Shown piece after piece: positions 1 through 64,000 of a stretch of DNA of 64,000 nt; within the stretch, counting starts at the first letter, position 1, and every line of letters begins with the position of its first letter. The notes below the pieces were generated by a model. It saw only the letters and a list, made by a program, of their open reading frames with translations. It did not search any database and was not told the DNA's origin. Both the position numbers and the translations under genes were made by a program. The DNA comes from Streptomyces chumphonensis (lineage in GTDB: Bacteria; Actinomycetota; Actinomycetes; Streptomycetales; Streptomycetaceae), in assembly GCF_014779715.1 (NCBI RefSeq), contig NZ_JACXYU010000007.1, forward strand, positions 186,001-250,000. Reading direction: 5' to 3'.

Positions 1-2
1 GG

Positions 3-41
3 CTGACCGGCTACGCGCTCCTGACGGAGGCCGACGGCTGA
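3..41 (+). CDS. C-terminal end of a gene cut by the window edge
   Basis: The first bases read as an open frame of twelve codons ending in TGA at 39-41 (...ALLTEADG). Codon use is GC3-rich as in real genes here, and the next gene lies convergent to it. Too little remains to name a product. The 49 nt up to the next stop codon hold nothing recognisable. Confidence 0.4.
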   Translation: MTGYALLTEADG

Positions 42-90
42 GCTGCGGCCCGTGAACTCCGGCCGCTGAGCTCCGGCCCCTGACGGGAGT

Positions 91-2628
91 TCAGTCCTCG
101 GCCAGCTCGGCCACGCCCGTCACCCGGTGGAGGGCGAAGGTGCGGACCTCGTCGGCCGTGTGGTCGTAGGCGGTCACGAAGCCGCCCTCGACCCGGACGG
201 GTGCGATGACGCGCTGGCTGGCCGCGCCGTCCGCGTTGACGTAGCCGATCCACACCGCCGTCCCCGTCAGCACCGCCGACTGCATCGTGGCGAGGGTGTC
301 GGCCGATGTCGTCCGCGGCGGCTCACCCGTGGGCGAGGCGCCGCCCGGGGCCCGGTGGGGTGCGGTGGCGGCCAGGTCGCCCGCCCGGACGGCCCGCACG
401 GCCGCCGCCAGGAGGGTCGGGCCGGGCGGCGGCGGCCCCTCGGGCACCGGCTCGGGCGGTGTACGCGGGGGCGTGCGGTGGGCGCCGGCGCGGGCGATCA
501 GCACGTCGCCGTCGGCCGACTCGGCGGCCGGGGCGTGCCCCATCTCCCGCAGGGTCTCCAGCAGTCGGCCGGGCTCGGCCGTGGCGGCCAGGACCGTCGG
601 CGCGAGCAGCCGCAGCCCGAGGGCGGCCGAGCGCCGGTCGGCCATGATCTCCGCCAGCAGGGCGTCGTCGTCGCAGCGCACGTAGGCGGAGGCCGCGCCG
701 ACCCGCAGCCTGCCGTGCCGCCGGGCGACGTCGTCGACGAGGTAGGTGAGCGGCTGCGGTACGGGGGTGCGGGAGTGGGCGGCGAGGAAGGCGTGCAGGT
801 CGGCGGCCGAACGCCCGGCGTCCAGAGCGCGCCGTACCGAGGCGGGCGTGAAGCGGTAGACGGTCGCGCCGCCCTTGGACTCGACGTCGGCCAGCACCGC
901 CAGCGCGTCCGCCAGCGGGCGTTCCAGCGGGCCGGGGGCGACGGCCGTCAGGTCGGCCTGGAGCAGGACGTGGTCCAGCGGCTCGGGCAGGAGCGGGGCG
1001 AGCCGGGCGGCGGCGGCGTCCGCCGCGTCCGCCCAGGCGTCGGACGCGCGGGCGGCCGTTGCGGCGTGGGCCGTCCCGGTGTCGGCCGTCGCGGCGTCGC
1101 CGGTCCCGTCGTGGGCCGTGTGGTCGGCCGCGTGGGGGGCGAGCAGTCCGCGCGCGTACCCGGCGAGCGCCCCCCGGCCGGTCAGCCCGAGCAGCTCCGC
1201 CTCCTGCGACGCCGCCGCACACAGCCGCGCCCGCAGCTCCTCGGGGCCGCGCGAGGGGCGTTCCCAGCGCAGCCGGGCCAGCACGTCGTCCGGCAGGGGA
1301 GCGCCGCCCTGCGGCAGCTCCGCCAGCAGCTCCAGGACGCGGCGGCGCACCTCGGGGGCCAGGGACCGGTCCAGGCCGGGCCCGAGCGCGGCCAGCGCCC
1401 GGCCCTTCGCGTCCCGCCCGCCGACGAGCCCCGGCACGCGGGTGGCCGGGAGCCAGGCGGCCACCAGCCGCGCCCAGCGCTCCTGCGGCGGCAGGTCCCG
1501 CCACCGGTCGGCGACGGGGGTGGGCGCGTACCGTTCGTCGGCCTCCCCGTCGGAGGCCACCAGGCCCGCCGCGTAGGCGAGTTCGACCCAGAACGCGGCG
1601 GCCGGCTCGGGCAGGTCCAGCGCCAGGGCGGTCCGCTTCAGGTCACGCACGCCCAGGCCGCCCGCCCGCAGCACCGGCGGTGGCAGGCGCTCCCAGCCCG
1701 CCAGCAGCTCCTCGACGGTGGCCAGGGCGGTGAACGCCTGGCCCGCCGCCGTGGTGTCCACGGTGCGCACCTCGTGGGAGCGGGCGACCCCGACCTGCGG
1801 GGGGACGGGCTCCAGCTCGCGGTGCGCCCGGCCCCCGCGCAGGTGCAGGGCCACCTCGCGGGGCAGGACGACCGTCCGACCGCCGCTCCCCTGCCCGGCG
1901 GGCAGCAGCAGCCCCCGGTCCAGCAGCCAGCGCACCGGGGCCGTGGCGGCGCCGTCGGCGGTGCCGCCGTCGGTGGGCGTCGTGCCGCCGCCGAGGGTGC
2001 CCAGCGGCGGGCCCCACACGAGCTTTCCCAGGACCTCGCGGGCCCCGGCGGGCGCCTGCCCCAGGAGGGCCGCCAGCCGGTCCGCGTCGGCGAACAGCCC
2101 GGTCAGCGCGGCGAGCGCGCTGACCGGGTCGTGCGTCGTCGGCAGCCCGGCGTGCGCCAGGATCTCCTGGAGCCGGCCCGGCGACATCCCGGCCGCCGCC
2201 TCCGCCAGCGACGGGCCCAGGCCGGTCGGTGACGGGGCCGCCGCCGACGGCGCCAGCACCTCGCGCGCGGTGCGGACCAGCCGCAGCTGCGTGTCCGGCC
2301 CCCACACCAGCGCCCGCACCCGCAGGACGGCCAGCGCGTCCGGCAGCGCCTCCTCCCCGCCGGGCAGCAGGGCGGCCAGTTCCTCGCGGGCGCAGGGGTC
2401 GGGCGCCACGGCCAGCGCCTGGGCGGTCTGGAGGGCGAAGCGGTCCAGCCGTTCCAGGGAGCGGACGACGGACGCCCGCGTCGCGGCCCGGGTGGCCAGC
2501 TGCGTCACGTCGCCGGGGACCGGTGAGAGCAGGTCGGGACGGGCCCGCAGCAGCTCGGCGAGTGCGGCGTCGGGCCTGCCGCGCAGCTCGTCGGCGAGCG
2601 TGCGCGGCGCGGCGGTCTCACGGGTCAT
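91..2628 (-). CDS. Helicase-associated protein with XPB-like N-terminal-type domain and C-terminal WYL-like domain
   Basis: A large protein (845 aa from ATG 2628; an in-frame GTG lies at 2637). The central part, about residues 540-690, carries the block LLQADLTAVAPG followed by ADVESKGGATVYRFT, typical of the Helicase_C_3/XPB-Ssl2 N-terminal-like family. The last 75 residues look like a WYL domain, often a ligand- or nucleic-acid-sensing module. It has no Walker A/B motor, so it is not itself a helicase. In actinomycetes this family is usually encoded near an XPB-type DNA repair helicase, which fits a DNA repair accessory role (inference); the partner is not visible here. I chose ATG 2628 because TACCGT at 2636-2641 lies 7 nt upstream, a leaderless arrangement. 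Divergent from the membrane protein at 2669. Confidence 0.85.
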   Translation of the reverse strand: MTRETAAPRTLADELRGRPDAALAELLRARPDLLSPVPGDVTQLATRAATRASVVRSLERLDRFALQTAQALAVAPDPCAREELAALLPGGEEALPDALAVLRVRALVWGPDTQLRLVRTAREVLAPSAAAPSPTGLGPSLAEAAAGMSPGRLQEILAHAGLPTTHDPVSALAALTGLFADADRLAALLGQAPAGAREVLGKLVWGPPLGTLGGGTTPTDGGTADGAATAPVRWLLDRGLLLPAGQGSGGRTVVLPREVALHLRGGRAHRELEPVPPQVGVARSHEVRTVDTTAAGQAFTALATVEELLAGWERLPPPVLRAGGLGVRDLKRTALALDLPEPAAAFWVELAYAAGLVASDGEADERYAPTPVADRWRDLPPQERWARLVAAWLPATRVPGLVGGRDAKGRALAALGPGLDRSLAPEVRRRVLELLAELPQGGAPLPDDVLARLRWERPSRGPEELRARLCAAASQEAELLGLTGRGALAGYARGLLAPHAADHTAHDGTGDAATADTGTAHAATAARASDAWADAADAAAARLAPLLPEPLDHVLLQADLTAVAPGPLERPLADALAVLADVESKGGATVYRFTPASVRRALDAGRSAADLHAFLAAHSRTPVPQPLTYLVDDVARRHGRLRVGAASAYVRCDDDALLAEIMADRRSAALGLRLLAPTVLAATAEPGRLLETLREMGHAPAAESADGDVLIARAGAHRTPPRTPPEPVPEGPPPPGPTLLAAAVRAVRAGDLAATAPHRAPGGASPTGEPPRTTSADTLATMQSAVLTGTAVWIGYVNADGAASQRVIAPVRVEGGFVTAYDHTADEVRTFALHRVTGVAELAED

Positions 2629-2635
2629 CCCACCC

Positions 2636-2662
2636 ACGGTACCGGGCCCGGCCCTGTACGGT
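2636..2662. promoter_or_regulatory. Back-to-back leaderless -10 elements between divergent genes
   Basis: On the minus strand TACCGT (2636-2641) sits 7 nt before ATG 2628. On the plus strand TACGGT (2657-2662) sits 6 nt before GTG 2669. Both match the actinobacterial TANNNT -10 hexamer. No convincing -35 boxes are visible. Only 40 nt separate the two genes, so their promoters must overlap. Confidence 0.55.
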
Positions 2663-2668
2663 CGGGGC

Positions 2669-3742
2669 GTGGGGATCGAGAGTGAGAAGCTCGTCTTCGA
2701 CTACCTCAGCCGGGTCGGCGACGTGGCGCACCGAACGACGATGACGGCGGCCGAACGGGCGCGGCTGGTCGGCGAGTTGCGGGCGGGTATCGAACGCATG
2801 CGGGCCGAGGGCAGTGTGGAGTCCGTGGCGGAGGTCCGGCGCATCCTCGGCCGCTTCGGCAAACCGGAGGACGTCGTCGCGGCGGCGCGCGGCGGAGGCG
2901 GCGTCCCGACGCCGCGTCCCGCCGAGGACTCCGGCGAGTCCGGCGACCGGCCGTCGTCCGCCCGTGCCGCCCGCCGCCGCCGCGCGCCACGGGCGGAGCC
3001 GCCCGCCCCGACCGGGCCCACGCCGCCGCACCTCGTGGGCCTGGACGAGCTGCCCCCCGAGGCGGCGGACCCGCAGTGGTGGAACGGCGACGGCGGCCCC
3101 TTCGGCAAGACCAGCGGCGGCCACGTCGACGGCTTCGTCGGCGGCATCGAGATCCCCGAGATGCTGGTGCCGCCCACGGCGGACGGCGACGCCCCCAAGC
3201 TCGTCCCCGGCCAGGCGCTGCCCGGCGAGGCGCCGCCCGGCCGGGTGCCGCTGGGCAAGGAGCCGTCGAAGCCCGAGGGCGGGGCGTCCGCGGGCCCGCC
3301 GGAGCCGGCCGGGGCCGAGGAGCCCGCGCCGCCGGACGGCCGGTGGGCCCGGCTGCGTCGGCTGGCCCGCGTGCCCGTCCCCGCGGGGGGTGCGGGCGTG
3401 GCCCGCGTCGGCGGCCCGGTGGAGCTGCTGGCCGTCGCGGCGCTCGTCGCCGGCACCGTCCTCGGCTCCCTCCTGGCGCTCGCCGCCGGGTGGCTGGTGG
3501 CCTGGTGGTCGCCCCGGCTGCCGCTCGCCGAGCGCAAGTGGGCGGTCCTCGGCATGCCCGCGCTCGTCGCGGGCGGGGGCGCCGTGTGGCTGTGGGGCCG
3601 CGCGACGGGCCGCTGGGGCGAGCCCGTGCCCGAGGGCGCGCTCGGCGACGTGCTCCAGGAGAACTACCCCTGGTTCGTGCGCGCCGCCGCCCTGGCCTCG
3701 GCGGTGTTCCTCCTCTGGCGCGCCCGCCGCGTCCAGGGCTGA
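2669..3742 (+). CDS. HAAS-like N-terminal domain membrane protein, Pro-rich linker
   Basis: A 357-aa protein starting at GTG 2669. Residues 1-70 form a charged helical domain (KLVFDYLSRVGDVA ... RILGRFGKPEDVV) resembling HAAS/DUF1700-type sensor-associated domains, which in the family often interact with PadR-type regulators. A long Pro/Gly/Ala-rich low-complexity linker follows. The C-terminal third has about three hydrophobic segments (around 250-275, 290-308 and 335-350), so the protein is probably an inner-membrane protein with a cytoplasmic head. No catalytic motif was seen. No PadR partner is adjacent, so the signalling role is only inferred from the domain. The start is fixed by TACGGT 6 nt upstream. 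Confidence 0.75.
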   Translation: MGIESEKLVFDYLSRVGDVAHRTTMTAAERARLVGELRAGIERMRAEGSVESVAEVRRILGRFGKPEDVVAAARGGGGVPTPRPAEDSGESGDRPSSARAARRRRAPRAEPPAPTGPTPPHLVGLDELPPEAADPQWWNGDGGPFGKTSGGHVDGFVGGIEIPEMLVPPTADGDAPKLVPGQALPGEAPPGRVPLGKEPSKPEGGASAGPPEPAGAEEPAPPDGRWARLRRLARVPVPAGGAGVARVGGPVELLAVAALVAGTVLGSLLALAAGWLVAWWSPRLPLAERKWAVLGMPALVAGGGAVWLWGRATGRWGEPVPEGALGDVLQENYPWFVRAAALASAVFLLWRARRVQG

Positions 3743-3814
3743 GCCCGGACCTGCGGTCCACCGGCTTCCGGGTGGCCCGTACGGGTGACGTGGGCGGCCC
3801 GCACAATGGACGGC

Positions 3815-4474
3815 ATGCCCGAGCTGACCCCGGAGGCCGTCACCGTCGGCTTCGACCTGGACATGACCCTCATCGACACCCGACCCGGCATCAGGGCGGC
3901 CTACGACCTGCTGGCCGCCGAGACGGGCACCCCCATCGACAGCGCCCTCGCCGTGAGCCGGCTCGGGCCCCCGCTGGAGACGGAGCTGGCGTACTGGTTC
4001 CCGGCCGACGACGTCCCGGCGGCGGCGGCGCGCTACCGCGAGCTGTACCCGGACCACGCGATCGCCCCCGCCCGCGCGCTGCCCGGCTCCCACGCCGCGC
4101 TGGCCGCCGTCCGGGCGGCGGGCGGCCGGACCCTCGTCGTCACGGCCAAGAACGAGCCGCACGCCAAGCTGCACCTGGACCACCTCGGGCTGCTGCCCGA
4201 CGCGCTGGTCGGCGGGTTGTGGGCGGAGGCCAAGGCCGCGGCCCTGCGCGAGCACGGCGCGCACGTCTACGTCGGCGACCACGTCGGCGACGTGCGCGGG
4301 GCCCGGGCGGCCGGAGCGGTCTCGGTCACCGTCACCACCGGACCGTGCTCCGCCGAGGAGCTGCGGGCGGCCGGGGCCGACGCCGTCCTGCCGGGCCTGG
4401 CGGCGTTCCCGGCCTGGCTGGCCGCCCACCGCGCGGGGGCCGGCTACCCCGGCGAGCCCTCGGGCGTCGCCTGA
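3815..4474 (+). CDS. HAD-family hydrolase (phosphoglycolate phosphatase-like)
   Basis: A 219-aa HAD-superfamily phosphatase. Motif I is FDLDMTL with the nucleophile Asp14 and acid/base Asp16. Motif II is the Thr in VVTAKN, a lysine follows in the cap/motif III region, and motif IV is GDHVGD. Length and layout match Gph/PGP-like HAD subfamily IA enzymes with a helical cap at about residues 25-90. The substrate cannot be read from sequence. ATG 3815 is preferred over ATG 3806 because CACAAT (3802-3807) is spaced 7 nt before it, as in other leaderless starts here. The 3' end overlaps the convergent small membrane gene by 31 nt. Confidence 0.85.
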   Translation: MPELTPEAVTVGFDLDMTLIDTRPGIRAAYDLLAAETGTPIDSALAVSRLGPPLETELAYWFPADDVPAAAARYRELYPDHAIAPARALPGSHAALAAVRAAGGRTLVVTAKNEPHAKLHLDHLGLLPDALVGGLWAEAKAAALREHGAHVYVGDHVGDVRGARAAGAVSVTVTTGPCSAEELRAAGADAVLPGLAAFPAWLAAHRAGAGYPGEPSGVA

Positions 4475-4737
4475 CCGTGGCGGCGCGCGGCCCGCCGCTG
4501 CGCCGCCACCCCCCGCAGGAAGCCGGCCCCGGCGAGCGCGAACCCCACGCCCATGAGCATCGACAGCACGTACGCCGCCGTCGGGAAGGGCTCGGTGCCG
4601 AGGAACAGCGGGAGGAACGTGATGACCGTCGCCAGCGCACCGAGCGTGAAGACGACCATCCCGACCCGGATCAGCACGTCCCCGGGCCGACGCCCGTCGT
4701 CCGACGCGGAGGAGGAAGCGGAAGGTGTAGTGGTCAC
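4444..4737 (-). CDS. Small two-helix membrane protein
   Basis: A 97-aa protein with a polar Ser/Thr-rich N-terminus of about 25 residues, then two hydrophobic segments (about 28-48, VGMVVFTLGALATVITFLPL; and 55-75), and a basic Arg/Gln-rich tail. It looks like a short integral membrane protein of unknown function that recurs beside the cold-shock/mqn region in streptomycetes (recollection of synteny, not checked). The start is GTG 4737, preceded at 6 nt by TACCCT on the minus strand, another leaderless-type promoter. Its 3' end overlaps the convergent HAD gene. Confidence 0.7.
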   Translation of the reverse strand: MTTTPSASSSASDDGRRPGDVLIRVGMVVFTLGALATVITFLPLFLGTEPFPTAAYVLSMLMGVGFALAGAGFLRGVAAQRRAARRHGQATPEGSPG

Positions 4738-4903
4738 CTGTCCAGGGTAAGACCGGTGCACCTGTGCACGGCCTCGACCGTCGCTGACTCTCCGGTGGCC
4801 TCTTGTCACCGGCCACGGGGAGATTAATCTTGGGTACGGCGGGTCGAGAGCGGCCCGCCGTACCGTTATCCGGATGCCACACGAGTGCGAGGACAGGACA
4901 GAC

Positions 4904-5287
4904 GTGCCTACCGGCAAGGTCAAGTGGTTCAACAGCGAGAAGGGCTTCGGCTTCCTCTCCCGTGACGACGGCGGCGACGTCTTCGTGCACTCCTCCGTAC
5001 TCCCGAGCGGCGTCAGTGCCCTGAAGCCGGGGCAGCGGGTGGAGTTCGGCGTCGTCGCCGGACAGCGGGGTGACCAGGCGCTGTCCCTCACCCTGCTCGA
5101 CCCCGCGCCGTCCGTCGCGGCGGCGCAGCGCCGCAAGCCGGACGAACTGGCGTCCATCGTGCAGGACCTGACGACGCTGCTGGACGGCGTCTCGCAGCAG
5201 TTGGAGCGGGGGCGCTACCCGGACAAGCAGCACGGGGCGAAGATCGCCGGAATGCTGCGCGCGGTGGCCGACCAGCTCGACGTCTGA
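4904..5287 (+). CDS. Cold-shock domain protein, extended type
   Basis: A 127-aa protein. Residues 1-66 are a cold-shock (CSD/OB-fold) domain with RNP1 KGFGFLS and RNP2 VFVHSS, so it should bind single-stranded RNA or DNA in the cytoplasm. Unlike the 67-aa classical CspA type it has a 60-residue C-terminal extension (KPDELASIVQDLTTLL ...) predicted helical and characteristic of the long actinobacterial form. I chose GTG 4904, which begins the conserved PTGKVKWFN block and has AGGACAG upstream. An in-frame ATG at 4874 adds ten poorly conserved residues but lies 7 nt after TACCGT (4861-4866), so a leaderless longer form is possible. Followed by a strong terminator. Confidence 0.9.
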   Translation: MPTGKVKWFNSEKGFGFLSRDDGGDVFVHSSVLPSGVSALKPGQRVEFGVVAGQRGDQALSLTLLDPAPSVAAAQRRKPDELASIVQDLTTLLDGVSQQLERGRYPDKQHGAKIAGMLRAVADQLDV

Positions 5288-5303
5288 CCGCGCGACGCCG
5301 GGT

Positions 5304-5330
5304 CGGGGCACGCCGCTGCGGCGTGCCCCG
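5304..5330. terminator. Bidirectional hairpin between csp and mqnD
   Basis: Perfect 12-bp inverted repeat CGGGGCACGCCG ... CGGCGTGCCCCG with a 3-nt loop, lying between two convergent genes. No T-run, which is usual for high-GC actinomycete terminators. Confidence 0.75.
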
Positions 5331-5375
5331 TTCGCGTTCCTCCCGGTTTCCCGGTCTTCCCGGTGCGCGCCCGCG

Positions 5376-6257
5376 TCAGCGGCGCAGGGCGTCCGGCGCC
5401 AGGGGCGGCACCAGGCCCTCGGCGGCGGCGCGCGTCAGCAGGCCGCGCACGGCGGCGTACCCGGCCTCGCCGAGGTCGGCGGTGAACTCGTTGACGTACA
5501 GGCCGATGTGCTGGTCCATCACCGCGTCGTCCATCTCCTGCGCGTGCTCCCGCACGTACGCCCGCGACGCCGCCGGGTCGTCCCAGGCCCTGCGCACCGA
5601 GGCCCGCGCGGCGTCGGCGAGGGCCGCCAGCCGCTCCGGGCCCAGCGAGCGGCGCGCGACGATCGCGCCGAGCGGGATCGGCAGCCGCGTCGTGCGCTCC
5701 CAGTGCTCGCCCATGTCGGCCAGCTGGTGCAGCCCGTACCGCCCGTAGGTGAAGCGGGCCTCGTGGATGACGAGGCCCGCGTCGACCGAGCCGTCCCGCA
5801 CGGCGGGCATGATCTCGTGGAACGGCAGCACCACGATCTCCCCGATGCCGCCGGGCACCTCGGCCGCGGCCCACAGCCGGAACAGCAGGTAGGCGGTCGA
5901 GCGTTCGCTCGGCACGGCGACGGTGCCCCCGGTGAGCGCACGGCCCGGTTCGCGGGTCAGCACCAGCGGACCGCACCCCGTCCCCAGCGCCCCACCGCAC
6001 GGCAGCAACGCGAACTCGTCCAGCACGTACGGCAGTTGCCCGTAGGAGATCTTCAGCATGTCGAAGGGGCACGCGGCCCCCCGCTCGGCCAGCCCGTTGG
6101 TGACGTCGATGTCCGCGAACGTCACCTCGATCGGGGGCGCGCCCGGCACGAGCCCGTGCGCCCAGGCGTGAAAGACGAACGTGTCGTTGGGGCACGGCGA
6201 GTACGCCACCGCCAGCGGCCCCCCGTGGCCCTCCGCGCGGGCCTGCGTGTCAGCCAT
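5376..6257 (-). CDS. mqnD: 1,4-dihydroxy-6-naphthoate synthase (futalosine menaquinone pathway)
   Basis: A 293-aa MqnA/MqnD-family protein with a periplasmic-binding-protein-like fold. The N-terminal AYSPCPNDTFVFHA block is the MqnD signature and covers the substrate pocket; VVLPFHEIMP and DAGLVIHEARFTY follow in order. In the futalosine route MqnD converts cyclic dehypoxanthinyl futalosine to 1,4-dihydroxy-6-naphthoate in the cytoplasm. The start at 6257 overlaps the end of the upstream mqnB by 8 nt, so the two are translationally coupled. The length is normal for the family. mqnA and mqnC, also needed for the pathway, are not in this window. Confidence 0.95.
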   Translation of the reverse strand: MADTQARAEGHGGPLAVAYSPCPNDTFVFHAWAHGLVPGAPPIEVTFADIDVTNGLAERGAACPFDMLKISYGQLPYVLDEFALLPCGGALGTGCGPLVLTREPGRALTGGTVAVPSERSTAYLLFRLWAAAEVPGGIGEIVVLPFHEIMPAVRDGSVDAGLVIHEARFTYGRYGLHQLADMGEHWERTTRLPIPLGAIVARRSLGPERLAALADAARASVRRAWDDPAASRAYVREHAQEMDDAVMDQHIGLYVNEFTADLGEAGYAAVRGLLTRAAAEGLVPPLAPDALRR

Positions 6258-7008
6258 GCGATCCCCTCGGCATCCCGGACGTCGTCCACGTCCCCAGCAG
6301 CGGCGCGGCGGCGCGGAACACCCCGGTCAGAGCCGACAGGGCCTCGGGGACGCGCCACGCCGCCCGGTCCCGGGGACCCACGGCGTTGGAGACGGTCCGC
6401 ACCTCCAGCACCGGGACGCCGTACCCGGCGGCGGCCTCCGCCACACCGAAGCCCTCCATCGCCTCGGCCGCCGCGTCCGGGTACCGCCGGACCAGCTCGG
6501 CGGCGCCCCGCGCGGTGCCGGTGACGGTGGAGAGGGTCAGCACGGGCCCGAGGACGCCGTCCACGGCCCCGGCCAGCTCGCGTGCCGCCCCGGCCGGCGG
6601 CAGGTGGACGGAGGTGCCGAAACCCAGCTCCGTCACGGGCAGGAACCCCTCGGCCGTCTCCGCGCCCAGATCCGCCGCGACGATCCGCGACGCCACCACG
6701 GCCCGGCCCGGCGCCGGCCCGAAGCCGCCGCCGATGCCCGCCGAGACGACCAGCCCGTACGGCGCACCCGCCAGCACGGCGGCCGTCAGGGCCGTGGCCG
6801 TCCCCGCCGCGGCGGCGGCCGGACCGACCCCCGCCGCCAGCACGTCCAGCTCGACCTCCGCGCCCGGCGGCCCCGGCAGCGTCCACACGACGCGGCGCAG
6901 CTCCGCCGTCCCCGGCAGCTCGACCGGCTGCGGCGGGCACGGCGCGGCGCGCGTCACCGCGTCCCGCTCGGGCGGGACGGCGGTGACGACCAGGACGCGC
7001 GCGTTCAC
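6250..7008 (-). CDS. mqnB: Futalosine hydrolase
   Basis: A 252-aa nucleoside phosphorylase/hydrolase-family protein (PNP_UDP_1 fold). Visible markers are the N-terminal VLVVTAVPPERDAV, the SAGIGGGF glycine loop, and EAMEGFGVA, the family motif carrying the Met-Glu pair that contacts the ribose. It would remove hypoxanthine from futalosine to give dehypoxanthinyl futalosine, the second step of the alternative menaquinone route. GTG 7008 is the start. The gene overlaps mqnD by 8 nt, and the adjacent pathway gene makes the assignment firm. Length matches actinobacterial MqnB. Confidence 0.93.
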   Translation of the reverse strand: MNARVLVVTAVPPERDAVTRAAPCPPQPVELPGTAELRRVVWTLPGPPGAEVELDVLAAGVGPAAAAAGTATALTAAVLAGAPYGLVVSAGIGGGFGPAPGRAVVASRIVAADLGAETAEGFLPVTELGFGTSVHLPPAGAARELAGAVDGVLGPVLTLSTVTGTARGAAELVRRYPDAAAEAMEGFGVAEAAAGYGVPVLEVRTVSNAVGPRDRAAWRVPEALSALTGVFRAAAPLLGTWTTSGMPRGSHG

Positions 7009-7029
7009 GTTCGCCGCTACCGGGACGTG

Positions 7030-7545
7030 CTACTCGCTCAGTTCGAGCTCGAAGTTCCAGACGCCGTAGTAGCCGGGCTGCGCCTGCTGCTCACCGGCGT
7101 CCGGGAGCGGCGTCTCGACGATCGACATCTTGACGCTGTCCACCTCCTGACCGCCGCGCTGCAGGGCCTGCACGATGATCGAGGCGTCCACCGACTGGTA
7201 GGTGGAGTCGGCGAACGCGTCGAACGGCTGGCCCTCCAGCCAGATCTGCCAGCCGCGCTCCGCGATGTCCGGCTCCACACCGACCTTGATGCTGTCGTTG
7301 CGGTCGATGGAGATGGAGGGGGCCTCCTTGGCGTCCTCGACGCACGTGGCGAAGGATTCCTCGGTCAGCTTCTTGCCGTCGTTGTAGCAGGCCGCCTCGG
7401 AGTAGACGCTGTCCGAGCCGACGGTGACCGTCGTCATCGGCGTCGGCTTCTCGCACGCGGACAGGGCGACGAGCGCGAAGGCGGCGCCGGTCGCCGCGAG
7501 GGCCCGGGTGTGACGGCCCCGGAGCCGAGAGAGCATGCTGGTCAT
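7030..7545 (-). CDS. DUF2771-family lipoprotein
   Basis: A 171-aa exported protein. The N-terminus is basic, then hydrophobic, ending in the lipobox ALSAC with Cys31 as the lipidated residue. The mature part keeps two Cys (in AACYND and ATCVED) and the pattern seen in the actinobacterial DUF2771 family, whose function is unknown. It should sit on the outer face of the membrane. ATG 7545 is preceded at 7 nt by TAGCCT on the minus strand (7553-7558), a leaderless arrangement. mqnB begins 21 nt downstream, so cotranscription with the menaquinone pair is likely, but nothing ties it to that pathway. Confidence 0.85.
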   Translation of the reverse strand: MTSMLSRLRGRHTRALAATGAAFALVALSACEKPTPMTTVTVGSDSVYSEAACYNDGKKLTEESFATCVEDAKEAPSISIDRNDSIKVGVEPDIAERGWQIWLEGQPFDAFADSTYQSVDASIIVQALQRGGQEVDSVKMSIVETPLPDAGEQQAQPGYYGVWNFELELSE

Positions 7546-7572
7546 GGTGGGCAGGCTATCGCCCCGCGTCCC

Positions 7573-9084
7573 TCAGGCGACGCGGGGGTGCGGCGTGCCG
7601 CGGCGGGCCGCACCCAGCAGCCCCCGCACCGACGCCACGGCCCCGGCCGCGATCAGACCCGCCCCCACGGCCATCCCGAGCGTCCCGATCAGCGGCAGCA
7701 CGATGCCCACCGCGCCCCCCGCCACCCACGACATCTGCACCAACGTCTCCGACCGGGCGAACGCCGAGGTCCGCACCTGCTCGGGCACGTCGCGCTGGAT
7801 GAGCGCGTCCATCGACAGCTTCGCCAGCGCCTGGCAGACGCCCGCGCACGCGGCGACCGCCGTCACCGTCGCCGTGTCGTACCGGACGGCCGCCACCACC
7901 GTCGCGCCCAGGGCCAGCGCCAGCACCGTCGCGATGATGATCTCCGGACCCCGTGCCCGCAGCCACGCCCCGACGGCCGTGCCCAGCGCGTTGCCCGTGC
8001 CCGCCGCGACGGCCACCAGACCCAGGGAGAACGCGGCGCCGTGGCCGTCCAGCGGGTGCTCGCGCAGCAGGAAGGCCAGAAAGAAGGTGAGGAACCCCGA
8101 CAGCGCGCGCACCGAGGAGTTCGCGATGAGCGCGTTCAACACCGAGGCCCCGACCGTCCGCAGGCCGGGACGCTCCTCGGACCGGCGCCGGTGGCCCGGG
8201 CTGTGCTTGGCCACCCACGGCTCGGGCTCCCCCCGGTCGGCCGCCAACTGCGCGCGCGCCTCGCCCTTGGCCGAGTCCACCTGGTGGGGCAGCGTGAAGG
8301 CCAGGAACAGCCCGATGACGAACACGGCGAACGCCCCGTACAGCGGCCACTGCGGACCGAACTGGTGCAGCCCGGCACCCACCGGAGCCGCCGCCCCCGT
8401 CGCCAGCAGACCCGCCAGGGTGATCCGGGAGTTCGCCTTGACGAGGGAGATGCGCGGGGGCAGCAGCCGCGGGACGACGGCCGACCGCACGATGTTGTAC
8501 GCCTTCGACGCCACCAGGACGCCCAGCGCCGCCGGATACAGCTCCAGCCCGCCGTCCGCCACCGCGCCCGAGAGCGCGAGCGCCAGCAGCGCGCGGGCCA
8601 GCATCGCCCCGGCCATCGCGGCCCGCCGCCCGTGCGGGATGCGGTCCAGCAGCGGCCCGATCACCGGGGCCAGCAGGATGAAGGGCGCCAGCGTCACCGC
8701 CAGGTACAGGGCCACCCGTCCGCGCGCCTCGCCGGTGGGAACGGAGAAGAAGATGGTGGAGGCCAGCGCGATCGTGATGAGCATGTCGCCGGCCGAGTTG
8801 ATCATGTGCAGCTCGGTGAGCTTGCCGAGCCCCGACTCCCCGGCGCCCTGCGCGTGCGTCGCCCGGCGGATGCCGCGCCCGAGCGCGGCCGGCGGACGGT
8901 GCACGGCCCGCCCGAAGCCCCGCGCGACGCGCCGCGCCACGCCCGGACGTCGCCCCGCCCCGAGGCCGTCCCCCACCTCCGCGGGAGCCTGCGCCACCGG
9001 CGGAGCGGACCGCAGCCGCGCGTCGGTGCGCTTCGGGCGTCCGGCCCCGTCCGTCAGGCGCGTGCCCCCCACTTCGTCAGTCAC
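7573..9084 (-). CDS. MFS transporter with long cytoplasmic N-terminus
   Basis: A 503-aa membrane protein with about 12 hydrophobic segments beginning near residue 85, the major facilitator superfamily layout. The loop after helix 2 (LLDRIPHGRRAAM) is a variant of the MFS motif A (GxxxDRxGRR). An unusual polar, Arg/Pro-rich region of about 75 residues precedes the first helix. Substrate unknown. GTG 9084 is chosen because CACACT lies 6 nt upstream on the minus strand and the upstream sequence lacks membrane-protein character. It is divergent from the DUF3027 gene, an arrangement I recall as conserved in streptomycetes. Confidence 0.85.
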   Translation of the reverse strand: MTDEVGGTRLTDGAGRPKRTDARLRSAPPVAQAPAEVGDGLGAGRRPGVARRVARGFGRAVHRPPAALGRGIRRATHAQGAGESGLGKLTELHMINSAGDMLITIALASTIFFSVPTGEARGRVALYLAVTLAPFILLAPVIGPLLDRIPHGRRAAMAGAMLARALLALALSGAVADGGLELYPAALGVLVASKAYNIVRSAVVPRLLPPRISLVKANSRITLAGLLATGAAAPVGAGLHQFGPQWPLYGAFAVFVIGLFLAFTLPHQVDSAKGEARAQLAADRGEPEPWVAKHSPGHRRRSEERPGLRTVGASVLNALIANSSVRALSGFLTFFLAFLLREHPLDGHGAAFSLGLVAVAAGTGNALGTAVGAWLRARGPEIIIATVLALALGATVVAAVRYDTATVTAVAACAGVCQALAKLSMDALIQRDVPEQVRTSAFARSETLVQMSWVAGGAVGIVLPLIGTLGMAVGAGLIAAGAVASVRGLLGAARRGTPHPRVA

Positions 9085-9154
9085 GTCGTCAGTGTGCCCC
9101 ACGGCGCGCGCCTTGAACGGGACCCCTGCCGGACGGTCGGCGACCGCCTCGCGC

Positions 9155-9183
9155 GGTTGCCCGGCGGAGTGGTGGGGTAGCGT
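9155..9183 (+). promoter_or_regulatory. Candidate promoter for the DUF3027 gene
   Basis: GGTTGC (9155-9160), a 17-nt spacer, then TAGCGT (9178-9183). Transcripts would have a leader of about 150 nt before GTG 9339. The rest of the 254-nt gap to the divergent MFS gene shows no gene or clear structure. Confidence 0.4.
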
Positions 9184-9338
9184 GGGTGCACAGCGCGCCC
9201 CGTACGGCATCGTCCCCTGTGTGTCCCCGGCGCGGGTACGTCGCAGCGGTCCACCGGTCCGCTCCGTCCCCCCACGGCGAACACGCGGCTCCTGTCGTGC
9301 GCGCAGGCGCGACAAGGCGTAGGGAAGAGACGATTGCT

Positions 9339-10193
9339 GTGAGTGCTGCGATGCGAAGCCGTACCCCCGACCGGCTGTGCGCCGAGGCAGTGGAACTCGC
9401 CCGCGAAGCCGCGGCCGAGGCCGCCCACCCCGGGACCGTCGGCGACTACCTCGGGGCCGTGGCCGACGCCGACCGCGTGGTCACCCACTTCTTCGAGTGC
9501 CAGGAGTTCGGCTACCGGGGCTGGCGCTGGGCCGTCACCGTCGCCCGCGCCTCCCGCGCCCGCGTCGTCACCCTCGACGAGACCGTGCTGCTGCCCGGCC
9601 CGGAGGCCGTCCTGGCCCCCGAATGGGTGCCGTGGAGCGAGCGGCTGCGCCCCGGCGACCTCGGCACCGGCGACCTCCTGCCCACCGAGGCCGACGACGT
9701 GCGCCTCGAACAGGGCTACACCGACGAGGAGGCCCCGCCGCCGAACTCCGTCGTCGCCGAGGAGCCGCCCACCGCGCCCCGGCCCGCCGAGATCGGCGCC
9801 GTCGCCGACGAACTGGGCCTGCGTCGCGCCCGCGTCCTGTCCCGACTCGGCCTCCACCTGGCCGCCGAGCGCTGGGAGGACGACTTCGGCCCCCGCACGC
9901 CGATGGCCCAGGCGGCGCCCGCCTCCTGCCAGACCTGCGGCTTCCTCGTGCCGCTCGCCGGTTCGCTCAAGCAGGCGTTCGGGGTGTGCGCCAACGAGTA
10001 CGCCCCCGCCGACGGCCGCGTCGTCTCCTTCGGCTACGGCTGCGGCGGGCACTCCGAGGCGGCCGTCATGCCGACGCCGCCGCAGCCCCCGCCACCGGTG
10101 ATCGACGAGAACAGGGTCGACGCGCTGGCCCTGCACGACACCCCGCCCCCGGACGCCGCCACGCAGACCCGCCCAGGCGAAACCGGCAGCTGA
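9339..10193 (+). CDS. DUF3027-family protein with putative metal-binding cysteines
   Basis: A 284-aa soluble protein matching the actinobacterial DUF3027 family: an N-terminal region with the FFECQEFGYRGWRW block (about residues 51-65) and a central ALAPEWVPWSERL block. Near the C-terminus is a cluster Cys197-x2-Cys200, Cys217, Cys235 and His238 that looks like a zinc-binding site. Function is unknown. GTG 9339 has GGGAAGAG at 9322-9329, 9 nt upstream. An in-frame ATG at 9351 is an alternative. The Pro-rich tail of about 40 residues is low complexity. Confidence 0.85.
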   Translation: MSAAMRSRTPDRLCAEAVELAREAAAEAAHPGTVGDYLGAVADADRVVTHFFECQEFGYRGWRWAVTVARASRARVVTLDETVLLPGPEAVLAPEWVPWSERLRPGDLGTGDLLPTEADDVRLEQGYTDEEAPPPNSVVAEEPPTAPRPAEIGAVADELGLRRARVLSRLGLHLAAERWEDDFGPRTPMAQAAPASCQTCGFLVPLAGSLKQAFGVCANEYAPADGRVVSFGYGCGGHSEAAVMPTPPQPPPPVIDENRVDALALHDTPPPDAATQTRPGETGS

Positions 10194-10349
10194 CCCCTTC
10201 CCCCTTCCTCCCCGTTCCCTCCGCCGCCGGAGCGGCTCGTTCCGCCGAACCCCGCCCCGCTGCGGCGCTAGAGTGACGCCCGCACGCCGCGTAGCCGACC
10301 GGCCACGCGGCACGCGCCGAACGCAGGCGAGGCGAGAGGGCGGGGAGCG

Positions 10350-10757
10350 ATGTCCTTCGAGGAGGAATGGGCCCGGCTGCACGAGCAGGCCGGGCTGCGG
10401 CTCGCGGGAGTGGCACCGATCGACGGCGGCGGCGGGGCGCCCGGACCGAAGCTGAAGGTCACGCCCAGCCTGCTGGAGAACCGGGCCGGTGAGGCCGACA
10501 CCGTCCGCGACGCCCTGCGCCGGGCCGACGACGCCACACTCCGCGAGACCGGACAGATCCCCGGCGGCCTCGCCGGATTCACCTCGGCGGGGGCCATCCC
10601 CGTCTTCCAGGAGCGGTGGGCCGAACAGATGACCCACCTGGACGACCTGCTGGACCGGGGCGTGGCCCAGAGCCTCCGCAACGCCGCCGGACTCCTGCGC
10701 ACCGAGGACCTCGCCCAGGCCGACAACGCGAAGGGCATCGACGTCCCCAAGGGGTGA
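10350..10757 (+). CDS. WXG/EspC-like small helical protein, first gene of a DUF6571 module
   Basis: A 135-aa, mostly helical, acidic/amphipathic protein with no signal peptide. Its central part (LLENRAGEADTVRDAL ... FQERWAEQMTHLDDLL) has the heptad-like pattern of small type VII secretion-associated proteins (EspC/WXG100-like), but no clean WXG motif. Such proteins normally pair with a larger partner encoded next to them, as here: the next gene starts 18 nt downstream. A Streptomyces-type -10 hexamer TAGAGT lies at 10269-10274, about 75 nt upstream, and GGGGAGCG precedes the ATG. The type VII link is inferred from fold pattern and context. Confidence 0.6.
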   Translation: MSFEEEWARLHEQAGLRLAGVAPIDGGGGAPGPKLKVTPSLLENRAGEADTVRDALRRADDATLRETGQIPGGLAGFTSAGAIPVFQERWAEQMTHLDDLLDRGVAQSLRNAAGLLRTEDLAQADNAKGIDVPKG

Positions 10758-10775
10758 CGGGCCGATGCGGAGGGG

Positions 10776-12998
10776 GTGTACGGGGAGATGGTGACCTACC
10801 GGGACCTGACGAGCGCCGATCTCGGCCCACTGGACGAGGCCGTCGTGAAGTGGCGCAACCTGCCCAGCCAGTTCAACACGATCAGCCGGGAGTTCGACGG
10901 CAACGTGGCCGCGCGGCTGCGCGGCTCCGACTGGACCGGCGAGACGGCCGACGCCGCCTTCGTGCGGCTGGACGACGTCACAGCGCAGTTCCACGCCGCC
11001 GAGGACGAGGCGGGCGCGATCCACCGGCTCCTGGAAAGCGCCCTGGAGGCGTTCAGATCCGCGCAGAAGCGGGCGCGAGCGGTCCGCGACGAAGTGGAGG
11101 AGGACCGCAACCTCAGCATCTCCGCCCAGGGCGTCGTCTCCTTCTCCGCGACCGCCGACGATGACGACGGCAGCCGGCAACGGCTCTACGCCGAGACGAT
11201 CAGCGGCTACAACACCCGGGTCCGGGCCGCGGTGGGCGACGCCACGGACGCCGACGAGGCCCTGCACTGGGCCCTGACGCAGGACCGCAACGGACGGGAC
11301 CAGGGCTTCAACGCCGGCACCTACGACAGCGTGCAGGTGGCGGCCGAGGGCAGGCGCCAGGCGGTCCGCGACGCCGAGGCCGTCACCCGCATCCTCGCCG
11401 AGGGCGCTTCGGCAAGCCACGCGGACCTCCAGCAACTCAACAGGACCCTGAGCCGACGCGAGGGCGACCCGTTCTTCGCCGAGCAGGTGGCCCTCAAGGC
11501 CGGGCCGCGCGGCGTCCTGGAGTTCTGGTCCGGCGTCACAGCCGACCAGGACCGCAGCAAGGCGGAGGAGAAGATCCTCACCCGGTTGCAGGAGTCCCTG
11601 GGCCACACCCTGGCCACCGCCACCCACTCCCAGAGCCCGGAGATGCGGGAGTGGAAGAAGGACATCATCGACCTGGGCTCCGACCGCGTCTTCGGCGCGG
11701 TCAACTCCTCCGCCGACCCGCAGAAGAGCCGACCGCCCTACGGCTTCCAGCTGCTGAGCAGCCTGATGCACGAGGGGGACTACGACTCCGACTTCCTCCA
11801 GACCTACGGCCGGGAACTCATCGACTTCGAGAAGAAGAACAGCGAGCACGTCTGGACTGACAGCGTCGACCCGTACGAGCTGCACATCGGTGGGTTGGAC
11901 AAGGGTAACGATCCCTTTTCCGGATTCCTGACTGCTCTGGGGAACAATCCCGAAGCCTCCAAGGGATTCTTCTCCTCAGATGAGGGAAAGCTGGACAAGG
12001 AACTGCAGTACCTCCTCTTGGATCGCGACTGGCCCCACGACCCGGTGGAGGGCGAGGACCCTCGGCGCGGCTACGCCTACGACGAGCTCGGCCGTGCCCT
12101 GGAGTCGGCGACGCTGGGCGTCCCGTACCGTGAGGTCGGACTCCAGCGCGACGACGTCACTGCCAACGTCATGGAGCAGGTGGTAGCCGTAGTGGCGGAG
12201 AGGCACGACCTCTTGGATAAGATGCCGGGTTTGACTAACAGCTTGGCAGAGATGGGCGCCGGCTACATCGACGATCTGACGTGGGCCACCGCGCTTATGG
12301 GCGGCTCCATGGAGCCGCCCATGCGTGCGGATTTGTTTGACCGCAGTAGCGCTGGTCACGCGGAGTTTTCTTCGACTGACGCTCGCTGGTTTCTCTACAA
12401 CGTTGGTCAACAGGCCGGTGGTCACGAGGTCCTCTCTGCTTCCCAGCACGCTTACACTGCGAGCCTCATGGAGGCCCACGGTGATGAGGTGTCGATGGCA
12501 CGCCATGCGCAGAACGTGGGTGCCTACAATCATGGAGTACTCGATGAGGCCCGGACTTCACAGATTGACCAGGATTTCAGAGGAAAGGCCGAGGCGGCGA
12601 ACAAGGCCAGGGAAGACTCGTCGTCATGGCAGAAGTACAGCGTGAGCACGGCCGTCGGTGGCATCGCAGCCCTGGGTGTGACTGCGGCGGCGGGGCCAGG
12701 GGCTGGTATCGCCACGGCCGTTGCTGTTCCGATCGTCGTGGACGCGGGCGTCAAGGCATTCGACACCTATTTCGGAAATGAGATGAACGAGAACCTCAAG
12801 GCGATGGAGAAGGATTTCTCTGCTGAGGCGGGGTTGGCGTCTGAGGAATTTGTTGAGAGGGGTCGGGCAATGGCGATCAGTAACGGGCACGCCTACCAAA
12901 AGATCCACCAGGTGGATAACCCGGGTGAAATGAGCACGGAGGCCAACTCTGCCTATAGTAACGGGAAGCTGGACGCGGACTCCATGGATGCAGATTGA
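10776..12998 (+). CDS. Large DUF6571-like protein with WXG-like N-terminus
   Basis: A 740-aa protein without a classical signal peptide. Residues 1-110 are helical with a WTG turn and the Ala/Glu-rich coiled pattern of WXG100 proteins. The middle (about 160-560) follows the actinobacterial DUF6571 pattern (PYGFQLLSSLM, FLTALGNNPEASKGFFSS, EMGAGYIDDLTWA). About residues 625-665 form one long Gly/Ala-rich hydrophobic stretch (GGIAALGVTAAAGPGAGIAT), possibly membrane-inserting, before a charged tail. Base composition changes within the gene: the first 1,100 nt are as GC-rich as the neighbours, the rest is visibly A/T-richer with relaxed third positions. Start: GTG 10776 with GGAGGG close upstream; ATG 10788 or GTG 10791 are possible. 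The stop overlaps the next start (TGATG). A T7SS-exported role is inferred. Confidence 0.7.
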   Translation: MYGEMVTYRDLTSADLGPLDEAVVKWRNLPSQFNTISREFDGNVAARLRGSDWTGETADAAFVRLDDVTAQFHAAEDEAGAIHRLLESALEAFRSAQKRARAVRDEVEEDRNLSISAQGVVSFSATADDDDGSRQRLYAETISGYNTRVRAAVGDATDADEALHWALTQDRNGRDQGFNAGTYDSVQVAAEGRRQAVRDAEAVTRILAEGASASHADLQQLNRTLSRREGDPFFAEQVALKAGPRGVLEFWSGVTADQDRSKAEEKILTRLQESLGHTLATATHSQSPEMREWKKDIIDLGSDRVFGAVNSSADPQKSRPPYGFQLLSSLMHEGDYDSDFLQTYGRELIDFEKKNSEHVWTDSVDPYELHIGGLDKGNDPFSGFLTALGNNPEASKGFFSSDEGKLDKELQYLLLDRDWPHDPVEGEDPRRGYAYDELGRALESATLGVPYREVGLQRDDVTANVMEQVVAVVAERHDLLDKMPGLTNSLAEMGAGYIDDLTWATALMGGSMEPPMRADLFDRSSAGHAEFSSTDARWFLYNVGQQAGGHEVLSASQHAYTASLMEAHGDEVSMARHAQNVGAYNHGVLDEARTSQIDQDFRGKAEAANKAREDSSSWQKYSVSTAVGGIAALGVTAAAGPGAGIATAVAVPIVVDAGVKAFDTYFGNEMNENLKAMEKDFSAEAGLASEEFVERGRAMAISNGHAYQKIHQVDNPGEMSTEANSAYSNGKLDADSMDAD

Positions 12999-13615
12999 TG
13001 GGCAGGATCCTCCTTTTTGCCGCGTTGCTGATTTCGGTCCTTGTCGGCTGTAGTCAGAATCCGGACGATGATGAGTCTGTGGAGTTGCAAGCCGCCTGTC
13101 ACGGAATTCTTGATGGCCGGGTCGCGGCAGGAATTATTGAGACGGGCAGGCATGATCCCGAAGAGCTCGTCGAAATCGCGGACGACAAGGTGAAGTACCC
13201 CGGGAAATTTTGTAACGTTCAACGGAAGAGTGATGCTCTCCTGCAATTCGATTTGTCCTACGCATGGGTGGACATTAGTGACGCTCCCGCTCCTCCGGAA
13301 GAGAGGCGCAGCGACGATTCCGGTTATGTCTACGACGCCGGGGAGGATATTGAGATTGTTTCTGGCGGGCGCCTCGATCCCGGTGTTTCGACCGTGCGGT
13401 TCCGTTGTGAAGTAGCCGACCCCGGTCCTCGCGCGGTCGAAGGTCGCTTGATCGAGCATTTGTTCGGCTTGAATCAGGAGGCCACGTTCTCCGTCCTCCT
13501 CGCGTCGGCGGAGAAGGCGGCGGAGGGGTTCGGGTGTCGTAACGCGTTGGACTTCCCGGACGCCGCCGACGTCAAGGGGCCCGCGCCGACCGCTTCGGCC
13601 ACGCCGGAGGGCTGA
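12998..13615 (+). CDS. Lipoprotein of the DUF6571 module
   Basis: A 205-aa protein with a short lipoprotein signal: hydrophobic residues 4-15, then the lipobox LVGC with Cys18 lipidated. The mature part has three further Cys pairs' worth of spacing (Cys in AACHG, FCNV, RCEV and GCRN), suggesting disulfides outside the membrane, and a short Pro/Thr tail. No known family recognised. Its ATG shares one base with the preceding TGA, so it is translationally coupled to the large DUF6571-like gene. Codon use is as A/T-rich as the end of that gene, suggesting both were acquired together. It could protect against or dock its partner; that is speculation. Confidence 0.7.
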   Translation: MGRILLFAALLISVLVGCSQNPDDDESVELQAACHGILDGRVAAGIIETGRHDPEELVEIADDKVKYPGKFCNVQRKSDALLQFDLSYAWVDISDAPAPPEERRSDDSGYVYDAGEDIEIVSGGRLDPGVSTVRFRCEVADPGPRAVEGRLIEHLFGLNQEATFSVLLASAEKAAEGFGCRNALDFPDAADVKGPAPTASATPEG

Positions 13616-13665
13616 CGGCCCCTCCGGCCGGGGGAGCGGGTCCGGGGAGCGGTACGGTCGGCCGC

Positions 13666-16600
13666 ATGGACGGTGATGTGTTCGGGGCCGGGGAACTGCG
13701 GCGGCGCGTGCTGGAGGCATGGGCGGCCTCGCCCGCCCGGTTCCGGGAGGACGCCAACGCCGAGGAGGAGCTGGCGCTCGGGGGCTACCGGGACCGGCTC
13801 GTCGTGGAGCTGGCCCAGAACGCGGCGGACGCGGCGGCCCGTGCCGGGGTGCCGGGTCGGCTGCGGCTGACGCTCCGGGACGGCACGCTGGTCGCGGCGA
13901 ACACCGGGGCGCAGCTGGACGCCGCCGGGGTGGAGTCGCTGGCGACGCTGCGGGCGTCCGCGAAGCGGGACGAGGTCGGCACCGTGGGTCGGTTCGGGGT
14001 CGGGTTCGCGGCCGTGCTGACGATCAGTGACGAGCCGGCCGTGGTCAGCCATGGCGGGGGCGTGCGGTGGTCGCTGGCCGAGGCGCGCGGGCTGGCGGCC
14101 GCCGTGCCGGGGCTGGCGGAGGAGTTGCGGCGCCGTGACGGTCACGTGCCGCTGCTGCGGCTGCCGTTCGCGGCCGAGGGCCAGGCGCCCGCCGGGTACG
14201 ACACGGCCGTGGTGCTGCCGTTGCGGGACGCCGCCGCGCACGAGCTGGCGACGCGGTTGTTGGACGGGGTGGACGACGCGTTGCTGCTGGCCCTGCCGGG
14301 GCTGGCGGAGGTCGTCGTGGACACACCGGAGGGCGAGCGCACTCTGACGCGCCACGAGGACGGCCCGTACACCGTCATCGGCGGGCGCCGTTGGCGGGTG
14401 GCCGCCGCGCGGGGGGCGACGGACCCGGCGCTGCTCGCGGACCGGCCGGTGGAGGAGCGTCGCCGTCCCACCTGGTCGGTGACGTGGGCGGTTCCGGTGG
14501 ACGCCGCCGGGGCGCCGGTGCGTCCGGCGACGGAGCCCGTGGTGCACGCGCCGACTCCCACCGACGAGCCGCTGGGGCTGCCCGCGCTGCTCATCGCCTC
14601 GTTCCCGCTGGAGTCCACCCGGCGGCACACGGCGCCGGGGCCGCTGACGGACTTCCTCCTGGATCAGGTGGCCGACGTCTACGCCGAGCTGCTGCGCGCG
14701 TGGCACCCGGTGGAGCCGGGCGTCATCGACCTCGTTCCCGGGCCGCTGGGCCGGGGAGAGCTGGACGGTGCGCTGCGGGCGCGGTTGTTGGAGCGGCTGC
14801 CGGGCGTGCCGTTCCTGCCGAGCGCGGGGAGGGACGACGACGGCGAGCCGCACGTGCTGCGGCCTCGGGACGCGGAGGTCGCCGAGGGTGCCGGGGCGGC
14901 GACGGTGGAGGTGCTGGCGGAGCTGTTCCCCAGCCTGCTGCCGGCCGGGCTGGAACGCCGTACCGAGCTGCGCACGCTGGAGGTGCCGCGCATCCCGCTG
15001 GGCGAGATCATCGACCGGCTCGCCGGGGTCGAGCGCGATCCGGCGTGGTGGCGGCGGTTGTACGACTCGCTGGCCGGGGTGGATCCGGACCGGTTGACGG
15101 GTCTGCCCGTGCCGCTCGCCGACGGTCGCACGACGATCGGCCCCCGGCAGGTGCTGCTGCCGCTGCCGGATCTGGCCGGGGCCGATCGGCTCGCGCGGCT
15201 CGGGTTGAAGGTGGCGCACGCCGAGGCCGCGCATCCGCTGCTGGAGAAGCTGGGCGCCGTCCCGGCGACGCCGCGCGCCGTTCTGACCACTCCGCAGGTG
15301 CGCGCGGCGGTCGCGGCCTCTCTGGACGCCGACGAGGTGTGGGACGAGGACGACTCGACGCTGGACGCGGAGGAGCTGGCCGACCTCGTGCTGGGCCTGG
15401 TCCGTGACGCGGGGCTCGCGCCCGGCGACGAGCCGTGGCTCGGGGCGCTCGCCCTGCCCGACGAGGACGGTGAGCCGGCCCCGGCCGGGGAGCTGGTGTA
15501 TCCGGGCAGTGCCTTCGCGGCCGTCCTCCGTGTGGGTGAACTGCCCGTCTGCGACGCCGAGCTGGCGGAGCGCTGGGGCGAGCAGACGCTGACGGCCGCC
15601 GGGGTGCTGGCCGGCTTCCCGCTGGTCCGCGCCGCCGACGTGGTCCTGGACCCGGACGAGCTCGACCCGCGCGACTCGGACTACGCGGAACCCGACGACG
15701 CCGGGCTGCTCGACGCCGTCGACGTGTGGTGCGAGGACGTGCTCGACCAGCTGCCCGAGACGCCCGTACCACCGGTGGTCACCGAGCTGCTGGCCGTCCG
15801 CGATCTGGACCTGGTGGACGACGACCGGTGGCCGCAGGCGCTCGCGCTGCTGTCCCGGCCGCCGCTGCGCGACGCGCTGGCCACGCCGGTGCGCGTCCTG
15901 CTGCCGGACGGTACGGCGGAGACCGTACGGCCCTACACCGCCTGGTGGCTGCGCGGTCATCCGGTGCTGGACGGGCGCCGTCCGGCGGGTCTGCGCGCGG
16001 CGGGCGGGGACCCGCTGCTGGCCGGGCTGTACGAGGAGGCCGACGCGCGGGGCTTCGACGACCCGGCCCTGCTGCACGCGCTCGGCGTCCGCACGTCGGC
16101 CGCGGCGCTGCTGGACGAGCCGGGTGGTGCGGCCGAGCTGCTGGGCCGGCTCGCGGACGCGGAGCTGCCGGTGGGCCCGGCCCAGCTCCACGGCCTCTAC
16201 ACGCTGCTGGCCGAGCTCGACCCCGACGAGGTGACGCTCCCCGACGACGTCCGGGCCGTGGTGGACGGCCGGGTGCGGGTCGTCGACGCGGCGGGCGCGC
16301 TCGTCGCCGACGCCCCGGACCTGCTGCCGCTCGCGACGGGCCGCGCCCTGCTGCCGGTGCGTCCGACGCTGGCCGCCCGGCTGGCGTCGGTCCTGGACGT
16401 CGGCCTGCTCAGCGACGCGGTGCCCGCCCCCGCCCCGGCGGGCGGCGCGGTGCGCGCGGTGCCGGACGGCGTCCGCGCGCTGCTGGGCGCCCGGACGCCG
16501 GACTCCTACACCGAGCACGACGAACTCCTCGTCGACGGCGTGGAGCTGGACTGGCGGTTCACCGGGGACGGTGGTCTGCACGCGGCCACGCTGGAGGGTG

Positions 16601-16716
16601 TCGCCGCCGGGCTCGCCTGGGCCGCCGGCGCCTGGCCGCGCCGCTTCGAGGTGGCCGCGCTGCTGGAGGACCCGGAGCGTACCCGCGAGCTGACGGTGGC
16701 CCGCTGGTTCGACTGA
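13666..16716 (+). CDS. Sacsin-like protein with HSP90-type (GHKL) ATPase domain
   Basis: A 1,016-aa protein. The N-terminal 250 residues are a GHKL/HSP90-like ATP-binding domain: N-box ELAQNAADA with Asn52 and Asp55, a DGTLVAANTG region, and the glycine-rich GRFGVGFA. This layout matches the sacsin N-terminal ATPase-like family found in many streptomycetes. The remaining 750 residues are a Leu/Asp/Glu-rich repetitive region without recognised catalytic motifs. A chaperone-like role is inferred from the domain only. The start ATG 13666 lies 7 nt after TACGGT (13653-13658), so the mRNA is probably leaderless. It stands alone between the DUF6571 module and serC. Confidence 0.85.
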   Translation: MDGDVFGAGELRRRVLEAWAASPARFREDANAEEELALGGYRDRLVVELAQNAADAAARAGVPGRLRLTLRDGTLVAANTGAQLDAAGVESLATLRASAKRDEVGTVGRFGVGFAAVLTISDEPAVVSHGGGVRWSLAEARGLAAAVPGLAEELRRRDGHVPLLRLPFAAEGQAPAGYDTAVVLPLRDAAAHELATRLLDGVDDALLLALPGLAEVVVDTPEGERTLTRHEDGPYTVIGGRRWRVAAARGATDPALLADRPVEERRRPTWSVTWAVPVDAAGAPVRPATEPVVHAPTPTDEPLGLPALLIASFPLESTRRHTAPGPLTDFLLDQVADVYAELLRAWHPVEPGVIDLVPGPLGRGELDGALRARLLERLPGVPFLPSAGRDDDGEPHVLRPRDAEVAEGAGAATVEVLAELFPSLLPAGLERRTELRTLEVPRIPLGEIIDRLAGVERDPAWWRRLYDSLAGVDPDRLTGLPVPLADGRTTIGPRQVLLPLPDLAGADRLARLGLKVAHAEAAHPLLEKLGAVPATPRAVLTTPQVRAAVAASLDADEVWDEDDSTLDAEELADLVLGLVRDAGLAPGDEPWLGALALPDEDGEPAPAGELVYPGSAFAAVLRVGELPVCDAELAERWGEQTLTAAGVLAGFPLVRAADVVLDPDELDPRDSDYAEPDDAGLLDAVDVWCEDVLDQLPETPVPPVVTELLAVRDLDLVDDDRWPQALALLSRPPLRDALATPVRVLLPDGTAETVRPYTAWWLRGHPVLDGRRPAGLRAAGGDPLLAGLYEEADARGFDDPALLHALGVRTSAAALLDEPGGAAELLGRLADAELPVGPAQLHGLYTLLAELDPDEVTLPDDVRAVVDGRVRVVDAAGALVADAPDLLPLATGRALLPVRPTLAARLASVLDVGLLSDAVPAPAPAGGAVRAVPDGVRALLGARTPDSYTEHDELLVDGVELDWRFTGDGGLHAATLEGVAAGLAWAAGAWPRRFEVAALLEDPERTRELTVARWFD

Positions 16717-16732
16717 CGCGTGCTGGAGGGGC

Positions 16733-16765
16733 GCCGGTCGGACGCCGGTCGGACGCCGGTCCGGC
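16733..16765. repeat. Short tandem repeat after the sacsin-like gene
   Basis: An 11-nt unit GCCGGTCGGAC occurs at 16733 and 16744, with a degenerate third copy at 16755, followed by complementary GTCCGGCG sequence. The block can fold as a GC-rich hairpin and probably serves as the transcription terminator of the 1,016-aa gene. Confidence 0.45.
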
Positions 16766-16834
16766 GCCCGTCCGGCGTGCCACCGGCCGTCTCAGCCCCC
16801 GGACAGCCCCGTTGCCCGGCTACCGAGCCGTTAG

Positions 16835-17962
<1,128 letters not shown>

Positions 17963-17973
17963 TCCGCCGCTGA

Positions 17974-18005
17974 CGAGGGGCCCGTCCGCCCGGACGGGCC
18001 CCTCG
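17974..18005. terminator. Bidirectional terminator between serC and the ABC exporter genes
   Basis: Perfect 15-bp inverted repeat (CGAGGGGCCCGTCCG and its complement) separated by only two bases, between two convergent transcription units. Confidence 0.85.
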
Positions 18006-18034
18006 CGCGGGTCCGGCGGCCCGGGAGAGCGTGC

Positions 18035-18868
18035 CTACCGGCTCAAGCTGCCGTAGGTGCGCACGGCGAGCGGCAGGAACACCGCCGTGACGACGACCGG
18101 CCAGACGACGGCCATGAGCAGCGGGTGTGTCTCGATCCAGCTGCCGCCGGAGGTCGCCATGGGCTGCCCGAACAGCTCCCGCACGGCGCCGGCCGTGGAG
18201 GAGACGGGGTTCCACATGGCGATCGCGCCGAGCCAGTCGGGCATCATCGACGGCGGTGTGAAGACGCTGGAGATCATGCCGAAGGGGAACGCGAGGGCGA
18301 ACAGGTTGCCCGCCGACTCCTGGTTCTTCACCCGCAGCCCGATCCAGACGCCGACCCAGATGAGCGCGAAGCGCAGGACCAGCAGCAGCGCGAAGGCCGC
18401 CAGGGTGGCCGCGATCCCGCCGCCCGGCCGCCAGCCGATGACCAGAGCGATGCCGGCGAGGACGGCGAGGTCGAGCGCGGCGTGCAGCACGTCGGACACG
18501 CCCCGTCCGGTGACGACGGCCGAGGGGGCCATCGGCATGGAGCGGAACCGGTCGATGACGCCCCGGTCCTTGTCGACGGCCACGGCCATGGCGGTGTTCA
18601 TGAAGCCGAAGGCCATGGTCATGGTGAACATGCCCGGCATCGCGAAGTCCTTGTAGTCCGTGGTGCCGCCGACGTCCATGGCGCTGCCGAAGACGTAGAC
18701 GAACAGCAGGACCGAGACGATGGGGAAGCCCAGCTGCCAGGCGATGATCGTCGGCTGGCGGACGAGGTGCGTCAGCTCGCGGCGGACGATCGTCCAGCAG
18801 TCGGCGAGCGCCCAGCGCAGCCGCTGCCCGGGGCCGTCCTCCCGTACGGGGTCGAGGGTGATGCTCAT
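18035..18868 (-). CDS. ABC-2 type transporter permease (DrrB-like)
   Basis: A 277-aa integral membrane protein with six hydrophobic segments in the ABC-2/DrrB pattern: an N-terminal amphipathic [11 protein letters not shown] segment, then [16 protein letters not shown], then the GVDxR-like linker regions and helices to the C-terminus. It should form the membrane channel of an efflux system, possibly for drugs or lipids. Its ATG overlaps the stop of the upstream ATPase gene by 4 nt (ATGA), so the two products are made together. The divergent TetR gene 20016 is the likely regulator. The exported compound is unknown. Confidence 0.9.
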
Positions 18869-19914
18869 GCCGCGGTGACCTCCTGGGACGTGGTGCCGGC
18901 GCCGTCGGCGCCCTCGGAACGGGTGGTGTTCTCGGCGGGGGAGCCGGTGAGGCGCAGGAAGACCTCGTCGAGGGTGGGGCGCCGCACGGCGAGGTCGACG
19001 ACGTCGACCGCCTCGTCACGCAGCTGCCGGGCCACCTCGGTGAGGGCCTCGACCCGGTCGGCGACGGGGGCGCTGACCCGCAGCGTCTCGGCCTCGGTGC
19101 GCGGTGCGGCGCGGCCCACCCGCGCGACGACCTTCTCCACGGCCGCCAGGTGTTCGGGCCCGGCGGCGACGACCTCGACCTGGTCCCCGCCGATCCGGTT
19201 CTTCAGGGCCTCGGGGGTGTCGTCGGCGATGGTCCGCCCGCCCTCGCCGTCGGGTGCGGAGATCACGGCGATGCGGTCCGCGAGCCGGTCGGCCTCCTCC
19301 AGGTACTGGGTGGTGAGCAGGACGGTCGTGCCGGCGGCGGCCAGCTCACGCACGGCGTCCCAGACCTCGTTGCGCGCCCGGGGGTCGAGCCCGGTGGTGG
19401 GTTCGTCGAGGAAGAGCACCTTCGGGGCGAGCACGAGGGAGGCGGCCAGGTCGAGACGGCGCCGCATGCCGCCGCTGTATCCGGAGACGACCCGGTCCGC
19501 CGCGTCGGTGAGCCGGAACTGCTCCAGCAGCTCCCGCGCGCGGGCCCGGGCGGTGGCCGGGCCGAGGTGGAAGAGGCGGCCGAACATCTCCAGGTTCTGC
19601 CGGCCGGAGAGGATCTCGTCCACCGCCGCGTACTGGCCGGTGAAGCCGATCTGACGCCGTACCAGGCGCGGCTGGGTGGCGACGTCGTGGCCGCCGACGC
19701 GGGCCCGTCCGCCGTCGGCGGTGAGCAGGGTGGCGAGGATGCGGACGGCGGTGGTCTTCCCCGCGCCGTTGGGGCCGAGCAGGCCGTACACCGACCCGGC
19801 GGGGACGGCGAGGTCGAAGCCGCTCAGCGCCGGCTTGGCGGACGGGCCCTTGCCGTAGCGCTTGTGCAGCCCCTCGGCGAGGACCGCGTGATCGGTCGGT
19901 CGGTCGTGGTGCAC
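18865..19914 (-). CDS. ABC transporter ATP-binding protein (DrrA-like)
   Basis: A 349-aa ATPase. Walker A is GPNGAGKTT, the signature is [12 protein letters not shown], Walker B is [12 protein letters not shown], and the H-loop region has [11 protein letters not shown], all of the DrrA subfamily. The C-terminal about 100 residues form the DrrA-type extension (DEVFLRLTG near the end). It powers the permease encoded 4 nt overlapping downstream. GTG 19914 has GGGGGA six bases upstream. The divergent promoter region to the TetR gene contains a palindromic element that could bind that regulator. Confidence 0.93.
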
Positions 19915-19949
19915 GGAGGGTCCCCCTTGCAGCGTGGACGAATAACTGG

Positions 19950-19985
19950 GTACGTTGTACTCAGTTCAAATAGCGTACACAATAC
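19950..19985. promoter_or_regulatory. Candidate TetR operator between the ABC exporter and its regulator
   Basis: GTACGTTGTAC (19950-19960) and GTACACAATAC (19975-19985) form an imperfect inverted repeat (8 of 11 positions) in an unusually A/T-rich 100-nt divergent region. A TTGAAC-like -35 for the exporter lies within it. Binding by the 20016 product is inferred from position. Confidence 0.5.
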
Positions 19986-20015
19986 GCAGAGGCTCGGACG
20001 ACTCGGAGGTTTACG

Positions 20016-20852
20016 ATGTTCGACACGATGGCGACGACGGAACACACCGGAAGCGGCGACCTCAGCCGGAGCATGGCCCTCCTGTGGGGCACCGACGAAC
20101 CGCCCTCACGCGGACCCAAACCCGGGCTGAGCGTGACGGCCGTCGTCGCCGCCGCCGTCGAACTGGCCGACGAGGAAGGGCTCGCGGCCCTCTCCATGCG
20201 CAAGGTCGCCGCCCGGCTCGGCGTCGGCACCATGTCGCTCTACCGCTACGTACCGGGCAAGGGCGAGCTGCTGGACCTGATGCTCGACCACGTCCAGGGC
20301 CCGCTCACCGAGGGCGTGGACCAGGCGGACCGGGACTGGCGCGCCACGCTGGAACTCGTCGCCCAGGCGACCTGGGACCTCTTCCTGCGCCACCCCTGGC
20401 TGCTGCAGATCAACCAGACGCGGCCCGTCCTCGGCCCCCGCTCCCTGGCCGCCTTCGACGCCGCGCTCACCGGCCTGCGCGGCCTCGGGCTCACCGGGCA
20501 GGAGAAGGTCGCGATGCTGGTGACGATCGACAACTTCGTCACGGGCACCGCCCGGATGGTCGTCCTCGCCCAGCAGTCCGCCGAGCAGTCGGGCGTCAGC
20601 GACGAGGAGTTCTGGAGCGCCCAGACCCCGTTCCTGAACGAGGCGATGTCCGGCGGCGCCTACCCCGAGGTCGCCGCGCTGCCCGCCGACGTCTTCGAGT
20701 CCGACGGACTGGACATCCTCGCCTTCGGACTGACCCCCCTCCTGGACGGGTTCGCCGCCGTCATCGACGCCCGCGCCCACGACCCGGGAGCACAGCCGGA
20801 CGCCGCGCACACCCTGGGCGCGGCCATGGGAGCGTGCCCCGAGGAGGAGTGA
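20016..20852 (+). CDS. TetR/AcrR-family transcriptional regulator with TetR-type C-terminal domain
   Basis: A 278-aa regulator. The HTH spans about residues 48-92 (VELADEEGLAALSMRKVAARLGV then TMSLYRYVPGK), preceded by a 35-residue leader. The ligand domain (about 110-245) has the TetR_C pattern seen in regulators of drug exporters. It lies divergent to the DrrAB-like exporter, so it probably represses that operon until a ligand binds. GGAGG is six bases upstream of ATG 20016. A candidate operator lies in the shared intergenic region. Confidence 0.9.
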   Translation: MFDTMATTEHTGSGDLSRSMALLWGTDEPPSRGPKPGLSVTAVVAAAVELADEEGLAALSMRKVAARLGVGTMSLYRYVPGKGELLDLMLDHVQGPLTEGVDQADRDWRATLELVAQATWDLFLRHPWLLQINQTRPVLGPRSLAAFDAALTGLRGLGLTGQEKVAMLVTIDNFVTGTARMVVLAQQSAEQSGVSDEEFWSAQTPFLNEAMSGGAYPEVAALPADVFESDGLDILAFGLTPLLDGFAAVIDARAHDPGAQPDAAHTLGAAMGACPEEE

Positions 20853-20909
20853 CGGGCCGCCCGCCCGCGCGGCCCGCCCCCGCGTGCGCCGCGCCCCGTC
20901 CGGCGGACG

Positions 20910-21998
20910 TCAGTCGCCCCGGCGTCGGCGTCCGCCGCGCAGCGCGATCCACACGGCGAGCGCGATGGCGAGCCCGGCGCCGCCGAGGGACACGCCGTCC
21001 CCGTCCACGTCCCGGCCGCCGTCGTCCCCCGCGCCGCCGCTGCCGCCCCCGGCCGTCTCCCCGGCCTCCTCGTCGGCCCGCCGCGCGTCCTCGGGGAGCA
21101 GTTCGCCGCTCAGCTCCTCCGCGCGCACCTCCTCGCCCTCGCCCTCCGAACCGAACAGCACCGTCCGGCCGTCCGGCGTGAAGGCCAGCGACTCGCCCTG
21201 GCGCTGTATCGGCACCGGCAGCCGCCCGATCTCGCGCGGCCCGCCGTCCTCCCACGCGTACATGCGGCCCCCGAAGTAGCTGCGCACGGCCAGCCGGCTG
21301 CCGTCGGGGGAGAACGCGGCGTCCGTGGCCCACAGGTCGACGTCCGCGACCCGGGTGAACGTGTTGACGCCCTCGGTGGACAGCTCCTCCGGCCCGGCGT
21401 ACAGGCCGTCGCCGCCCTCCCGCTTCCCGACGATGTAGACCCGCCCCGTCCCCGGGTGCACGGCCAGCGACTCGGCGTCGCGCGGCCCGTCGGCGTACCG
21501 CACGGTGTGGACGGCCGGTTCGACCGTCGTGTCCGCCAACTCGGCCGGCTCGGCGAACCGGTAGATCCACACGTGCGGCCAGGTGCCGCCGAGGTTGTCG
21601 CCGATGTCGCCCACGTAGAGGTCGCCGTCGGGGCCGACGGAGACGGCCTCCAGGTCCCGGCCCGCCACGCCGGCGAGCGTCACCGTGGCGAGCGTCCGCC
21701 CCGTCGCGCCGTCGACCGCGAACACCTCGGCCGCGTTCGCGCTGTCGTTGTGCGTCCAGTACACCCCCGGGTGCGCGCGGCTGGCCGCCAGACCGCTCGC
21801 CTCCGTGATCCGGGGGTCCCGAACCGTGAACCCGGGCTCGTCCGCCGCGACCGCGCCGTCCGCCGCGACCAGCAGCGCACCCACCGTGCCGAGGGCCACG
21901 ACGGCCCCGCGCACCGCCCTGCGGACCGGGGAGGGCCCCGCCGCCGCCCGGGTGGCACCGGTGCTTCCCGGCCCCCGGCCGGGCGACTGTCGACGCAT
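20910..21998 (-). CDS. Secreted, membrane-anchored beta-propeller-like protein
   Basis: A 362-aa exported protein. The N-terminus is Arg-rich then hydrophobic (about residues 30-50) ending GAVAADE, a likely signal peptidase site. The mature domain has repeated motifs of extracellular propellers or esterase-like/SdiA-regulated proteins: ASRAHPGVYWTHNDS, SVGPDGDLYVGDIGDN, ESLAVHPGTGRVYI, ESLAFTPDGRTVLFG. A Glu/Gly-rich spacer leads to a C-terminal helix (GLAIALAVWIAL) and an Arg tail that would hold it in the membrane. No LPXTG/LAXTG motif. ATG 21998 is 6 nt after TACATT (22005-22010). Substrate unknown. Confidence 0.8.
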   Translation of the reverse strand: MRRQSPGRGPGSTGATRAAAGPSPVRRAVRGAVVALGTVGALLVAADGAVAADEPGFTVRDPRITEASGLAASRAHPGVYWTHNDSANAAEVFAVDGATGRTLATVTLAGVAGRDLEAVSVGPDGDLYVGDIGDNLGGTWPHVWIYRFAEPAELADTTVEPAVHTVRYADGPRDAESLAVHPGTGRVYIVGKREGGDGLYAGPEELSTEGVNTFTRVADVDLWATDAAFSPDGSRLAVRSYFGGRMYAWEDGGPREIGRLPVPIQRQGESLAFTPDGRTVLFGSEGEGEEVRAEELSGELLPEDARRADEEAGETAGGGSGGAGDDGGRDVDGDGVSLGGAGLAIALAVWIALRGGRRRRGD

Positions 21999-22110
21999 GA
22001 TCCGAATGTAGCGCCCCGCGAGGCCCCGGCGGACCCCCGCCCCGGACGCCCGCACGGCGTGACCGGTATCACGCCGCAGGTCAGGGCGGGTGCCCGGCAG
22101 AATGTGCCGG

Positions 22111-22800
22111 GTGCGTTTGATGCCAGTCGGAGACTCGATGACGATCGGCAGCGCCGGTGACCACACCTGGCGCTACCGCCTGTGGGCCCACCTGTGCGCG
22201 GCCGCCGAGCCCGCCGACCTCGTCGGTCCCCGCACCGCACTCCACGAGGGCTCCCACCGCTACGCCGAACCGGCCTTCCCCACCCGCGCACGCGGCCACC
22301 TCGCCGGGTGGGGCGAGGGGTGGCTGCACCACAAGGACGTCGTCGCCGACGCCGTCCGCACCCACCGCCCCGACATCCTGCTCGTCTCCCTCGGCCTCAT
22401 CGACCTCGGCTTCTACACCGACGCCGAGCAGACCGCCCGCAACGCGCGGCACTTCCTCACCGAGGCGCGCCGCGCCGACCCGGCGGTCCGGGCCGTCGTC
22501 CTGCCCGTCATACCCAACGTGCGGGCCGTCACCGACGCGCCCTTCGCCACCGAGGTCGCCCGCTTCAACACGCTCCTCGCCGCCCTCCTCGCCGAGCTGA
22601 CGACGCCCACCGCGCCGCTGGTCCTGGCGACGCCCCCCGCCGACTGGGACCTCACCCGCGACACCTACGACGGCACCCACCCGGCCGGCCCCGGCGAGCA
22701 CCGGCTGGCCGCCGCCTTCGCCGCCGCCCTCCACGACGCCTTCGCCCTCGGCGCGCCCTACGCCGCACAGACCGAACCCGCCCCCGCCGTCCCGGCGTGA
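22111..22800 (+). CDS. SGNH/GDSL-type hydrolase
   Basis: A 229-aa serine hydrolase. Block I is MPVGDSMTIG with nucleophile Ser9; block V is DGTHPAGPGEHRLA, with the catalytic Asp and His near residues 190-193. An LVSLGLIDLGF segment occupies the place of block III (GxND), here altered. Enzymes of this fold are lipases or esterases acting on small or glycan esters; the substrate cannot be told. No signal peptide is apparent. GTG 22111 is chosen because CAGAAT (22098-22103) is 7 nt upstream; GTG 22090 and ATG 22102 are alternative starts. Confidence 0.8.
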   Translation: MRLMPVGDSMTIGSAGDHTWRYRLWAHLCAAAEPADLVGPRTALHEGSHRYAEPAFPTRARGHLAGWGEGWLHHKDVVADAVRTHRPDILLVSLGLIDLGFYTDAEQTARNARHFLTEARRADPAVRAVVLPVIPNVRAVTDAPFATEVARFNTLLAALLAELTTPTAPLVLATPPADWDLTRDTYDGTHPAGPGEHRLAAAFAAALHDAFALGAPYAAQTEPAPAVPA

Positions 22801-22859
22801 CCCCGTCGCCGTCGGGCTGACGCTCTCCACCGACGCGTTCCCCCGCGACTGAGCCGCGG

Positions 22860-22879
22860 CCCGGCGGCGCGTCGCCGGG
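22860..22879. terminator. Hairpin before the aldo/keto reductase gene
   Basis: CCCGGCG ... CGCCGGG with a 6-nt loop, about 60 nt after the SGNH hydrolase stop. It probably ends that transcript. Confidence 0.45.
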
Positions 22880-22923
22880 GTGGGGTCTTGCCCCCGGCGC
22901 GCTTCAGCGGCTTGGCTGGCGGT

Positions 22924-23919
22924 ATGAAGTACACACAGCTGGGACGCACCGGGCTCAAGGTCAGCCGACTGGTGCTGGGCACCATGAACTTCGGGCCGCA
23001 GACGGACGAGGCGGGCAGCCACGCCATCATGGACGCCGCGCTGGAGGCGGGCGTGAACTTCGTCGACACGGCCAACGTCTACGGGTGGGGCGAGAACAAG
23101 GGGCGCACCGAGGAGATCATCGGGTCCTGGCTCGCGGGCAGCCCCGAGCGTCGCGAGAAGGTCGTCCTCGCCACCAAGGTCTACGGCAACATGGGCGTGG
23201 ACGGCGAGCACTGGCCGAACCATGACCGGCTGTCGGCGGTGAACATCCGCCGTGCCGTGGAGGCCAGCCTCCGTCGCCTGCGCACCGACCACATCGACGT
23301 CTACCAGTTCCACCACGTCGACCGGCGCACGCCGTGGGAGGAGATCTGGCAGGCCGTCGACGTCCTCGTGCAGCAGGGCAAGGTCCTCTACGCGGGCTCC
23401 TCCAACCACGCCGGGTGGCACATCGCCCAGGCCAACGAGACGGCGGCGCGGCGCGGCTCGCTCGGCCTGGTGAGTGAGCAGTGCCTCTACAACCTCGCCG
23501 AGCGGCGCGCCGAGATGGAGGTCATCCCGGCGGCGCAGGCGTACGGGCTGGGTGTCATCCCCTGGTCGCCGCTGCACGGCGGGTTGCTGGGCGGGGCGAT
23601 CCGCAAGGAGAGGGCGGGCGGCGCGGCCCGCTCGACGTCCGGTCGTTCCGGTGACGCCCTGCGCGACACGGCCCTGCGTGAGCAGGTGCAGGCCTACGAG
23701 AACCTGGTCGAGAAGCACGGTCTGGAGCCGGGTGAGGTGGCCCTCGCCTGGCTGCTCAGCCGCCCCGGGGTGACCGGGCCGATCGTCGGCCCGCGCACAC
23801 GGGAGCAGCTGGAGTCCGGGCTGCGCGCGGTGGAGCTGGAGCTGGGCGAGGAGCTGCTGGCGGAGCTGGACGGGATCTTCCCCGGCCCGGGCCCCTCTCC
23901 GGAGGCTTTCGCCTGGTGA
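22924..23919 (+). CDS. Aldo/keto reductase
   Basis: A 331-aa NADPH-dependent (beta/alpha)8-barrel oxidoreductase. The tetrad is complete: Asp48 (NFVDTA), Tyr53 (VYGWGENKG), Lys85 (LATKVYG) and His130 (DVYQFHH). The C-terminal GPIVGPRTREQLES region contacts the cofactor. Overall it resembles the AKR11/12 class, which reduces aldehydes or handles sugar-derived carbonyls. Substrate unknown. The ATG at 22924 is used because the conserved MKYTQLGRTGLKVS block starts there. No operon partner on this strand. Confidence 0.93.
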   Translation: MKYTQLGRTGLKVSRLVLGTMNFGPQTDEAGSHAIMDAALEAGVNFVDTANVYGWGENKGRTEEIIGSWLAGSPERREKVVLATKVYGNMGVDGEHWPNHDRLSAVNIRRAVEASLRRLRTDHIDVYQFHHVDRRTPWEEIWQAVDVLVQQGKVLYAGSSNHAGWHIAQANETAARRGSLGLVSEQCLYNLAERRAEMEVIPAAQAYGLGVIPWSPLHGGLLGGAIRKERAGGAARSTSGRSGDALRDTALREQVQAYENLVEKHGLEPGEVALAWLLSRPGVTGPIVGPRTREQLESGLRAVELELGEELLAELDGIFPGPGPSPEAFAW

Positions 23920-23974
23920 TCCGTCCGCGCGGTGGGGGCGGGCGCGTGTCCGTCCCCACCCGGGCGGGCCGCCG

Positions 23975-24064
23975 TCAGCGGCCGAAGGCGGCGGCCACGG
24001 CCACGACGGCGAACATCACGACGAGGCCGAGCGTCACGACACGCGTTCTGATCTTGGCGTTCAC
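23975..24064 (-). CDS. 29-residue single-span membrane peptide
   Basis: A 29-aa open frame: a basic start (VNAKIRTR), one hydrophobic helix of about 17 residues (VVTLGLVVMFAVVAVAA) and an Arg end. The start GTG 24064 has TACCGT 6 nt upstream on the minus strand (24071-24076) plus a GGAAGG that could be read as a ribosome site. The promoter spacing, topology and codon use together make a real gene likely, though it is below most annotation cut-offs. It stands alone between convergent and codirectional genes; 46 nt separate it from thpR. Function unknown. Confidence 0.6.
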   Translation of the reverse strand: MNAKIRTRVVTLGLVVMFAVVAVAAAFGR

Positions 24065-24110
24065 CCTTCCACGGTAGCGGGCCGGGCCCGCCGCCGGGCG
24101 GGCGGCCCGA

Positions 24111-24689
24111 TCAGCCGCCGAGCGGCCAGGACGCCAGCTCCTCGTAGTGCGGCTGTTCCCCGGGCACGCCGGAGCGCGGCAGGTGGCTGCGGACGAGCGT
24201 GAGCCGGTCGGCGGGCCAGGCCGGGGCGGTGAAGTCGGCCAGTGCCGAGGTGAAGGGGGCCAGGGGCGTCGGGGCGCCCCGCCGGACCCGGGCCAGGGTG
24301 AGGTGCGGGCGGTGGCCGTGCTCGCTGCCGGGCGCGCCGACCCGCCGTCCGGCAGCCGCCGCCGCGTCGGCCAGGTGCGCGAGTTCGGCGCGCGCTCCGG
24401 GGGCGTCCTCGGTGACGTCGGCCCACAGGGCCTGGCCGCCGAACCGTCCGCCGCCGCGCAGCCGCAGCGGGAGGGGCGCGCCTCGGCGGGCGGCCCGCTC
24501 CAGCCGGGCCGTCAGCTCGGGGACGGCGGTGTCGGGCACGTCGCCGTAGAAGGCCAGGGTGAGGTGCCAGCCCTCCGGCCGCGTCCAGCGCAGCGCGTCC
24601 GAGCCCGGGAGCGTGCGCAGCTCGGCGACCTGTCGCCGCAGGGCGCGGACGACGTCGGGCGGCGGCATCAGCGCGGCGAAGAGTCTCAC
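24111..24689 (-). CDS. thpR: RNA 2',3'-cyclic phosphodiesterase
   Basis: A 192-aa member of the 2H phosphoesterase superfamily with both catalytic HxT motifs: His42/Thr44 (WHLTLAF) and His128/Thr130 (PHLTLAR). The N-terminal VRLFAALMPP is typical of the LigT/ThpR group, which opens 2',3'-cyclic phosphates at RNA ends. The Ala/Arg-rich sequence is normal for a high-GC host. GTG 24689 overlaps the stop of the upstream MFS gene by 4 nt (GTGA), making it the last gene of a marR-MFS-thpR operon. The functional link to the transporter is unclear. Confidence 0.92.
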   Translation of the reverse strand: MRLFAALMPPPDVVRALRRQVAELRTLPGSDALRWTRPEGWHLTLAFYGDVPDTAVPELTARLERAARRGAPLPLRLRGGGRFGGQALWADVTEDAPGARAELAHLADAAAAAGRRVGAPGSEHGHRPHLTLARVRRGAPTPLAPFTSALADFTAPAWPADRLTLVRSHLPRSGVPGEQPHYEELASWPLGG

Positions 24690-26131
24690 CGGGACGCCCC
24701 CACCGCGGCCGGTGGCGCGGGGGCCGGGCTCGTCGGCCCGGCCACCGGGGAGACGGGCAGCGGCTCGCGCGTCTCGCGCGGTACGAAGGCCACGCGGCGG
24801 CGGCCGGGTCGCAGGTCCATGCTGAGCCGCAGGCCCGCCGCCCTGGCCAGGGCCAGGCCCACGAGCACGGCGCCCAGCAGGGAGAGGAAGGCGCCGGCGA
24901 GGAGGCCGACGCGCGGGCCGTGGGTGTCCGTGATCCAGCCCATGAGCGGTCCGCCGATCGGGGTGCCGCCCATGAACACCATCATGAACAGGCTCATCAC
25001 CCGGCCGCGCATGGCCGGGTCGGTGGCGAGCTGGACGCTGGAGTTCGCGGTGACGTTGAAGGTGAGCCCCATGACGCCGATGGCCACCATGAGCGCGGCG
25101 AAGACCCAGAACCACGGCGTCACGGCGGCGAGGCCGAGGAGCAGCGCGAAGAGGGCGGCGGAGCCGACGAGCAGCCGCCTCCCGGCGGTGCTGCGGCGGG
25201 CGGCGAGCAGCGCCCCGGTCAGCGAGCCTGCGGCCATGAGGACGTTCAGCAGTCCGTAGACGCCGGCGCCCTGGTCGAAGACGCGCTCGGTGAACGCGGT
25301 GAGCCAGATGGGGAAGTTGAAGCCGAAGGTGCCGATGAAGCCGACGAGGATGATCGGCCACATCAGTTCGGGGTGGCTGCGCACGTAGCGCAGTCCCTCG
25401 CGGAGCTGGCCCCGGGCGCGCCGCACGGGCTCGGCGGGGGACAGGTCGGCCCGGCGCATCAGCAGCAGGGCGGCGATGGGTGCGAGGAAGGAGAGGCCGT
25501 TGACGAGGAAGGCCCATCCGCTGCCGGCGGCGGTGATCAGCACACCGGCGACGGCCGGGCCGACGAGCCGCGCGGACTGGAAGTTGGCCGAGTTCAGGGA
25601 GACGGCGTTGCGCAGCTGGTCCGGCCCGACCAGCTCGGCGACGAACGTCTGCCGGGCCGGGTTCTCCACGACGGTGACGAGGCCGAGGGCGAAGGCGAGC
25701 CCGTAGACGTGCCAGACCTGCACCGAGCCGGTCAGCGTCAGCGCCGCGAGGGCGAGGCCGGTGAGGCTCATCGTGACCTGGGTGAGGAGCAGCAGCCGCC
25801 GCTTGTCGTAGCGGTCGGCGATGACACCGCCGTAGAGGCCGAAGAGCAGCATGGGCAGGAACTGCAGGGCGACGGTGAGGCCGACGGCGGTGGCCGAGCC
25901 GGTGAGGCTGTGGACGAGCCAGTCCTGCGCGATGCGCTGCATCCAGGTGCCGATGTTGGAGACCAGCTGGCCGGAGGCGAAGAGTCGGTAGTTGCGGACC
26001 CGCAGGGAGCTGAACATCGAGGTCCTGGGGGTCCTGGGGGCCTTCGGCGGCTTCGGTCCGGTGGCTCGGGTGTCGGGGGTGTCGGGGTCGTTCGGTGCGG
26101 GTGCGGAGTGTGCTCCGGGTCCCGTACTCAA
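24686..26131 (-). CDS. MFS efflux transporter (EntS-like)
   Basis: A 481-aa, 12-helix transporter of the MFS_3/EntS-type: after a polar 40-residue N-terminus comes FRLRNYRLFASGQ-like entry (here VRNYRLFASGQLVS), then LPMLLFGLYGGVIADRYDKRR carrying motif A. Such carriers export siderophores or drugs. The start appears to be TTG 26131, with GGAGG ten bases upstream; the next in-frame ATG (residue 39) would already truncate the conserved block. It lies 36 nt after marR and overlaps thpR. The MarR regulator probably controls it. Confidence 0.88.
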   Translation of the reverse strand: MSTGPGAHSAPAPNDPDTPDTRATGPKPPKAPRTPRTSMFSSLRVRNYRLFASGQLVSNIGTWMQRIAQDWLVHSLTGSATAVGLTVALQFLPMLLFGLYGGVIADRYDKRRLLLLTQVTMSLTGLALAALTLTGSVQVWHVYGLAFALGLVTVVENPARQTFVAELVGPDQLRNAVSLNSANFQSARLVGPAVAGVLITAAGSGWAFLVNGLSFLAPIAALLLMRRADLSPAEPVRRARGQLREGLRYVRSHPELMWPIILVGFIGTFGFNFPIWLTAFTERVFDQGAGVYGLLNVLMAAGSLTGALLAARRSTAGRRLLVGSAALFALLLGLAAVTPWFWVFAALMVAIGVMGLTFNVTANSSVQLATDPAMRGRVMSLFMMVFMGGTPIGGPLMGWITDTHGPRVGLLAGAFLSLLGAVLVGLALARAAGLRLSMDLRPGRRRVAFVPRETREPLPVSPVAGPTSPAPAPPAAVGASR

Positions 26132-26167
26132 AGGTGCTTCGCCTCCTGCTCTCGTCCTCGTCGCTGT

Positions 26168-26605
26168 CTAGAGCTGCGCGAGCTTCTCCAGGACGGGCGC
26201 CGCGTCGCGCAGCTTCGCCCAGTCGTCCTCGTCGAGGCCGCCGGCCAGGTCGGCCAGCCAGCGGTTCCGTTTGGTGCGGGCGGCGGCCAGCATGGACTCC
26301 GCCCGTTCGGTCTGTGTCACGATCTTCTGCCGCCGGTCCTCCGGGTGGGGGTCCAGGCGGACGAGCCCCTTGCCCTCCAGCATGGCCACGATCCGGGTCA
26401 TGGACGGCGGCTGGACGTGCTCGCGGCGGGCCAGCTCGCCGGGGCTCGCGGAGCCGCAGCGGGCGAGGGTGCCGAGCACGGCCATCTCCGTCGGGCTCAG
26501 CGACTCGTCGACCCGCTGGTGCTTGAGGCGGCGGGAGAGCCGCATGACCGAGGCGCGGAGGGCGTTCACGGCTGCGGCGTCGTCGCCGTGGGTCAGATCC
26601 GGCAT
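26168..26605 (-). CDS. MarR-family transcriptional regulator
   Basis: A 145-aa winged-helix regulator. Helix-turn-helix and wing are visible at about residues 38-95 (LSPTEMAVLGTLARCG, ELARREHVQPPSMTRIVAMLEGKGLV, PEDRRQKIV). It heads an operon with an MFS exporter, the classic arrangement for a MarR repressor of drug efflux. Its own ATG 26605 is 6 nt after TAACCT on the minus strand (26612-26617), inside a palindromic element, so autoregulation is likely. Ligand unknown. Confidence 0.93.
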   Translation of the reverse strand: MPDLTHGDDAAAVNALRASVMRLSRRLKHQRVDESLSPTEMAVLGTLARCGSASPGELARREHVQPPSMTRIVAMLEGKGLVRLDPHPEDRRQKIVTQTERAESMLAAARTKRNRWLADLAGGLDEDDWAKLRDAAPVLEKLAQL

Positions 26606-26608
26606 GTT

Positions 26609-26636
26609 GTTAGGTTAACTCATTACTTCGCCTAAC
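26609..26636. promoter_or_regulatory. MarR operator overlapping the marR promoter
   Basis: GTTAGG (26609-26614) and CCTAAC (26631-26636) form an inverted repeat with a 16-nt spacer that itself starts with the palindrome GTTAAC. It covers the -10 TAACCT of the leaderless marR transcript. The block is A/T-rich compared with everything around it. Confidence 0.6.
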
Positions 26637-26730
26637 GACTACCGGGTTTCCGGTATTCCGCATCACACGTACGGGTGACATCGCCCCGAAAGCCGGACCA
26701 TCACATCGGAGGGGCCCCGACGGTGGGGGC

Positions 26731-26910
26731 ATGACGTCTCGCGTACTCACCCTGCGGATGGACGGCGCGTTGCTGGAGCGGCTGGCCCAGCACGCCGCCC
26801 AGCGGCGCATGACCCTCCAGGACTACGTGGTCCGCGCCCTCGCGCGCGACGACTTCGACCAGCGCTTCCGGGCGTCCGTCGAGCGCACCGAGCGCTTCTA
26901 CGACAGCTGA
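26731..26910 (+). CDS. 59-residue ribbon-helix-helix-like protein
   Basis: A 59-aa open frame starting ATG 26731: a strand-like start (TSRVLTLRMDGALLERL) followed by AAQRRMTLQDYVVRALARD, the typical strand-helix-helix layout of Arc/CopG DNA-binding or antitoxin proteins, then an acidic/aromatic tail. Preceded by GGAGGGG about 20 nt upstream and by GGTGGGGGC immediately before the ATG. GC3 is very high, as in true genes here. No toxin gene adjoins it, so it may be an orphan regulator. It is divergent from marR. Confidence 0.65.
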   Translation: MTSRVLTLRMDGALLERLAQHAAQRRMTLQDYVVRALARDDFDQRFRASVERTERFYDS

Positions 26911-26940
26911 CGGGCCCGCTCCCGCCGCCCGGAACGGGGC

Positions 26941-26975
26941 CGGGGGCCCGAAGGCCGTGGCCTTCGGACCCCCGG
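26941..26975. terminator. Hairpin between convergent genes
   Basis: CGGGGGCCCGAAGGCC, a 2-nt loop, then GGCCTTCGGACCCCCGG: a long GC-rich stem with one mismatch, downstream of the RHH-like gene and convergent to the DUF2867 gene. Confidence 0.65.
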
Positions 26976-27042
26976 ACGGGTGCGGGACGTTCGGGCTCCC
27001 GCGCGGGCGCGGCGCCTTCCGGTCACCGCGCGGGCGCGGTGA

Positions 27043-27642
27043 TCAGGACGCGGCGCGCCGTGCGACGTCCGCGTCCCACTGCCGCCCGATCGAGCGCAGC
27101 AGGGCCGGGTAGACGCCCAGGTAGCGGAACGGCTTGATGGCGGCCATGTAGAGGGCGCCACGCACGCCGTTCGGCTTGACGAGGACGGCCATCCGCGCGT
27201 GGTAGCCGCCCTTGCCGTTCCCGTCGGCGACCCAGCCGAGGTGCATGACGGCGTGCACGGTCCGGTTGACGATCTCCGCGGCCCACTCGTCGTGCGTCTG
27301 GTAGATCGACGTGAAGGGCACGGACTTGAGGTCGGTGGCGGGGCAGCTGTCCCGGAGGTCCTCCGGCAGCCGGTCCCGCAGGGTCGGCACGCCCGCCCGT
27401 CCGGCGCGGATCTCGTCCCAGCCGAAGATCTCGCCGAGCTTCCAGCGGACGGCGAAGAGGGCCCGCGACAGCGGGGAGTGGGTGTGCGCGCCGTCGCCGT
27501 CGTGCATCTGGCGCACCAGATGGGCGAAGTCGTCGGGGCCGCCCGGGGTGGGCAGGGCCCACACGTCCTCGATGTGGAAGTCGTCGGCGATCTCGTGGAT
27601 GCGCCACGGGCGGACGGTGTGCGCGGTCCTGGGGAGTCTCAT
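27043..27642 (-). CDS. DUF2867-family protein
   Basis: A 199-aa soluble protein with the DUF2867 pattern: HEIADDFHIEDVWALPTPGG at the N-terminus, a central HSPLSRALFAVRWKLGEIFGWD block, and NRTVHAVMHLGWV towards the end. Members are often found fused to or near NAD-dependent epimerases, but their reaction is unknown. Here it is divergent from a TetR gene, with two copies of a palindrome between, so it is probably the regulator's main target. ATG 27642 has no strong ribosome site. Confidence 0.85.
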   Translation of the reverse strand: MRLPRTAHTVRPWRIHEIADDFHIEDVWALPTPGGPDDFAHLVRQMHDGDGAHTHSPLSRALFAVRWKLGEIFGWDEIRAGRAGVPTLRDRLPEDLRDSCPATDLKSVPFTSIYQTHDEWAAEIVNRTVHAVMHLGWVADGNGKGGYHARMAVLVKPNGVRGALYMAAIKPFRYLGVYPALLRSIGRQWDADVARRAAS

Positions 27643-27659
27643 GCGCGGGGCCCCTATCT

Positions 27660-27710
27660 ATACGATGCCGTACACAAGCAGGCTAGCAGCAGGTTCATAC
27701 GGCGCCGTAT
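27660..27710. promoter_or_regulatory. Two TetR operator-like palindromes
   Basis: ATACGGCGCCGTAT at 27697-27710 is a perfect 14-bp palindrome. A second, degenerate copy ATACGATGCCGTAC lies at 27660-27673, 37 bp away centre to centre. They lie between the DUF2867 gene and the divergent TetR gene and could bind two dimers of it. Confidence 0.65.
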
Positions 27711-27741
27711 AGAGGGCGGCCGACATGAGGGGAGACACGGC

Positions 27742-28299
27742 ATGGGCGTCATTCGCACGCCGCGCGGCACCTGGATCGACGAGGGGCTGCGGGCCCTCGC
27801 GGCCGGGGGCCCCGAGGCGGTGCGCGTGGAGGCGCTCGCGCAGGCGCTCGGCGTCAGCAAGGGCGGCTTCTACGGGTACTTCGCCAACCGGGGCGCGTTG
27901 CTGACCGAGATGCTGGACGTCTGGGAGCGCGGCGTCACCGACCGCGTGATCGAGGAGGTCGAGCGGGAGGGCGGGGACGCCCGGGCCCTCCTGGACCGCC
28001 TGTTCGCCCTGGTCGGGTCGGACCGGCTCCCCCTGACGGACACCGGCGTGGAACTCGCCGTCCGCGACTGGGCCCGGCGCGACGCGGACGTCGCCGCGCG
28101 GCTGCGGCGCGTCGACAACCGGCGGATGGACTACCTGCGCTCCCTCTTCGGGGCGATCTGCCCCGACCCGGACGACGTCGAGGTGCGGTGCCTGGTGACC
28201 TTCTCGATGCGCATCGGCACCCACTACATCGCCGCCGACCACGTCGGCCGCACCCGGGAGGAGGTCCTGGAGCGGACCCAGCGGTGGCTGCTGAGCTGA
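27742..28299 (+). CDS. TetR-family transcriptional regulator
   Basis: A 185-aa regulator with the HTH at about residues 9-55 (IDEGLRALAAGG ... VEALAQALGVSKGGFYGYFANR). The C-terminal domain is helical with no recognisable ligand motif. It is divergent from the DUF2867 gene, with the paired palindromes in between, suggesting it represses both itself and that gene. GAGGGGAG lies seven bases before ATG 27742. Confidence 0.92.
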   Translation: MGVIRTPRGTWIDEGLRALAAGGPEAVRVEALAQALGVSKGGFYGYFANRGALLTEMLDVWERGVTDRVIEEVEREGGDARALLDRLFALVGSDRLPLTDTGVELAVRDWARRDADVAARLRRVDNRRMDYLRSLFGAICPDPDDVEVRCLVTFSMRIGTHYIAADHVGRTREEVLERTQRWLLS

Positions 28300-28325
28300 G
28301 TGGCCCCCGCCGTCGGGCCGGTCGG

Positions 28326-28357
28326 CGGACCGCCGCCCCGGGAGGCGGGTCGGTCCG
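28326..28357. terminator. Hairpin between TetR gene and NCS2 permease gene
   Basis: CGGACCG-CCGCC paired with GGCGG-(GT)-CGGTCCG around a 6-nt loop, directly abutting the stop codon of the convergent permease gene. Confidence 0.6.
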
Positions 28358-29818
28358 TCAGCCGATGCCGAGGAGCTGCTCGATCGGGTCGAGGAGGAAG
28401 TAGACCAGGAAGCAGACGCCGACGGCGTTGAGCAGCCACGGCACCTCCCGCATCCGGCCCGTCCCCGCGCGCAGCAGGATGAAGGCCAGGACGCCGATGC
28501 CGATGCCGTTGGTGATGCTGTAGGTGAACGGCATCGCGATCATCGTCAGGAAGGCGGGGACGGCGATCGTGAGGTCGCTCCAGTCGATCTCCTTGACGTT
28601 CGCCGCCATGATCAGCACACCGACGACGACGAGCGCCGGGGTGGCCGCCTGCGAGGGCACCACCGTGGCCAGCGGCGTGAAGACCAGCGCCAGCAGGAAC
28701 AGCCCGCCGGTGACGAGGTTGGCCAGCCCCGTCCTGGCCCCCTCGCCGACGCCCGCCGTGGACTCCACGAAGCAGGTGTTCGCCGAGCAGGAGCCGAAGC
28801 CGCCGCCGACCACGGCGACGCCGTCCGTCATGAGGATGCGGCCCATGCCCGGCAGCCGACCGTCCTCGTCCGTCAGCCGGGCCTCCTCGCCGACACCGAT
28901 GATCGTCCCCATCGCGTCGAAGAAGCCGGACAGCAGCACCGTGAAGACGAACAGGCACCCGGTCAGGACGCCGACCTCCGCGAAGCCGCCGAAGAGGCTG
29001 ACGTCGCCGACGAGGCCGAAGTCCGGCGCGCTGACGACCTGCTCCGGCAGCGTCGGCACGGCCAGGCCCCAGGCGGCGTCGGGGACGGAGGCCACGGCGT
29101 TCAGGGCGACGGCGAGCACCGTGGTCGCGGCGATGCTCAGCAGGATCGCGCCCTTGGTCCGGCGCACGACGAGCACGGCCATCAGCGCCAGGCCGACGAC
29201 GAAGACGACGACCGGCCACCCCTGGAGCTGGCCGCCCTGGCCCAGGCCGAGGGGGACGGTGGTGTCGGCGGCGTCCGGGTTGCGGGTGACGAAGCCGGAG
29301 TCCACCAGTCCGATCAGGGTGATGAACAGGCCGATGCCGATGGCGATGGCCCGCCGCAGCCCGCCCGGGATCGCGTCCATCACGCGCTCCCGCAGGCCGG
29401 AGGCGACCAGCACCATCAGCGTGATGCCGGCCAGGCACACCATGCCCATCGCGTCCGGCCAGCTCATCTGGGGCGCGAGCTGGAGCGAGACGACGGCGTT
29501 GATGCCGAGCCCGGCCGCCAGGGCGATCGGCACGTTGCCGATGACGCCCATGAGGATCGTCGTCAGGCCCGCCATGAGCGCGGTCGCGGTGACGAGCTGC
29601 GCGTTGTCGAGCTGCTGCTCGTACTTGTCGGTTCCGGCGCCCAGGATGATCGGGTTCAGCACGATGATGTAGGCCATCGCGAAGAACGTCGCCAGGCCGC
29701 CGCGCACCTCGCGGCCCGGCGTCGACCCGCGTCGGGTGATGCCGAAGAAGCGGTCGAGCGGGCCGGTGGGCGGCGGGGGAGTGCCGTCGGCCGTGGTGGC
29801 GGCAGCCGGAGCGGACAT
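28358..29818 (-). CDS. NCS2-family purine permease (AzgA/PbuG-like)
   Basis: A 486-aa membrane protein with 13-14 hydrophobic segments and the AzgA-type motifs of guanine/hypoxanthine permeases: GGLATFFAMAYIIVLNP near the N-terminus, AAGLGINAVV, and FVESTAGVGEGARTG in the C-terminal half that lines the substrate site. It should import purine bases by proton symport. ATG 29818 is preferred to ATG 29824 because AAGAGG is spaced 7 nt before it. An inverted repeat lies just upstream at 29842. No purine-riboswitch fold was recognised in the 234-nt leader region. Confidence 0.92.
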   Translation of the reverse strand: MSAPAAATTADGTPPPPTGPLDRFFGITRRGSTPGREVRGGLATFFAMAYIIVLNPIILGAGTDKYEQQLDNAQLVTATALMAGLTTILMGVIGNVPIALAAGLGINAVVSLQLAPQMSWPDAMGMVCLAGITLMVLVASGLRERVMDAIPGGLRRAIAIGIGLFITLIGLVDSGFVTRNPDAADTTVPLGLGQGGQLQGWPVVVFVVGLALMAVLVVRRTKGAILLSIAATTVLAVALNAVASVPDAAWGLAVPTLPEQVVSAPDFGLVGDVSLFGGFAEVGVLTGCLFVFTVLLSGFFDAMGTIIGVGEEARLTDEDGRLPGMGRILMTDGVAVVGGGFGSCSANTCFVESTAGVGEGARTGLANLVTGGLFLLALVFTPLATVVPSQAATPALVVVGVLIMAANVKEIDWSDLTIAVPAFLTMIAMPFTYSITNGIGIGVLAFILLRAGTGRMREVPWLLNAVGVCFLVYFLLDPIEQLLGIG

Positions 29819-29841
29819 GCGCATACCTCTTGGAGGAAACG

Positions 29842-29855
29842 ACGACGAACGTCGT
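29842..29855. repeat. Inverted repeat upstream of the NCS2 permease
   Basis: ACGACG-AA-CGTCGT, a perfect 14-nt palindrome about 24 nt before the permease start. It could be an operator; no regulator is encoded nearby. The rest of the gap to 30052 shows no clear feature. Confidence 0.4.
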
Positions 29856-30052
29856 CTGACGGGGGATGGTTGCAGTATGAACAGACAAGCCGCGTCAGGG
29901 CGAACCCCGGCGCCGTACTGCGGCGCTCCTCACACCCGCCCCACCCACCCCGCCGGGCCGGGGCGAGAGCCGGGGCGCCGCTCCGGCTGACTATCCTGGG
30001 AGCCGACCGCCCCGGCCGCCCGGGGCACGGGGAAGGGGAGGCGCGGGACACG

Positions 30053-30358
30053 ATGCGTCTGAGCACCTTGCTGGACGGCGACCGGGAGGCACCCGAGCCG
30101 CTGGAGGGCGACGTCGTGCTGACGGTCACCGTCGGCACCGTCGTGTGGTTCGCCCTCTTCCTCGGCCAGCTCCCCTTCTACGGCTGGTTCGCGGACCACG
30201 GGCACACGTGGTGGGTGTGGACCTGCCTCGTCGGCGGCTGCGGCGGCCTCGTCGGGCTCTGGTACGTCCGCCGCCGCGAGGCCGCGATCCGGCGCGCCGC
30301 CGCCCGCCCGGCGTCCCCGCCGGACACCCCCGGCCCCGGCTCCGAGCCGCGTACCTGA
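30053..30358 (+). CDS. DUF2530-family small membrane protein
   Basis: A 101-aa protein with the DUF2530 signature: PEPLEGDVVLTVTVGTVVWF, helix 1, a short FYGWFADHGHTWWVW loop and helix 2 ending LVGLWYVRRREAAI, then a Pro-rich tail. Two membrane spans with cytoplasmic ends are predicted. Function unknown. ATG 30053 follows GGAAGGGGAGG about 13-20 nt upstream. In streptomycetes it is commonly beside the NCS2 permease, as here. Confidence 0.85.
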   Translation: MRLSTLLDGDREAPEPLEGDVVLTVTVGTVVWFALFLGQLPFYGWFADHGHTWWVWTCLVGGCGGLVGLWYVRRREAAIRRAAARPASPPDTPGPGSEPRT

Positions 30359-30389
30359 CCGGCGGAACGGGCGGATCATGCCGCAGGGG

Positions 30390-30740
30390 TCAGACCGCTC
30401 CCGCGGCCAGTGAGGCGGGGGTGCCGAACACGATGCCCAGGTGGTGGTCGAAGCGCGTGAGGTCGGCCTCGACCTCGGGGTTCTTCTCCACGTCGAAGGC
30501 GGCGAAGGTCGGCAGCGCGGAGAGGCCGACGAACCGGGCGCTCAGGTGCACGGGCAGCAGCATGTCGTCGACCGACGCGCCGCGGAGGAACGGCTCGGAG
30601 ACGTCGTCGAACGCCTCGCGCGGGGCGTTGAAGGTCACCGACAGCATGTAGCGCGCGTCGGTCAGGGAACCGCCGGTGCCGTAGTCGGCCTTGGGGTTCT
30701 CCGCGACACGACCGTCACCGGCGCACAGGCGGCCGTCCAT
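30390..30740 (-). pseudogene. C-terminal half of an interrupted NAD(P)H oxidoreductase (MdaB-like)
   Basis: Reading on the minus strand, about 115 codons starting MDGRLCAGDGR continue with GTGGSLTDARYMLSVTFNAPREAF and LPTFAAFDVEKNPE to the stop. These are the second half of flavodoxin-fold quinone reductases (MdaB/YwrO group), covering residues about 90-200. The matching N-terminal half lies 1.8 kb away beyond an IS200/IS605 element. The frame runs into the element's left end with a TAG stop, so no full-length protein can be made. About 18 residues that should join the halves (the PWTFKKY region in the family) are missing. Confidence 0.8.
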
Positions 30741-30890
30741 CAGGACCTAGCCAGGGGACGCCCTGCTTTGGCGGGGTGGGGAATGGCTTCTGAGTCCTGC
30801 TCTGACCTCAACTGTGTGCATGGATTTGCGCTGTTCACTTGAGCTCACCTTTCTGTCGCACTAGACCTGCGACGTGTGTATAGTGATCGC

Positions 30891-31319
30891 GTGACCGTGA
30901 CCAGGAAGGTTCGCCGATTCTCCGGCGGCGTGTACGACCTCGGGCTCCACATCGTGTGGTGCCCGAAGTACCGCCGCCCGGTCCTCGGTGGCCGGGTCGC
31001 GGAACGCCTGGACGAACTGATCCGGCAGAAGGCCGACGAACGCGGCTGGGAGATCATCGCCCTTGAGGTGATGCCCGACCACGTGCACCTCTTCGTCAAG
31101 CACGACCCGAAGTCCTCGGCCTCATACGTGGCGAACCAGTTCAAGGGCTTCACGTCCCGCGTGCTGCGCGAGGAGTTCCCGCACTTGAAGTCGCGGATGC
31201 CCACCTTGTGGTCGTCGTCGTACTTCGCGGCCTCGGTCGGCGCGGTATCGGCGGCGACGGTCGAGAGGTACATCGACGCCCAGTGGGAACGCCCGTGGAA
31301 GAAGGGGGACGGCTCGTGA
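30891..31319 (+). CDS. tnpA: IS200/IS605 TnpA, HUH Y1 transposase
   Basis: A 142-aa single-strand transposase. The HUH motif is His64-Val-His66 (MPDHVHLF) and the nucleophile is Tyr127 in ERYIDAQ; the conserved VWCPKYRRPVL entry block is intact. It would excise and insert the element as single-stranded DNA, pairing with the hairpin ends. The start GTG 30891 is 6 nt after TATAGT (30879-30884), a near-consensus -10, so the transcript is probably leaderless; GTG 30876 is upstream of the -10. All catalytic residues are present and the length is normal, so it could be active. Confidence 0.92.
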   Translation: MTVTRKVRRFSGGVYDLGLHIVWCPKYRRPVLGGRVAERLDELIRQKADERGWEIIALEVMPDHVHLFVKHDPKSSASYVANQFKGFTSRVLREEFPHLKSRMPTLWSSSYFAASVGAVSAATVERYIDAQWERPWKKGDGS

Positions 31320-32524
31320 TCCGCGCGTACAAGTTTCTCCTGCGTCCCACGGCCCGTCAGACGGTCGCGCTCGGCGAGATGCTGCGCGACCACTGCTCCC
31401 TCTACAACGGTGCGCTGCAAGAGCGCCGGGACGCCTACCGGCACACATCCAAGACCAGCGTCCGCTACGGCGACCAGTCCGCGCAGCTCAAGGAGATCCG
31501 GGCGTTCGACCCGGAGCGCCAGGGGCGCTGGTCCTTCAGCTCGCAGCAGGCCACCCTGCGCCGCCTGGACAAGGCGTTCGCCGCGTTCTTCCGCCGTGTC
31601 AAGGCCGGGCAGACACCGGGCTACCCGCGCTTCAAGGGCGTCGGGCACTTCGACACCGTCACCTTCCCCAAGGACGGTGACGGCTGCCGCTGGGACTCCG
31701 CCCCCCACGATGCGCAGACTCGCGTCCGCCTTCAAGGCGTCGGGCACATCCGCGTGCACCAGCACCGGCCCGTGCGGGGCCGCGTCAAGACGATCTCGGT
31801 GAAGCGCGAGGGGAGCCGCTGGTACGTCGTCCTTGCCTGCGACAGCGTGCCCGCCGAGGAACTGCCGCCCACGGGGGCGGTCGTCGGTATCGACATGGGC
31901 GTCGCCCACTTCCTGACCACCTCGGACGGCGAGCACGTCGCCAACCCGCGCTTCCTCACCGCGATGGCCGAGGAGATGGCCGAGGCCCAGCGGCACCTCG
32001 CGACGTTCCCGAAGCGGACCAGACAGCGCACCAAGCGCCACCGCGCCGCCGCCCGGAAGGTCGCCAAGCTGCACGGAAAGATCCGGCGGCAGCGTGCCGA
32101 CTTCCACCACAAGACCGCCCGCGCACTGATCGCCGACCACGACGTCATCGCGCACGAACGACTCAACACGGCGGGCATGACCAAGAGCCCGCAACCGAAG
32201 GCCGACCCTGAGCAGCCCGGCGGCTTCCTGCCGAACGGTGCTGCCGCGAAGGCCGGACTCAACCGCAGCATCCTCGACGCGGGCTGGGCGCAGTTCCTCG
32301 GAATCCTGGCGAACAAGGCTGAGAGTGCCGGTCGCCTGGTGGTTCCGGTGGACGCGCGCAACACCTCCCGCACGTGCCTGGCCTGCGGGCACGTCGCGAA
32401 GGAGAACCGCGCCACCCAAGCAAGGTTCCAGTGCACGGCGTGCGGGTTCGCGGCCAACGCGGACTACGTCGGCGCGACGAACGTCCTCAACAGGGCCGGG
32501 CTGGCCCTCTGCGCGGCGGCCTAG
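31316..32524 (+). CDS. tnpB: TnpB RNA-guided nuclease of IS605 family
   Basis: A 402-aa TnpB. The RuvC triad is complete: Asp193 (VGIDMGVAHF), Glu281 (IAHERLN) and Asp383 (NADYVGATN). The zinc ribbon is Cys354-x2-Cys357 and Cys373-x2-Cys376. Residues 1-150 form the wedge/REC-like part with the usual FLLRPT start. TnpB proteins use an RNA from the element's right end to cut the donor site and so help retention of the element. It overlaps tnpA by 4 nt (GTGA at 31316). No truncation or frameshift was found. Confidence 0.93.
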   Translation: MIRAYKFLLRPTARQTVALGEMLRDHCSLYNGALQERRDAYRHTSKTSVRYGDQSAQLKEIRAFDPERQGRWSFSSQQATLRRLDKAFAAFFRRVKAGQTPGYPRFKGVGHFDTVTFPKDGDGCRWDSAPHDAQTRVRLQGVGHIRVHQHRPVRGRVKTISVKREGSRWYVVLACDSVPAEELPPTGAVVGIDMGVAHFLTTSDGEHVANPRFLTAMAEEMAEAQRHLATFPKRTRQRTKRHRAAARKVAKLHGKIRRQRADFHHKTARALIADHDVIAHERLNTAGMTKSPQPKADPEQPGGFLPNGAAAKAGLNRSILDAGWAQFLGILANKAESAGRLVVPVDARNTSRTCLACGHVAKENRATQARFQCTACGFAANADYVGATNVLNRAGLALCAAA

Positions 32525-32540
32525 CCACCGACGCAGGAAG

Positions 32541-32569
32541 CCCGCGCGTTTACGCGTGGGTGGAGTCAC
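32541..32569 (+). ncRNA. 3' end of the putative omega RNA / right-end hairpin
   Basis: CCCGCGCG-TTTA-CGCGTGGG (32541-32560) folds as an 8-bp stem with one G-U pair, followed by GGAGTCAC to the element's end. In IS605 elements this is the TnpA right-end palindrome and the 3' scaffold of the TnpB guide RNA, which extends upstream into tnpB; its 5' end cannot be placed by eye. The guide would be the host bases from 32570 on. Confidence 0.65.
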
Positions 32570-32776
32570 CCAGTTGACGGGGAACTGCATGATGACGGTG
32601 TCCGCCCACCGCGCGACTTCGGTGTCGACGTCGTACCCTCGCGCGACCTCGGTCACCCGGACCTGGTGGCCGAGGCTCTCCAGGTGTCCGGCCGCGCGGG
32701 CGGTCAGGGGGCGGTTCAGGGTGCCCGGGGAAACCGCGTGGGGCTGGTGGCCGTTGATGATCAGGCTGTTCGGCAC
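32570..32776 (-). pseudogene. N-terminal half of the interrupted NAD(P)H oxidoreductase
   Basis: 69 codons from GTG 32776: SLIINGHQPH, a flavodoxin-like first strand and loop, GYDVDTEVARWADTVIMQFPVNW. This is the start of an MdaB-like FMN/NAD(P)H quinone reductase. After VNW (family continues with MGVPWTFKK) the frame runs into the right end of the IS element. Together with 30390-30740 it accounts for all but roughly 18 residues of a typical 195-200-aa protein. Divergent from the FAD/Fe-S dehydrogenase gene. Confidence 0.8.
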
Positions 32777-32943
32777 GGTGTGTCCTCGCTCGGTTCCGGG
32801 GCGCCGGGGTGCGGCGGACTGGCTGTCCGACCGGCTCGCCCCAGATTGCCGTGGCACGGAAGCGAGCATCGAGCGCGACGCGCGGGCAACGCGCCGTCGC
32901 GAAGGCGTCGCGTCGGGCCGTGCGCAGGGTGCAGGGTGGGGGG

Positions 32944-35781
32944 ATGGGACTGGCAGCGGAGCTTCGCAGGGCCGTGCAGGGCGAGGTCGAGTTCGACGCC
33001 GCGAGCAGGGCGCTCATGACGATGGACGCCTCCAACTACCGCCGGGTGCCGGTCGGCGTCGTCGCGCCGAGGGACGCCGCCGACGTGGCCGCCGCGCTCG
33101 CGGTGTGCCGGGAGCACGGGGTGCCCGTGGTGGCCCGGGGCGCGGGGACGAGCATCGCCGGGCAGGCCACCGGCACCGGCGTCGTCCTGGACTTCACCCG
33201 GCACATGAACGCCGTGCTGGAGGTGGACGCCGAGACGCGCACCGCCGTCGTCCAGCCCGGCGTGATCTGCGACGTGCTGCGGGACCGGGCGGCGCCGTAC
33301 GGGCTGACGTTCGGCCCCGACCCCTCGACCCACAGCCGCTGCACGCTCGGCGGGATGATCGGCAACAACTCCTGCGGCTCCCACTCGGTGGCCTGGGGCA
33401 CGACGGCCGACAACGTGCGCGCGCTGGAGGTGCTGACGTACCGGGGCGACCGCGCGCGGTTGACGCCCGGCGGCGACGGGGTGCCGGAGCCGTTGCGCGG
33501 CGAGGTGCGGGCGCTGGTGCGGGGGGAGTCGGCGCGGTTGCGGACCGGCTTCCCGGACCTGCCGCGCCGCATCTCCGGCTACGCGCTCGACGCCCTCCTG
33601 CCCGAGCGGGGCGAGGACTGGGCGCGGGCCTTCACCGGCAGCGAGGGCACCCTCGGCGTCCTGACCGAGGCCACGGTGGCGCTCGTGCCCACCCCCGGCG
33701 CCCGCGTGCTGGCGGTCCTCGGCTACCCGGACGAGAGCGCCGCCGCCGAGGCCGCCGCCGGGCTGCTGCCGCACCGGCCGCTCACCGTCGAGGGCATGGC
33801 GGGCGACCTCGTCGGCGACGCCGCCCGCGCCGCGCTGCCGCGTGGCGGCGCCTGGCTGTTCACCGAGGTGGGCGGCGACACCCCGGCCGAGGCGGAGGCC
33901 GAGGCGGCGCGGCTGTGCCGGGCGGCGGCGTCCGGCACCACGGCCCACGCGCTCGTCGTGGCGCCCGCCGCGCAGCGGGCGCTGTGGCGCGTCCGGGAGG
34001 ACGCCTCCGGCACGGCGACGCGGCTGCCGGACGGCGGTGAGGCGTGGCCCGGCTGGGAGGACTGCGCCGTGCCGCCCGCCCGGCTCGGCGCGTACCTGAA
34101 GGACTTCCGCGCCCTGCTGCGCGACCACGGCCTGCGCGGCCTGCCCTACGGCCACTTCGGCGACGGCTGCATCCACGTCCGCATCGACTTCGACCTGGTG
34201 ACGCCCCCGGGCGTCGCCCGCTTCCGCGCCTTCTCCACCGACCTGGCCGAACTCGTCGTCCGGCACGGCGGTTCGCTCTCCGGCGAGCACGGCGACGGCC
34301 TGGCCCGCGCCGAGCTGCTGCCGAGGATGTACGGGCGGGAGACGGTCGCCCTCTTCGAGCGGTTCAAGGACGCCTGGGACGGCGACGGCGGCCTCAACCC
34401 CGGTGTGCTCGCCCGCCCGCAGCGCCTGGACGAGAACCTGCGCTTCGCCGTCCTGCCCCGCGAGCCCGTGCCGACCGCCTTCGCCTACCCGCACGACGGC
34501 GGCGACTTCTCCGCCGCGGTCCGCCGCTGTGTCGGCGTCGCGAAGTGCCGGGACGCGTCGGTGTCCGGGACGGCCGTCATGTGCCCCTCCTTCCGGGTGA
34601 CGGGCGAGGAGCGGCACTCGACGCGGGGCCGGGCGCGGCTGCTGCACGAGATGCTGGCCGGGGGCGTCGTCCGGGACGGCTGGCGCTCCGCCGAGGTGCA
34701 CGAGGCGCTGGACCTGTGCCTGTCCTGCAAGGGCTGCCGCAGCGACTGCCCCGTCGGCGTCGACATGGCGACCTACAAGGCGGAGTTCCTGCACCGGCAC
34801 TACGCCGGGCGGCTCCGGCCCATGGCCCACTACGCCATGGGTCGCCTGCCGCTGTGGCTGCGGCTGGCAGCGGCCACCCGCGCGGCGCCGCTGCTGAACG
34901 CGGCGGCGCGGACGCCGCTGGCCGCGCCGGCCAAGCGGGCCGCCGGGATCGCCCCGGAGCGGGACATTCCGCCGCTCGCCCCGGTGCCGTTCACCCGCTG
35001 GTGGCGGGCACGCGACCGCAGCGCCCAGCCGTCCGGCCCGACGACCGTCCTGTGGCCCGACACCTTCACCAACTACCTGTCCCCGGAGGCCGGTTCGGCC
35101 GCCGTGGCGGTGCTGCACGACGCGGGGCTGCGGCTCGCCGTGCCGCCGTCCCCCGTCTGCTGCGGGCTGACGTACGTCTCCACCGGCCAGCTCGACCAGG
35201 CGCGCGCGGTGCTCCGCCGCACGCTGGACGCCGTGGGGCCCGCGATCGACGCGGGGCTGCCCGTCACCGTGCTGGAGCCGCCGTGCGCCGCCGCCCTGCG
35301 CACCGACCTGCCCGAACTGCTCCCGGACGACCCGCGCGCCGCGGCCCTCGCGGGGCTCGTCCGGACCTTCGCCGAGACGCTGGAGGAGCAGGCGCCGCAC
35401 TGGCGACCGCCGCACGTCGGCCGGCCCGTCACCGGGCAGACCCACTGCCACCAGCACGCCGTGCTCGGGGACGCCGCCGACCGCAGGCTGCGGGAGCGGG
35501 CGGGGCTCACCGGGGAGCTGGCGGGTGGCTGCTGCGGCCTGGCGGGGAACTTCGGCTTCGAGGCGGGCCACTACGACGTCTCGGTGGCCTGCGCGGAGGA
35601 CCAGCTGCTCCCGGCCGTGCGCCGGGCCCCCGCCGACGCGGAGGTCCTCGCCGACGGGTACAGCTGCCGCACCCAGCTCGACCAGCTCTCCGACACCCGC
35701 AGCCGCCACCTCGCCGAGGTCCTCGCCGAGCACCTGCCCGGCGGCGGCTTTGGGGAGGCGGGCGGCGAGGAGCGCCGGTGA
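32944..35781 (+). CDS. Fused FAD-linked oxidase and Fe-S protein (D-lactate/glycolate dehydrogenase type)
   Basis: A 945-aa GlcD-GlcF-like fusion. Residues about 35-170 are the FAD-binding PCMH domain (VVARGAGTSIAG, TLGGMIGNNSCGSHS); about 270-500 are FAD-oxidase C with HGGSLSGEHGDG, the flavin/substrate motif. Then come two cysteine clusters, one with CVGVAKCRD and CPSF and one classical CLSCKGCRSDCP, that would hold 4Fe-4S clusters. Two CCG blocks (VCCGLTY and CCGLAGNFG) complete the heterodisulfide-reductase-like part. It probably oxidises D-lactate or another 2-hydroxy acid at the membrane and passes electrons to quinone. ATG 32944 is 6 nt after CAGGGT (32932-32937). Stands alone. Confidence 0.9.
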   Translation: MGLAAELRRAVQGEVEFDAASRALMTMDASNYRRVPVGVVAPRDAADVAAALAVCREHGVPVVARGAGTSIAGQATGTGVVLDFTRHMNAVLEVDAETRTAVVQPGVICDVLRDRAAPYGLTFGPDPSTHSRCTLGGMIGNNSCGSHSVAWGTTADNVRALEVLTYRGDRARLTPGGDGVPEPLRGEVRALVRGESARLRTGFPDLPRRISGYALDALLPERGEDWARAFTGSEGTLGVLTEATVALVPTPGARVLAVLGYPDESAAAEAAAGLLPHRPLTVEGMAGDLVGDAARAALPRGGAWLFTEVGGDTPAEAEAEAARLCRAAASGTTAHALVVAPAAQRALWRVREDASGTATRLPDGGEAWPGWEDCAVPPARLGAYLKDFRALLRDHGLRGLPYGHFGDGCIHVRIDFDLVTPPGVARFRAFSTDLAELVVRHGGSLSGEHGDGLARAELLPRMYGRETVALFERFKDAWDGDGGLNPGVLARPQRLDENLRFAVLPREPVPTAFAYPHDGGDFSAAVRRCVGVAKCRDASVSGTAVMCPSFRVTGEERHSTRGRARLLHEMLAGGVVRDGWRSAEVHEALDLCLSCKGCRSDCPVGVDMATYKAEFLHRHYAGRLRPMAHYAMGRLPLWLRLAAATRAAPLLNAAARTPLAAPAKRAAGIAPERDIPPLAPVPFTRWWRARDRSAQPSGPTTVLWPDTFTNYLSPEAGSAAVAVLHDAGLRLAVPPSPVCCGLTYVSTGQLDQARAVLRRTLDAVGPAIDAGLPVTVLEPPCAAALRTDLPELLPDDPRAAALAGLVRTFAETLEEQAPHWRPPHVGRPVTGQTHCHQHAVLGDAADRRLRERAGLTGELAGGCCGLAGNFGFEAGHYDVSVACAEDQLLPAVRRAPADAEVLADGYSCRTQLDQLSDTRSRHLAEVLAEHLPGGGFGEAGGEERR

Positions 35782-35797
35782 CGCTCGGGGGCGCCGG

Positions 35798-36694
35798 TCA
35801 CGGCACGAGGACGATCCGGCCGCGCAGACCGCCCTTGGCGTGGCGGGCGTGGGCGTCGGCGGCGTCGGCGAGCGGGTAGGTGTGCGCGACGCGCGGGGTC
35901 AGGGCACCCAGGTCCACGAGCGTCGCCAGCGTGGCCAGCCGGGCGCCGTCGGCCCGGACCCCGACGGTCGCCGTGCGCACACCGCGCTCCGCCGGGGGCT
36001 GGGCGGGAGGACGGACCCCGGTGTAGGCGCCGCCGTCGCGGACGAGGGCGAGGGCCGGGGCCCCCAGCACGGCGGCGTCGAGCACGCCGTCGAAACCGTG
36101 CGGCAGGGACGTCGCGGTGCGCGGCACGAAGCGGTGGGCGCCGAGTGAGCGGACCAGCTCCTCGTCGCCGGTCCCGGCGAGTGCGGTGACGTTCAGGCCG
36201 TGGCGCACGGCGAGTTGGATCGCGTAGCCGCCGAGGGCGCCGGCCGCGCCGGTGACGAGCAGGTTCTGCCCGGCGCGGAGCGCGAGCAGGTCGAGGGCCT
36301 GCGCGGCGGTGAGTCCGTTGAGCGGCAGCGTCGCGGCGTGGACGGCGTCGGTGGAGGCCGGAGCGGGGGCGAGGGCGGAGGCGTCGAGGACGACGTGGTC
36401 GGCATGGCTGCCGAGCGCCTTGTGCGGGCCGTGGGCCAGGCCCACCACCTCCTCGCCGACGGTGAACCCCGCGCCGTCGCCGACCGCGTCGACGGTTCCG
36501 GCGACGTCCCAGCCCAGGCCGAGCCGTCGGCCGTCGCCGCCGAACAACCCCGAGCGCACGGCCGCGTCGACGGGGTTGAGGGCGGCGGCGGCGACCTTGA
36601 CCCGCACCTGACCGGGCCCGGGGGCGGGGACGGGGACGTCGGCGATCTCGACCTGCTCGGGGCCGCCGAAGGACGAGACGAGTGCTGCACGCAT
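35798..36694 (-). CDS. NADP-dependent zinc-free alcohol dehydrogenase/quinone oxidoreductase
   Basis: A 298-aa medium-chain oxidoreductase. The N-terminal GroES-like part starts MRAALVSSFGGPEQVEI; the Rossmann motif is VTGAAGALGGYA. No Cys/His zinc ligands are seen, as in quinone oxidoreductases (QOR/YhdH type). It would reduce quinones or enones with NADPH in the cytosol. GGAAGG lies 9 nt before ATG 36694. The HxlR regulator encoded divergently probably controls it in response to reactive electrophiles or oxidants, by analogy with other HxlR/QOR pairs. Confidence 0.92.
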   Translation of the reverse strand: MRAALVSSFGGPEQVEIADVPVPAPGPGQVRVKVAAAALNPVDAAVRSGLFGGDGRRLGLGWDVAGTVDAVGDGAGFTVGEEVVGLAHGPHKALGSHADHVVLDASALAPAPASTDAVHAATLPLNGLTAAQALDLLALRAGQNLLVTGAAGALGGYAIQLAVRHGLNVTALAGTGDEELVRSLGAHRFVPRTATSLPHGFDGVLDAAVLGAPALALVRDGGAYTGVRPPAQPPAERGVRTATVGVRADGARLATLATLVDLGALTPRVAHTYPLADAADAHARHAKGGLRGRIVLVP

Positions 36695-36776
36695 GGCGAA
36701 AAGCCTTCCTGACGAGGGGAGATGGGCCGGAGTGGGACCTCCGTGCCCTGGTGCGCCCTACGTTAGGGGCGCTACT

Positions 36777-36803
36777 CTCCTTCGGTAAGTACGTACCTCG
36801 GAG
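36777..36803. promoter_or_regulatory. Candidate HxlR operator
   Basis: CTCC-TTC-GGTA-AGTACG-TACC-TC-GGAG: nested inverted repeats around the 8-bp palindrome GTACGTAC (36789-36796), in the shared 134-nt promoter region of the HxlR and oxidoreductase genes. Confidence 0.5.
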
Positions 36804-36828
36804 TGCGTAGGGGACGTGGAGGTGTGCC

Positions 36829-37230
36829 ATGGCGACCAGGACGGCGGCCCAGCGCCGCGCGGAGGAGCGCGTCGCGTACGACGCGTTCATGCGGGAGTGC
36901 CCGACGAACCAGCTGCTCGCCCGGATCAGCGACAAGTGGGTCAGCCTCGTGGTCAGCGCGCTCGGCGCGGGCGGCCCGATGCGATACAGCGACCTCGGGC
37001 GGAAGATCCCCGGTGTCAGTCAGAAGATGCTCACCCAGACCCTCCGGACGCTGGAGCGCGACGGGTTGGTGACGCGGACGGTGACGCCGTCCGTGCCGGT
37101 ACGCGTCGACTACGCGCTCACCGGCCTCGGACACAACCTGTGCTGTCTGCTCTCCGCCGTGAAGGACTGGGCGGAGACGCACTTCGACGAGGTCGACGCC
37201 GCGCGCAGGCGCTACGACGCCGCGCCGTGA
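36829..37230 (+). CDS. HxlR-family transcriptional regulator
   Basis: A 133-aa winged-helix protein. The HxlR pattern is complete: a Cys near the N-terminus (RECPTNQLLARISDKW), then LVVSAL, MRYSDLGRKIPGVSQKMLTQTLRTLERDGLV and a wing at TPSVPVRVDYALT. Cys24 aligns with the redox- or electrophile-sensing cysteine of HypR/YodB-type members. Two further cysteines (LCCLL) lie in the C-terminal helix. GGAGG sits six bases before ATG 36829. Divergent from a quinone oxidoreductase, its likely target. Confidence 0.92.
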   Translation: MATRTAAQRRAEERVAYDAFMRECPTNQLLARISDKWVSLVVSALGAGGPMRYSDLGRKIPGVSQKMLTQTLRTLERDGLVTRTVTPSVPVRVDYALTGLGHNLCCLLSAVKDWAETHFDEVDAARRRYDAAP

Positions 37231-37290
37231 GCGGGCCGGGCCGCGCGACCCCGTGGCCCCCGGCCCGCCGGGCGCGGTCATGAAATCCAG

Positions 37291-37328
37291 CAAGCACGCT
37301 TGATTGTTTCTTCCCGGGGTGCCACGCT
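37291..37328 (+). promoter_or_regulatory. Promoter and TetR-type operator of the atuA operon
   Basis: CAAGC-AC-GCTTG (37291-37302) is a perfect palindrome overlapping TTGATT (37300-37305), which is spaced 17 nt from CACGCT (37323-37328). A dimer bound there would block the -35. The motif resembles the CAAG-N4-CTTG core of known TetR operators of sterol/acyl-CoA catabolism (KstR2-type). The operon's own TetR gene is at its far end. Confidence 0.55.
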
Positions 37329-37358
37329 GAGCGGGCGTCCAGCCGGGAGGGGGTTCGC

Positions 37359-39044
37359 GTGCTGCGGATCGGGAATGCGTCCGGGTTCTACGGTGACCGG
37401 TTCACCGCCGTCGAGGAGATGCTGAGCGGCGGCCCGCTCGACGTCCTGACCGGCGACTACCTCGCCGAGCTGACGATGCTCATCCTCGGCCGGGACCGGC
37501 TGAAGGACCCCGGGCGCGGCTACGCCCGCACGTTCCTGCGGCAGCTGGAGACGAGCCTCGGGCTCGCCCGCGACCGCGGCGTCAGGCTCGTCGTCAACGC
37601 GGGCGGGCTCCACCCCGCCGCCCTGGCCGACGCCGTGCGGGAGCTGGCCGAACGCCTCGGGGTGCCCACCCGGGTCGCCCACGTCGAGGGCGACGACCTC
37701 ATGGCGCTCCCGGGCGGCTGGGGGAAGGGCGTCCTCACCGCCAACGCCTACCTGGGCGGCGGCGGCATCACCGCCTGCCTGCGCGGCGGCGCGGACGTCG
37801 TCGTCACGGGGCGCGTCACGGATGCCGCGCTCGTCAGCGGGGCGGCGGCCTGGTACCACGGCTGGTCCGACGGCGACCTCGACGCGCTGGCCGGGGCCGT
37901 CGTCGCCGGGCACGTGCTGGAGTGCGGCACGCAGGCGACCGGCGGCAACTACGCCTTCTGGCAGGAGCTGCCGCAGGGCCCGCCCTACGGCTTCCCGCTC
38001 GCCGAGGTGGCCGCCGACGGCAGCAGCGTCATCACCAAGCACCCCGGCACCGGGGGCGGCGTCACGGTCGGCACCGTCACCGCGCAGCTCCTCTACGAGA
38101 CGGACGGCGCCCGCTACCTCGGCCCCGACGTCACCGCCCGGCTCGACACCGTCCGGCTCGCCCAGGACGGGGCCGACCGCGTCCGCGTCGACGGGGTGCG
38201 CGGCGAGGCGCCGCCGTCCACGGTGAAGGTCGGCCTCACCCGGCTCGGCGGCCACCGCAACGAGGTCGTCTTCGTGCTGACCGGGCTCGACGTCGAGGCC
38301 AAGGCGGCACTCGTCCGGGAGCAGATGGAGGCCGCACTCGGCACAGCCCGGCCGGAGCAGGTCCGTTGGGAGCTGGCGCGCACGGACCGGCCGGACGCCG
38401 CCGTCCAGGAGGAGGCCGGTGCGCTGCTGCGGCTGGTCGTCCGGGACCGGGACGCCGAGGCCGTCGGACGGGCCGTCAGCGGGGCCGCCGTCGAGCTGGC
38501 CCTCGCCAGCGTCCCCGGCTTCCACCTCACGGCGCCGCCCGGCAGGGGCGCGCCCTACGGCGTCTTCGAGGCCGCCCACCTCCCGGCAGCCGACGTCCCG
38601 CACACCGCCGTGCTCCCGGACGGCCGCCGCGTCCCCGTCCCGCCGCCCGGCGCCACCCGCGCCCCCGCCCCCGTCCCCGAGCCGCCACTGCCGCCGCCGC
38701 CGGCTCCCGGGCCGTCGCGCCGCGCGCCGCTGGGCGCCGTGGCGGGGGCCCGCAGCGGCGACAAGGGCGGCAGTGCGAACGTCGGCGTCTGGGTCCGCAC
38801 CGACGACGCCTGGCGGTGGCTCGTCCACACGCTGACCGTCGACCGCTTCCGCGCCCTGCTGCCCGAGACGTCCGAACTCCCGGTCGTCCGGCACGTCCTG
38901 CCGAACCTGCGCGCGCTGAACTTCGTCGTCGAGGGCCTGCTGGGCGAGGGCGTGGCCGCGCAGGCCCGTTTCGACCCGCAGGCCAAGGCGGTGGGGGAGT
39001 GGCTGCGCTCCCGCCACCTGGAGATACCCGAGGTGCTGCTGTGA
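37359..39044 (+). CDS. AtuA-like acyclic terpene utilization protein (DUF1446)
   Basis: A 561-aa protein. Residues 1-450 match the AtuA/DUF1446 family: IGNASGFYGDRFTAVEEML, LVVNAGGLHP, and VVVTGRVTDAALVSGAAAWYHGW. After a Pro-rich linker, the last 100 residues (ARSGDKGGSANVGVWV onward) form the AtuA-type ferredoxin-fold domain. In Pseudomonas the family is linked to citronellol/geraniol breakdown, though its reaction is not established. The start is GTG 37359 with GGGAGGGGG five bases upstream. It is the first gene of a coupled acyl-CoA catabolic operon and overlaps the carboxylase gene by 4 nt. Confidence 0.9.
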   Translation: MLRIGNASGFYGDRFTAVEEMLSGGPLDVLTGDYLAELTMLILGRDRLKDPGRGYARTFLRQLETSLGLARDRGVRLVVNAGGLHPAALADAVRELAERLGVPTRVAHVEGDDLMALPGGWGKGVLTANAYLGGGGITACLRGGADVVVTGRVTDAALVSGAAAWYHGWSDGDLDALAGAVVAGHVLECGTQATGGNYAFWQELPQGPPYGFPLAEVAADGSSVITKHPGTGGGVTVGTVTAQLLYETDGARYLGPDVTARLDTVRLAQDGADRVRVDGVRGEAPPSTVKVGLTRLGGHRNEVVFVLTGLDVEAKAALVREQMEAALGTARPEQVRWELARTDRPDAAVQEEAGALLRLVVRDRDAEAVGRAVSGAAVELALASVPGFHLTAPPGRGAPYGVFEAAHLPAADVPHTAVLPDGRRVPVPPPGATRAPAPVPEPPLPPPPAPGPSRRAPLGAVAGARSGDKGGSANVGVWVRTDDAWRWLVHTLTVDRFRALLPETSELPVVRHVLPNLRALNFVVEGLLGEGVAAQARFDPQAKAVGEWLRSRHLEIPEVLL

Positions 39045-40639
39045 CCGTCCTGCCCACCCTGCTCGACCCGGCAGCCCCCGAGCACGCCGCGAACCGTGCG
39101 GCGATGCTGGAGAAGCTCGACGCCCTGCACGCCGAGCACGCCAAGGCCGTCGCGGGCGGCGGCGCGAAGTACGTCGCCCGGCACCGCGCACGCGGCAAGC
39201 TCCTGGCCCGCGAGCGCATCGAGTTGCTGATCGACCCCGACACGCCGTTCCTGGAGCTGTCGCCGCTGGCCGGGTGGGGCAGCGACCACACGGTCGGAGC
39301 CTCGCTCGTCACCGGGATCGGCGTCGTCGAGGGCGTGGAGTGCGTGATCACGGCCAACGACCCGACCGTGCGCGGCGGCGCCAGCAACCCGTGGACGCTG
39401 AAGAAGGCGCTGCGCGCCAACGAGATCGCCCACACCAACCGGCTGCCCTGCGTGAGCCTGGTGGAGTCCGGCGGCGCCGACCTGCCCAGCCAGAAGGAGA
39501 TCTTCATCCCCGGCGGCGCCCTGTTCCGGGACCTCACCCGGCTGTCGGCCGCCGGAATCCCCACGGTCGCCGTCGTCTTCGGCAACTCCACGGCGGGCGG
39601 CGCGTACATCCCCGGCATGTCCGACCACGTGATCATGGTCAAGGAGCGGGCCAAGGTCTTCCTCGGCGGCCCGCCGCTGGTCAAGATGGCCACCGGCGAG
39701 ATCGCGGACGACGAGGAGCTGGGCGGCGCCGACATGCACGCCCGCACCTCCGGGCTCGCCGACCACTACGCGCAGGACGAGCCGGACGCGCTGCGGCAGG
39801 CCCGCCGCGTCGTCGCCCGCCTCAACCACCGCAAGGCGCACCCCGACCCGCCCCTCGCCGAGCCGCCGAAGTACGACGCCGAGGAACTGCTCGGGCTCGT
39901 CCCCACCGACCTCAAGGCCCCCTTCGACCCGCACGAGGTCATCGCCCGCCTCGTCGACGGCTCCGACTTCGACGCCTTCAAGCCCCGCTACGGCCCCTCC
40001 CTCACCACCGGCTGGGCCCGGCTGCACGGCTACCCCGTCGGCATCCTGGCCAACGCGCAGGGCGTTCTGTTCAGCGAGGAGTCGCAGAAGGCCACGCAGT
40101 TCATCCAGCTCGCCAACCAACGCGACATCCCGCTGGTCTTCCTGCACAACACCACCGGCTACATGGTCGGCAGCCGGTACGAGCAGGGCGGCATCATCAA
40201 GCACGGCGCCATGATGATCAACGCGGTGTCCAACTCCACGGTGCCGCACCTGTCCGTCCTCCTCGGCGCGAGCTACGGCGCCGGGCACTACGGCATGTGC
40301 GGACGCGCCTACGACCCGCGCTTCCTGTTCGCCTGGCCCAGCGCCAAGTCCGCCGTCATGGGCCCGCAGCAGCTCGCCGGGGTGCTGTCGATCGTCATGC
40401 GCGAGTCGGCGGCGGCCAGGGGCACGCCCTACGACGAGGAGGGCGACGCGGCGCTGCGCGCCATGGTGGAGGAGCAGATCGAGGCCGAGTCGCTGCCGAT
40501 GTTCCTGTCCGGGCGGCTCTACGACGACGGCGTCATCGACCCCCGCGACACCCGCACCGTCCTCGGGCTGTGCCTGTCCGCCGTCCACACCGCGCCCGTG
40601 ACCGGCGTGCGCGGCGGCTTCGGCGTCTTCCGGATGTGA
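39041..40639 (+). CDS. Acyl-CoA carboxylase carboxyltransferase (beta) subunit
   Basis: A 532-aa carboxyltransferase of the methylcrotonyl/geranyl-CoA type: GGGAKYVARHRARGKLLARERI, the N-domain VFGNSTAGGAYIPGMSDH and AKVFLGGPPLVKMATGE, and the C-domain QKATQFIQLANQRDIPLVFLHNTTGYMVG. It transfers CO2 from biotin to the acyl-CoA. The KVFLGGPPLVKMATGE block is closer to 3-methylcrotonyl-CoA or geranyl-CoA carboxylase than to propionyl-CoA carboxylase. GTG 39041 overlaps the atuA-like stop (GTGA). Its partner alpha subunit follows after 10 nt. Confidence 0.93.
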   Translation: MTVLPTLLDPAAPEHAANRAAMLEKLDALHAEHAKAVAGGGAKYVARHRARGKLLARERIELLIDPDTPFLELSPLAGWGSDHTVGASLVTGIGVVEGVECVITANDPTVRGGASNPWTLKKALRANEIAHTNRLPCVSLVESGGADLPSQKEIFIPGGALFRDLTRLSAAGIPTVAVVFGNSTAGGAYIPGMSDHVIMVKERAKVFLGGPPLVKMATGEIADDEELGGADMHARTSGLADHYAQDEPDALRQARRVVARLNHRKAHPDPPLAEPPKYDAEELLGLVPTDLKAPFDPHEVIARLVDGSDFDAFKPRYGPSLTTGWARLHGYPVGILANAQGVLFSEESQKATQFIQLANQRDIPLVFLHNTTGYMVGSRYEQGGIIKHGAMMINAVSNSTVPHLSVLLGASYGAGHYGMCGRAYDPRFLFAWPSAKSAVMGPQQLAGVLSIVMRESAAARGTPYDEEGDAALRAMVEEQIEAESLPMFLSGRLYDDGVIDPRDTRTVLGLCLSAVHTAPVTGVRGGFGVFRM

Positions 40640-40649
40640 GGGACGGACC

Positions 40650-42632
40650 ATGGAACGACCGATCACGTCACTGCTGGTCGCCAACCGCGGCGAGATCGCC
40701 CGCCGCGTCTTCCGCACCTGCCGCGACCTGGGCCTCGCCACCGTCGCCGTGCACTCCGACGCCGACTCCGGCGCGGCCCACACCGCCGAGGCCGACGCCG
40801 CCGTCCGGCTGCCCGGCGACGCACCCGCCGACACCTACCTGCGCGGCGACCTCGTCCTCAAGGCCGCCCTCGCGGCGGGCGCCGACGCCGTCCACCCCGG
40901 GTACGGATTCCTCTCCGAGAACGCCGACTTCGCCCGCGCCGTCACCGACGCCGGACTGGTGTGGATCGGCCCGCCCCCGCAGGCCGTCGAGGCGATGGCG
41001 TCCAAGACCCGCGCCAAGGAGCTGATGCGCGCCGCCGGGGTGCCCCTGCTGGAGCCCCTCGACCCGCACGCCGTCACCGACGCCGACCTGCCCGTCCTCG
41101 TCAAGGCGGCGGCGGGCGGCGGCGGCCGGGGCATGCGCGTCGTCCGCGAACGTGCCGCGCTGGCCGACGAGATCACCGCCGCCCGCGCCGAGGCCGCCGC
41201 CGCCTTCGGCGACGGGGAGGTCTTCGTCGAGCCCTACGTCGAACGCGGCCGGCACGTCGAGGTGCAGGTCCTCGCCGACGCGCACGGCACCGTCTGGGCG
41301 CTCGGCACCCGCGACTGCTCCCTGCAACGCCGCCACCAGAAGGTCATCGAGGAGGCCCCGGCCCCCGGCCTCACCGACGCGCTCCGCGCCGAACTGCACG
41401 CGGCGGCCACCGACGCCGCCCGCGCGGTCGGCTACGTCGGTGCCGGGACCGTCGAGTTCCTGCTGTCCGCCGACGGGCGGCCGTACTTCCTGGAGATGAA
41501 CACCCGCCTCCAGGTCGAGCACCCCGTCACCGAGGCCGTCCACGGCGTCGACCTCGTCGCCCTCCAGATCCGCGTCGCCGAGGGGCGGCCCCTGGAGGCG
41601 CAGCCCCCGCCGCCGCGCGGCCACGCCGTCGAGGCCCGCCTCTACGCCGAGGACCCCGCCCGCGACTGGCGGCCGCAGACCGGAACCCTGCACCGGCTCG
41701 CCGTCCCCGGCGACGTCCGGCTCGACAGCGGCGTGCGCGACGGCGACACCGTCACCCCGCACTACGACCCGATGCTCGCCAAGGTCGTCGCCCGGGCGCC
41801 CACCCGCGCCGAGGCCGTCCGCGTCCTCGCCCGCGCCCTCGAACGCGCCCACGTCCACGGCCCGGTCACCAACCGCGACCTGCTCGTGCGCTCCCTGCGG
41901 CACCCCGACTTCGCCGCCGCCCGCCTCGACACCGGCTTCTACGACCGGCACCTGCCCGCACTCACCGCCCCCGACGCAGCCGGCCAGGGCCTCGCCGCCC
42001 TCGCCGCCGCCCTGGCCGACAGCGCCGGACGCTCCCGCTTCGGCGGCTGGCGCAACGTCCCCTCCCAGCCGCAGCGCAAGACCTACCGGGCCGAACCCGA
42101 CGGCACCGAGCACGAGGTCCGCTACCTGCGCACCCGCGACGGGCTGGCCGCCGAGGACCACCCCGGCGTCCGGCTGCTGCACGCCGCCGCGGACCGCGTC
42201 GTGCTGGAGGTCGACGGCGTCCGCCGCACCTTCGACGTCGCCACCTACCCCGGCGGCTCCCCCGGCGCGGGAGCGGGCCCGGCCGTCCACGTCGACTCGC
42301 CGCTCGGCGCCCACGCGTTCACCGCCCTGCCCCGCTTCCCCGACCCCACGGCCCGCACCGAACCCGGCTCGCTCCTCGCCCCCATGCCCGGCACCGTCGT
42401 CCGCGTCGCCGACGGGCTCGCCGTCGGCGACGCCGTCACGGAAGGGCAGCCGCTGCTGTGGCTGGAGGCCATGAAGATGGAGCACCGCGTCACCGCCCCG
42501 GCCGCCGGGACGCTCACCGCACTGCACGCCGAACCCGGCCGCCAGGTCGACGTCGGCACCCTGCTCGCCGTCGTCACGGAACCCTCCGGCGACGCCCCCG
42601 CGCACCCGCCCGCGAAGGAGACGCAGCCATGA
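40650..42632 (+). CDS. Acyl-CoA carboxylase alpha subunit (biotin carboxylase + BCCP)
   Basis: A 660-aa biotin-dependent carboxylase subunit. Biotin carboxylase at about 1-450: LLVANRGEIARRVF, the ATP loop KAAAGGGGRGMR, CSLQRRHQKVIEEAPAP, and FLEMNTRLQVEHPVTE. A connecting (BT-like) region follows, then the carrier domain with EAMKMEH; Lys609 should carry biotin. Complete for the family. GAGGGA lies six bases before ATG 40650. It works with the beta subunit encoded upstream and overlaps the acyl-CoA dehydrogenase gene by 4 nt. Confidence 0.95.
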   Translation: MERPITSLLVANRGEIARRVFRTCRDLGLATVAVHSDADSGAAHTAEADAAVRLPGDAPADTYLRGDLVLKAALAAGADAVHPGYGFLSENADFARAVTDAGLVWIGPPPQAVEAMASKTRAKELMRAAGVPLLEPLDPHAVTDADLPVLVKAAAGGGGRGMRVVRERAALADEITAARAEAAAAFGDGEVFVEPYVERGRHVEVQVLADAHGTVWALGTRDCSLQRRHQKVIEEAPAPGLTDALRAELHAAATDAARAVGYVGAGTVEFLLSADGRPYFLEMNTRLQVEHPVTEAVHGVDLVALQIRVAEGRPLEAQPPPPRGHAVEARLYAEDPARDWRPQTGTLHRLAVPGDVRLDSGVRDGDTVTPHYDPMLAKVVARAPTRAEAVRVLARALERAHVHGPVTNRDLLVRSLRHPDFAAARLDTGFYDRHLPALTAPDAAGQGLAALAAALADSAGRSRFGGWRNVPSQPQRKTYRAEPDGTEHEVRYLRTRDGLAAEDHPGVRLLHAAADRVVLEVDGVRRTFDVATYPGGSPGAGAGPAVHVDSPLGAHAFTALPRFPDPTARTEPGSLLAPMPGTVVRVADGLAVGDAVTEGQPLLWLEAMKMEHRVTAPAAGTLTALHAEPGRQVDVGTLLAVVTEPSGDAPAHPPAKETQP

Positions 42633-43837
42633 CCGCCGTCCCGCACGCCGCCGCATCCCACGTCCTCCCGCAGAACGCGCTGATCGAGTCCGGGGAACTC
42701 GCGGACCTCCGCGCGTCCGTGGCCGCCCTGGCCCGCTCCTACGGACGCGCCTACTTCCAGACCGTCACCCGCGAGGGCCGCCACACCGACGCCCTGTGGG
42801 CCGAGGCCGGAAAGCTCGGCTTCCTCGGCGTCAACCTCCCCGAGGAGTACGGCGGCGGGGGCGGCGGCATGCGGGAACTGTGGGCCGTGCTGGAGGAGTT
42901 GGGCGCACAGGGCTGCCCGCTGCTGATGATGGTCGTCTCACCCGCCATCTGCGGCACGGTCATCGCCCGCTACGGCACCGAGGAGCAGAAGCGCCGCTGG
43001 CTGCCCGGACTGGCCGACGGCACCCGGAAGATGGCCTTCGGCATCACCGAACCGGACGCCGGCTCCAACAGCCACCGCATCACCACCACCGCCCGCCGCG
43101 ACGAGGCCACCGGCGACTGGCTCCTCACCGGCCGCAAGATCTACGTCTCCGGCGTCGACATCGCACAGGACACCCTCATCGTCGGCCGCACCGAGGACGC
43201 CCGCACCGGCACGCTCAAGCCCTGCCTGTTCGTCGTCCCCCGCGACACCCCCGGCTTCGTGCGCAACCTCATCCCCATGGAGCTCCAGGCCCCCGAGAAG
43301 CAGTTCGAACTCGTCCTCGACGACGTCCGGCTCCCCGCCGACGCCCTCGTCGGCGACGAGGACGCCGGGCTCCTCCAGCTCTTCGCCGGGCTCAACCCCG
43401 AGCGCATCATGACCGCCGCCTTCGCCCTCGGCATGGGCCGCTACGCCCTGACCCGGGCCGTCGAGTACGCCAAGGTCCGCACCGTGTGGAAGCAGCCCGT
43501 CGGCGCCCACCAGGCCATCGCCCACCCCCTCGCCCAGGCCCACATCGAGCTGGAGCTCGCCCGGCTCATGACGGTCAAGGCCGCCGCCCTCTACGACGCG
43601 GGCGACGACACCGGCGCGGGGGAGGCCGCCAACATGGCCAAGTACGCCGCCGCCGAGGCCAACATCAAGGCCGTCGACCAGGCCGTCCACACCCTCGGCG
43701 GCAACGGCCTCAGCACCGAGTACGGCCTCGCCGCGCTCATCAACGCCGCCCGCGTGGCCCGCATCGCGCCCGTCAGCCGGGAGATGATCCTCAACTACGT
43801 CTCCCACCAGTCGCTCGGCCTGCCCAAGTCCTACTGA
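42629..43837 (+). CDS. Acyl-CoA dehydrogenase
   Basis: A 402-aa FAD enzyme. FGITEPDAGSNS (FAD/substrate loop), then TGRKIYVSG, the central beta domain, and the C-terminal QAVHTLGGNGLSTEYGL helix pair are present. It would introduce the alpha,beta double bond in an acyl-CoA, supplying the carboxylase substrate (for instance citronellyl-CoA or isovaleryl-CoA in related operons). GAAGGAG lies 8 nt before ATG 42629, which overlaps the preceding stop (ATGA). The specific substrate is not readable from sequence. Confidence 0.93.
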   Translation: MTAVPHAAASHVLPQNALIESGELADLRASVAALARSYGRAYFQTVTREGRHTDALWAEAGKLGFLGVNLPEEYGGGGGGMRELWAVLEELGAQGCPLLMMVVSPAICGTVIARYGTEEQKRRWLPGLADGTRKMAFGITEPDAGSNSHRITTTARRDEATGDWLLTGRKIYVSGVDIAQDTLIVGRTEDARTGTLKPCLFVVPRDTPGFVRNLIPMELQAPEKQFELVLDDVRLPADALVGDEDAGLLQLFAGLNPERIMTAAFALGMGRYALTRAVEYAKVRTVWKQPVGAHQAIAHPLAQAHIELELARLMTVKAAALYDAGDDTGAGEAANMAKYAAAEANIKAVDQAVHTLGGNGLSTEYGLAALINAARVARIAPVSREMILNYVSHQSLGLPKSY

Positions 43838-43877
43838 CCCCGCTGTCCTCCTGACCCCGCCGAAGGTGCCCCCTGCC

Positions 43878-44654
43878 ATGACCGACGCCCCCCAGGACAC
43901 CGCGCCCGTCGACGAGGCCCCCGTCCTCAGCGCCGACGAGCGCGGGGTCCGCACCCTGACCCTCGACGCGCCCGAGCGCCGCAACGCCCTCTCCCTGCCG
44001 CTGATGACCGCCCTGCGCGACGCCCTCGACCGGGCCGCCGACGACGACGCCGTCCGCGCCGTCGTCCTCACCCACACCGGCAACACCTTCAGCGCGGGCG
44101 CCGACCTCAGCGGACGCGGCGGCACGCCGCACGACCTCGTCGCCCTGCTGCGCGCCCTCGTCGAGCTGCCCAAACCCGTCGTCGCCCGCGTCACCGGCCA
44201 CGTGCGCGGCGGCGGCCTCGGCCTCCTCGGCGCCTGCGACCTCTCCTTCGCCGCGAACGCGACGTCCAGCTTCGCGTTCAGCGAGGTGCGCGTCGGCGTC
44301 GCCCCCGCCGTCATCTCCCTGCCCCTGCTGCCCCGCCTCGACCCCCGCGCCGCGACCCGCTACTACCTCACCGGGGAGCGGTTCGACGCCGCCGAGGCCG
44401 CCCGCATCGGCCTGATCACCGAGGCCGCCGAGGACGTCGACGCCGCCCTCGCCCCCGTCCTCACCGCCCTGCGCCGCAGCTCCCCCCAGGGCCTCGCGGC
44501 GGCCAAGCGGCTGGTCACGGCCGAGGTGCTGCGCGCCTTCGACCGCGATACCGATAACCTCGCCAGCATGTCCGCGCGACTGTTCGGTTCGGCCGAGGCC
44601 CGCGAGGGCATGACCGCCTTCCTCGAACGACGGGAACCCACGTGGGCTCAGTGA
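43878..44654 (+). CDS. Enoyl-CoA hydratase/isomerase
   Basis: A 258-aa crotonase-fold protein: ERRNALSLPLM near the N-terminus, the oxyanion-hole segments NTFSAGADLSG and RGGGLGLLGACDLSFA. In hydratases a Glu follows in the second region (FSEVRVGVAP). It probably hydrates the carboxylated enoyl-CoA made by the upstream enzymes (geranyl- or methylglutaconyl-CoA type). AAGGTG precedes ATG 43878. The stop overlaps the TetR start at 44651. Confidence 0.92.
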   Translation: MTDAPQDTAPVDEAPVLSADERGVRTLTLDAPERRNALSLPLMTALRDALDRAADDDAVRAVVLTHTGNTFSAGADLSGRGGTPHDLVALLRALVELPKPVVARVTGHVRGGGLGLLGACDLSFAANATSSFAFSEVRVGVAPAVISLPLLPRLDPRAATRYYLTGERFDAAEAARIGLITEAAEDVDAALAPVLTALRRSSPQGLAAAKRLVTAEVLRAFDRDTDNLASMSARLFGSAEAREGMTAFLERREPTWAQ

Positions 44655-45223
44655 CGACACCCAAGCAGGACCGCAGCCGGGCCACCCGGCAGCGCCTGCT
44701 GGAGTCGGCCGTGACCTGCCTGGCCGAGCACGGCTGGACGGGCAGCACGGTCACCGTCGTCGCCGAGCACGCCGGCGTCTCCCGGGGCGCCGCCCAGCAC
44801 CACTTCCCCACCCGCGAGGACCTCTTCACCGCCGCCGTCGAGTACGTCGCCGAGGAACGCTCCGCCGAACTGCGCGCCCTCGACGGCGAGCGCGGCACCC
44901 ACGCCGCCGTCGACGCCCTCGTCGGCCTCTACACCGGCCCCCTCTTCCGCGCCGCCCTCCAGCTGTGGGTCGCCGCCTCCAACGAACCGCAGCTGCGCCC
45001 CCGCGTCACCGACCTGGAGGCCCGCATCGGCCGCGAGACGCACCGCATGGCGCTGCGCCTCCTGGGCGCCGACGAGACCCGCCCCGGCGTCCGCGAGACC
45101 GTGCAGGGCCTCCTCGACATGGCCCGCGGCCTCGGCCTGGCCAACCTCCTCACCGACGACAGCGCCCGCCGCGCCCGCGTCGTCACCCAGTGGGCCACGA
45201 TCCTGGACGACGTCCTGCGCTGA
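44651..45223 (+). CDS. TetR-family regulator of the catabolic operon
   Basis: A 190-aa regulator: HTH at about residues 8-55 (RATRQRLLESAVTCLAEHGWTGSTVTVVAEHAGVSRGAAQHHFPTRE region), then a helical ligand domain with LWVAASNEPQL. GTG 44651 overlaps the hydratase stop (GTGA), so it is the last gene of the operon and would be induced with it. The probable operator is the palindrome at 37291-37302. By analogy with AtuR/LiuR-type systems, an acyl-CoA intermediate may be the inducer. Confidence 0.9.
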   Translation: MTTPKQDRSRATRQRLLESAVTCLAEHGWTGSTVTVVAEHAGVSRGAAQHHFPTREDLFTAAVEYVAEERSAELRALDGERGTHAAVDALVGLYTGPLFRAALQLWVAASNEPQLRPRVTDLEARIGRETHRMALRLLGADETRPGVRETVQGLLDMARGLGLANLLTDDSARRARVVTQWATILDDVLR

Positions 45224-45247
45224 CCCCCGCCGCCCGCCCCGGCCGGG

Positions 45248-45577
45248 TCAGGCGCCGAACAGGGTGCTGGCCAGGGTGACGTGGGTGAGCGTGCCGCCGA
45301 GGATGCTGAGCAGGGCGTTGCGCCACCGCAGGTGCAGCCAGACCGTCACGGCCAGGGCCGCCAGCGGGGCCAGGGCGCGGGCCTGCGTCACCTCGACGTC
45401 GTGCAGGCAGTAGACGACGAGGATCACCATGACCCCGGCCGGCATCCGGGTGCTGAGGTACTGGACGGTGCCGCTGGCCCGCAGGGGCGCGAGGGCCGCG
45501 AAGGGCAGGGCCCGCAGGGCCCAGGTGACGGCGGCGGCGACGAGCACCGCCGCGACGGCGTAACCGGGGTCAGGCAC
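45248..45577 (-). CDS. azlD: Branched-chain amino acid exporter small subunit AzlD
   Basis: A 109-aa membrane protein with four hydrophobic segments and the AzlD pattern (VTWALRALPFAALAPLR, STRMPAGVMVILVVYCL). With AzlC it exports branched-chain amino acids or analogues. GTG 45577 overlaps azlC by 8 nt. Length is normal for the family. Confidence 0.92.
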   Translation of the reverse strand: MPDPGYAVAAVLVAAAVTWALRALPFAALAPLRASGTVQYLSTRMPAGVMVILVVYCLHDVEVTQARALAPLAALAVTVWLHLRWRNALLSILGGTLTHVTLASTLFGA

Positions 45578-46322
45578 GGCCGGCCTCCCGACGGGTCGCC
45601 ACGTGCCGGGCCAGCAGCGCGGCGGTGAACAACGCGAACGCGACGAGCAGCAGTCGGTCCGGCGCGACGACCCACGCGAGCAGTGCGCTGAGGAGTGCGA
45701 GCAGCGGCGTCGGCAGGTCGTGGCGGCGCTCGCGCACGGCGTCCAGGGCCAGCACGGTGAACAGCGCCGTCAGCGCGAACTCCAGCCCGACGACGCCGTC
45801 CGGGATGAGCGCCCCGAGCAGCGCGCCCGCCGTGGCTCCCCCGACCCAGTACAGGTGAAGGAGCAGCTGCACCCACAGCACCCGCTGCCCCGGCCAGGCC
45901 CGCGCGCCCGCCGTGCCGGTGAGCGCGTACGCCTCGTCCGTCAGCGCGAACGTGCTGTACGCCTTGCCGAGGCGGCCCCGCACCCGGTGCAGCGGGAACG
46001 ACAGCGCGTAGAAGACGTGCCGGACGTTCACCAGGAACGCGGTGACGGCGACCGTCGCCAGCGGAGCGGCGGCACCGACCAGGCCGATGAGCAGGAACTC
46101 GAACGAGCCGCCGTAGATCAGCGCGGACGACAGGGCCGCCCACCACCAGTCGAGCCCGGACTGCGTCACGAGCGCCCCGAAGGCCACCCCGAGCGGGATG
46201 AAACCCAGGCCGACGGCGGCGGACTCCTCGAACGCGCGCCGCGCCTCCGACCGTCCCCGTCGGGCGGGTGTCGAAGCATCGAAGGCGGTCGGCCGATCGG
46301 CCACAGCAGTGCGTATCCCCAT
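45570..46322 (-). CDS. azlC: Branched-chain amino acid permease AzlC
   Basis: A 250-aa membrane protein with the AzlC motifs GLGFIPLGVAFGALVTQSGLDWWWA, SALIYGGSFEFLLIGL and NVRHVFYALSF. It is the large subunit of the AzlCD exporter. ATG 46322 is preferred to GTG 46331 because TAAAGT on the minus strand (46330-46335) ends 7 nt before it. Divergent from an Lrp/AsnC gene, the arrangement seen for azlB-azlCD, where the regulator senses amino acids. Confidence 0.93.
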   Translation of the reverse strand: MGIRTAVADRPTAFDASTPARRGRSEARRAFEESAAVGLGFIPLGVAFGALVTQSGLDWWWAALSSALIYGGSFEFLLIGLVGAAAPLATVAVTAFLVNVRHVFYALSFPLHRVRGRLGKAYSTFALTDEAYALTGTAGARAWPGQRVLWVQLLLHLYWVGGATAGALLGALIPDGVVGLEFALTALFTVLALDAVRERRHDLPTPLLALLSALLAWVVAPDRLLLVAFALFTAALLARHVATRREAGRA

Positions 46323-46329
46323 GCCCGAC

Positions 46330-46379
46330 ACTTTAGAAGGAATCGCGCCTTATTTGGTTACTATGCATGGCCGTACGAT
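46330..46379. promoter_or_regulatory. Divergent leaderless promoters of azlC and the Lrp gene
   Basis: TAAAGT on the minus strand (46330-46335) serves azlC and TACGAT on the plus strand (46374-46379) serves the Lrp gene, 7 and 6 nt from the start codons. Between them is an A/T-rich stretch with AAGG ... CCTT (46336-46350), a plausible Lrp site. Confidence 0.55.
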
Positions 46380-46385
46380 GCCCCT

Positions 46386-46841
46386 ATGAGCAATGAAGTA
46401 GCCCTTGACGCCGTAGACCGTGAAATTATCTTCCACCTGCGCCAGGACGGCCGACTGACCAACGTCGAGCTGGCCAAGCGCGTCGGCCTCACGCCGCCAC
46501 CCTGCCTGCGCCGCGTCAAGCGGCTGGAGGAGAGCGGCGTCATCACCGGCTACCGCGCCGTCATCGACCCCGCCGCGATGGGGCGCGGCCTGGAAGTCCT
46601 CATCGATGTCGAGATCTACGCCAACGACCGCAAGACCGTTGAGGAGTTCGAGGACACGGTCGCCGCGTACGAGGAGGTCATCGAGTTCCGCCGCATGTAT
46701 GGCCGCCCGGACTACTTCATCCGCGTCACCGTCGCCGACCACGCCGCCTACGAGACCTTCCTCACCGGCAGGCTCAGCGGCCTCCCCGCCGTCCTGCGCC
46801 TCGAATCCCACCTGCCCATGAAGACGATCAAGACCTACTGA
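46386..46841 (+). CDS. Lrp/AsnC-family transcriptional regulator
   Basis: A 151-aa regulator. N-terminal HTH about residues 8-50 (LDAVDREIIFHLRQDGRLTNVELAKRVGL region, with RRVKRLEESGVITGY), and the C-terminal RAM/Lrp ligand domain (VLIDVEIYAND, MYGRPDYFIRVTV). It probably controls the divergent azlCD exporter in response to branched-chain amino acids. The transcript appears leaderless (see the promoter entry). Complete. Confidence 0.94.
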   Translation: MSNEVALDAVDREIIFHLRQDGRLTNVELAKRVGLTPPPCLRRVKRLEESGVITGYRAVIDPAAMGRGLEVLIDVEIYANDRKTVEEFEDTVAAYEEVIEFRRMYGRPDYFIRVTVADHAAYETFLTGRLSGLPAVLRLESHLPMKTIKTY

Positions 46842-46867
46842 GGCCGCCCCGCCCCGCTGTCCGCCTG

Positions 46868-47185
46868 TCATGGCCCGTCCGGCTCCCCGGCCCGGGGCTT
46901 GCGATGTCGCCCGCGCCCGGGGCGCGGCGGCCGGGCCCCCGGCCCCGGCTGCCCGGAGGGCGCCTCGTCCTCCTGCGGATACAGGACGGCCTTCGCCTCG
47001 GCGAGGCTCGCCGCGAACACGTGCGGCTCCCACGCGTAGCCGTTCCACCGCTCGATGACGCGCGGCGCCTCCGGCTCGACGTGTGCACCCCGCGGGCCCT
47101 GCCCGGTGACGGCGTGCACGGCACGCAGGCGGCCGATACGCCCGTTCCGGCGTTCCGCCCAGTCCTTCAACGACTCGTCCTCCAC
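46868..47185 (-). CDS. DUF6087-family protein
   Basis: A 105-aa protein: acidic N-terminus (EDESLKDWAERRNGR), then GPRGAHVEPEAPRVIERWNGYAWEPHVFA, the signature of the Streptomyces DUF6087 family, and a Pro/Gly/Arg-rich tail of low complexity. No signal or membrane segment. Function unknown. GTG 47185 follows the methyltransferase stop by 64 nt on the same strand, so it may be the last gene of that operon. Confidence 0.75.
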   Translation of the reverse strand: MEDESLKDWAERRNGRIGRLRAVHAVTGQGPRGAHVEPEAPRVIERWNGYAWEPHVFAASLAEAKAVLYPQEDEAPSGQPGPGARPPRPGRGRHRKPRAGEPDGP

Positions 47186-47249
47186 CGCGCCGCTCCTTCC
47201 GTCGCCGGATCGCCCCCCGTGACCAACAGCGGTTCCGCGCCGCGCCCCG

Positions 47250-48422
47250 TCACGCCCGGCGCGGAACCGTCCGGCCGGGATGCTCCAGCCAGACGGTGTG
47301 GCGGCCGTCGGACGTCACCGTCATGCCGAAGTCGCCGGGGCCGGGACGCCCGGCGGCCACCCACCACCGGTAGGCGTCCTCCACCTCCCGCCACAGCCGG
47401 CGCGGGCCGTGCTCCCAGACGGTGAACGTGCCGTCCGCCGCGCCGACGTCGTCGACCGCGGCCCAGGACGCGGCGTCCGTCGTCGCCACCCACAGGCGCG
47501 AGCGCACCCCGGGCACGCCCGGGTCGTGGTGCCGGGCCCACCACACGTCCGGCAGCAGGAGCCCGATCGCGAACCCGGCCGACCAGTCCTCCCCGGTGAC
47601 GTCCGAGGGCGGCAGCGTCGTTGTGGACTCCTCGGGGACGTGCGCGTCGCGCACCACGTCCCGGAAGATCCGCAGGTCCGTGCGCTGGCCGCGCATCAGC
47701 ATGAACGCCGCGTGCGGGAGGAACGGGCCCGAGGCCGAGCCGTCCAGCCCGACGCTGAGCCGCAGCAGCCCGAAGCAGAGCCACGGCGACTCCCACGGCG
47801 TCAGGACCACCCCGCCCGGCACCACGCCCCCGATCCACCGGCCGGGCACCCGCCGCACCGAGCACGTCGCGACGAGCCGGTCCACGCCGTCCGGTGCGAG
47901 GGCCGCGCCGTCCCCCGTGACGACGCGCGGCTCCACGCCCACCGACGCCAGGTTCGCGCGGGCCCGCGCGGCCAGAGCGGCGTCCACCTCCACCGAGGTG
48001 ACGAGCGACGACCCCAGCCGGTGGGCGAGCAGCCCCGCGTTCCACCCGGTCCCGGTGCCCACCTCCACGACGCGCTCCCCGCCCTCCAGCGCCAGCAGGT
48101 CGAGCATGCGCAGGACGATCTCCGGGGCGGACGCGGACGAGGACGCCCACCGCTCGCCGTCCGGCCCCGGGTCCGCGCCGTCGTCGACCTGCGTGACGAC
48201 CGGCGCGTCGGTGTAGGCGGCCCGCAGCCACGCCTCCGGCGCGTCCGCCCGGCTGCACGGCGTCAGCCCCTCGCCGAGCCAGACCGTCTCCGGGAGGAAC
48301 GCGTGCCGGGGCACGCCCAGGAAGGCCGCCTCCCACGCGGGCGCGAGCGGACGCCTCGCGCCGAGCCGGCCGAGCAGCCCGCGCGCGGCGGCCCGCTCGG
48401 CCGGTCCGTCCCCGTACGTCAC
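47250..48422 (-). CDS. PIMT-like SAM methyltransferase (graspetide-associated type)
   Basis: A 390-aa protein whose residues about 20-230 are a protein-L-isoaspartate methyltransferase-like domain. The region SRADAPEAWLRAAYTDAPVVTQVDD, then SSASAPEIVLRMLD, motif I VVEVGTGTGWNAG and VTSVEVD fit the PCMT group found beside ATP-grasp peptide maturases. A 160-residue C-terminal extension of unknown fold ends with WWVAAGRPGPGDFGM. It should methylate an Asp/isoAsp or carboxylate in a peptide or protein. No ATP-grasp ligase is in this window. GTG 48422 overlaps the stop of a 46-residue peptide gene by 4 nt (GTGA), so the peptide is the obvious candidate substrate (inference). Confidence 0.85.
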   Translation of the reverse strand: MTYGDGPAERAAARGLLGRLGARRPLAPAWEAAFLGVPRHAFLPETVWLGEGLTPCSRADAPEAWLRAAYTDAPVVTQVDDGADPGPDGERWASSSASAPEIVLRMLDLLALEGGERVVEVGTGTGWNAGLLAHRLGSSLVTSVEVDAALAARARANLASVGVEPRVVTGDGAALAPDGVDRLVATCSVRRVPGRWIGGVVPGGVVLTPWESPWLCFGLLRLSVGLDGSASGPFLPHAAFMLMRGQRTDLRIFRDVVRDAHVPEESTTTLPPSDVTGEDWSAGFAIGLLLPDVWWARHHDPGVPGVRSRLWVATTDAASWAAVDDVGAADGTFTVWEHGPRRLWREVEDAYRWWVAAGRPGPGDFGMTVTSDGRHTVWLEHPGRTVPRRA

Positions 48423-48559
48423 CGCTCCTCCTTGCCCCGGTGCTTCGGCTCGCCCCGGGGGTGCTGGGTGTCCGGCGACGGCTTCGCCGTGCCGGGGTCC
48501 TTGCCTCCCGCGTGCCTCCCCTCGCCGCCGCTGCCGCCCTTACCGGTTCCCCATGCCAT
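48419..48559 (-). CDS. 46-residue Gly/Lys/Arg-rich peptide coupled to the methyltransferase
   Basis: A 46-aa open frame from ATG 48559 with a strong ribosome site (AGGAGAGG, 4-5 nt upstream). Composition: MAWGTGKGGSGGEG start, then His/Lys/Pro/Asp residues and a KHRGKEER end; no Cys, no hydrophobic stretch, net positive. Its first 20 nt overlap the end of the upstream gene and its stop overlaps the methyltransferase start (GTGA). The gene is missed by length cut-offs. The coupling suggests a substrate or partner of the methyltransferase; it has no graspetide-type repeat of Thr and Glu/Asp, so a RiPP role is only a hypothesis. Confidence 0.55.
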   Translation of the reverse strand: MAWGTGKGGSGGEGRHAGGKDPGTAKPSPDTQHPRGEPKHRGKEER

Positions 48560-48905
48560 GGGACCTCTCCTCTCGTCGTTCCGTACCGCTTCGATCTCCG
48601 GTGACCGGGACGGGCCGGAGCGTCAACTCCCAGGCGCAGTCCCGCCCGACGTGGTGGCGGAACAGCGGCTCGCCGTTCTCCAGCCGCCGCCGCGTCTCGT
48701 CCCGCGCGGCCTCGCCGCTCCAGTCGCGGAACACGCCCGCCACCTCGTCGTCGTCCCCCAGCGTCTCCGCCACGCACAGGGCCCGCTCACGGGCCCAGCC
48801 CTGCACCTCGCCCGCCGCGAGCCCGAACGCGTCGCCCAGGTGGTACATCCGGGCCTCCGGCTCGCTCTGGTAGGCGACCAACTCCGCCCGGTAGGCCCGC
48901 GTCAC
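48540..48905 (-). CDS. Conserved-looking protein of unknown function in the ATPase-methyltransferase operon
   Basis: A 121-aa soluble protein, helical and acidic in its first 90 residues (AYRAELVAYQSEPEARMYHLGDAFGL region, then GVFRDWSGEAARDETRRRLENGE), with a C-terminal strand-like part (CAWELTLRPVPVTG) and a basic tail. I do not recognise the family. GTG 48905 makes a 4-nt GTGA overlap with the stop of the RsbW-like ATPase gene, which supports this start over GTG 48914. Its 3' end overlaps the 46-residue peptide gene by 20 nt. Confidence 0.65.
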   Translation of the reverse strand: MTRAYRAELVAYQSEPEARMYHLGDAFGLAAGEVQGWARERALCVAETLGDDDEVAGVFRDWSGEAARDETRRRLENGEPLFRHHVGRDCAWELTLRPVPVTGDRSGTERREERSHGMGNR

Positions 48906-49363
48906 GGCCCCCACCCGGCCCGTGCGTCACGTCCGTCGTCGCCGGGCGGACACCGGAACCACACCGCCTTGCCCTCCCCGACGCGGGTGTGCCCGAAGGC
49001 CGTGACCATCTGCCGTAACAGCCACAGCCCCCGGCCGCGTTCGGCGTCCCACGCCGGTTCCGACACCACGGGCGGATCGGGCGACCGGTCCACGACGCGC
49101 ACGACCACCGCGTCCCCGGACCGCTCCACCTCGATCCGGCACCGCGTGTCCGGCACGTGCCGCACCACGTTGCTCAGCAGCTCCGACACCCCCAGCCGGG
49201 CCACCGCCACGGCCTCCAGCCCGCCGCCCAACGCCCGCACCGCGTCCGCCACTTCCCGCCGACACCGCTCGACGTCCCGCGCCGTGACGGTCACGTCCCA
49301 CACCCGGCGCGCGGAGCACCGCCCCGCCCGCGCCGCCACCCGGCCCCCGGCCGTCCCGCTCAC
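48902..49363 (-). CDS. RsbW-like GHKL ATP-binding protein
   Basis: A 153-aa single-domain serine kinase/anti-sigma-like ATPase: N-box ELLSNVVRHV, G1 VVDRSPD, and G2 RGRGLWLLRQM. Such proteins in Streptomyces occur beside HTH regulators (the abaA/whiJ-type loci) and may act on sigma or anti-anti-sigma partners. GAGGGG is six bases before GTG 49363, which overlaps the preceding stop by 4 nt. Nearest partners are the 54-residue Cys protein before it and the unknown 121-aa protein after it. Confidence 0.88.
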   Translation of the reverse strand: MSGTAGGRVAARAGRCSARRVWDVTVTARDVERCRREVADAVRALGGGLEAVAVARLGVSELLSNVVRHVPDTRCRIEVERSGDAVVVRVVDRSPDPPVVSEPAWDAERGRGLWLLRQMVTAFGHTRVGEGKAVWFRCPPGDDGRDARAGWGP

Positions 49364-49524
49364 CGCTCGCCCCTCCGCCGCTCGGCGACCGCCCGCCCGA
49401 CCGAGCACACGGCGCGGTGCCGCCGCAGCAACACCCGGCAGTCCACCGCCCCCGAGTGGTCCCCTCTCCGCCGCGCCCGCTCCTCCCTCTCCCGCCACCG
49501 CACACACTCCACACACCCGCTCAT
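49360..49524 (-). CDS. 54-residue cysteine-containing basic protein
   Basis: A 54-aa protein from ATG 49524 with GGAGG five bases upstream. The start SGCVECVRWRERE holds a Cys-x2-Cys pair, and Cys residues recur in VDCRVLL and AVCSVG; the middle is Arg/Glu-rich and helical. Similar small CxxC proteins occur in WhiJ-type loci (recollection, not checked). It heads a five-gene coupled operon and its stop overlaps the ATPase start (GTGA). Possibly a metal- or redox-binding small regulator. Confidence 0.65.
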   Translation of the reverse strand: MSGCVECVRWREREERARRRGDHSGAVDCRVLLRRHRAVCSVGRAVAERRRGER

Positions 49525-49631
49525 GCGGACCTCCACAAAGCTGTACGAAGTTCCCCGCCGCCTTGCCGCGACGGATACGCTTAGCGAACACCGAACGACA
49601 CTGCGTGGGCACGCGGACGCGGTCGCGGGCA

Positions 49632-49648
49632 TGGTGAAAGCGGTGAAA
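49632..49648 (+). repeat. Direct repeat in the leader of the HTH-TPR regulator gene
   Basis: GGTGAAAG occurs at 49632-49639 and 49641-49648, about 25 nt before the start codon. The 146-nt divergent region also has ATACGCTTAG (49570-49579), a possible -10 region. Possible operator; no direct support. Confidence 0.35.
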
Positions 49649-49670
49649 GATCACGCGTCGAAGGAGCGCT

Positions 49671-51065
49671 GTGGCGCTGACTCCAGGTCGTAACAGCAAG
49701 CTTGAATCACATCTCGCCGAGGCGGGCTGGACGCACGCGCAGCTCGCCGGAGCAGTCGTGCGCGTCGCGCGCGAGAGCGGTGTAGCGCACCTGCTAGGCA
49801 TCGGGCGCTCACACGTCTCCCATTGGGTGCGTGGCACCAAGCCGTCAGGTCGTGCGCCGCAGGTCCTTTCCGAGGCGTTCTCGCGGCGGTTGGGCCGCTC
49901 TGTCACTCCTTCTGATCTCGGTCTCGCCGATGCTGGGGATCTCCCTCCGTATGCCTCACTCTGGGATGCGGATACGCTGACTGCTCTGGCCGGACTCGGA
50001 AGGGCAGACCTCGACGTGGACCGCAGAGATCTCTTAGGGAAGGCCACCTACTCGGTCGCGGGCCTCGCCGTCCCGGGATCAGCGTGGTGGCGGCAGCAGG
50101 AACGCACGTCCCGGCCCAGCACGGACCGAGGTTCGCGCCGCATCGGTCGGGGAGAGCTTGACGCGGTGCACGACATGATCGCGCTGTTCCAGCGAGTCGA
50201 CCAGCGCCGAGGGGGCGGACATGCCCGTTCCGCCGTTGCCCAGTACCTCATGGCGGATGTCGCTTCCTACCTGCGGTGTTCCTACGCTGACGAGGGCGTG
50301 CGACGTGGGATGCTTGCCGGCGCGGGGGAACTCGCTTATCTGGCAGGCTGGATGGCCTTCGACAGCGGTGAGCACGGGACGGCGCAGCGCTACCTCCTGC
50401 TTGGCGTCAAGCTCGCCGCTGAAGCAGCCGATGCCCCGTTGGCCGGACACATCCTCCGCGCACTTGCGCACCAGGCTCTTGACCTCGGGCACCCGGGGCA
50501 GGCACTAGGGCTTGCCCAGGCATCGGTGGAAGGGGACCGGTACGCGAGGGCCGCCCCGCGTGAGAGAGCGTTGCTGGAGGTCGTCCACGCGAGGACTTGT
50601 GTGGCAACAGGCGACGGGGCTGCCGCCTCTGCTGCACTGCTACGTGCTGAGAACGAGCTTGCGGCAGCAGGCGAAGACGACGACGAACCAGCACGTGTCT
50701 TCTTCTTCGGAGAAGCCTCACTTGCCCACGAGACCGCCTGCGCCTTGCGGGACCTTGGGGATCTCAAGGGCGCCCAGGACGAGTTCAGGCGCAGCGTCCG
50801 CACGAGGAAGGCTGCGACCTTCACCCGCACGCACGCCGTGACGCTGGGGTATCTGGGGGAGGTGCAGGCGCGGAAGGGAGACGTAGAGGAAGCCTGCGCC
50901 ACATGGCATCGCGCACTGGACGCGATGGAGGGCGTACGGTCCGGAAGGACCCGGCAGGTCGTCGTAAACCTGCGGAGGACGCTGTCGCCCTATCGGAGCC
51001 GACGGATCGACACCGCTCTCGAACTCGACGCACGAGCTGCCGTACACCTGATGGGCACACACTGA
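49671..51065 (+). CDS. HTH-TPR transcriptional regulator
   Basis: A 464-aa protein. An XRE-like helix-turn-helix lies at about residues 12-55 (LAEAGWTHAQLAGAVVRVA, then GRSHVSHWVRGTKPSG), followed by a linker with DRRDLLGKATYSVAGLAVPG and a long C-terminal array of tetratricopeptide-like helices (about 180-440). This is the architecture of many Streptomyces pleiotropic regulators whose TPR part binds peptides or proteins. AAGGAG is four bases before GTG 49671. It is divergent from the ATPase-methyltransferase operon and is its likely regulator. The gene is slightly less GC-rich than the core genes. Confidence 0.85.
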   Translation: MALTPGRNSKLESHLAEAGWTHAQLAGAVVRVARESGVAHLLGIGRSHVSHWVRGTKPSGRAPQVLSEAFSRRLGRSVTPSDLGLADAGDLPPYASLWDADTLTALAGLGRADLDVDRRDLLGKATYSVAGLAVPGSAWWRQQERTSRPSTDRGSRRIGRGELDAVHDMIALFQRVDQRRGGGHARSAVAQYLMADVASYLRCSYADEGVRRGMLAGAGELAYLAGWMAFDSGEHGTAQRYLLLGVKLAAEAADAPLAGHILRALAHQALDLGHPGQALGLAQASVEGDRYARAAPRERALLEVVHARTCVATGDGAAASAALLRAENELAAAGEDDDEPARVFFFGEASLAHETACALRDLGDLKGAQDEFRRSVRTRKAATFTRTHAVTLGYLGEVQARKGDVEEACATWHRALDAMEGVRSGRTRQVVVNLRRTLSPYRSRRIDTALELDARAAVHLMGTH

Positions 51066-51098
51066 CCAGGACGCCACCAGCCGGAGCGAGGAGTGCGC

Positions 51099-51590
51099 AT
51101 GGGCGAAGAGAACTACACCGTGCAGGCGTTGGCCCACGTGGTGGGTGGACGGGAGAAGCCGACCGACGACTTCTGGGGCGGTACACGGGCCGTCATCCGT
51201 ATCGATGACCCCCGGTTCACCGCTGACGCCACGAAGGGGCTGGAGGACTTCTCGCACCTGGAGGTCGTCTTCCGGTTCCATCTCACCGACCCCGACGATC
51301 TGCACCTCGGCGCACGTCGTCCTCGCGACAACCCCGCCTGGCCCGAGGTCGGCACCTTCGGGCATCGCAACATGCGCCGGCTCAACTGGCTCGGCGTATC
51401 GCGTTGTCGTCTGATCGAGGTGGACGGCCTCGATCTGCACGTGGAGGACCTGGACGCGGTCGACGGCACCCCGGTCCTCGACATCAAGCCCTGGTTCGCG
51501 GAGATGGGGCCTCGGGGCCCGCAGCATGAGCCGTCCTGGCCGACGGAGATGCTCACCGACTACTACGCCCCGCACCGCGATTCCCCCTGA
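51099..51590 (+). CDS. TsaA/TrmO-like SAM-binding protein
   Basis: A 163-aa protein of the TsaA-like beta-barrel family (TrmO: tRNA t6A37 N6-methyltransferase). The C-terminal half has NWLGVSRCRLIEVDGLDLHVEDLDAVDGTPVLDIKP in outline, the strongly conserved family block; the N-terminal half is shorter than in E. coli TrmO, and the RPN-x-IG segment is changed to RRLNWLG. It may methylate tRNA or a small molecule. GGAG is five bases before ATG 51099; GTG 51093 is possible. It lies 33 nt after the regulator gene. Confidence 0.8.
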   Translation: MGEENYTVQALAHVVGGREKPTDDFWGGTRAVIRIDDPRFTADATKGLEDFSHLEVVFRFHLTDPDDLHLGARRPRDNPAWPEVGTFGHRNMRRLNWLGVSRCRLIEVDGLDLHVEDLDAVDGTPVLDIKPWFAEMGPRGPQHEPSWPTEMLTDYYAPHRDSP

Positions 51591-51609
51591 CCGTCCCGAA
51601 AGGTGAGCG

Positions 51610-52392
51610 ATGCCCCTGACACCCCCTGCGGGAGGCGATGCCGACCCGCGTGCGCCGCACGTCAGGGCAGCGGCGGCGCTTCGAGACGCCATCCTCTGCG
51701 GAACGTGGCCCCCGGGATCGGCCCTGCCCACGACTTCGGAGCTGGCCCGGCTCCATGGGGTGCGCGAATCCGTTGCTGCCCAGGCGATCTCCCTCCTCAT
51801 CGAAGAGGGCCTGGTCACGACGAGCGGCCCGCACGCTGCCGTCACCGTTCGGCCATGCCGCCAGCAGACGGTGCGGCCCGCTGACAGCGGGCAGCCCGTC
51901 GGGCCGGGGGAGTCGTACCGGTGGCTGAGCGTTGCCGAGCGGCAGGGCAAGCGCGGCACGATCACACTGCTCGACGTTGCCGAGGTGCGGCCTCCGGCCG
52001 AGGTGGCGGATGCGCTGGAGTTGGGCGAGACGGGCACGGCCGTGCTGCGGCGCCAGCTCCTCCAGCACGACGGCGAGCCGGTGGAACTGGCCGAGTGCTA
52101 CTACCCAATGGAGATCGCCAGGGGAACGGCACTCGTCGAAGCCCGCCGCATTCGCGGCGGCACGCCGACGCTGCTGGCGGGTCTGGGTCTATCGCCGCAC
52201 CGGACGGTGGACCGCGTCTCCGCGCGGGTGCCGACCCAGGCGCAGTACGAGGCGTTGCGACTGCCGGGCGATCTGCCGATTCTGCGCACGTTCCGTGTGG
52301 TCTACAGCAAGAGCGACGGCAGGCACCGTCCCATCGAGACGACCGTCATGGCCAAGGCCGGTCATCTGTACGAGGTGCGGTACGAGTTCTGA
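51610..52392 (+). CDS. GntR-family (HutC-type) transcriptional regulator
   Basis: A 260-aa regulator. The winged HTH is at about 18-82 (RAAAALRDAILCGTWPPGSALPTTSELARLHGVRES region, EEGLVTT), and the UTRA ligand domain follows (about 100-255; VLRRQLLQHDGEPVELAECYYP, LPILRTFRVVY). HutC-type members sense sugars, amino acids or amines. AAAGGTG is eight bases before ATG 51610. Its target is not evident; it sits in a string of small codirectional genes. Confidence 0.9.
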   Translation: MPLTPPAGGDADPRAPHVRAAAALRDAILCGTWPPGSALPTTSELARLHGVRESVAAQAISLLIEEGLVTTSGPHAAVTVRPCRQQTVRPADSGQPVGPGESYRWLSVAERQGKRGTITLLDVAEVRPPAEVADALELGETGTAVLRRQLLQHDGEPVELAECYYPMEIARGTALVEARRIRGGTPTLLAGLGLSPHRTVDRVSARVPTQAQYEALRLPGDLPILRTFRVVYSKSDGRHRPIETTVMAKAGHLYEVRYEF

Positions 52393-52448
52393 CGGCAGGA
52401 GCCCCGGGCACCGCCCATGCTGCACCTGAGGTCGCCATACTGGCCGCC

Positions 52449-53267
52449 ATGGCGAACCCCACCCTTGCTCCCGAGGTCGAGCGCTTCTACGCCGAGGTGA
52501 TCGATGAGGGCGCCCGGCTCAGCAAGTCGGCTGACGGACGTCTGGAGTTGCTGCGCACACAGGAGTTGCTGAGGCGGTTCCTTCCGGCGCCCCCGGCCCG
52601 GGTGCTGGACGTGGGCGGCGGCACGGGGGTGCACGCCCGGTGGCTGGTCGCCGACGGCTACGAGGTGGAGCTGGTCGACCCCGTGCTCCGGCATGTGGAG
52701 CAGGCGGCGCAGGTCTGTGACGCTTCGCTGGGTGACGCCCGGAAGCTGGCCGCTGCGGACGCCACGTACGACGTGGTGCAGCTCCTCGGCCCGCTCTACC
52801 ACCTGCCGTCCGCCGACGACCGCCGGGCGGCGCTCGCCGAGGCGCGACGGGTGGTGAAGCCGGGCGGTCTGGTGGCCGCAGCGGCGATCAACCGGTACGC
52901 GTCGCTGTTCGAGCACGTCACCTACGCGCACCTGCACGCTCCACGGCTCCAGGAATCGATTGCGACGATCCTTCGCACCGCCGTCCACGACGGCCGGCGT
53001 GGCTTCACGCTGGCGTACTTCCACCGCGCCGAGGAACTGGCGGAGGAGCTGCGCGCATGCGGGTTGAGCGACGTACAGGTCTACGGCATCGAGGGCCCGG
53101 CGTGGTCGATCCTCAAGGCGGTGGAACAACAGTCGGGCGTGAGTCCGTCCGACGCGCTCTTCGACTCGGTACTGACGGCCGCCCGGATGGCCGAGCCGTA
53201 CCCGGAACTCCTGGCCGCCAGCTCCCACCTCCTTGCCATCGGCCGTGCGCCGACCCCGGGCGACTGA
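52449..53267 (+). CDS. SAM-dependent methyltransferase
   Basis: A 272-aa class I methyltransferase. Motif I is VLDVGGGTGVHARWL (about residues 52-66), then VELVDP (motif II acidic residue) and VVQLLGPLYHL and RRVVKPGGLV (motif III-like). Substrate unknown. ATG 52449 is 7 nt after CATACT (52436-52441), suggesting its own leaderless transcript. It could act on a small molecule, since no nucleic-acid-binding extension is seen. Confidence 0.88.
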   Translation: MANPTLAPEVERFYAEVIDEGARLSKSADGRLELLRTQELLRRFLPAPPARVLDVGGGTGVHARWLVADGYEVELVDPVLRHVEQAAQVCDASLGDARKLAAADATYDVVQLLGPLYHLPSADDRRAALAEARRVVKPGGLVAAAAINRYASLFEHVTYAHLHAPRLQESIATILRTAVHDGRRGFTLAYFHRAEELAEELRACGLSDVQVYGIEGPAWSILKAVEQQSGVSPSDALFDSVLTAARMAEPYPELLAASSHLLAIGRAPTPGD

Positions 53268-53443
53268 GCATCCCCGACCGCACACACCGCAAGCGCCGTG
53301 CCGACGCCCGCAGGTGCGGCGAACGCGTACCGGACGGGGGCCGCATGCACGGACACCCCGGCTGCGCAGCCCGTCGTCGGCGCGGGCCACCCGTGCCGTC
53401 CGCACGCGTCCAGGACCCGTGCGGACGGCCGGTCGGTGCCGCA

Positions 53444-53917
53444 TCACGCGGAGCCCGGCTCCCGGCGTCGCGTGTACCGCGCACGAGCGGCCTCGTGGGC
53501 GGTGTGCAGCAGGTGCGTGACCGTGTCCGTCGTGCTCTCAGCGGGGTTGACCACGCAGACCCAGCCGAGCGGGCCGTAGACCGGGTGGGGCATCACGCTG
53601 TCCGTGGCCGCGTAGTCGTGCGGACCGCCGAGGTCGCGTGGCTCCTCTCCCGTGAGCTCCCGGAACGTCGCACGGTCGAGGTGGACGTTCACGCGCCAGC
53701 GGCCCGGAGGGTCCAGATCGGACGCGTCGTCGTCGGGGTAGTTCTTGGTGATGATCGTTCCGTACGGCTGCACGTTGTGGGGAATCCGGCCGTCGGGCGC
53801 GTAGTAGAAGAACGCGTCGCCCCAGGTCAGTTCGGGGAAGTCGCCTCCCGGTTCCGGGATGACCACGAGCGCGCCGTCGAGGTCGCGCACGGTCGCGATG
53901 ATCTGTTCCATACTCAT
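53444..53917 (-). CDS. DUF6194-family protein
   Basis: A 157-aa soluble protein: IIATVRDLDGALVVIPEPGGDFPELTWGDAFFYYAPDG in outline at the start, WRVNVHLDRATFRELTGE in the middle and HPVYGPLGWVCVVNPAE towards the end, matching the actinobacterial DUF6194 family, of unknown function (MmcQ/YjbR-like fold suspected). ATG 53917 or 53911. Divergent from the tandem MerR gene with only about 40 nt between them. The 176 nt before it on the plus strand show no gene. Confidence 0.8.
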   Translation of the reverse strand: MSMEQIIATVRDLDGALVVIPEPGGDFPELTWGDAFFYYAPDGRIPHNVQPYGTIITKNYPDDDASDLDPPGRWRVNVHLDRATFRELTGEEPRDLGGPHDYAATDSVMPHPVYGPLGWVCVVNPAESTTDTVTHLLHTAHEAARARYTRRREPGSA

Positions 53918-53958
53918 GGTTCAAGCATCACCTTCATGTGCTGATGTGGGGTTGGCCG

Positions 53959-54708
53959 GTGAACGAGACCGTGGGCGAAGGGCGACGGGTGCCGCTGAGA
54001 ACGGCCGACGTCGCCAGGGAGTCGGACTACTCGGTGCAACAGGTCCGCGACCTGGAGCGGCTGGGCGTCATCCCTCCAGCCCCTCGATCGAGCAACGGCT
54101 ACCGCTCGTACACGTCGGCTCACGTGCATGCGCTGCGCGCCTATCGCGGCCTGGCCGGTGCCGTCGGACCGGTCGCGGCCCGGCAGTTGCTCGCGGAGCT
54201 GAGGACGGGGACGCTCGCCGAGGCGGCCTCGGCGATCAGCGCGGTGCACGTGGGGCTCGCACGGGAACGGGACGAGACGCTGCGTGCTCAACGAGCGTTG
54301 CGCGCGATCGAGGGCGAGCCGCGCGCGGAGCCGGAGCACGAGAACGACACGATGACGATCACGCAGCTCGCCGCAGCGCTCGACGTCCGTCCCTCCACGC
54401 TGCGGTTCTGGGAGCAGGAGGGGCTCGTCGCCCCGGAACGGGTGACGTCGCTGCGAGCTCGTCGATACGGGCTTGCGGCCGTCAGAGCGGCCCGTATCGT
54501 CGCTGCGCTGCGCGGCGCGGGGTACGGCATCCCCGCCGTGCGCGCCATCCTGGGCTCGCTGCACGAGGTCGGCGGTCCGGGAGAGACACGGCGTCTCCTG
54601 CACCAACGCCTCGACCGGATCGCCGTGCGCACCGTCGCCCTGCTGCGTGCGGGCACAGACCTGGCAGCCGTCGTCACGTCGGCCGAGGAGCCGTCGACCG
54701 ACGGGTAG
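53959..54708 (+). CDS. Tandem MerR-family regulator
   Basis: A 249-aa protein with two MerR-type DNA-binding domains. The first is at about residues 11-80 (RTADVARESDYSVQQVRDLERLGVI, GYRSYTSAHVHALRAY); the second at about 132-205 (TITQLAAALDVRPSTLRFWEQEGLVAPERV, RRYGLAAVRAARIVAAL). Each has the HTH plus wing, but there is no long dimer coiled coil between them. One chain could mimic a MerR dimer. GTG 53959 has GGGG seven bases upstream. Divergent from the DUF6194 gene. Ligand unknown. Confidence 0.85.
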   Translation: MNETVGEGRRVPLRTADVARESDYSVQQVRDLERLGVIPPAPRSSNGYRSYTSAHVHALRAYRGLAGAVGPVAARQLLAELRTGTLAEAASAISAVHVGLARERDETLRAQRALRAIEGEPRAEPEHENDTMTITQLAAALDVRPSTLRFWEQEGLVAPERVTSLRARRYGLAAVRAARIVAALRGAGYGIPAVRAILGSLHEVGGPGETRRLLHQRLDRIAVRTVALLRAGTDLAAVVTSAEEPSTDG

Positions 54709-54766
54709 CCCCCGACCCGGCCTCGCGGCCGGGTGGCACCCCCGAGCGGCGGACCGGGAGCCGCAC

Positions 54767-54780
54767 TTGGTCTGGACCAA
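54767..54780. promoter_or_regulatory. DasR-type operator (dre-like) before the HAF-repeat gene
   Basis: TTGGTC-TG-GACCAA is a perfect 6-bp-arm palindrome whose core TGGTCTGGACCA matches the DasR consensus TGGTCTAGACCA at 11 of 12 positions. It ends 56 nt before the start of a secreted-protein gene, a normal place for a dre. DasR responds to glucosamine phosphates in Streptomyces. Confidence 0.6.
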
Positions 54781-54836
54781 TGGGCATGCTCATGCAAGAG
54801 TACGTCGACATCCTTGACGAGAGCAGGAGTGTCCCC

Positions 54837-56042
54837 ATGGCCCGCTTGCGCGTTCCCCGACGGTTATCCCTTGCCGGAGTGGCGGTATCCGCCCTGTTGC
54901 TCCTGGGCTCGGCGCCCATGGCGACGGCCGCACCCGCCGAGCGGCTGCCGACCGCGCGGCTGCTCCCGATCCCGTCGGACGGGCTGCACAGCTTCGTCCG
55001 GGGGCTGAACAACAGCGGCACGATCGTCGGTGAGTACCACGCGGAGAGCTCCGGCGGGCCGGCCGCGATCCGGTGGAACGCCTACCGCGACGGCTACACC
55101 CGCCTCGCGCCCCTGCCCGGTGAGAAGTTCAGCCGCACGACCGCACTGAGCGAGTCGGGATGGGTGGCGGGCCTGTCCTACGACGACCCCTCCCACCTCC
55201 ACCCCGTCCGCTGGACACCGTGGGGCACCCCGAAGCGGTTGGCTCTTCCCCGGGGTTCCCTCGGCGGCAACGCGGCGGCCGTCAACAACGCCGGGGTCGT
55301 GGTCGGCGACGCCCAGCGGGAGGACTCCCGCTCCCGCCCCCTGCGCTGGCGGCCCGACGGCCGCAAGACCCTCCTGCCCCTGCCGCCCGGTGCGAGCAGC
55401 GGCACCGCCACGTCGGTCAACAACGCGGGCACGGTGGTCGGGTGGACCGAGCGGCCCGACGGCGCGGCGCACCCCGTGCGCTGGAACGCGGCGGGTGCCG
55501 TGAACGAACTGCCGCTTCCCCCGGGGTTCACGGGGGCCCGGACGAGCGAGATCACCGACACCGGCGTGGTCTTCGGTCACGGGCGGCTCGCCGGGAGCAC
55601 GGAGTACGACCGGGTCCTGGTGTGGGCCGCCGACGGCACCGTCCGCGACGCGGGACGCGGCCGGGCCTACGACGTCAACCTGACCGGCACGGTCGTGGGC
55701 TCGTCGCTGGACGACTCCCCGAACGGTGATCCGGCCCGGTGGAACGCGAACGGCACACGGACCGTGCTCGCCAACCCGGCGGAGGCGGCCGGGGAGGTGC
55801 TGGCGATCAACAACTGGGGCATGGCCGTCGGGTACGCGTGGCCGCCGGCGGGCAACCCCGCGTTGGACAAGGCGCTCATGTGGAAGCCCGACGGCACGGT
55901 CGTCCCGTTGCCGCCGACTCCCCTCGGCCCCTACACGGCGGCGTTCGACGTCAACGATGCCGGAGTGATCAGCGGATTCGCCGTCGGCACCGACGACGAC
56001 AACAACCCGACGACCTGGCGCGCGACCGTCTGGAAGCGCTGA
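54837..56042 (+). CDS. Secreted HAF-repeat protein
   Basis: A 401-aa exported protein. The signal peptide is clear (RRLSLAGVAVSALLLLGSAPMATA, cleavage after AAPA about residue 35). The mature part is built of about seven repeats of the HAF type, each with a V/INNAGxVVG core (for example VNNAGVVVGDA, VNNAGTVVGWT, INNWGMAVGYA) followed by WRxDG, probably a beta-propeller. GGAG is seven bases before ATG 54837. A DasR-like operator lies upstream and a perfect terminator follows. Function unknown; extracellular binding is inferred. Confidence 0.9.
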   Translation: MARLRVPRRLSLAGVAVSALLLLGSAPMATAAPAERLPTARLLPIPSDGLHSFVRGLNNSGTIVGEYHAESSGGPAAIRWNAYRDGYTRLAPLPGEKFSRTTALSESGWVAGLSYDDPSHLHPVRWTPWGTPKRLALPRGSLGGNAAAVNNAGVVVGDAQREDSRSRPLRWRPDGRKTLLPLPPGASSGTATSVNNAGTVVGWTERPDGAAHPVRWNAAGAVNELPLPPGFTGARTSEITDTGVVFGHGRLAGSTEYDRVLVWAADGTVRDAGRGRAYDVNLTGTVVGSSLDDSPNGDPARWNANGTRTVLANPAEAAGEVLAINNWGMAVGYAWPPAGNPALDKALMWKPDGTVVPLPPTPLGPYTAAFDVNDAGVISGFAVGTDDDNNPTTWRATVWKR

Positions 56043-56066
56043 CGCCCTCGGTGACCCGGAAAGGCG

Positions 56067-56104
56067 AAGCCCCCCGTGAGCCGTTCGGCGGCTCACGGGG
56101 GCTT
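56067..56104 (+). terminator. Terminator after the HAF-repeat gene
   Basis: AAGCCCCC-GTGAGCCG pairs with CGGCTCACGGGGGCTT around a 5-nt loop, with one bulged C. A strong stem 25 nt after the stop. Confidence 0.85.
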
Positions 56105-56153
56105 CGTCGCTGCTCTGATGCCCGATGCGATGATCAGTGCGGAGCGCGATGAA

Positions 56154-56315
56154 TCAGTCGTCGTCTCGCGACATCTCGTCCAGCATGACGTCGGCCTCAC
56201 CCGTGGCACCCGGGTCGTTGTTCATGCCCCCGCCACCCTTGGGCGCGTTCTTGCCGGCCTCCTCCACGGCCTGTGCGGCCATCAACGTACCGACCACGAT
56301 CTCCGTGATTCCCAT
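56154..56315 (-). CDS. 53-residue protein with hydrophobic N-terminus
   Basis: A 53-aa open frame from ATG 56315: GITEIVVGTLMAAQAVEEAG (short amphipathic/hydrophobic helix), a KGGGG turn, and a strongly acidic C-terminus ending SRDDD. GAAGG is six bases before the ATG. It lies 135 nt downstream of the lipoprotein gene on the same strand and may be cotranscribed. No family recognised. Confidence 0.5.
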   Translation of the reverse strand: MGITEIVVGTLMAAQAVEEAGKNAPKGGGGMNNDPGATGEADVMLDEMSRDDD

Positions 56316-56450
56316 CACGCACCTTCCGTCCTGACCGTACGAAATCTTCGATAGCCGGGCCCACGGGCCACGTTCTTTCCAATCCGCCACCCGTGAGGCA
56401 ATGGTCACGGACCCCGACGCCCCCACCTGGGTGCACGGAGATCACGTGAA

Positions 56451-57302
56451 TTACTCGTCCGGGTCCTTCCACACCAGGTATGCGTAGTCCTGCCCCAGCG
56501 TGACACGCCCGAATCTTCCCTCGCCGGTGCGGACGCAGTGCACCGCACCGGAAAAGATCACTTCGATGTCGGTGGCGGTCCGCCAGGATTCCTCCGGTAG
56601 TCCGGAGCATTCCTCACGGTCGGGCAGTGCGCTTCGCCATTCGGCGATGCGTGCCTCGCCCACCCCCTCCAGACCCCAGGGGTTGACGGCGCCGCCATGG
56701 GTGAAGTCGGCACCGGGGGTGCCGGCGTGCTCGTGGACCTTGCCGGTGTCGAGATCCACATGCGTGTCCCCGACCAGCCCGGTCGGGTCGAGCGTGAAAC
56801 TCCCCTCCCAGTGGATCCGCTCCCCGATGTCGCTGATCAGCAGGGTGGAGTCCGTGCCAGGGACGACCTCGACCGCTATACGCCGGTCCTCCACGGTCGT
56901 GACGAACTCGCCGTCCATCCTGACTTCCAGTTTGCGCAGCGTGTCGATCCGGTAGACGGTGACCTCCTTCTCGCCGTTCACCGTCCGGGTCACGGTCAGT
57001 ACCGTGTCGTCCTCCGGTTCGAACTCCCCCTTCGCCTGCTCGGCCAGATATCTCTCCAGTGCGAACGTTCCGATCTCCACCAGGATGTCCAGCCCTGGAT
57101 TGACGATCGGAAGTCCGTCGACCACCGTCAGGGCGATCGACGTGAAGGACCGCCCCTCCCGGGTCTCGCCGTCATGGGTGACGGCGGGGACCACGCAGCC
57201 GGTGCCTCCGAACAGCACCGCACACAAGCTCACCAGAATTCCCACTGTTCTCAGGCGTAACAGTGGACGACGCGAACGAATACCCCACGGAAACCCAGAC
57301 AT
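56451..57302 (-). CDS. Lipoprotein of unknown function
   Basis: A 283-aa exported protein. After an Arg-rich start and a hydrophobic core (TVGILVSLCAVLFGG) comes the lipobox GGTGC with Cys36 lipidated. The mature part is mainly beta-strand in pattern (VLTVTRTVNGEKEVTVYRID, TLLISDIGERIHWEGSFTLD) with a central Thr/Asp-rich block and a Cys pair near the end (EECSG, VHCVR). It should be displayed outside the membrane. No family recognised. GC is a little lower than in the core genes. Confidence 0.75.
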   Translation of the reverse strand: MSGFPWGIRSRRPLLRLRTVGILVSLCAVLFGGTGCVVPAVTHDGETREGRSFTSIALTVVDGLPIVNPGLDILVEIGTFALERYLAEQAKGEFEPEDDTVLTVTRTVNGEKEVTVYRIDTLRKLEVRMDGEFVTTVEDRRIAVEVVPGTDSTLLISDIGERIHWEGSFTLDPTGLVGDTHVDLDTGKVHEHAGTPGADFTHGGAVNPWGLEGVGEARIAEWRSALPDREECSGLPEESWRTATDIEVIFSGAVHCVRTGEGRFGRVTLGQDYAYLVWKDPDE

Positions 57303-57761
57303 TGAATCCCCCGTGCTCCTTACGGAACCTTGCCTCCATTACAGCGTACGCATAAGACGTTCAATATGTACACACGCCTCAAAGCGATCTTCATTGACGC
57401 GGAGAAGGGCGCACCGCGTCAGGAAAGCGCCCAGCGGGTGGCGGGTCCGGGGCGGGTGGTGGTGACGGTTCGTGGGAGAGCGCCGGTCGGCGACGGGGCA
57501 TGTGTCAGCAGGCGCGGTGGCCGGCGGCGGGAGCGGTGAGCGCGCGTCGGGCGTGGAATGTCCCGGGCCCTGGGAGGTCTCGGAAGTCGCCACCTCTCCG
57601 GGTGACCGGATCGCCGTCAAGTGCCCGAGCTCGAGGGCGGGCGGATGCCCGCGGGGCGGTGCGGATTTCGGTAACGGTTCGGCAACGTCGCGGGAGGGGT
57701 GCGGGGGTGGACGCATCGGTGGTGGTGAACGCCCTGCACCAAGTCAAGGATGGGGAAGCCC
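57303..57761. other. 459-nt stretch without a supported gene
   Basis: Between the lipoprotein gene and the frameshifted secreted-protein gene. The first 110 nt are A/T-richer (for example TACGCATAAGACG) and probably hold the lipoprotein promoter. The remainder is GC-rich with only short overlapping open frames lacking ribosome sites. No tRNA or repeat seen. Confidence 0.5.
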
Positions 57762-58203
57762 ATGAACGACGCCGGACCCTGCTTGCCACTGCGCCCGGTG
57801 GCCAGTGGAGCCGTCGCGCTCTCGCTGCTCGCCGGGCTGCCCGGAGCCGCCCGGGCCGACGGGAATCCTCCTGGCCGAGGGTGGGAAGCCGAGACCGCGG
57901 TCGACCACCGGCCGGGCGGGCCGCGTCGGGCAGGTGGATCTGTACCGGGACGACGTCGCGTACGACGGGCTGCCGGACGCCCGCGACGGCAGGCAGCTCG
58001 GTCCGCTGCCCCGGGGGCCGGTCCGGCCGGTGATCAAGGAGAGGTTGATCACGGCGTGGAGCGGGGGCACCAGGAGCTGCGCCGCCCGGCCGGTGCCGAA
58101 TCGGCCGGCAAGTGCCCCCGCCCCCGCCCCCACTCCGTCCTCGCCGAGCGAACCGACGACACCATCGCCGTCTGTTCCAGGTGCGGTCACCGGTACCGAC
58201 TGA
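57762..58203 (+). pseudogene. Frameshifted gene for a small secreted protein
   Basis: From ATG 57762 (GGGGAAG upstream) one frame encodes a signal peptide (ALSLLAGLPGAARADG). It then loses coding character, while the frame +1 to it becomes convincing from about 57875: GRVGQVDLYRDDVAYDGLPDARDG, then VIKERLITAWSGGTRSC, and a Pro/Ser tail to TGA 58203. GC3 is high in each part, so one extra base (or two missing) between about 57850 and 57880 has split a gene of roughly 147 aa. It could be a true mutation or a sequencing error. Confidence 0.6.
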
Positions 58204-58372
58204 TCAGGTCGGAGCGACCGCCTGCCGGAATCCTCGGGTCTCGGCGCGGTCCGGGCGCCCGGTCGAGGGTGCCCCGCGGGGCGCAGGGCCCTGCGCCCTC
58301 TGAACGGCGGCGGAGCGTCGTCTCGCCGGGTGCGGTCGCTGCCTGTGACGTATCGCGGGTGACCCCACCACT

Positions 58373-58398
58373 GGAACGAACGTACGTCTACTGTCGTC
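58373..58398 (+). promoter_or_regulatory. Candidate ECF-type promoter of the sigma-lectin gene
   Basis: GGAAC (58373-58377), 17 nt, then CGTC (58395-58398): the usual -35/-10 form of ECF promoters, 138 nt before the sigma gene, consistent with autoregulation. The rest of the 333-nt gap 58204-58536 shows no gene. Confidence 0.45.
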
Positions 58399-58536
58399 GG
58401 ACGACGCTGACCGGATGGATGGATTCCGGTACGGCGTACCGGGAGCGAACGGCTGTCGAGCCTCCTGGTGCGCGCGCAGTCCATCCCTTCCGGGCCTGCG
58501 CGACCGTGCGCCGTCCGGCCGAACTTCAGGAGCACC

Positions 58537-60129
58537 ATGACTGAGTACGCGGGACCCTCCGTCGTCGAGCGTTCGGACACGGAGCTGACGGAAGCGATAC
58601 GCACCGGTGCCGAGCAGGCGGCGGTGGCGGAACTGTACGCCCGCCACCGGTCCGCCGTGCTGGCCTACGCGCGGACGTGCTGCCGTGACGCGCACACGGC
58701 CGAGGACCTCGCGGCCGAGGCGTTCGCGAGGACCCTGGAAGCCGTGCGGTCGGGCGGGGGTCCGACCGGGCCCTGGCGGCCCTACCTGCTGACCGTCGTG
58801 CGCAGGACGGCGATGGCCTGGGCGACCACCGCCCGGCGGGCCGAGGTGACGGAGGACGTCGAGCAATGGGAGCACGCCGTCCCGCACACCCACGACGGCG
58901 AGGAGTTCACGCTGCGAGGCGAGGAGGACGACCTGGTCCTGCGCGGCTTCCGCGCGCTTCCCGAGCGCTGGCAGGCGGTGCTGTGGCACACGGTCGTGGA
59001 GGGGGAGAGCGCCCAGCAGGTGGGCACCATGCTGGGACTGAGCGCCAGCGGGGTGTGGTCCCTGGCGGAGCGGGCCCGGGAGGGGCTGCGCGAGGCGTAC
59101 CTGTCGGAGCACGCCCACAGCCCACGGGCGTCCGCCGAATGCCGCCGCCACAGCCCGGCGATGGCCGCCGCGGTGCGCCGGGGGCGCCGCACGGCCGGAC
59201 GCCGCCTCGACCGGCACTTGGTCGAGTGCCGCTCCTGCCGCAGGGCGTTCCGCGACCTGACGGAACTCAACTCCCGGCTGCGCGTGGTCCTGCCGGGCGC
59301 CGTGCTGCTGTGGGGTGCGGAGAAGTACGTGTCCTCGTACGCCGCCGCGGCTGCCACGGCCGCCGGAAGCGGTGGTGCGGCGGCCGGTGGCTCGGTGGTG
59401 GCGGCCGGTCTCCCCGCCGCCCAACTCGCCGGGGCGTCGCTGGCGGTTGTGACGGCGGTCGGCGCCCTGGTCTACGTCGCCGTGCCCCAGGGCACCGATG
59501 CCGGGCGGGCGGATCCGCCCGCGGTCAGCGAGGCTCCCACACGGCCCGGTGCGGGCAGGGCCGCGGCGCCCACGCCGGCTCCGTCGGCTCCCACGCCCGA
59601 CACGTCCCCCTCGTCCGTGCCGACGTCCGTGTCGACCTTCGCCCTGGCGGAGCCCGTCAGAGCGTCCACGTCCGTACCGGCCGCGCCTGACGAGCGCACG
59701 CGGCTGCGGATCGACTCCACGGGCCTGTGCATGGAGATCCCGGGCGGCAGCAGGGAGGTGGGGGCGCAGCCGAGGGAGGCGGCGTGCTCGGGGGCCTCCC
59801 ACCAGGAGTGGGACGTGACGCCTCAGGAGAAACGCCGCCGGGTGATGCTCCGGAACGTGGGCACCGGGTTGTGCCTCTCCCACACCGGCACCACCACCCC
59901 GGGCGCCCCCGTCCGGCAGGCCGCCTGCGACTCCGGCGACGCCCTCCAGATCTGGAGCATCAACCGGCACGACGACCGGGGAATGGCCGGGATCTTCACC
60001 AGCGACAACATGTACCTCGGCCTCAAGCAGTGGGCGCCGGCCGCCCGGGGCGAGCCGCACGACTCGCTGATCGCCACCTCTCCCCACTACTACCTCTCCC
60101 CGTCCCTGCACTTCCGCACCGACTGGTGA
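58537..60129 (+). CDS. ECF sigma factor fused to zinc-finger, membrane and lectin domains
   Basis: A 530-aa fusion. Residues about 30-100 are sigma region 2 (LYARHRSAVLAYARTCC, AEDLAAEAF) and about 138-190 are region 4 (LPERWQAVLWHTVVEGESAQQVGTMLGLSASGVWSLAERAREG in outline). Then an anti-sigma-like zinc finger (Cys202, His227, Cys231, Cys234), one or two membrane segments (about 250-263 and 290-318), a Pro/Ser/Thr-rich external linker and a C-terminal ricin-like carbohydrate-binding domain (about 395-510, with SGASHQEWDV, GTGLCLS, QIWSI). This resembles the ECF53-like group. It may sense a cell-surface sugar and free its own sigma part. CAGGAG is four bases before ATG 58537. Confidence 0.88.
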   Translation: MTEYAGPSVVERSDTELTEAIRTGAEQAAVAELYARHRSAVLAYARTCCRDAHTAEDLAAEAFARTLEAVRSGGGPTGPWRPYLLTVVRRTAMAWATTARRAEVTEDVEQWEHAVPHTHDGEEFTLRGEEDDLVLRGFRALPERWQAVLWHTVVEGESAQQVGTMLGLSASGVWSLAERAREGLREAYLSEHAHSPRASAECRRHSPAMAAAVRRGRRTAGRRLDRHLVECRSCRRAFRDLTELNSRLRVVLPGAVLLWGAEKYVSSYAAAAATAAGSGGAAAGGSVVAAGLPAAQLAGASLAVVTAVGALVYVAVPQGTDAGRADPPAVSEAPTRPGAGRAAAPTPAPSAPTPDTSPSSVPTSVSTFALAEPVRASTSVPAAPDERTRLRIDSTGLCMEIPGGSREVGAQPREAACSGASHQEWDVTPQEKRRRVMLRNVGTGLCLSHTGTTTPGAPVRQAACDSGDALQIWSINRHDDRGMAGIFTSDNMYLGLKQWAPAARGEPHDSLIATSPHYYLSPSLHFRTDW

Positions 60130-60155
60130 CGTGCCGGGCCACGCCTCGCGACCGG

Positions 60156-60198
60156 GGAATCGGCCACCGACCGGGATACGCGGTCGGTGGCCGATTCC
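60156..60198 (+). terminator. 18-bp perfect hairpin after the sigma-lectin gene
   Basis: GGAATCGGCCACCGACCG (60156-60173) pairs exactly with 60181-60198 around a 7-nt loop, 26 nt after the stop codon. The longest perfect stem in the window. Confidence 0.85.
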
Positions 60199-60367
60199 GT
60201 GGAGGCCCCCGGTGGGTGGTCAGGTGCCCGCATGGTCTCCGCCTCCGCGTACGGGCGGCTGCCGATCCCGCGGTACGCACGGTCCACCGACGGCACGGTC
60301 AACGGTCCGGCGCCCGGACCGGCTCGGCCTGCTCGCGGGAGGGCAGGGCGGGCGACCGCTCGACGGC

Positions 60368-60703
60368 TTACCGGCGCGGCGCCGCCGGGGTGGCCTGCGA
60401 GCTGATCTTTCCGATCACCTCGTTCGCCTGCTCGCTGGGCGACCGCGACGAGCCGAGGGCGCTTGCCTGCGGTGCCGTACCCGTCCGGGATCCGTCGAGC
60501 ACCGCGGGGGCGTAGGAGTCACGGGCGCGGAGCCGGTGGCTGACCGCCTCGTCCAGGGTCACCGGCCGCTCCAGCCGTGCGGCCAGCCGGGAGGCCTCCC
60601 GGCCCAGTGCGGTCACGTCGTCCCAGCGCAGCCTGAGCACCACTGCGAGTTCGGCCTCCCCGTCCGCCAGGGCACGGACAGGGTTGGGGCCAGGGTCGTT
60701 CAT
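60368..60703 (-). CDS. Hypothetical protein with RHH-like helical core
   Basis: A 111-aa protein from ATG 60703, with GGAGGA eight bases upstream. Residues about 15-50 (AELAVVLRLRWDDVTALGREASRLAARLERPVTLDEAVSHRLR in outline) resemble the strand-helix-helix pattern of CopG/Arc-type proteins. The rest is a Ser/Ala/Pro-rich, probably disordered tail. No family firmly recognised. It is divergent from the LAXTG-protein gene. Confidence 0.55.
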   Translation of the reverse strand: MNDPGPNPVRALADGEAELAVVLRLRWDDVTALGREASRLAARLERPVTLDEAVSHRLRARDSYAPAVLDGSRTGTAPQASALGSSRSPSEQANEVIGKISSQATPAAPRR

Positions 60704-61033
60704 CGAAGGGTTCCTCCAGTCGTCGGGGTCTTTGGCCGTCCGCCCCGCAGCAGTGGCGGGCTGACCGACGGCTCGCACCGTGCACATGAGGGGAGAGCTG
60801 CCTTCCTCGCCGGGCTCCGCCGCTTTGCCCGACCTTTACCGATCGCCGCCATCGATGGGGTGAAGGCCGAAAGTCGACCTTTCTGACCTGCATGGAGTCC
60901 GCCGGGCCAGGCGCGCCGGCCGGGTGCGCCGGGAAGCCGACAGGTAAAGAAATGACAAAGCGTCGGGAGTGTGGCGATCCCGTCTCGCTCTTCGCTGGTG
61001 ACGAGCCACGAAACCGGAGGAGTGCGGAGCGCC
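60704..61033. other. 330-nt divergent intergenic region
   Basis: Between the 111-aa gene and the LAXTG-protein gene. It contains the palindrome GAAAG-TCGAC-CTTTC (60869-60883) and A/T-rich patches (GTAAAGAAATGACAAAG near 60943-60959) that could be promoters. No open frame with a ribosome site was found. Confidence 0.45.
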
Positions 61034-61261
61034 ATGGGACTCAGCCTGAAGAGGATTGCCGGAGCGGCGGCCGCGTCGGCGGCGCTGTTCGCGTCCGCGG
61101 GGGCCGTGGCCTCGCCGGCCGCCGCGGACGCGGGCACTCACCTGGCCGCCACGGGCGGCAACGCCACCGCCACAGTGCTGACCATGGCCGGCGCCTCGCT
61201 CCTGCTGCTCCTGGGCGTCTTCATGCTGCGGGGCGGACACAGCAAGCGCTCACGCCGCTGA
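61034..61261 (+). CDS. Minimal LAXTG sortase substrate
   Basis: A 75-aa precursor: signal peptide at residues 1 to about 31 (SLKRIAGAAAASAALFASAGAVASPAAA), then almost at once the class E sorting motif LAATG (37-41), a hydrophobic helix (TVLTMAGASLLLLLGVFML) and a basic tail (GGHSKRSRR). After signal cleavage and sortase cleavage after Thr40 the anchored peptide would be only about 7-14 residues (for example DAGTHLAAT). GGAGGAG is about 11 nt upstream of ATG 61034. The class E sortase gene at 62866 is its natural enzyme. Confidence 0.8.
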   Translation: MGLSLKRIAGAAAASAALFASAGAVASPAAADAGTHLAATGGNATATVLTMAGASLLLLLGVFMLRGGHSKRSRR

Positions 61262-61390
61262 CGCCGAGGGCACGTATCGTCCGGCCTCGCCCACGGGGGG
61301 CCGGACACCGCCCGGCATCGGCTTCACCGTCAGCCCTGCGCCGACCGTGACGACGGCCGCACCTGTGAGACCTTCGAGAAGAGGACGGAC

Positions 61391-62617
61391 GTGTCCGCAA
61401 CGATCTGCCCCCACTGCAACACCGCTCGAGCCGCCCGGGACGCTGACTGCCACTGTGTGGACGCCGGGGCTCATGCGCACGATGACACCGAGCGGTTCGG
61501 GCGGACGTGGGTGCGCCCCTACCTCGGCCCGTCGCAGCACGGCGCGTCGTCTTCGGGCACGCATGCGGAACCGTGCACGAGAGAGCCGGTTCCGGACCCT
61601 GTGTTCCGGACCGCTCCTGGTCCGGTACTGGGCATCATGCAGGCGTACGTGTCACTGCGGCAGGACGAGGGTCCGGGGCAGGAGTTCCGCGAGGCCGATC
61701 CGCAGGCAGCACCTCTGGAAGGGGGGTCGTTCCTGCACCGTCCGCCGGCCGGCATCGCCCAGCCATGCGGACCTCCCGCCCCCGCGTCTGCGCCCCTCCC
61801 CCTCGACGACCACGGGGTCGTCCCGCATCCGGTCGACGCGCAGCGCACCGGCGACCCGTCCGGCACTCCCCGGAACGGGGCAGGGCCAGGCGGGCTCCGC
61901 GGGAGAACGGCGGCAGCGCATCGGTACGCCGTCCGGAGCGGGCCGGCCAAGGCGGTGGGTGCCGTGGTCCTGCTGGCGGCGGCGATCGGGACCACCACGT
62001 TGACCGGCGTGCTCGTCGGCGCCGGCGGAACCGCGCACCGGGGGGCCCCGGAAGCGACGTCCTCCGCCGCATCCGTCACGGAACCGGACACCCCACCCGA
62101 CCCCGTCGGCCAACCGAGCCGGGCGCCCGACGATGAGACAGCCACGGGGATCGATGGTGGGTCTTCGGTGGTGAACTCCCCTTCGATGCAACCTCCCACG
62201 CCCACGCCCACGCCCACATCCTCACGGGCCGCGACATCCTCACGGGCCGCGACACCCTCACCCGACACCACGCCGGAGCCCGCCTCTCCCGGACGGAGGG
62301 CCGAAGTCTGCGACGCCCCCCGTCTCCCCGGGGCACCGTGCCCGACCAGCGGAGAGCCACCAGCCTCCCCACCGCCGCGGCAACCCGACGGCCTGTGCTG
62401 CGGCGCCACCGGCCTCGACGTAACCGAACTGCAGCTCCGGCTCCGGTGGATCGACTTCCACCAGGGCACGGCCGACGGCATCTACGACCAGCGGCTGACC
62501 GACTCGGTCGCCGCCTACCAGAGGAGCCGTGGCGTCACCTCCGACCCGCCCGGCCAGTACGGAGCGGAGACCCGGACCGTACTCGAGCGCGAGGTGCCCG
62601 ATGTCGTCAGCGACTGA
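61391..62617 (+). CDS. Membrane protein with C-terminal peptidoglycan-binding domain
   Basis: A 408-aa protein from GTG 61391, with GAGGACGGAC upstream. The N-terminal cytoplasmic part has a short Cys cluster (CPHC, CHC) like a zinc ribbon. One membrane span lies at about 195-220 (AVGAVVLLAAAIGTTTLTGVLVG), followed by a Pro/Ser/Thr-rich external spacer with the repeat SSRAATSSRAAT. The last 70 residues (DVTELQLRLRWIDFHQGTADGIYDQRLTDSVAAYQRSRG in outline) are a PG_binding_1-type domain. It would tether the membrane to the wall. Partner of the neighbouring sortase and LAXTG genes by context. Confidence 0.8.
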   Translation: MSATICPHCNTARAARDADCHCVDAGAHAHDDTERFGRTWVRPYLGPSQHGASSSGTHAEPCTREPVPDPVFRTAPGPVLGIMQAYVSLRQDEGPGQEFREADPQAAPLEGGSFLHRPPAGIAQPCGPPAPASAPLPLDDHGVVPHPVDAQRTGDPSGTPRNGAGPGGLRGRTAAAHRYAVRSGPAKAVGAVVLLAAAIGTTTLTGVLVGAGGTAHRGAPEATSSAASVTEPDTPPDPVGQPSRAPDDETATGIDGGSSVVNSPSMQPPTPTPTPTSSRAATSSRAATPSPDTTPEPASPGRRAEVCDAPRLPGAPCPTSGEPPASPPPRQPDGLCCGATGLDVTELQLRLRWIDFHQGTADGIYDQRLTDSVAAYQRSRGVTSDPPGQYGAETRTVLEREVPDVVSD

Positions 62618-62865
62618 GCCCGGTCGGTGCGCGGGAGCCGGTGCCCATGGGTGATTCGTACGGGTGGAGCGGTCCGCTTCCCCACAGCGCTCCGACGCAC
62701 ACTGCTGGGATGTTCGCCGGACGGTGAGCGTTGCCGAGCGCGTCCCCCTCCCCGAGGCACGGAGCAGGGGAGCCGCGTCGGCGCACGCGTCCAGCGGCCG
62801 GGGAGGACGTCGCCCTGCTGTTGGAGGCCGAAGCTCACGTTGAGCCCCGGCCGCTCACGAGTAGG

Positions 62866-63966
62866 TCAGGCCGTCCGGCTTCGGGGGCGTTCCTCGACGA
62901 GCTCGCCGAAGACGATGAGCCGCCCCCGGGTGCTGTACTCGGGGGTGCAGGTCGTGAGGGTGATGTACCGGCCGGAGGTGGTGAAGGGCGATCCGCCGGG
63001 GACGGGTCGGAGCACGCTGACGTCGGTCGGGGGTGTCTCGGGGATGCGGCCGGCGACCTCGTAGGTGTAGGAGGCGCTCGCGGTCTCCACGATGATCTTG
63101 TCCCCGGGCGCCAGTCTGTCGATCTCCCGGAACGGCTCGCCGTGGGTGTTCCGGTGCGCGGCCAGCGCGAAGTTCCCGGTGGGGTCGGCGGGCATCCCCG
63201 TTCCCGTGAAGTGCCCCACCAGCCCTTTGTCGAGCACCTGCTCCGTCCCGGTGCCTTCCGCGATCGGTGAGGCCAGCCCGAGCGCCGGGATGCGGAGGAT
63301 CGCGAATCCCTCGCCCTGCTCGAACGCACCGGCCTCCTCGACCGTCTGGGGGTCAGGGGGCTCGTCGGTCCATGTCTGTTCCAGCCGGGAGAGTGCCTCG
63401 TCGGCCTCGGCTCGGGCCTGGACGTTCGTCCACCACACCTCGTGGACGACGAAGAGGACCATGGCCAGGCCCGATGTGATCAGCATCGTGCTCGCGGCCC
63501 GGGATGCGCCCTTGGACGGCGGCTTCCTGCGGCGGCCGGGCGCCTGGCGCCGACGGGAGCCGGTTCGGCGCCTCGACGCCCGTCGGGCCGCGGGCTGTGG
63601 TGAGGAAGCCTCCTCCGCATCCGGTGTCGCGGGCTCCGGAGCCGCGCTCGCGTCGGGAACGGGCTCTGGTGGGAGAAGGGCCCCGCCGGTGTCGCCTTGC
63701 ATGCCAGGCGACCACTCGTGGTGCTGCGGCGCGGCGGCGTGCGGCTGCTGTTCGTGGGTGTACCAGCTGTCGGGTGTCGGGGTGGGTGTGTGTGGTTGTT
63801 GGTCGTAGGGATGTGGGTGGTGGGGCCAGTGGTGCTGCGGCGCGGCGGCGTACGGCTGCTGTTCGTGGGCGTACCAGCCGTCCGGCCAGTGGGCCGGTGT
63901 GTACGGCTGAGGGGCTGCTGGGGCCGCGCCCCAGTGCGCGGCGTCCTCCGGATGGGGCGTGGTCAT
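62866..63966 (-). CDS. Class E sortase with repetitive His/Gln/Pro N-terminus
   Basis: A 366-aa transpeptidase. The catalytic domain (about 205-360) has His271 (AAHRNTHGEPF), Cys340 (LTTCTPEYS) and Arg347, the complete sortase triad. The TLTTCTP form and the lack of a C-terminal extension are typical of actinobacterial class E enzymes that recognise LAXTG. A membrane segment lies at about 158-178, preceded by 155 cytoplasmic residues, including two WY-x-HEQQP repeats and a basic Arg/Lys-rich block. GGAGGA is nine bases before ATG 63966. It should anchor the minimal LAXTG protein encoded at 61034. Confidence 0.92.
   Translation of the reverse strand: MTTPHPEDAAHWGAAPAAPQPYTPAHWPDGWYAHEQQPYAAAPQHHWPHHPHPYDQQPHTPTPTPDSWYTHEQQPHAAAPQHHEWSPGMQGDTGGALLPPEPVPDASAAPEPATPDAEEASSPQPAARRASRRRTGSRRRQAPGRRRKPPSKGASRAASTMLITSGLAMVLFVVHEVWWTNVQARAEADEALSRLEQTWTDEPPDPQTVEEAGAFEQGEGFAILRIPALGLASPIAEGTGTEQVLDKGLVGHFTGTGMPADPTGNFALAAHRNTHGEPFREIDRLAPGDKIIVETASASYTYEVAGRIPETPPTDVSVLRPVPGGSPFTTSGRYITLTTCTPEYSTRGRLIVFGELVEERPRSRTA
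63718..63877 (-). repeat. 49-nt direct repeats inside the sortase gene
   Basis: Two 49-nt copies at 63718-63766 and 63829-63877 match at 47 positions, 111 nt apart. They encode the two WYxHEQQPxAAAPQHH blocks of the sortase N-terminus and show a recent duplication. Confidence 0.75.
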
Positions 63967-64000
63967 GAGAGGCGTTCCTCCGAAGTCTCGGCCGAGGTGG

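Follow-up and report, generated by a model that had tools for sequence, protein, structure and literature searches.

A probable type I pamtide gene pair in an NsdA-family regulatory locus of Streptomyces chumphonensis

The closest described relatives of the locus considered here are the type I pamtides (imiditides), such as SpaA-SpaM of Streptomyces sparsogenes and NmaA-NmaM of Nonomuraea maritima. They are two-gene units, in which a basic precursor of about 45 residues, rich in Gly, Pro, Asp and Lys and with an invariant Asp, stands beside a PIMT homologue with an extra C-terminal domain of more than 100 residues in beta-alpha-beta4-alpha order and a WxxxGxP motif near the C-terminus, in the absence of a primary RiPP enzyme. 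As described for known members, a methyl ester turns into an aspartimide (-18 Da) and then into Asp/isoAsp (0 Da) (PMC10787088, PMC13001092), and recognition of imiditides by the enzyme is reported to be charge-driven (PMC13001092). Regulators near type I pamtides are not mentioned in the two papers whose main texts were searched. Graspetides of group 13, which combine an ATP-grasp enzyme with a PIMT, use a methyltransferase of the same superfamily, and graspetide clusters are reported to have DUF397-DUF5753 pairs in their vicinity (PMC13097080). On the regulatory side, the WhiJ-BldB-AbaA loci of Streptomyces pair a regulator of the XRE/DUF5753 type with a DUF397 protein; XRE-DUF397 pairs and the BldB/WhiJ/AbaA network are described as acting on development and antibiotic production (PMC10294661).

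The window is a 64,000-nt stretch of the S. chumphonensis genome, and the features of the locus are listed in Table 1. Five genes on the minus strand form an operon in which each overlaps the next, by GTGA at 49363-49360, 48905-48902 and 48422-48419 and by 20 nt between the 121-aa and peptide genes (48559-48540), exactly as an earlier sequence-only reading had placed them. The other genes named in that reading were also recovered: the RsbW-like ATPase (with a second Pfam match, PF02518, 2.4e-07), a DUF6087 gene 64 nt downstream of the methyltransferase gene, and a divergent HTH-TPR regulator, which belongs to the NsdA family and starts 146 bp from the five-gene operon. The lack of DUF397 noted there was borne out, with neither a DUF397 nor an XRE match in the 13-kb neighbourhood of the locus (L083). 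Scans for sigma-70 promoters and terminators gave no result. The whole cassette of 54-aa, ATPase, 121-aa, peptide, methyltransferase and DUF6087 genes was found again in Streptomyces sp. JJ38 (L178).

Table 1. Features of the locus, in positions of the window
Feature	Coordinates	Strand	Remarks
DUF6087 protein, 105 aa	46868..47185	-	PF19565 5.9e-32; occasional downstream partner
Methyltransferase gene, 390 aa	47250..48422	-	PAMT, an L-aspartyl O-methyltransferase of PIMT type; extra C-terminal domain; WVAAGRP fits WxxxGxP
Peptide gene, 46 aa	48419..48559	-	Precursor peptide MAWGTGKGGSGGEGRHAGGKDPGTAKPSPDTQHPRGEPKHRGKEER; modification predicted at Asp30 (PSPD-T)
121-aa acidic protein	48540..48905	-	Without known family; partner of the ATPase, not of the peptide pair
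RsbW/AbaA-like HATPase_c_2 protein, 153 aa	48902..49363	-	PF13581 2e-12
54-aa basic Cys protein, CxxC...SGAVDCRV	49360..49524	-	
Direct repeat GGTGAAAG-C-GGTGAAAG	49633..49649	+	21 nt 5' of the NsdA-family gene start; candidate operator
NsdA-family HTH-TPR regulator, 464 aa	49671..51065	+	Divergent; NF053720

Among 297 genomes from the family to which the source strain belongs, 28 carry relatives of the peptide, at 30 loci altogether. These are the best 30 rows by E-value, the other matches being set aside: matches with E up to 1 occurred in 292 of the 297 genomes, most of them by low-complexity chance, and the next two loci by E-value (L052 and L053) were left out for want of a methyltransferase gene downstream. 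When spread outside the family was examined in 394 genomes of the class, clear matches were confined to the peptide's own genome and G150, which was already known, with a weak one in G323. The relatives share the pattern MGWGTGKGG...GKHxGGKDPGTxKPSxD[T/G/S]...PKHK and are rich in Gly (25.5%), Lys (18.8%), Pro (11.5%) and Asp (9.8%; composition of 27 of the 30 peptides). Most of the ORFs are preceded by a Shine-Dalgarno-like stretch, as judged by eye, and the median pairwise dN/dS is 0.39 (348 pairs from 27 of the 30 sequences); conservation at 30 loci together with purifying selection rules out a random ORF. Asp30 is invariant in all 17 peptides of alignment A1, and the residue after it, read from the sequences, is Thr, Gly or Ser at each of the 30 loci; it is Thr in the window peptide, whereas NmaA has His. 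The window peptide has just one other Asp, Asp21, which precedes Pro, as it mostly does across the relatives. An Asp before Pro cannot form a cyclic imide, and Asp21 is therefore no aspartimide site. The peptide has no Cys and hence no CxxCxGxG zinc ribbon, the precursor feature of type II pamtides.

At all 30 loci a PIMT-type methyltransferase homologue lies directly downstream of the peptide gene, being broken at five of them (L056, L061, L063, L073 and L082). Thus the peptide and modifying methyltransferase proposed in the sequence-only reading stay together, and homologous loci do not as a rule lack either gene. The enzyme of the window matches PCMT (6e-15) in Pfam. Its WVAAGRP motif near the C-terminus fits WxxxGxP, and W354 and P360 are invariant in the 20 rows of alignment A2; the strict motif is absent from 12 of 25 full-length methyltransferases of this first family. 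In the AlphaFold model (pLDDT 92.3) the C-terminal domain, residues 264-356, runs strand-helix-four strands-helix, with the first helix in two pieces. The best PDB match, T. maritima PIMT (1dl5), covers both domains over 374-378 columns with a TM score of 0.54 by query length and an rmsd of about 7 A, the domains being shifted. PADLOC returned a single match, of methyltransferase residues 98-186 with part of mad2, and relatives of the enzyme occur on 78 plasmid records, all less than 60% identical.

All features of type I pamtides that can be tested on sequence are thus present: a precursor of the right size and composition beside a PIMT homologue, the invariant Asp, the C-terminal domain, WxxxGxP, and no other primary RiPP enzyme, with no ATP-grasp, lanthipeptide or lasso gene in the operon or, by Pfam, among nine flanking genes. 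On these features the pair is very probably a type I pamtide (imiditide), a kind of system already described (PMC10787088, PMC13001092). The computed pI values, 9.8 for the peptide and 5.4 for the enzyme, fit a recognition driven by charge, as reported for imiditides. Homology and the conservation of Asp30 are observed; from the characterized members we infer that the methyltransferase would bind the linear basic peptide and methylate the Asp30 side chain, that the ester would close on the next backbone nitrogen to give an aspartimide, and that this would hydrolyze to Asp/isoAsp. The predicted product is therefore an aspartimide or isoaspartate at Asp30 (-18, then 0 Da), with no lasting +14 Da methyl. 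A stable peptide about 14 Da heavier, by which the sequence-only reading proposed to recognize the system, is not expected, and the present work corrects that mass test, which could be falsely negative because the methyl ester turns into an aspartimide and then into Asp/isoAsp.

The operon differs from described type I pamtides in its additional ATPase, 54-aa and 121-aa proteins and in the divergent NsdA-family regulator. This regulator scores 424 bits with NF053720 (cut-off 75), the NCBIfam subfamily to which NsdA also belongs, but only 178 bits with the NsdA equivalog NF050130, below the cut-off of 830, and it differs from NsdA in having the ATPase-pamtide operon as its divergent neighbour. 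As in the WhiJ-BldB-AbaA loci, an HTH regulator stands divergent from an HATPase_c gene with candidate direct repeats between them; in contrast to those loci, the regulator is of the NsdA family rather than XRE (DUF5753), DUF397 is missing, and the modified-peptide pair is present. The direct repeat GGTGAAAG-C-GGTGAAAG is identical in L054, which also has an NsdA-family gene. It is absent from the aligned stretch of L178, where that gene is missing, and a scan of six other loci did not show it ahead of their NsdA-family genes. Conserved direct repeats precede some NsdA-family genes. The regulator is not indispensable, because L178 has this operon but no NsdA-family gene.

Of the 30 peptide genes, 28 have an NsdA or XRE regulator and/or an RsbW-like ATPase no more than 3 kb upstream. 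For 988 random anchors placed in 14 of these genomes the share was 5.3%, and the result is robust to the score threshold. Related ATPases lie within 3 kb upstream at 16 of the 30 loci, and NsdA-family genes at 12; at L179 the pair has neither an ATPase nor an NsdA/XRE gene by the models used, and a different HTH gene is present. The type of regulator has switched repeatedly in evolution: on a tree of 94 methyltransferases the NsdA/ATPase label requires 15 changes, at least 13 of them forced by starred branches, and the XRE label 17, at least 15 of them so forced. The labels, lacking on 29 of the 94 rows, are more clustered than shuffled ones, and so are partly just inherited. In a second pamtide-like family, the methyltransferase is present in all 26 cases and regulators upstream in 18, a weaker link. 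Counting against the linkage, among PAMT loci without the ATP-grasp motif in the named collection such a gene is upstream in only 16 of 31, three of the 31 belonging to this peptide family. The earlier reading was right in tying a peptide and its methyltransferase to HTH and ATPase regulatory genes that lack a DUF397 partner. Leaving aside any role of the peptide as an effector, a pamtide module within a regulatory locus is the likely description of this operon and its surroundings. The regulatory or signalling system suggested earlier has gained likelihood from the neighbourhood statistics, while the role itself we only infer.

The accessory genes behave differently. Co-conservation of the 121-aa gene with the peptide and methyltransferase genes, as envisaged in the earlier reading, did not hold: the peptide search yielded 29 further loci, the closely related L054 among them, and none of these has a relative of it, and in the named collection only L178, of three first-family loci, has one (81% identical). 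Close relatives occur at L014-L016 in an XRE-DUF397-ATPase locus, with no peptide or methyltransferase gene in the 13 kb fetched; two weak partial matches, at L017 and L018, lack such an ATPase by the models used. The protein has no Pfam, NCBIfam or plasmid match, and its profile gave hhalign probabilities below 1% with DUF6879, the 77-aa family, DUF397, the 54-aa protein, the ATPase, XRE, NsdA-family and DUF6087. Its model (pLDDT 73) has no clear fold, the best Foldseek E being 0.51 and the best VIA-align Z 4.0. By this distribution the 121-aa protein is part of the ATPase unit; its absence from other peptide loci and its presence with the ATPase at L014-L016 rule it out as a RiPP component. 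Relatives of the 54-aa motif were seen at L054/L177, L059, L178 and L179 and in none of 40 random 20-kb stretches; a hit in L061, far from the peptide there, looks spurious. DUF6087 also follows the methyltransferase gene at L054/L177, L082, L178 and L198.

Proximity to a regulator does not by itself make the product regulatory, because other kinds of RiPP, graspetides among them (PMC13097080), also lie near XRE-DUF397 pairs. It is possible, if not the reading we would favor, that the pair is a conventional pamtide that exports its product, as a membrane-active compound or antibiotic, and that the ATPase and HTH genes are no more than its pathway switch; imiditides are strongly basic, and membrane contact is suggested in the review (PMC13001092). 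However, no exporter- or peptidase-like cluster was noticed by eye among the neighbour clusters common to at least eight loci, and one ABC-ATPase-like cluster occurs in four loci (these are neighbour clusters, not single genes). In alignment A1, conservation extends over the entire peptide, from Met1 to PKHK at the C-terminus, and a constant leader cannot be told apart from a variable core. Variation among loci in regulator kind and accessory genes, with the 121-aa and 54-aa genes coming and going, would suit a pair that entered a regulatory-locus hot spot as a passenger, without any functional link; this is unlikely in view of the excess over the control anchors, the survival of the linkage through repeated regulator changes, its recurrence in the second peptide family and the gene overlaps in the window. 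Translational coupling, and the suggestion in the pamtide paper that PAMTs act on an FHA protein (PMC10787088), might point to the neighbouring regulator or the 121-aa protein as the methyltransferase target, but we regard this as very improbable, the peptide being the sole invariant partner of the enzyme at these loci, although it was also the query by which they were found. Finally, a graspetide system with its ATP-grasp enzyme elsewhere in the genome is scarcely credible: the nearest NCBIfam model is indeed the ATP-grasp system methyltransferase TIGR04188, but the score of 287 bits is below the curated cut-off of 380, the operon and scanned flanking genes contain no ATP-grasp gene, the precursor is of another kind than in graspetide group 13, and the 94-row tree places the window enzyme among those of WGTGKGG peptides, apart from most ATP-grasp-motif rows.

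The pamtide module is translationally coupled to the RsbW/AbaA-like ATPase and divergent from the NsdA-family regulator. By analogy with WhiJ9, the switch of iosA, the likeliest wiring is that this regulator would bind the intergenic direct repeats and switch the operon, and the modified peptide would then act inside the cell, downstream of the switch. Control of the peptide pair by the neighbouring regulator seems somewhat probable; that the peptide itself is the regulatory effector is a tentative suggestion. Nearly all of its closest relatives have gene-control switches beside them, which hints that it works inside the cell in a regulatory circuit. A more general proposal, which we consider speculative and rather unlikely as a whole, is that in streptomycetes and certain other actinomycetes type I pamtides work within the cell as effectors of XRE- or NsdA-type switches: the regulator and the AbaA-like ATPase would time peptide production, and the aspartimide, which is electrophilic and short-lived, or else the isoAsp form, would exert feedback on the regulator, the ATPase or a partner of a sigma factor.

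The chemistry of aspartimide RiPPs is well studied; a 2026 review names their linking to biological function as the bigger challenge (PMC13001092). The strong linkage to switches, maintained through regulator changes, offers a concrete place to seek the function of pamtides. If the intracellular-effector reading is true, type I pamtides would be peptides with a built-in chemical timer.

The 46-aa peptide belongs to a real family: across 297 genomes of the taxonomic family, it has 30 loci (counting that of the window) in 28 genomes (E <=0.0016); beyond the genus, 394 genomes of the class gave no clear match and one weak hit. At all 30 loci a relative of the window methyltransferase lies immediately 3' of the peptide gene on the same strand (52-77% identity to the window enzyme at 27 other loci), and at five of them it is broken (L056, L061, L063, L073, and L082). 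The peptide gene has a median pairwise dN/dS of 0.39 (348 pairs, 27 sequences), and 17 aligned peptides share M1, W3, G4, T5, G14, H16, G18, K20, D21, P27, D30, and K39. Among the 13 peptides outside the alignment, that of L061, where the methyltransferase is broken, has Ala at position 21. An Asp preceding Pro cannot form a cyclic imide. Since most family peptides have Pro after Asp21, and since the residue after Asp30 is Thr at 12 loci, Gly at 15, and Ser at 3 (a by-eye count), Asp30 is the predicted modification site.

The gene layout given in the sequence-only reading (five overlapping minus-strand genes, a divergent gene, and a DUF6087 gene) is confirmed; gene overlaps, homology, conservation, and linkage are all observed. 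Scanning of the window with Pfam and NCBIfam identified the ATPase as HATPase_c_2 and named the DUF6087 gene; the divergent regulator belongs to the NsdA family (NCBIfam, 424 bits vs a cut-off of 75), and the methyltransferase is a PCMT protein whose closest NCBIfam model, TIGR04188, scores 287 bits, below its cut-off of 380. The 54-, 121-, and 46-residue proteins of the window have no Pfam or NCBIfam match over the cut-off. The flanks are unremarkable: acyl-CoA dehydrogenase, enoyl-CoA hydratase, TetR, AzlCD, an AsnC-type regulator, TrmO, GntR, a methyltransferase, and DUF6194. Of the co-conservation earlier proposed for three genes, that of the peptide and methyltransferase holds at 30 of 30 loci, and that of the 121-aa protein fails, as it is missing from the ~13-kb neighborhoods of the 29 other peptide loci. 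Its relatives occur in L178 (Streptomyces sp. JJ38) and in three peptide-less XRE-DUF397-ATPase loci (L014-L016), and thus its partner is the ATPase; two weaker matches (L017 and L018) are without such neighbors. Motif relatives of the 54-aa Cys protein were found in L054/L177, L059, L178, and L179, and in none of 40 control stretches; the match in L061 appears spurious. A DUF6087 gene also follows the methyltransferase in L054/L177, L082, L178, and L198.

By all sequence-testable features, the peptide and methyltransferase form a predicted type I pamtide (imiditide) pair. The structure model of the enzyme, built from 35 sequences (pLDDT 92.3), has as its best structural match the T. maritima PIMT 1dl5 (374-378 columns), where the TM score of 0.54 by query length and the rmsd of ~7 A indicate that the two domains are shifted. 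Residues 264-356 of the model follow the strand-helix-four strands-helix order, with the first helix in two pieces; this order is attributed to RiPP-associated PIMT homologues in the pamtide paper (PMC10787088). The WxxxGxP motif mentioned in a 2026 review (PMC13001092) reads WVAAGRP in the window enzyme; its strict form is absent in 12 of 25 full-length first-family enzymes (those paired with WGTGKGG-type peptides), and W354 and P360 are invariant across 20 aligned rows. Characterized type I pamtide enzymes methylate one Asp of a linear peptide, with a mass course of +14, then -18, and finally 0 Da. The lasting +14 Da mark suggested earlier is therefore the wrong read-out.

Regulatory genes were sought in a stretch of ~13 kb surrounding each of the 30 peptide genes, using gene calls and profile HMMs built from recurrent neighbors (cut-off 50 bits). 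Within 3 kb upstream, a HATPase gene was found at 16 loci, an NsdA-family gene at 12, and an XRE gene at 10 (with DUF5753 in the single one scanned), so that 28 of 30 loci have at least one of them, vs 5.3% of 988 anchors in a control set of 38 stretches of 20 kb taken at random from 14 of these genomes; training on the focal loci biases the HMMs in their favor, and lowering the threshold to 15 bits barely shifts the control (5.9%). The two remaining loci are L063, where an HTH_3 gene lies 2 kb upstream, and L070, where a gene ~3.1 kb upstream has a sub-threshold HTH_3 match. Two further first-family loci come from the named collection: L178 has a regulator or ATPase upstream; L179 has none, and another HTH gene was seen there by eye. 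Two layouts prevail, namely an NsdA-family gene divergent from ATPase-peptide-methyltransferase, and a co-directional series of a 77-aa gene, a DUF6879 gene, XRE, peptide, and methyltransferase.

Features with coordinates at the window and compared loci
Feature	Position	Strand	Remarks
NsdA-family gene	window:49671-51065	+	divergent from the operon
GGTGAAAG direct repeat	window:49633-49649		two copies 9 bp apart, between ATPase operon and NsdA-family gene
Site at the Streptomyces sp. JJ38 locus	L178:4852-5613		entire operon kept; NsdA-family gene absent; upstream neighbor a GntR-type ORF (by eye)
Split methyltransferase	L063:3788-5590		interrupted by group II intron reverse transcriptase-like ORF (by eye); adjoining peptide gene intact
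Second pamtide-like pair, own genome	C52:231714-231806 (L019:7715-7810)		31-aa peptide HGDGKGG...ESDGQW + methyltransferase
NsdA-family gene, ATPase, truncated methyltransferase, own genome	L023:3297-6164 (contig C1)		resembles a decayed copy of such a locus
Methyltransferase (583 bits), ATPase, two NsdA-family genes	L108:2376-9000 (control stretch, genome G187)		perhaps another such locus

The GGTGAAAG repeat lies inside a 22-bp block identical in L054; it is absent at six other NsdA/ATPase loci and, over the aligned stretch, from L178, which also lacks the NsdA-family gene. A different direct repeat occurs at both L066 and L078: two copies of ACCGGACGTTTC, whose starts are 12 nt apart, located ~90-105 nt ahead of the matched NsdA-family start; it is a candidate operator unlike the window's GGTGAAAG pair. 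In S. venezuelae, as described in PMC10294661, WhiJ9 activates iosA and binds to direct repeats of the divergent region; by analogy, the window locus may be wired in a similar way. A gene finder based on codon usage and trained on neighboring loci overlooked the window NsdA-family gene, so the codon use of this gene is atypical; it has perhaps been acquired.

On a tree of 94 methyltransferases (29 rows without a regulator label), the window groups with L178 and L054/L177 (100/100), and next with L064 (99/93). The surrounding clade also contains the XRE-type loci L055, L065, L059, L062, and L060, and the XRE pair L079/L081 stands beside six NsdA/ATPase loci. The NsdA/ATPase label requires 15 changes (at least 13 by starred branches) and the XRE label 17 (at least 15), vs ~24 for shuffled labels; hence the labels are partly inherited, among loci that are non-independent, many being from one genus. 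Through changes of partner, the pair has stayed linked to regulators.

A second peptide family, represented in the own genome by a pair with an ATPase, an XRE, and two DUF397 genes nearby, has 26 loci in 23 of the 297 genomes searched. The methyltransferase is downstream in all 26 (split in L172 and L173). For the 20 loci with a start found by pattern, a regulator or ATPase lies within 3 kb upstream in 16 and within 3 kb on either side in 19; with six by-eye loci included, the upstream count is 18 of 26. The named collection contributes 46 methyltransferase loci, divided by a rough pattern for the ATP-grasp motif: a regulator or ATPase is found upstream at 16 of the 31 that lack the motif (three of these 31 being first-family loci) and at 4 of the 15 that carry it. 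XRE and DUF6879 genes also precede PAMT (PIMT-type L-aspartyl O-methyltransferase) genes in Actinomadura (L181, L183, and L191) and Nocardiopsis (L188). On these counts, regulator linkage is strong in the first family, clear in the second, and moderate elsewhere.

In its main text, the pamtide paper (PMC10787088) uses none of the terms helix-turn-helix, transcription, kinase, regulat-, XRE, or ATPase, and the main text of the 2026 review (PMC13001092) contains no instance of regulator, histidine kinase, neighbor, helix-turn-helix, transcription, or kinase. Among graspetides, DUF397-DUF5753 pairs may accompany groups 11 and 13, according to Carter et al. 2026 (PMC13097080).

In the proposed scheme, the regulator would set expression of the operon, and the methyltransferase would convert Asp30 to aspartimide/isoAsp. 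Neighbor clusters common to at least eight loci include no exporter or peptidase by eye, and conservation spans the whole peptide; the product therefore more likely acts intracellularly. An ABC-ATPase-like cluster is found in four loci. That the modified peptide is itself a regulator is a tentative suggestion, which we consider possible and somewhat doubtful.
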